Shown: positions 1 to 15,448 of the stretch, piece by piece
How positions within the stretch are numbered: the stretch's first letter is position 1
Layout: the number at the start of each line of letters is the position of its first letter
NCBI GenBank assembly: GCA_013372875.1
Contig: JABXIW010000318.1
Location: 1 to 15,448 of the forward strand
Direction: 5' to 3'
Length of the DNA: 15,448 nt
Source: Gammaproteobacteria bacterium
Lineage (GTDB): Bacteria > Pseudomonadota > Gammaproteobacteria > Enterobacterales > Kangiellaceae
The notes under the pieces: model-generated
Databases searched by the model: none
What the model saw: the letters and a program-made list of their open reading frames with translations, nothing else
What the model was told of the DNA's origin: nothing
Translations under genes and position numbers: made by a program

Positions 1-64
1 ACAATCTCTCACTAGTGAACTCCACAATCTCTCACTAGTGAACTCCACAATCTCTCACTAGTGA
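1..64. repeat. Tandem 23-bp direct repeats with palindromic core (array cut by window edge)
   Basis: A 23-bp unit is present about 2.8 times in perfect register (1-23, 24-46, 47-64). Each copy holds the 10-bp palindrome TCACTAGTGA. The copies abut with no spacers, so this is not a CRISPR array. The array begins at the first base of the window and probably continues to the left. It lies upstream of an HTH protein and a putative replication initiator, so iterons of an element origin or binding sites for an element regulator are possible. That role is inference. Confidence 0.9.
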
Positions 65-130
65 GTAACCATCTTCATTTCTAATCATAATTACACGCAG
101 TGACTTCTATTTTAAATTATTCTAAGCGCT

Positions 131-158
131 TTTATACGCTTATATATAAGCATATAAA
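131..158. promoter_or_regulatory. Imperfect 28-bp palindrome upstream of the AlpA-like gene
   Basis: The centre GCTTATATATAAGC (138-151) is a perfect 14-bp palindrome. It is flanked by TTTATA on the left and TATAAA on the right, separated from the core by one mismatched base on each side, so 13 of 14 positions per arm are symmetric. It lies about 75 bp before the start of the small HTH gene. An operator or an origin element are both possible. AT-richness makes some chance palindromy likely, but not over this length. Confidence 0.5.
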
Positions 159-233
159 TATTTTTTATCTTTTTTATCGAATCCACTTCGAAAATTTGTA
201 AATCGTTTGTACATAAATAACAAAGGTGTACAT

Positions 234-419
234 ATGCAGAACGATCCAAATCAACTCTTAACTTCAGAGCAAGTAGCGAACTTATTACAGGTAAAAGTCC
301 AAACTTTAGCCAAATGGCGGTGCAATAAAAGCAGTTCATTACGGTTTATTAAAATTGGTGGAGCTATTCGTTATAAACGATCCGATCTAGACCTCTTTAT
401 TAAGAATTGTACGAATTAA
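234..419 (+). CDS. AlpA/excisionase-family helix-turn-helix protein
   Basis: This is a 61-residue protein made almost entirely of one MerR-like winged helix-turn-helix of the HTH_17 type. An N-terminal LLTSEQVANLL helix is followed by the turn and recognition region around TLAKWR, and by the family's closing pattern FIKIGGAIRYKRSDLDLFI. I chose the ATG at 234 because AAAGGTG (222-228) sits at good Shine-Dalgarno spacing; an in-frame TTG at 207 would add nine residues. Proteins of this kind act as excisionases (recombination directionality factors) or as regulators of integrase and replication genes on integrated elements. With the integrase at 2800-4032 and a Rep-like gene directly downstream, such a role fits. 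Which of these it performs cannot be read from the sequence. Confidence 0.85.
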   Translation: MQNDPNQLLTSEQVANLLQVKVQTLAKWRCNKSSSLRFIKIGGAIRYKRSDLDLFIKNCTN

Positions 420-482
420 AAATGATGCCTTCTTATAGCACATTATTTCACTGATTAATTAACTACATAACGGTATATAGAA

Positions 483-1475
483 ATGAAACATTTATATTCA
501 AAAGAGATAACAAGTACTACTCACCCTTACAATAAATTATTCCTTGATAAATTTGATATAACGGTTTGTAAGAAAAAGCCTAAGGCAATCGAGATAATTA
601 CAAAAATCGAGAATAATGCGAAGACTCTTAATCTTAAGATTTTAAAAGCGAACCCCAAATCAGGTTTTGATAAGCAAATTTTCATTCCATATGGCAAACT
701 TAAGCGTACTGTTCTATATAGAGGCAATAAATCGAAAGGCATTTATATATTCTATAAATCCTTGGAAAGTATAGGCCGTATAAAATCATCCAAGCGTTTT
801 ATTAAATTCTCGATGAATCCATACTATTGGAAATTCACCAATATTAAGGCTACAGATAAAGTCATACAGCAACTTACAGGATATCCCTTAAGGAAATTTC
901 TGAAGCATAGTACCGTTACTAATATGCACTTTGCATATGATGTCCCATATCTAGACATTCATACGTTTAATGTACGCTTTAAAAAAGCTGCCCTCTACAA
1001 AGTCCACTTCGATGCTAAAGGAGAATTGCTCCATTATGCTATTGGCGGCTCAAGAGGAGCCAAGCTTTTAACTATATATGATAAGCGTCGACAACTAATC
1101 GAGGAGTCAGATTTAAACATAGAGGCTGCTCGCCAACAGTTTCAAATCCCACTAGTAAGAATTGAAACGAAAATTAAGTCTAATACAAAATTTAAAGATA
1201 TCATCCATATTAAAAACCCTTTCAAATCTTTTGAATATTATGGTTCAACTGTATTAGATGATCCCAATATTAGTTGGGATATACGCAATTCAATAGCTCT
1301 GAGAGGTATTGGAGTCACCCTAAAGCATAGAACTAGATATCAAGCTGAAAAACTTATAGAAAGTCTAAGGGCTCATAAAATGAATATCAATGCAGATGAA
1401 TTATGGAGTATGTATCTTGATGCCTTAAGTGTATTAAATTTAATTTCTGGTAAAAATGAATTAATAACATTTTGA
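483..1475 (+). CDS. Putative replication initiator-like protein of the mobile element
   Basis: This is a 330-residue, lysine-rich basic protein in the same direction as the AlpA-like gene and 63 bp after it. Its layout recalls replication initiators of filamentous phages and small rolling-circle plasmids: a central MHFAYDVPYLDI segment, then LLTIYDKRRQ, then LVRIETKIKS near residue 225-235, like the RID... and VRFEAR/K stretches of gpII/Rep_trans-type proteins. I cannot point to a certain catalytic tyrosine or HUH motif, so the family assignment is tentative. The start is the ATG at 483, with no strong Shine-Dalgarno sequence. A role in replicating the excised element, with the repeats at the left edge as a possible origin, is inference. 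It could instead be an unrelated element protein. Confidence 0.55.
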   Translation: MKHLYSKEITSTTHPYNKLFLDKFDITVCKKKPKAIEIITKIENNAKTLNLKILKANPKSGFDKQIFIPYGKLKRTVLYRGNKSKGIYIFYKSLESIGRIKSSKRFIKFSMNPYYWKFTNIKATDKVIQQLTGYPLRKFLKHSTVTNMHFAYDVPYLDIHTFNVRFKKAALYKVHFDAKGELLHYAIGGSRGAKLLTIYDKRRQLIEESDLNIEAARQQFQIPLVRIETKIKSNTKFKDIIHIKNPFKSFEYYGSTVLDDPNISWDIRNSIALRGIGVTLKHRTRYQAEKLIESLRAHKMNINADELWSMYLDALSVLNLISGKNELITF

Positions 1476-1520
1476 CTTTTTTTTGCCTTCATTTAAGATT
1501 TTAAGAGTTCAAACTTCTTC

Positions 1521-1550
1521 TTAGCACCAAGGGTACAGGCTTGGTGCTAA
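1521..1550. terminator. Perfect 11-bp inverted repeat between convergent genes
   Basis: TTAGCACCAAG (1521-1531) and CTTGGTGCTAA (1540-1550) pair perfectly around an 8-nt loop. The structure lies in the gap between the convergent Rep-like gene and the exported-protein gene, where a bidirectional terminator is expected. Neither side has a clean run of U directly after the stem, so an intrinsic terminator is only likely. A T8 run at 1477-1484 lies just after the Rep-like stop codon without a hairpin before it. Confidence 0.5.
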
Positions 1551-1591
1551 AAACCCTTAAAAGTGATTTTAGAATGGCTGACAAGGTTTAT

Positions 1592-1984
1592 TTAGATATC
1601 TTCTTCAATGAGAAATTCTTCCTTAGTAATCAATTCTGCATAACTAGGTATATAGAAGAAATCATGATCATGCTTATTGATAATATCATCTAATAAAGTA
1701 TCAGCTTTGTCCTTGATTCTAGTATTTAGATATCTGCAATAATTCATATAATTATACTTTTTATTTCCCAAATCTGTTTTATATTTCTTGGTCATATGCC
1801 AATTAAATGAATCAGTTAGAGTTGCTAAAGACTTATCGGTTTTAATTACATCCGTATATACCCTTTTAACAACTTCTTGTTCAAAACCATCAGCAAACCA
1901 TCCTAGGCAATATGCATATCTATTATCAGCAGAGACAACAACACTAAAGCAAAGTAAGCTCAACCCAATTATTACACGCTTCAT
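1592..1984 (-). CDS. Small predicted exported protein, unknown function
   Basis: This 130-residue protein has a classic Sec signal peptide: MKR, a hydrophobic stretch to about residue 17, and a likely cleavage after VVSA (residue 19). The mature part is charged and aromatic-rich, with Cys residues in AYCLGWF and NYCRYLN, and matches no family I know. Its ATG overlaps the stop codon of the upstream zinc-ribbon gene as TAATG, and GAAAGGT lies just before it, so the two are translationally coupled. The pair probably works together at or across the inner membrane. The coupling is visible in the sequence; the shared function is inference. Confidence 0.75.
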   Translation of the reverse strand: MKRVIIGLSLLCFSVVVSADNRYAYCLGWFADGFEQEVVKRVYTDVIKTDKSLATLTDSFNWHMTKKYKTDLGNKKYNYMNYCRYLNTRIKDKADTLLDDIINKHDHDFFYIPSYAELITKEEFLIEEDI

Positions 1985-2511
1985 TACCTTTCACTCCATA
2001 TATCAATATGATCTACCTGTAATACGGGTACTTTGTTTTCTATATTAAATGCCGACTCATATTCATAAGTACCAATATAACGCCCTAATAGCCTTACCAC
2101 ATCACCTTTGACATACTGTTTTGTGCTTTCTAACTCCAACCAAACGATATCTCCATCATATCCTATGTGCTTATAATACTTTGTTTTAATCAACATCGAG
2201 TTTTCATTAATGATCTGCATTATTTTCCCTTGCTTTGCTAATTTTGTACCTTTGTCGTAATCACCTACTAGCGCTTTTCTATACTCCAAAACCTTTACAT
2301 TGCTATAGTCCTCGATTGACGGCTTTTCTCCCGAAATCAGCATTGATCTTGGCGTTCCTACCCCTGCAATTACGATTAACAGCAACACTAGACTAATTGC
2401 TATTAATAGCCACTTCTTAGATTTAAGCTTTTCTCCGCAATTTGGGCACTTTTTAGCCGATTTTGATACCTCAGCGTTGCAAGCTTTACATGATGTTAGT
2501 TTAGTACTCAT
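1984..2511 (-). CDS. Zinc-ribbon, single-pass membrane protein with C-terminal OB-like domain
   Basis: This is a 175-residue protein with three parts. Residues 8-25 form a zinc ribbon (C8xxC11 and C22xxC25, the second as CPNCG). Residues about 34-51 form one hydrophobic transmembrane helix flanked by lysines. Residues about 65-175 form a beta-rich domain (KIMQIINENSMLIKTK ... VWLELESTKQYVKGDVVRLLGRYIG) that recalls tRNA_anti/OB-like domains seen after zinc ribbons in other small bacterial proteins. No enzymatic motif is visible. It is the first gene of a two-gene unit with the exported protein, and its upstream region faces the divergent XRE regulator across a palindromic operator, so that regulator probably controls it. 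Its function is unknown. Confidence 0.8.
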   Translation of the reverse strand: MSTKLTSCKACNAEVSKSAKKCPNCGEKLKSKKWLLIAISLVLLLIVIAGVGTPRSMLISGEKPSIEDYSNVKVLEYRKALVGDYDKGTKLAKQGKIMQIINENSMLIKTKYYKHIGYDGDIVWLELESTKQYVKGDVVRLLGRYIGTYEYESAFNIENKVPVLQVDHIDIWSER

Positions 2512-2534
2512 TTAGTTCTCCTTTAATTATTATA

Positions 2535-2552
2535 TTCGGAATATATTCCGAA
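2535..2552. promoter_or_regulatory. Perfect 18-bp palindromic operator in a divergent promoter region
   Basis: TTCGGAATATATTCCGAA is a perfect palindrome midway between the divergent starts at 2511 and 2588. Its position and symmetry fit an operator for the dimeric XRE regulator encoded next to it, controlling both directions. I saw no second copy upstream of the restriction or methyltransferase genes. Confidence 0.7.
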
Positions 2553-2587
2553 GACTTATTTTCACTAATTCACGCATCATATGCAAC

Positions 2588-2833
2588 ATGATTAGCGAGA
2601 ATGATTTAAAAGCTATATTTGGGCGAGCCTTAAGAAAAGCTCGAAAAGATAAAGACTTAACTCAAGAGGAGTTAGCTGCTGAAGCTAATATGGATCGCTC
2701 TTATGTATCGTTGCTAGAAAGAGGCATAAACCAGCCGTCTTTCATCATAATCTATAAAATATGCGATGGTTTAGATCTCGATCTAAACGAACTAATGGTC
2801 TATGTGGATAAAGAGTTAAGCACAGCTCGTTGA
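2588..2833 (+). CDS. XRE-family helix-turn-helix regulator (Cro/C.protein-like)
   Basis: This 81-residue protein is nearly all one XRE domain: FGRALRKARKDKDLTQEELAAEANMDRSYVSLLERG, with the usual closing INQPS...I..ICDGLDLDL. Its size and its RSYVSLLERG helix resemble both phage-type repressors and the controller proteins of type II restriction systems. No Shine-Dalgarno sequence precedes the ATG, so a leaderless or weakly translated message, common for controller proteins, is possible. Its 3' end overlaps the convergent integrase gene by 34 bp. A perfect palindrome lies 35 bp upstream of the start. It most likely represses its own promoter and the zinc-ribbon gene. Control of the R-M genes is less likely, because the integrase separates them and no matching operator is seen there. 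Confidence 0.85.
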   Translation: MISENDLKAIFGRALRKARKDKDLTQEELAAEANMDRSYVSLLERGINQPSFIIIYKICDGLDLDLNELMVYVDKELSTAR

Positions 2834-4032
2834 GCTTCACTTAAGAATTTAAAGATATAGTCATTAATCGCTAACATAGGTTCTCTTAGGCTATCTACGC
2901 TATTCACAACGTAACCCATAGTCACATTTGCCTTTTCTTTATGATTCATTAGTTTTTTGACAGTTAACTCGGATATACCCGCGGCTCCTGCATAAGTAGC
3001 GAATGTGCGCCTCAAATCATGCGGAGTGAACTCAATACCAGAATCTTCGCGAACTTTACCTATTAACCGCCTCAGATCTACTACATTCTTGCGAGTATGT
3101 GGATTTTCAAAAATGTAGCCAAATTTAGCTATATCGCATCGCTTCCTCAATATTGATTCCAATAACGGTGTTAGAGGTAGTTTGTGCGTGCTACTATTCT
3201 TTGTATCGGAGATGCACATAGAGCATTCTGTAAAGCTAATATCGTCTACTTTTAGCCCTAATAACTCATTCCTTCGCAAGCCAGTCATAATACCTACTAT
3301 CAAGAAATCAGCTACCAGTTGCTCGTTATCAAAGTTACTATCCCTATATTCTAGTACAGTCCTAAACCACAGCGACAAATGCGATTGATTAATATAGCTA
3401 CTACGCCTTGATTCTTTATGCCATGCTTTAAGCTGCTTTAACTTATCAACTGGATTCGATGTAATATAAGGCTCCCCATCTGAGTTTTCATACTTCCCCA
3501 TAGCGAAATTAAGCAAAGACCTAAGCACCCTAAATGCTTTATTTGCACTCGATGGGTAACTTTCGCTAATTTCATTAAACTTTTGCAGAACTTCCCCCCT
3601 TTTAATTTCTATCAGAGGTTTTCCTTTCCAATCGTCAAAATACTTATTAAGAACGGTATGGTAGTTTGAAATAGTATTTGGCTTAAGAGAGGTAGCTTCT
3701 AAATATTCAGTAAATACTTGCTTAAGACTAATCAACCTTTGACGTGTATCCCTCTCTTTAGCTAACGGGTTTATACCCAAACTCATCAAGTTTAGCTTTT
3801 CAGCGGCTAACTTCTTAGCATTCTGAATTGTTAGCTCAGGGAATCTTCCTAGGGTTACTCTTTTTGACTCTCCATTAACCTTTTTTTGCACAAAAAAGCT
3901 CTTGGTGCCATTTGCAGTAACAGCCAGCTTTAGAAAGCCTGTATTAGCATCTTTATAGTACTCTCTACCCTTAGTTTTAGGAGCAGCAATGGACTCAATA
4001 TTTGATTTTGTGAAAGCTATTAAATTGCTCAT
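2800..4032 (-). CDS. int: Site-specific tyrosine recombinase (P4-type integrase)
   Basis: The protein is 410 residues, normal for P4-like integrases. An N-terminal arm-binding domain (DUF4102-like, residues about 1-95, with SFFVQKKVNGESKRVTLGRF) is followed by a SAM-like core-binding domain (about 100-185) and a catalytic domain. The catalytic set is complete: R253 in TGLRRNE, K278 in DTKNSS, H338 and R341 in HDLRR, H364 in LMNHK, and nucleophile Y374 in MGYV. AAGGTGG precedes the ATG. The gene should catalyse integration and excision of the element at a tRNA 3' end; the tRNA-Met fragment at 9029-9073 is the likely right attachment site. The gene lies more than 2.8 kb from any left end and 5 kb from the right end, which is unusual, since P4-type integrases normally sit next to the attachment site. 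Confidence 0.95.
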   Translation of the reverse strand: MSNLIAFTKSNIESIAAPKTKGREYYKDANTGFLKLAVTANGTKSFFVQKKVNGESKRVTLGRFPELTIQNAKKLAAEKLNLMSLGINPLAKERDTRQRLISLKQVFTEYLEATSLKPNTISNYHTVLNKYFDDWKGKPLIEIKRGEVLQKFNEISESYPSSANKAFRVLRSLLNFAMGKYENSDGEPYITSNPVDKLKQLKAWHKESRRSSYINQSHLSLWFRTVLEYRDSNFDNEQLVADFLIVGIMTGLRRNELLGLKVDDISFTECSMCISDTKNSSTHKLPLTPLLESILRKRCDIAKFGYIFENPHTRKNVVDLRRLIGKVREDSGIEFTPHDLRRTFATYAGAAGISELTVKKLMNHKEKANVTMGYVVNSVDSLREPMLAINDYIFKFLSEAQRAVLNSLST

Positions 4033-4230
4033 AATCCACCTTAAACTATGATTATTAAGCTAATTATCCAGCGAGAGACAAGCTTTTCAAGCAATTTAAA
4101 GTTGGCAATTTTGACCCTTCAACGCTAATCAATAGCTATCTATGATCTTCAATTTATTTCAATTTATAATTTTACATTTGTTGGTATGTATATTAGCGTA
4201 AGTGCAAATTATTATAAGAATTACTATTAA
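4033..4230. other. Divergent intergenic region with tandem TTCAATTTAT repeats
   Basis: This 198-bp AT-rich space separates the integrase from the first gene of the restriction cassette and should hold both promoters. A perfect 10-bp tandem repeat, TTCAATTTAT twice, lies at 4148-4167. The core TCAATTTAT recurs at 8999-9007 near the right attachment site, and a variant TCAATTTGT lies at 8915-8923. Integrase or excisionase arm sites are possible. I see no further gene and no RNA-like structure. Confidence 0.4.
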
Positions 4231-5316
4231 ATGTCACTACCACCAATACTTCAAAAATTTGCAAACAAAAACTGCAGAGATTACTTTGAAAATCAAGCAC
4301 CTAGCATATGCTCAGTAAGCTGCGCTCATTACAATGGATTTATTAATTTAAGCGATAAGTCTCATCTAGATAGAGTATTCATAGCGGAATCTGATAAAAG
4401 GGTAAAATCATTCATTTTCGAAGCTCTGTTTTTAAAATGTTTAAAAAATCAAGGGCTTATAAGTACAGGCTGGCTTTATATAGATTACTCAATAGGCAAC
4501 TATGCTTTTAAGTTAATCGATGAGCGTTCACCCATTTCATCAGTAGATTTAATAATAGAAGAACAGTTTAAAAAGCTAGGGTTTAGCGTAACCTACGTTA
4601 AATATGGAGCGAGCACCAATAACTTTAGCGCATCTACATGTCACGATGGCGTATATTCCGACTTTTTTGACTTTATGCAAAACACTTATAATGTCGGTGC
4701 TAAAGTCACTCCAAGTAATGCTAAAGCATCTAAACCCTCTAAAAGCACTGTTGGCAAGCTTTCTTGCTTTCTAACTCAAGAAGAATTAAGGACTATCGCC
4801 ATATCTAGACTCTTCATCAATGCATATTGCATTCCAATATTTGAATATCCCCCCATTGATATTGATGCATTTTTATTGATAGAAGAAGAGTTATTTATTG
4901 TCGAATTCAAGAGAAAGTACCCTGCTAAAGAAAAAGTTTTTGGCTGTGATAAACACATATATAGAATGGTAAATAGAATAAAGAAGAGTAATATATCTTT
5001 TCTTCATATCATTCTGACTACTCCTAATTGGGATAAGAACTATGATCAAATTGAGCTTTTGGAGCAAAAAAATGCATACATATTCAAAGAGTCTTTATGG
5101 TTAGCTATAACATTAAATCCTAGTAGCTTTGCTGGCCATCTACACACTCAAGGGGAAGATAGTGGGATGCAAAAGGGGAAGAGAACGCAATACCAAGTAG
5201 ATGTTGATGAATTTTCAATCATTGGCGAAGGGTACTGCTTTAATATAATGAAGCTTAACAACTCTAATGATATTCCTACATATAGCACCTTAGAAGACAA
5301 ACGAATTAAGACATAA
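4231..5316 (+). CDS. Unrecognised protein with PD-(D/E)xK nuclease-like motif, first gene of the R-M cassette
   Basis: I do not recognise this 361-residue protein as a family. Residues 207-229 read PPIDIDAFLLIEEEL then FIVEFKRK. This places D210/D212 twelve to fourteen residues before E225-x-K227 on a hydrophobic strand, the core pattern of PD-(D/E)xK nucleases. A strand-rich stretch follows (ISFLHIILTTP, 255-265). The N-terminal half (1-160) is probably a separate domain and contains several cysteines. A Lys/Ser-rich linker (161-176) joins the two. It is the first gene of a co-directional set with a Dcm-like methyltransferase and a MvaI-like endonuclease, with 66 bp before the methyltransferase ATG. 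It could be a second nuclease, a specificity or regulatory subunit, or an independent defence gene. The motif is visible; the activity is inference. Confidence 0.75.
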   Translation: MSLPPILQKFANKNCRDYFENQAPSICSVSCAHYNGFINLSDKSHLDRVFIAESDKRVKSFIFEALFLKCLKNQGLISTGWLYIDYSIGNYAFKLIDERSPISSVDLIIEEQFKKLGFSVTYVKYGASTNNFSASTCHDGVYSDFFDFMQNTYNVGAKVTPSNAKASKPSKSTVGKLSCFLTQEELRTIAISRLFINAYCIPIFEYPPIDIDAFLLIEEELFIVEFKRKYPAKEKVFGCDKHIYRMVNRIKKSNISFLHIILTTPNWDKNYDQIELLEQKNAYIFKESLWLAITLNPSSFAGHLHTQGEDSGMQKGKRTQYQVDVDEFSIIGEGYCFNIMKLNNSNDIPTYSTLEDKRIKT

Positions 5317-5332
5317 TAACGGTTGTACAAAA

Positions 5333-5369
5333 GGGACATATATGTGACCATTAGTCACATAATTATCCC
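5333..5369. promoter_or_regulatory. 37-bp inverted repeat upstream of the methyltransferase gene
   Basis: TATGTGAC (5341-5348) and GTCACATA (5354-5361) are perfect 8-bp arms around CATTA. The symmetry extends outward to GGGA (5333-5336) and TCCC (5366-5369), giving 13 matches in 16 per arm. It ends 14 bp before the ATG at 5383. It could be a DNA operator or, in mRNA, a hairpin near the ribosome site. M.EcoRII is known to repress its own gene by binding upstream of it, so autoregulation by this Dcm-like enzyme is a reasonable hypothesis. Confidence 0.6.
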
Positions 5370-5382
5370 TGTGATTGTGCGC

Positions 5383-6699
5383 ATGCATTATAAAGAAACT
5401 GAGTTGCTAACAGATCTTGAATTACTTGAAAAAGTATCATTTATTTACTCACAGCAGTATATCGCTGATATTACAAATCACCCTAGGGAGGTGATAAACA
5501 GGTGGCTAAAAGACAAACAGAAGTCCCCGAAAGATTCTTGGCTAACCTATAATGAAAGGTTAAAACTTGAGCAAGCACTCCCGAACCCTCAAGATTCTAA
5601 TGACTTCACATTTATTGATCTTTTCGCTGGGATTGGCGGTATTCGTAAAGGTTTTGAAGATCAGGGGGGTAAATGCGTATTTACAAGCGAATATGACAAA
5701 TATGCTGTAAAGACTTACTTAGCCAATTATCATTGCGATCATCCTATTCATGGTGACATTAGAGAGATTACTCAACCAAAGGGTATATCTAAATCTAAAG
5801 TGGACAAATACATAGACTCGAAAATTCCTAATCATGATGTTTTGCTAGCTGGTTTTCCATGTCAGCCATTCTCAATTGCTGGCGTTTCTAAGAAAAAGTC
5901 TCTGGGCAGAACACATGGATTTGAAGATGAGACACAAGGAACGCTTTTTTTTGATGTAGCAAGAATAATAAAAGCAAAACAGCCTCATGCTGTAATGTTA
6001 GAAAACGTCAAAAATCTGAAAAGCCATGATAAAGGCAGAACCTTTAAAGTAATAATGAATACTTTGAGTGAGTTAGGGTATGAAGTCGTAAATGCCGAAG
6101 TTCCTAAAGGTAAAACAGACCCAAAGGTTATTAATGGAAAGAACTTCGTCCCCCAAAATAGAGAGCGAATAGTTATAGTTGCCTTTAAAAAAGAAAGCTC
6201 ACTTGCACAGTCTATGAATCTTAAAGATATTTCTGACTTTTATCCTTCAACACCTCCAATGGTGGCGGATATTTTGGATGATAATAAACGCGTTGATAAA
6301 AAGTACACTCTTACACCAAAGCTTTGGCAATATTTAAAGAATTACGCTGATAAACACAAAAAAGCAGGAAATGGCTTTGGGTTTGGGCTTGTAACCAGCG
6401 AATCAGAACATACTCGGACTCTATCGGCTAGATATTATAAAGATGGCTCAGAAATATTAGTTTCTAGAGGTCCACGCAGCAAGCCAAGAAGACTAACACC
6501 AAAGGAGTGCGCAAGATTAATGGGGTTTACTAAAAAGGGAGAGGACCATTTCGTTATTCCTGTATCGGATACGCAAGCTTATAAGCAGTTTGGAAATAGC
6601 GTAGTTGTTCCTGTCTTCGCTTCAGTGGCCTCACTTATGAAACCGCTAATAATCAAAGCTAAAGAATTAAATAGTTCGAAAAGAAAGGCCGCAGCATAG
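5383..6699 (+). CDS. Dcm-like DNA (cytosine-5-)-methyltransferase, predicted CCWGG
   Basis: This enzyme transfers a methyl group from SAM to C5 of cytosine and protects host DNA from the neighbouring nuclease. All main motifs are present in order: [26 protein letters not shown] with the catalytic Cys, [26 protein letters not shown], and [17 protein letters not shown] ... [10 protein letters not shown]. Long stretches resemble E. coli Dcm as I recall it, including [25 protein letters not shown] and [11 protein letters not shown], so the target is probably CCWGG. The first ~70 residues form an extension like the one in Dcm. I prefer the ATG at 5383 (MHYKETELL, 438 residues); an in-frame TTG at 5323 would run through the inverted repeat. 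No vsr gene follows, unlike in many Dcm loci. Confidence 0.93.
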
Positions 6700-6716
6700 T
6701 AAAGCCTTGAAATTGA

Positions 6717-6757
6717 ATATGTATTCAGCGAAACTCAATGTATAGCTGAATACATAT
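6717..6757. promoter_or_regulatory. 13-bp stem inverted repeat directly before the endonuclease gene
   Basis: The arms 6717-6729 and 6745-6757 pair perfectly over 13 bp (core TATGTATTCAGC / GCTGAATACATA) around a 15-nt loop. A shorter competing hairpin, ATGTAT (6739-6744) with ATACAT (6750-6755), shares the right arm, so the two folds exclude each other. The stem ends 7 bases before the endonuclease ATG at 6765, and no Shine-Dalgarno sequence is visible between. There is no U-run, so it is not a normal terminator. An operator or a translational brake on the nuclease are both possible. Confidence 0.6.
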
Positions 6758-6764
6758 AATACAA

Positions 6765-8138
6765 ATGACAATAAAAGGGACTTACGATAGCCAAGCTTCG
6801 TTAGATTTAAATATAAGCACTCTATTGCAAATATATAGAGATCTAGGAGCTTCAAAAGTTTACGTTAAAAAGCTCGCTCCTAATGATAATAGCAAGAACC
6901 AACCTTACTTCGGTGCGCACTTGACCGAGCTGTCTTTTTTACCCACTGGTAATATAGAAGCATCTGCTACTAAATCAGCAAAAACAAGCAACAGAAAAAT
7001 AAAGTACCAAGTTGAGTTCCCTTTATCATGGGTTGATTGCGAAGGAACAACTTATCCAGCCCCTAAGTCCAAACTCATTTATTATCCCCAATACCCAGAA
7101 GTACGGTTTTCAGGTTTTCTTCTTGGCTCTAAAGTAGAGATGAGCGAATGGATGAACCCTCAACGAAGCGGAAGAGCCGAAGGAAGATGGCTTATCTTAG
7201 GAGTAACGAAAGAAAGGACTTACGGCTTTTTAGCCTTACCATATTCTCAAATTACGTCATATTTAGAGAGTACAGATTTAATTACGTTCACTAATATATT
7301 TTCACTACTACAGACCAATCATCTTGGCTCGGTTGATAATAAACAACTTCTTTTAGCTAAATTGAAAGAAATACATGATATGGGTTGGGTTCAAAGTCAA
7401 AGAAGAAATTCAGATATGAATATAATCCCTTATCAAGCTCAAAATGGTGGAGGATACACTCTTGAGTCATTATTGGAGATCTCGCCAAATGGGATAGCTG
7501 AGCCCGATTATTTAGGCTGGGAGATTAAGCAATACGGGGTAACAAAATTTCCATCTACTGGATCGAAGCCAACTACTTTGATGACACCTGAGCCAGATGG
7601 AGGGCAATATAAAACCGAAGGTGCATTAGCTTTTATGCAAAAGTACGGCTATCCACCCAAAAATGGTACTCCCGACAGATTAAACTTTAGTGGTAAGCAT
7701 TGCGTAAACAAGCTAAATACAACTACTCAACTTACTCTAGTTCTGGATGGTTATGACATTGATAAAAAGGAAATAGTAGATTCCGACGGAAACATATCCT
7801 TGTTGGATTCAAATGGAGACATTGCCGCGAGTTGGAGCTTTTCTAAAATAATGGAACACTGGAAAAAGAAGCACTCAAAAACAGCTTTCGTACCTGCATT
7901 GAAAAGGCTCCATAGAGGGGAATTCCAATACTTGTTTGGCGATACTGTAAAACTTGGCGAAGGTACTAGTTTCAAGATGCTATTAGATGGCTTAGCTTCA
8001 GGAGCCACGTATTACGATCCGGGCATTAATGTGAAAAACATATCGAAACGGCCTACTATAAAGAAAAGAAGTCAGTTTAGAATCAATCACTCTAACCTAT
8101 CAGCACTTTATCATTCTTTTAAAATAATACAGGTTTAA
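6765..8138 (+). CDS. MvaI/BcnI-family type II restriction endonuclease with N-terminal extension
   Basis: This is a 457-residue protein. Residues about 200-457 match the size and pattern of the MvaI/BcnI nucleases: GGGYTLESLLEISPNG, then AEPDYLGWEIKQYG. D248, E253 and K255 have the same spacing as the MvaI active site (D50, E55, K57, from memory). These enzymes are monomeric PD-(D/E)xK nucleases that cut at CCWGG (MvaI) or CCSGG (BcnI). The Dcm-like methyltransferase 65 bp upstream points to CCWGG. MvaI itself is about 246 residues, so residues 1-200 are an added domain that I cannot identify (FPLSWVDCEGT ... GRWLILGVTKERTYGFLALPY). The start is the ATG at 6765; the usual Shine-Dalgarno region is taken up by a hairpin. 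The reading frame is intact and the catalytic residues are present, so it is probably active. Confidence 0.88.
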   Translation: MTIKGTYDSQASLDLNISTLLQIYRDLGASKVYVKKLAPNDNSKNQPYFGAHLTELSFLPTGNIEASATKSAKTSNRKIKYQVEFPLSWVDCEGTTYPAPKSKLIYYPQYPEVRFSGFLLGSKVEMSEWMNPQRSGRAEGRWLILGVTKERTYGFLALPYSQITSYLESTDLITFTNIFSLLQTNHLGSVDNKQLLLAKLKEIHDMGWVQSQRRNSDMNIIPYQAQNGGGYTLESLLEISPNGIAEPDYLGWEIKQYGVTKFPSTGSKPTTLMTPEPDGGQYKTEGALAFMQKYGYPPKNGTPDRLNFSGKHCVNKLNTTTQLTLVLDGYDIDKKEIVDSDGNISLLDSNGDIAASWSFSKIMEHWKKKHSKTAFVPALKRLHRGEFQYLFGDTVKLGEGTSFKMLLDGLASGATYYDPGINVKNISKRPTIKKRSQFRINHSNLSALYHSFKIIQV

Positions 8139-8142
8139 ATTC

Positions 8143-8889
8143 ATGTTAGATTTCTTAACCTCAAATCCTGAGTGGGGAACAGTTGTTTTTGGTGCTTTTA
8201 CAGCAATAGCAGGGTATTGGTTCAAATCATTTCGCTCAAAAAAGAAAAACTTAAGAAAAGCTTTATTTTTGCTTATTGAAATGTGGCATTATTTGTACGC
8301 TATAAGTGCATTTCATCCAAATATGTTCTCAAAAAAGATAATTGCGAGCTTAAAGGCAAACTTTCCAAAACTAGAACTACCGGGAGATGACATAGCTCAA
8401 CATGAGCAATTATTAGAGCTTTATTTAAAACAATATATCGCCCCGATAACTAAAGATATGGCCAACAAGGGTATAACGCCTGTCAGAAACCCCCTTACAG
8501 ATGCGATAAATGAGATAGCTTCAGATTATCCTTTTATTTCTTATAAACTAAATTCAGGAATTTCAACAGATGATCTTGTGCAGTCGTTAAACAGTATTTG
8601 CGGGAATCTAGATTCAGAATCAATAGATCATAACCTTATTACTGAACAAGTTAGCGATCATATATACAAAGATACCGCCAAGTTGCTTGAAAAAAACATT
8701 CTTTCTTTATCTTTAAAAATTGGCATCGAGTCATGGATTAAGGCTAAATACTTTATACGTAAAAGAAAGAACAAGTTGAAGTTAGATGAGAAAAGTATTC
8801 AAGAGGATATACTTCCCTTTATAAAAATGGGACTTCCCAATGAAAAATCTGAAAATAACAATCAAGAAGAAGCAGAGTCTGGCAATTAG
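8143..8889 (+). CDS. Membrane-anchored protein of unknown function, last gene of the R-M cassette
   Basis: This is a 248-residue protein starting 4 bp after the endonuclease stop codon, so it is co-transcribed with the nuclease. Residues about 8-27 (NPEWGTVVFGAFTAIAGYWF) form one transmembrane segment followed by a basic stretch (KSFRSKKKNLRK). This predicts a single membrane anchor with a cytoplasmic remainder. The rest is helical and charged without a motif I recognise, and the C-terminus is Glu/Asn-rich. CAGG lies at a usable distance before the ATG. Its tight coupling to the endonuclease suggests a role in the same defence system or a cargo gene acquired with it. I do not assign a function. 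Confidence 0.78.
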   Translation: MLDFLTSNPEWGTVVFGAFTAIAGYWFKSFRSKKKNLRKALFLLIEMWHYLYAISAFHPNMFSKKIIASLKANFPKLELPGDDIAQHEQLLELYLKQYIAPITKDMANKGITPVRNPLTDAINEIASDYPFISYKLNSGISTDDLVQSLNSICGNLDSESIDHNLITEQVSDHIYKDTAKLLEKNILSLSLKIGIESWIKAKYFIRKRKNKLKLDEKSIQEDILPFIKMGLPNEKSENNNQEEAESGN

Positions 8890-8907
8890 TGCCACCTCAG
8901 TGCCACC
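8888..8907. repeat. Direct repeat AGTGCCACC x2, 11 bp apart
   Basis: AGTGCCACC occurs at 8888-8896 and 8899-8907, in phase at about one helical turn. It covers the stop codon of the last element gene and lies about 120 bp inside the presumed attachment site. It could be a protein-binding site, for example an arm site of the integrase. It is short, so chance is possible. Confidence 0.4.
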
Positions 8908-9028
8908 CTTTAAGTCAATTTGTATGTGTTTTGGTCAACATCCGTCCATAAGAGAACTTTTTTAGCTATAAATGCCTATCAAACTCTTGCCATTTAAATC
9001 AATTTATATAAAATACCCAGCCTCAGAA

Positions 9029-9073
9029 TTCATAATGCTGGGGTCGGTGGTTCAAGTCCACCCATAGCTACCA
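9029..9073 (+). repeat. Attachment site: 3' fragment of tRNA-Met(CAT)
   Basis: The segment reads as the 3' part of a tRNA. It has the anticodon loop TTCATAA with anticodon CAT (9031-9033), the 3' anticodon stem TGCTG, a variable loop GGGTC, a T-arm GGTGG-TTCAAGT-CCACC, the acceptor strand CATAGCT, A, and encoded CCA (9071-9073). No D-arm or 5' acceptor strand precedes it; the upstream bases are AT-rich element DNA. This is the classic right-end duplication left when an element integrates into a tRNA 3' end. The identity block could begin a few bases before 9029. The intact tRNA-Met is expected at the left end, outside the window. Confidence 0.85.
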
Positions 9074-9085
9074 TATTTTTAATGG

Positions 9086-9114
9086 TTCCCTTATCGTAAA
9101 ACTTAGGGTATCAT
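9086..9114 (+). promoter_or_regulatory. Candidate sigma-70 promoter of tRNA-Ser
   Basis: TTCCCT (9086-9091) and TATCAT (9109-9114) are 17 bp apart. The -10 box matches the consensus at 5 of 6 positions; the -35 box is weak. Transcription would start just before the tRNA-Ser 5' end. It matters because the element has cut this tRNA off from the tRNA-Met in front of it. Confidence 0.4.
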
Positions 9115-9125
9115 TTCGCTTCTTC

Positions 9126-9216
9126 GGAGAGGTGACAGAGCGGCCGAATGTACCGGTCTTGAAAACCGGCGTGGGTTAATAGCCCACCGTGGGTTCAAAT
9201 CCCACCCTCTCCGCCA
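9126..9216 (+). tRNA. tRNA-Ser (anticodon TGA)
   Basis: This is a complete class II tRNA of 91 nt with encoded CCA. The acceptor GGAGAGG (9126-9132) pairs with CCTCTCC (9206-9212). The anticodon stem CCGGT/ACCGG encloses the loop CTTGAAA with anticodon TGA, which reads UCA. The long variable arm (CGTGGGTTAATAGCCCACC) is typical of tRNA-Ser, and the T-arm contains GTTCAAAT. It begins 52 bp after the tRNA-Met fragment, which suggests the two formed a tRNA cluster before the element inserted. Confidence 0.97.
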
Positions 9217-9222
9217 TATAGC

Positions 9223-9251
9223 AAAAAAGACGCTTTCGAGCGTCTTTTTTT
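9223..9251 (+). terminator. Intrinsic terminator of tRNA-Ser
   Basis: The stem GACGCT/AGCGTC (9229-9234, 9239-9244) carries a TTCG tetraloop, is preceded by A6 and is followed by a run of seven T. It is a strong rho-independent terminator shortly after the tRNA 3' end. Because of the A and T tracts it may also act on the minus-strand gene whose stop codon is at 9308. Confidence 0.92.
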
Positions 9252-9307
9252 ATGCCTTAATATTTTTCTAAATAAAGCTGTTGTTTAATGTAGTATTTTT
9301 TGTAGTA

Positions 9308-11053
9308 CTACAGCCCCTCATTCAATCTCAAATCCCTTTTGAGTTTATCAATAAAAGCATCAATATCGCCTTTGACTTTTAAGTGTTTAGCGATGGTGTT
9401 TTGTTTGCCGTCATTACTGGTCACTATGATGTTATAGAACTTGGTGTTGCCAGAGCTAGCGCGTGATATAGCTTGGATATTTTTAATGCTATCTCGCGGG
9501 ATGCTGATGGTTTTGCCGAATGAGAAGTGCCCCGACTGATAATGTAAGCTGTTAGATTCCACAAAGACACGACTTTTATAGAGCGCAGCCCTAACCCCAA
9601 TGATGGCAATTAAGCCTCCCATTAAGCCAAACACTATGGGGAATAACACTGGCGCGCCGCCCAAATAGACACCGATACCAATTGCCACGAAGACTAAGCC
9701 GAATAAGCCCATGAGTGACCAATTCAATTTGTTTTGCCGTGGAAAATAAAATTCTTGGCCTCGGTTGGTATGGCTTTCTATTAATCCCAATTTGCTCCAG
9801 TCTCCTTTGGACTGAGCATTTATCGTACTGGCGCTGGTGGCATCACTAAACAGATCCGTTTCTAAATCTTCTTGGGCGAGTGACTGTGCTTCGCTAATAG
9901 CAAAAGCTGGTACCTCAAAATCTATAGTCAGGTCAGGCCCAGGCTGCTTGCTTTCGATGCTGATTTTCCACTTATACTGAGAACGGCTATTGCTTTCGTC
10001 GGTTTGCTGTAAGCCTTTAGGTATTTTAAATTGAAACTCTAGTGGCTGACTAAAAAGATCAACTCGATAGGTATCTTCCCAAGCTACAGTTTCTCTGGTC
10101 GTTTTTTTACTGCCAGAGCTTGATTCATAACTATGGATCAAAGCTGCTTTGACAATTGCATCAGGATTTTCAAAGCGATGCTGAACAAACTCAAAGCGAC
10201 CGGCATTAACGGCTCCAATTTTTATCCGTCCATCATTTAAATAAAGCCTGGTCGAGCCATATTTTCGGTGGCGCAAATACAATACGATTGCCCAGGTTAA
10301 CATCCCCAAACCGATGATAGGAAACAACAAAATAAACAGAAAAGCGTACTCACCCTCCTCGATCATCTTAGGCACGCCTAGAATAGTTGCAGGCAGTGAA
10401 ATAGCATTCCAAAGAATGGCAAATATTAAGGTACCAATAAAGCCGACTTTGGTGTCTGCTGTAAAATAGTCACCCTGCCATTCTTTTTTCCATTTCCAGG
10501 GCTCATCATAAAACTGCTGCTTATAAGCATTCTCTTGTTTAATTTTTCGTGAACCCCAGAAACCTGCGAAAATAATCCCACCGCCGACTCCGCCAAAAAC
10601 TAATAAGAAGATAGAGCCAAAGCCCAACATGCCCCAGCGGATTTCACGATCAATTACTGCTTGGTTTGGGTCATTCGGGTTAACATAAGCAGTAATAAAG
10701 CGGTTATTGCGTTTGGCGTAATTTAATCTGCGATAAAAATCTTTTTGGTAATCACCAATATTATCGCTCCCAGTGTGAAAATTCAGTTGCGAAGACTGAT
10801 AGTCTGTCTGTTTGAAGCTATAACGAAAGGATCCTCTGACACCATAAGTGGTGCCGCCATCATCGCTGCGAGATTCGGTTTGTTCCACATCCAAAACTTG
10901 TGCATTAACAGGCTGCCAATCACTAGCTTGCCAAGACTTAATCACAGGCCAGAAGGTCATGGCAAATGCACCTAAGCCTGCCAATAGAAAAGCACCGCCA
11001 AACAGAGTTAAGCAACCTAAGCCTTTTTTATGGTCAGATTTAGAGCTAGTCAC
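9308..11053 (-). CDS. DUF3592 family multi-pass membrane protein
   Basis: This is a 581-residue inner-membrane protein. The first ~170 residues match the DUF3592 layout: a transmembrane helix (13-35), an extracytoplasmic beta-rich domain with W.PVNAQVLDVEQTES and AYVNPNDPNQAVIDREIRWG, and a second helix (141-165). Further hydrophobic segments lie at about 204-226, 236-260 and in a close pair at about 445-490. A soluble domain (about 265-440) and a C-terminal PH-like basic region (ISIPRDSIKNIQAI) lie after them. The start codon is GTG at 11053, and its first 8 bases (GTGACTAG) overlap the end of the upstream zinc-ribbon gene, so the two are translationally coupled. The family has no established function. 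No catalytic residues are apparent. Confidence 0.85.
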   Translation of the reverse strand: MTSSKSDHKKGLGCLTLFGGAFLLAGLGAFAMTFWPVIKSWQASDWQPVNAQVLDVEQTESRSDDGGTTYGVRGSFRYSFKQTDYQSSQLNFHTGSDNIGDYQKDFYRRLNYAKRNNRFITAYVNPNDPNQAVIDREIRWGMLGFGSIFLLVFGGVGGGIIFAGFWGSRKIKQENAYKQQFYDEPWKWKKEWQGDYFTADTKVGFIGTLIFAILWNAISLPATILGVPKMIEEGEYAFLFILLFPIIGLGMLTWAIVLYLRHRKYGSTRLYLNDGRIKIGAVNAGRFEFVQHRFENPDAIVKAALIHSYESSSGSKKTTRETVAWEDTYRVDLFSQPLEFQFKIPKGLQQTDESNSRSQYKWKISIESKQPGPDLTIDFEVPAFAISEAQSLAQEDLETDLFSDATSASTINAQSKGDWSKLGLIESHTNRGQEFYFPRQNKLNWSLMGLFGLVFVAIGIGVYLGGAPVLFPIVFGLMGGLIAIIGVRAALYKSRVFVESNSLHYQSGHFSFGKTISIPRDSIKNIQAISRASSGNTKFYNIIVTSNDGKQNTIAKHLKVKGDIDAFIDKLKRDLRLNEGL

Positions 11054-11582
11054 GCTTTAGTAAATTGTCTATCAATTTTTTCTGTGGATGTTGCTGCAAC
11101 CATACCTTAAACTCATTTACCTTAGCAAAGTCCGCATCACCAAGCTTTGCCTTGATACCTTCCTCGACCCTTTCTTTAGCTGCATCCTGCTTTACTCGAA
11201 TTTGCCAGGGCTCAGTAGTTATTCGAGTCAGCTTTTCGTTCAAACCCAACTGATGGAGTAATTGCCACTCCCCTTCATCCAGCCAAGCTTCATCACACTT
11301 TAAGCAAACGTCTACTCTATTTTTAACGCCTGCTTTAATCAGGAACTTTTGCATCAACCTCGAGCAATTTGGACAGGCCATAGCACTACGGGTATCGTCT
11401 GATATCACCTCAGCCTTAGTAACGCTTGCAAGTTTGGGGCTACTAACTCCATCGAGCCAATTACGATAACTTAAAAGGTTTATGAAACATCCATTACATT
11501 TCACGCAAACTTTTGCTGGTAAATTTGGTTCGAGTTTATAAGGTTTTAACGGCGTATTTTCACAAGTTGGGCAAACAGACAT
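11046..11582 (-). CDS. TFIIB-type zinc-ribbon protein (zf-TFIIB)
   Basis: This 178-residue protein holds two zinc ribbons. The first is CPTC (near the N-terminus) with CVKCNGCF about 20 residues later. The second is CPNCSRLM with VDVCLKCDEAWLDEGEW, the signature of the zf-TFIIB family. A charged C-terminal tail follows. I place the start at the ATG at 11582, because GAAGGA lies at correct spacing and the reading frame further upstream runs into the fabV coding region. A second ATG at 11588 has no room for a ribosome site. The gene is coupled by an 8-bp overlap to the DUF3592 gene, so they are probably one functional unit. The metal sites are clear; the role is unknown. Confidence 0.87.
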   Translation of the reverse strand: MSVCPTCENTPLKPYKLEPNLPAKVCVKCNGCFINLLSYRNWLDGVSSPKLASVTKAEVISDDTRSAMACPNCSRLMQKFLIKAGVKNRVDVCLKCDEAWLDEGEWQLLHQLGLNEKLTRITTEPWQIRVKQDAAKERVEEGIKAKLGDADFAKVNEFKVWLQQHPQKKLIDNLLKRD

Positions 11583-11624
11583 TTCCATTCCTTCAGAGTT
11601 GTTATTTATACATATTAGCTTTGG

Positions 11625-11656
11625 TTGTACCTCTTTGCCAATAAAAAGGGGTACAA
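11625..11656. promoter_or_regulatory. Inverted repeat in the divergent region before fabV
   Basis: TTGTACC (11625-11631) and GGTACAA (11650-11656) pair perfectly. The arms extend inward to 12 positions with a single G-T mismatch, around an 8-nt loop. It lies between the starts of the zinc-ribbon gene (11582) and fabV (11718). A regulator of fatty-acid genes or of the zinc-ribbon unit could bind here. The site does not obviously match a consensus that I can name. Confidence 0.55.
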
Positions 11657-11717
11657 TATCGCCAATTTGAATATCCAGACCCAGTTTATATACTTGGTTT
11701 AAAGCGTGGAGAAATAG

Positions 11718-12899
11718 ATGGTTATTAAACCTAAAGTTCGTGGTTTTATTTGTACGGCATCTCACCCAAAAGGCTGTGTCGCACATGTACAAGAACAGAT
11801 TGATTACATTAAACAAGAAATTACCGAAGTTCCTGCCAATGCTCCAAAAAATGTTTTAGTCATTGGCTCGTCAACGGGTTATGGCTTGGCATCGCGTTTA
11901 GTGTCTGCATTTGGTTATGGCGCTAAAACCCTTGGCCTATTCTTTGAAAAAGAAGCCAGTGAACGCAAAACGGGCACCGCGGGCTGGTACAACAATCGCG
12001 GCTTTGAATTAGCAGCCGATAAAGCAGGTCTATGGCACAAAAGCATTAACGGCGATGCTTTTTCTCATCAAGCCAAAACCGATGCCATCAAAATCATTAA
12101 AGAAGAAATGGGTCAAATCGACATGGTGGTTTACTCATTAGCTTCGCCGCGCCGACAAGATCCAGACTCAGGCGAAGTTTATAAATCAGCATTGAAACCA
12201 ATCGGTGAAGCCGTTACTGAAAAAACTTTAAATACTGACAAAGGTGAAGTTCACCAGGTTTCTATTGATCCCGCCACTGATGAAGATATTCAAAATACCA
12301 TCAAGGTCATGGGAGGTGAAGACTGGGAGCTTTGGATGAATGCGCTGGATGAAGCAGGCGTTTTGGCCCAAGGTGTTAAAACCGTTGCCTATACTTATAT
12401 TGGTAAAAAGCTCACTTGGCCCATCTATGGTCATGCCACTATCGGTAAAGCCAAAGAAGATTTGGATCGCGCCTCACACGCTATACATGAGATGTTGCAA
12501 GACAAATACCAAGGCTCAGCCAATGTGGCAGTACTAAAAGCTGTAGTTACTCAAGCAAGCTCGGCGATTCCTGTAATGCCATTATACATTTCATTGCTGT
12601 ATAAAGTGATGAAAGAAGCTGGTGTACATGAAAATCCAGTTGAGCAAATCAAAGGCTTGATCCATGACCAGATGGTTAATGGCGAAGCCATTTATGATGA
12701 CACTCGTCGCTTCCGCTTGGATTTAAAAGAACTGGATGATGCGATCCAGGATAAAGTTGAAGCCTTATGGGATATCGCAGACACGGATAATATTTCAGAG
12801 ATTTCTGATTACGCTGGCTACAAACACGAGTTCTTTAAATTATTCGGCTTTGAAGTGGATGGCGTCGATTATGAGGAAGACCTAGATCCACGAATCTAA
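11718..12899 (+). CDS. fabV: NADH-dependent trans-2-enoyl-ACP/CoA reductase FabV
   Basis: FabV reduces trans-2-enoyl-ACP to acyl-ACP with NADH, the last step of each fatty-acid elongation cycle, in the cytoplasm. The 393-residue protein has the family's usual length. The start MVIKPKVRGFICTASHPKGC is typical. The nucleotide-binding motif is GSSTGYGL (residues 50-57), and the catalytic Tyr-x8-Lys is Y237...K246 in PIYGHATIGKAK. GGAG at 11708-11711 supports the ATG. The gene stands alone between a divergent zinc-ribbon gene and its own terminator. FabV enzymes are known to be much less sensitive to triclosan than FabI, so a host relying on it may tolerate that compound. Whether the host also has FabI cannot be seen here. 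Confidence 0.97.
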   Translation: MVIKPKVRGFICTASHPKGCVAHVQEQIDYIKQEITEVPANAPKNVLVIGSSTGYGLASRLVSAFGYGAKTLGLFFEKEASERKTGTAGWYNNRGFELAADKAGLWHKSINGDAFSHQAKTDAIKIIKEEMGQIDMVVYSLASPRRQDPDSGEVYKSALKPIGEAVTEKTLNTDKGEVHQVSIDPATDEDIQNTIKVMGGEDWELWMNALDEAGVLAQGVKTVAYTYIGKKLTWPIYGHATIGKAKEDLDRASHAIHEMLQDKYQGSANVAVLKAVVTQASSAIPVMPLYISLLYKVMKEAGVHENPVEQIKGLIHDQMVNGEAIYDDTRRFRLDLKELDDAIQDKVEALWDIADTDNISEISDYAGYKHEFFKLFGFEVDGVDYEEDLDPRI

Positions 12900-12918
12900 T
12901 AATTTTCCTCTGTATTCC

Positions 12919-12943
12919 AAAAGGCGCTTTAAGCGCCTTTTTT
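12919..12943 (+). terminator. Intrinsic terminator of fabV
   Basis: AAGGCGCTT and AAGCGCCTT (12921-12939) form a GC-rich stem with a very short loop, preceded by A and followed by a T run. It begins about 20 bp after the fabV stop codon and separates fabV from the small-RNA region downstream. Confidence 0.9.
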
Positions 12944-13029
12944 ATCTTCCCAGCTAAGCGTTTGAATTCTTTACATTTTTTGTACTTTAGTTCCATAAAG
13001 CATCATTAATAAAAATAATACTCTTTAAT

Positions 13030-13042
13030 TATCAATAGGTTA
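13030..13042 (+). promoter_or_regulatory. Perfect IHF consensus site upstream of the sigma-54 promoter
   Basis: TATCAATAGGTTA matches the IHF consensus WATCAANNNNTTR at every defined position. It is centred about 40 bp before the expected start of transcription. IHF bends DNA to bring distant activators to sigma-54 promoters, so the combination is meaningful, although it sits closer to the -24 box than usual. Confidence 0.5.
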
Positions 13043-13049
13043 CACAAAC

Positions 13050-13065
13050 TGGCACGCTTTATGCT
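13050..13065 (+). promoter_or_regulatory. Sigma-54 (RpoN) -24/-12 promoter
   Basis: TGGCACGCTTTATGCT fits the consensus TGGCACG-N4-TTGCW, with GG and GC exactly 10 bases apart and only one base of the conserved set differing. Transcription is expected to start near 13076. No coding gene follows on this strand; a structured segment with a terminator does. Confidence 0.72.
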
Positions 13066-13075
13066 TATATAAATT

Positions 13076-13189
13076 CGTGAGCACAAGCATGTGCTGACTA
13101 TCCCCGGTTAATGGAGTACAACTACCCCGTACAAAATTAACCAATCAATGCGCAAGCCATTTGCCCATCCAAACGGATGGGCTTTTTTT
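13076..13189 (+). ncRNA. Predicted sigma-54-dependent small RNA of about 114 nt
   Basis: The RNA is bounded by the sigma-54 promoter and a strong terminator. Hairpin 1 is AGCACA-AGCA-TGTGCT (13080-13095). Hairpin 2 pairs GGTTAAT (13106-13112) with ATTAACC (13136-13142) and has an inner GTAC/GTAC stem with a C-rich loop AACTACCCC (13120-13128). Hairpin 3 is the terminator. A related C-rich stretch, ACTATCCCC, lies unpaired between hairpins 1 and 2. Exposed C-rich segments often pair with Shine-Dalgarno regions of target mRNAs. No convincing reading frame exists: the only ORF is nine codons (from 13111), lies in the hairpin and has no ribosome site. I do not recognise the family; it does not look like Qrr as I know it. 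Confidence 0.62.
13163..13189 (+). terminator. Intrinsic terminator of the predicted small RNA
   Basis: GCCCATCC and GGATGGGC form a perfect 8-bp stem with the tetraloop AAAC, directly followed by seven T. The orientation ends plus-strand transcripts. With fabV already terminated at 12919-12943, a second terminator here implies a separate transcript between the two. Confidence 0.93.
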
Positions 13190-13225
13190 GGACTGTAATA
13201 TAAGTAAATAAATGATGCTATTTGG

Positions 13226-13819
13226 CTAGCCTTTAAGCCAATGCAGCATTTTATACAAAATCGTTTGCCGCAAATTCAGATCGGATATTTCCAGAATGGC
13301 TTGTTTTTGCTTTTCTTGGATTGGCAAAAACTCGGACAAGCGCTCCATAACAAAGCCCAGTTGGTTCCATTTATCGGGGATATCGAGAATATCCACTTGT
13401 GGATGCTGCGATAAGTCTTTTAATAGATTTCTTAATTCGTCTTCGCCGTCAGGCAATATTTTTTCTGGCAATGGCTCTAACCAAGAAACATTGGCTGTTA
13501 ACAACTGATTAGGCATGGTTTCTAGATTGTTAATCTGGAAACGTTGTGTGCCTTGGCAAACGATATTTAAGATCCCGGAGTCATTTTGTGAAAAATCGAT
13601 AATTTCCACATAAGTACCAATAGTAAAAGGCTTAGCTGGCAGACCTACTTCAAAGCCTTTTTTAATCAAACAAACACCAAAGCCTTGCTGTTTAGCTAAT
13701 TGGCTTGAGACCATATCCAGATAGCGCTGCTCGAAAATTTGCAATCGTAGCAAGCTATCTGGAAATACCACTCGGCCGAGTGGAAAGATTGGAATTAAGC
13801 TATTGCTGGTAAAATCCAT
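13226..13819 (-). CDS. LON substrate-binding domain protein
   Basis: This 197-residue protein corresponds to the N-terminal domain of the Lon protease without the ATPase or protease parts. The N-terminus IPIFPLGRVVFPDSLLRLQIFEQRYLDMV is diagnostic, and GFGVCLIKKG and VEIIDFSQNDSGILNIVCQG continue the domain. The C-terminal ~70 residues are helical. The full length is normal for these stand-alone proteins. The ATG immediately follows the yadH stop codon (TAAATG), so it is the last gene of the yadG-yadH operon and probably translationally coupled. The domain binds unfolded or tagged substrates in Lon, but the role of the single-domain form is not established. It is cytoplasmic, with no signal peptide. 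Confidence 0.92.
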   Translation of the reverse strand: MDFTSNSLIPIFPLGRVVFPDSLLRLQIFEQRYLDMVSSQLAKQQGFGVCLIKKGFEVGLPAKPFTIGTYVEIIDFSQNDSGILNIVCQGTQRFQINNLETMPNQLLTANVSWLEPLPEKILPDGEDELRNLLKDLSQHPQVDILDIPDKWNQLGFVMERLSEFLPIQEKQKQAILEISDLNLRQTILYKMLHWLKG

Positions 13820-14617
13820 TTACGAGCGTAAGCCCTTGCCCTTATTCAGTAGGTATAAACAGAGACTGGCTAATAAAAAGATAAATACCAAAATCAAGCC
13901 GAAAGCCACACCAACGGAAATATCCGACTTGCCTAAAAAGCCATAGCGGAAAGCGTTAACCATATAAATAATCGGGTTGGCTTTAGAAACGGTTTGCCAA
14001 AACTCTGGAAGTAATTGGATGGAGTAAAATACCCCGCCCAGGTAAGTCAAAGGCGTTAATATAAAGGTTGGCACGATGGAAATATCATCGAAAGATTTAG
14101 CGAAAAGTGCGTTTAAAAAACCTGCCAAGGCAAATAAAATCGATGTTAATATCACTACACTAATCACCACCAATATATTGTGAATGGCGATATTGTCGAT
14201 AAAAAATAAAGACACCATGGTGACGATAAAACCCGTCAATAAGCCACGCAACACACCACCACCAACAAAACCCGCCAAAATCACCCAGTTTGGCACTGGT
14301 GCCACCATCATTTCTTCCACCGAACGCTGGTATTTGGCGCTAAAGAACGAAGAAACCACATTGGAATAAGAGTTGGTAATCACCGACATCATAATCAAGC
14401 CTGGTACAATAAACTCCATATAAGGCAAGCCATCCATAGTGCCTACTCTTGAACCGATCAAGTTACCAAAAATCACAAAATACAGACTCATGGTAATCGC
14501 TGGCGGCAATATGGTCTGCACCCATATGCGCATAAAGCGAGTAATTTCTTTTTGGATAATGGTGATGAAAGCGACCCAATTTGAGCCTTTAACTGGCTTA
14601 GTAATAATGGTATCCAT
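13820..14617 (-). CDS. yadH: ABC-2 type transporter permease, YadH-like
   Basis: This is a 265-residue inner-membrane permease with about six transmembrane helices and the ABC-2 pattern: a basic N-terminus with RFMRIWVQTILPP, then MEFIVPGLIMMSVI, SSFFSAKYQRSVEEMMVAPV, and LTPLTYLGGVFYSIQLLPE. Its similarity to E. coli YadH and its position beside a YadG-like ATPase make the pairing clear. I use the ATG at 14617 (MDTIITKPV), preceded by GGGAG; an upstream start at 14671 would overlap the ATPase by more than 50 bp without a ribosome site. The gap to the ATPase stop is one base. The exported substrate of YadGH is not established. Confidence 0.92.
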   Translation of the reverse strand: MDTIITKPVKGSNWVAFITIIQKEITRFMRIWVQTILPPAITMSLYFVIFGNLIGSRVGTMDGLPYMEFIVPGLIMMSVITNSYSNVVSSFFSAKYQRSVEEMMVAPVPNWVILAGFVGGGVLRGLLTGFIVTMVSLFFIDNIAIHNILVVISVVILTSILFALAGFLNALFAKSFDDISIVPTFILTPLTYLGGVFYSIQLLPEFWQTVSKANPIIYMVNAFRYGFLGKSDISVGVAFGLILVFIFLLASLCLYLLNKGKGLRS

Positions 14618-14618
14618 C

Positions 14619-15448
14619 TTATTCTCCCGCCTTTGACTCAGTTTGATTACCGTCTTCGACCATGCGTACAAACAACTCCTCCAAACGATTGGCCTTGTTG
14701 CGCATACTTAATACCGAAATATTGTGCTCGCTTAACGCTGCGAAAACCCCATTCACGCCAACGCCTTTTTTTACATCAACTTCTAAGGTGGTATCATCAC
14801 GGCGACGAATATCATAGCCCGCAAATTCTGGTAGATCTTGTGGTAATGCCTGCGTGTCCAAGACAAAAGTTTCCATATCCAGCTGTGCCAATAAGGCTTT
14901 CATACTGGTGTTTTGGACGATTTCACCATGATTGATAATGGCGATATTTCGGCACAAAGACTCGGCTTCTTCGAGATAATGAGTCGTTAATACGATTGTG
15001 GTGCCTTGCTCATTCAAGCGCTGCATAAAGTCCCACATGGAACGGCGCAGCTCAATATCAACACCGGCGGTAGGTTCATCCAAGATCAAGAGTTTGGGGC
15101 TGTGAATCAAACCACGAGCAATCATCAAGCGCCTTTTCATACCGCCTGATAATTCACGAGAAGCGTTATTGCGCTTATCCCATAAGCCCAATTCTTCGAG
15201 TAAAGGTTGTGCGCGCTTTTTCGCTTCTTTACGCCCAATGCCATAATAACCTGCTTGCTGCAGAATAATTTGCTCTACCCCTTCAAACATATTGAAGTTA
15301 AACTCTTGCGGTACCAAACCTAAGTTTTGCTTAGCTTGCGCTAGGTTTTTATCAATATCGTGACCAAAAACGCTGACCGAGCCTTGGGTTTTATTGACTA
15401 GTGAACTGATAACGCCGATAGCGGTGGATTTACCAGCTCCATTAGGAC
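14619..15448 (-). CDS. yadG: ABC transporter ATP-binding protein, YadG-like (5' end beyond window)
   Basis: The reading frame stays open to the window end, so the gene is partial and lacks roughly the first 38 codons. The visible part begins within the Walker A motif (PNGAGKST at about 15425-15446). It continues with the Q-loop in LVPQEFNF, the signature LSGGMKRRLMIARGL, Walker B LLILDEPTAGVD and the switch histidine in TTHYLEEAE. Long blocks match E. coli YadG as I recall it (IG.ISSLVNKT.G.VSVFG, SMKALLA, LSMRNKANRLEELFV). It energises the YadH permease encoded one base downstream. No terminator or promoter lies between yadG, yadH and the LON gene. Confidence 0.95.
   Translation of the reverse strand, partial: PNGAGKSTAIGVISSLVNKTQGSVSVFGHDIDKNLAQAKQNLGLVPQEFNFNMFEGVEQIILQQAGYYGIGRKEAKKRAQPLLEELGLWDKRNNASRELSGGMKRRLMIARGLIHSPKLLILDEPTAGVDIELRRSMWDFMQRLNEQGTTIVLTTHYLEEAESLCRNIAIINHGEIVQNTSMKALLAQLDMETFVLDTQALPQDLPEFAGYDIRRRDDTTLEVDVKKGVGVNGVFAALSEHNISVLSMRNKANRLEELFVRMVEDGNQTESKAGE

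Follow-up and report, generated by a model that had tools for sequence, protein, structure and literature searches.

Introduction

Qrr, GlmY and CrcZ are small RNAs (sRNAs) whose transcription depends on sigma-54. In the available part of Haft et al. (2006; PMC1569441), a 17-nt motif with the 3' end TTTACA is described upstream of proteobacterial PEP-CTERM genes, followed by a spacer averaging 62.8 nt (32-92) and then a sigma-54 motif; phylogenetic profiling assigned it to the response regulator PrsR with its kinase PrsK. According to the accessible portion of an Aquincola study, such a gene depends on rpoN. Excerpts of two further papers report that Caulobacter NtrC, which has no GAFTGA, works at sigma-70 promoters (PMC12421884) and that Dv_sRNA2 of Desulfovibrio vulgaris is controlled by DVU0679 (PMC3333781).

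Here we analyse an sRNA locus in a stretch of 15,448 nt (the window), which a sequence-only reading had interpreted as a separate, possibly undescribed sigma-54 sRNA controlled by an enhancer-binding protein. That proposal was supported: the RNA, its transcription being inferred, was found in each of the group's 20 genomes, no Rfam family matches it at cutoff, and a likely activator, PrsR, can be added. A conserved sRNA gene, of the sigma-54 type in the window's clade, is almost certainly real. As a whole, the locus is probably explained as a trans-acting sRNA gene driven by PrsK-PrsR and sigma-54.

Results

The sRNA unit and its promoter

The LON-domain protein of the window is 56-76% identical to its counterparts in 14 Kangiella or Kangiellaceae records and at most 42% identical to those of the remaining 66 loci found. 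Judged by sequence, the source is Kangiella, a marine bacterium. As had been read before, the sRNA unit is self-contained between the fabV terminator and the convergent LON-domain gene (Table 1), and no ORF of at least 80 aa in the window's ORF list overlaps it. The invariant block contains an ATG with a short frame behind it (ATGCGCAAGCC); we rejected the idea that it encodes a small peptide, as by eye there was neither a Shine-Dalgarno sequence nor a downstream frame common to relatives.

Table 1. Features of the sRNA unit and its neighbours (window positions)
Feature	Position	Strand	Remarks
fabV terminator	12919-12941		upstream of sRNA unit
Predicted PrsR box CGTTTGAATTCTTTACA, 17 nt, Haft motif 1 type	12959-12975	+	74 nt before the -24/-12 promoter
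IHF consensus site TATCAATAGGTTA	13030-13042	+	perfect match
Sigma-54 promoter TGGCACGCTTTATGCT, -24 GG / -12 GC	13050-13065	+	exact consensus match
Small RNA, about 114 nt	13076-13189	+	start inferred from promoter spacing, end from T run
Hairpin 1, GAGCAC...GTGCTG	13077-13098	+	fold; two pairs changed on both sides
C-rich segment A ACTATCCCC	13097-13105	+	mostly single-stranded (sequence, fold)
Hairpin 2, C-rich segment B in loop	13106-13142	+	fold
C-rich segment B ACTACCCC	13121-13128	+	loop 13120-13128; complementary to GGGGTAGT
3' block TCAATGCGCAAGCCATTTGCCCA	13145-13167	+	nearly invariant in genus, partly single-stranded
Intrinsic terminator	13163-13189	+	8 pairs, then 7 T
LON-domain gene	13226-13819	-	convergent with sRNA

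The promoter, described earlier as near-consensus, matched TGGCACGN5TGCT without a mismatch. It was the sole match in the window in a scan that allowed two mismatches, at which 2.3 chance matches are expected; by our own arithmetic, about 0.007 exact 11-base matches would be expected by chance. The IHF site ahead of it is, as claimed, a perfect WATCAANNNNTTR. Such matches are frequent (4 in the window vs 1.8 expected, with 31 of 200 shuffles reaching 4), and this one is meaningful only because its position is conserved: an IHF-like site starts exactly 20 nt before the TGG in all 13 sigma-54-type loci, with no mismatch in six and one mismatch in seven.

Within about 114 nt we located all of the structural parts named in the sequence-only reading: the terminator, both hairpins and both C-rich segments. 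For the 115 nt at 13076-13190 the predicted folding energy is -38.1 kcal/mol (z-score -5.06; equalled by 0 of 200 shuffles), a value to which the terminator contributes. With a -24/-12 promoter, an intrinsic terminator and no ORF, the gene shows the sequence features of the sigma-54 sRNA class. No Rfam family matched it at cutoff, the window's only such match being a tRNA; two sub-threshold matches over the sRNA scored 14.6 and 13.4 bits against cutoffs of 95 and 49.5. Searching the open-licence literature by title, we found no report of this sRNA among the papers listed on Kangiella or on PrsR/PrsK with sRNAs, and it is apparently undescribed so far.

Lying between two convergent genes, the RNA could also be read not as an independent gene but as part of a neighbour, fabV or the LON gene, whose 3' UTR or terminator region it would be. 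We regard this as highly improbable, given that fabV ends at its own terminator upstream, that in three loci (L006-L008) the RNA lies the other way round with respect to the LON gene, with promoter and RNA intact, and that the sRNA has its own conserved promoter.

Elsewhere in the window, positions 2803-9216 are a probable integrated element or genomic island with a tyrosine integrase, a Cro/C1-type regulator, a C5 cytosine methylase (5323-6696) and an MvaI/BcnI-type restriction enzyme (6765-8135). It adjoins a tRNA-Ser(TGA) gene (9126-9216), and no clear direct repeat of the tRNA end was seen. At the contig's very edge (1-69) there are three tandem, iteron-like copies of a 23-nt repeat, ACAATCTCTCACTAGTGAACTCC, about 410 nt ahead of a 330-aa ORF without a Pfam match. 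A single-protein locus search of genome contigs, an alignment search of viral contigs and a plasmid search with the region gave no match.

Conservation of the sRNA in Kangiella

The sRNA was present in all 14 Kangiella loci fetched beside the LON gene. The genomes of these LON-adjacent records (G001-G014) and further relatives (G015-G020) form the group studied here. When 198 genomes were searched with the 3'-block pattern, each of the 20 Kangiella-group genomes gave one match with no mismatch, and the sRNA is single-copy in every one of them. Two-mismatch matches in G109, G185 and G195 were discarded as homologues, since their surrounding sequence held no such promoter.

A covariance-model search in relatives, which the sequence-only reading had put forward as a check, recovered the same 20 genomes at E <=1.3e-8. 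The model was built from the window and the 12 copies of genomes with rpoN (a 13-row alignment), and 394 genomes were scored. Eight copies from genomes without detectable rpoN, all outside the model alignment, were still found at E 1.0e-9 to 1.3e-8. In nine further genomes matches lay at E 1.7e-4 to 9.4e-3, and G002, G011 and G012 each gave a second, weak match; the filters used were of a stricter kind, with which weak matches are lost. No convincing homologue was found in the 374 other genomes.

Across the 13 aligned rows, 87.8% of the pair cells of the helices are preserved and nine pairs are changed on both sides, compared with 26-40% and 0-3 pairs in slid-partner controls, although the tested structure is the window's own fold, and the window is one of the rows, which favours the true over the slid versions. 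Two of the changed pairs lie in the outer and three in the inner stem of hairpin 2, and the five clearest two-sided changes are each seen in four to six sequences. Against 500 shuffles, three of five covariation measures were never reached, the number of pairs changed on both sides was reached by 11, and the number of pair types by all 500. RNAalifold, run on the first 15 sequences, returned only nine pairs, those of the terminator and one tiny stem, because the rpoN-less clade has a different 5' half.

TATCCCC of segment A occurs in 11 of the 13 rows of alignment A3 (it is shortened in L004 and lost in L005). A point that goes beyond the sequence-only reading is that ACTACCCC of segment B is not shared throughout the genus. 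Of the long stretches, only the 3' block is invariant genus-wide; its part TCAATGCGCAAGCCA (13145-13159) is identical in 20 of 20 genomes and in the window, and is the strongest unexplained constraint in the sRNA. We found no partner for it: the best of its complements occurs nine times at gene starts of G019 against 3.7 expected (P 0.013, uncorrected).

A predicted PrsR box upstream of the promoter

A 17-nt box ending in TTTACA was found in 21 of 21 loci. Its distance to the promoter is 73-74 nt in all 13 sigma-54-type loci, window included. The box was compared with Haft motif 1 in length and 3' end. PrsK scored above cutoff in 19 of the 20 genomes (it is missing in G014), and in the same 19 a PrsR sequence was read beside it. 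Two of these PrsR proteins were scored against TIGR02915 (cutoff 502.6) and reached 691 bits (G019) and 608 bits (G013). Exosortase (PF09721) was above cutoff in none of the 20 genomes, with weak sub-threshold matches in 12. GAFTGA, the sigma-54 contact loop, is present in PrsR of all 12 genomes with rpoN, and among the strong activator matches of G006 PrsR alone carries it. From these sequence features, PrsR is very probably the activator of the sRNA.

We also considered that the sRNA is a genuine sigma-54 gene whose TTTACA box serves another enhancer-binding protein of the VpsR- or NtrC-like kind (these and PilR-like being labels assigned in this analysis). Further PF00158 activators do occur in the 14 genomes searched for them (G001-G014), an NtrC-like protein has its own intergenic -24/-12 promoters in G019 and a GAFTGA loop in G002, and TGTCAN6TTTACA is also found elsewhere in the genomes. 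However, the VpsR-like proteins read GAFTNA or a degenerate motif in the loci examined, and PilR-like proteins had no motif where read. NtrC-like proteins were seen in G001-G005, G011 and G019 but were not among the strong matches of G006-G008, which have the sigma-54 promoter. In addition, the box agrees with the PrsR motif in length, 3' end and spacing, as far as the available part of the publication describes it (PMC1569441). These proteins are poorer candidates than PrsR, and control by one of them is unlikely.

PrsK is about 484-502 aa long in the window-type genomes (L189-L194: G004, G002, G001, G019, G005, G003) vs 670-690 aa in other clades. The window-type protein matches only the later part of TIGR02916, and its N-terminal sensor part seems to have been lost.

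We then asked how exclusive the box and promoter are. The combined pattern TTTACA-55..85-TGGCAN7TGC gave 31 matches in 14 of the 20 genomes, and its reversed control gave two. Twelve of the 31 are the sRNA promoter, one for each genome with rpoN (12/12); judged by the printed letters, none of the other 19 recurs. A strict sigma-54 pattern had 13 matches in the 2.0 Mb of G019, three of them intergenic: the sRNA promoter and two at an NtrC-like kinase/regulator locus. A weight-matrix scan also placed the sRNA promoter first (37.0 vs 22.8), in a test that is partly circular because the matrix includes the sRNA site.

The box by itself is more widespread. TGTCAN6TTTACA had 112 matches in the 20 genomes vs 32 for the reversed pattern, and about 12 of these are the sRNA's own box, so the sRNA need not be the sole PrsR target. 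Four K. koreensis-type genomes keep an array of three such boxes within about 95 bp (G007:C32:46310-46403, G008:C1:837688-837781, G018:C1:2356403-2356496 and G020:C1:2180559-2180652). These arrays, absent from the box-plus-sigma-54-promoter matches, are possibly further PrsR targets. The second sigma-54 locus of G019 (C1, 1956392-1959935) encodes a kinase and the NtrC-like regulator, and one of its two intergenic -24/-12 promoters precedes a 216-aa protein of unknown kind.

Promoter change in genomes without rpoN

We found rpoN (PF04552) in 12 of the 20 genomes. The -24/-12 promoter is present in all 12 and in none of the eight without detectable rpoN. The absence of rpoN from G014 is weak evidence because this is a 1.4-Mb single-cell assembly, and several other rpoN-less genomes are drafts or MAGs. 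The conservation in relatives that the sequence-only reading had called for was thus seen for the RNA (20/20) and, where rpoN is present, for the -24/-12 elements (12/12), but in the rpoN-less genomes these elements are absent (0/8) and the sRNA has a different 5' half.

All eight rpoN-less loci retain the sRNA and the upstream box, each as TGTCAN6TTTACA, with no -24/-12 motif after the spacer. At the aligned positions of the -24 GG and -12 GC there is instead an AT-rich block (AGTTAATCTAT and similar), which might hold a sigma-70 -10 element, albeit with a poor match to consensus. On this comparison the sigma-54 promoter is gone in the rpoN-less clade. PrsR changes in parallel: GAFTGA is found in 0 of the 7 rpoN-less genomes with a PrsR, and the DNA-binding end is retained in the sequences examined.

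In a PrsK tree (19 genomes, midpoint root) the seven rpoN-less rows lie on one side of a fully supported branch. As the rpoN-less genomes group together, the concordance between promoter and rpoN counts as one evolutionary event, not eight. The alignments would fit a hand-over in which another sigma factor took the place of sigma-54 and PrsR stayed on as regulator; we give this even chances, as the replaced promoter and the lost GAFTGA are seen in the sequences and continued regulation by PrsR is presumed.

S8 peptidases as a target lead

Target prediction with the C-rich segments, also suggested in the sequence-only reading, revealed no general excess and yielded one clade-limited lead. We screened segments A and B against the 1,865 gene starts of G019. 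Pairings of -12 or lower numbered 65 at starts vs 114 in mid-gene windows for A, and 45 vs 62 for B (counts alone were used, mid-gene mean energies being spoiled by non-pairing windows), and shuffled segments paired with gene starts equally well. A general anti-Shine-Dalgarno action was rejected: signal-peptide genes paired no better (rank test, P 0.88 and 0.71), with 10 and 8 of them in the top 60 where shuffled segments averaged 5.7 and 5.9 (maximum 11).

For segment B, the four top-ranked starts of G019 included both close paralogues of S8 (subtilisin-like) peptidases, a ranking that preceded any inspection of homologues. GGGGTAGT is the exact complement of ACTACCCC; in an 8-mer test in G019 it was observed four times against 0.73 expected, with a P of 0.0066 that is not significant after 110 tests. 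In one S8 paralogue group it is present in 7 of 7 leaders (6 of 6 excluding G019), 30-38 nt before the start and separate from the AGGAG site. Of the four genes from genomes with rpoN in the other group, three carry it and the fourth has GGGGTAGG; it occurs in 0 of 3 rpoN-less homologues. Fetched afterwards, the homologues check the lead independently, apart from their shared descent.

Paired with the sRNA of their own genome, 9 of 9 tested genes from six window-type genomes gave energies between -15.0 and -19.5 kcal/mol; per gene, 0-2 of 150 shuffles did as well. G005, where segment A is lost, pairs via B, and G002 and G003, where B is damaged, pair via A. Pairing was no better than in shuffles for two genes of G011, two of the K. 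koreensis type and three rpoN-less genes; the G011 leaders carry GGGGTAGT or GGGGTAGG though the RNA of that genome has no ACTACCCC. In total 16 of 29 S8 leaders were tested, those left out including two distant G002/G003 homologues that lack GGGGTAGT and a G004 gene that had no locus. We tentatively suggest, from predicted pairing, that the sRNA may repress secreted S8 peptidases in the window-type clade only.

A comparably tentative proposal is that the sRNA acts mainly through TCAATGCGCAAGCCA, by pairing or protein binding, and that C-rich pairing with S8 leaders is secondary or coincidental. The block is the sole long invariant stretch in a genus where the C-rich parts vary, and S8 pairing is confined to the window-type clade among the genes tested. 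Conversely, no complement of the block is significantly enriched among the gene starts of G019, and the rank of both close S8 genes within the top four of 1,865 starts speaks for segment B.

Two other ideas were dropped. Direct control of S8 genes by PrsR was rejected after the box was found upstream of 1 of 18 S8 genes scanned, which we took as chance. As possible targets, pilA and pilB of G019 are both preceded by GGGGATAG (the complement of CTATCCCC), but with the spacing tried the pilA arrangement was seen in 1 of the 20 genomes. By pattern match, an Hfq-like protein is encoded in G019.

Discussion

In the mechanism that we propose, the PrsK-PrsR two-component system would activate a trans-acting sRNA gene. 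PrsR would bind the 17-nt box about 100-117 nt upstream of the sRNA start and, with the DNA bent by IHF, drive sigma-54 polymerase into the open complex at the -24/-12 promoter. The predicted transcript would end at the intrinsic terminator and offer its C-rich single-stranded segments to mRNA leaders. In window-type Kangiella it may pair with GGGGTAGT at or upstream of the ribosome sites of S8 genes and repress them. In the rpoN-less clade the promoter has been altered in place to a non-sigma-54 type, and PrsR has lost its sigma-54 contact loop, with its DNA-binding end retained. The rpoN, prsR and S8 genes considered here were read in genomes related to that of the window.

A broader interpretation, to which we give slightly less than even chances, is that a PrsK-PrsR/sigma-54 circuit serving PEP-CTERM surface proteins elsewhere was stripped down, in this genus with no detectable exosortase, to one recurrent client, the sRNA. 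After one lineage lost rpoN, promoter and activator would have been converted on the spot to control of the sigma-70 style, the box and the RNA being retained. If so, these genomes would form a natural series that shows one gene before and after a change of sigma factor, and the paired clades with and without rpoN would make the hand-over of a sigma-54 promoter testable with activator gene and box retained. PrsK-PrsR, a surface-coat control system known for PEP-CTERM genes, would gain an RNA output and a role in bacteria without detected exosortase. Should the peptidase link hold, the sRNA would tie a two-component kinase to extracellular proteolysis.

The locus resembles Qrr, GlmY and CrcZ in its series of two-component system, enhancer-binding protein, sigma-54 and sRNA with an intrinsic terminator. 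It differs from them in sequence, in the proposed activator and in matching no Rfam family at cutoff. It also resembles the PrsR/sigma-54 unit, as given in the accessible text of Haft et al. (2006; PMC1569441), in its 17-nt box ending in TTTACA, a spacer within 32-92 nt, the -24/-12 motif and the presence of PrsK and PrsR, here encoded in related genomes. Unlike in that unit, a non-coding RNA and not a PEP-CTERM gene lies downstream, in a group where 0 of 20 genomes have an exosortase above cutoff. Caulobacter NtrC, as described in the excerpt available (PMC12421884), offers a precedent for what is proposed to have become of PrsR in the rpoN-less genomes, with the difference that Caulobacter still has sigma-54 whereas rpoN was not found in this Kangiella clade. 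Dv_sRNA2 lies downstream of its regulator gene, and its regulator, organism and RNA differ from those of the Kangiella sRNA; yet, in the part of that study at hand (PMC3333781), DVU0679 is likewise a response regulator whose located target is a small RNA.
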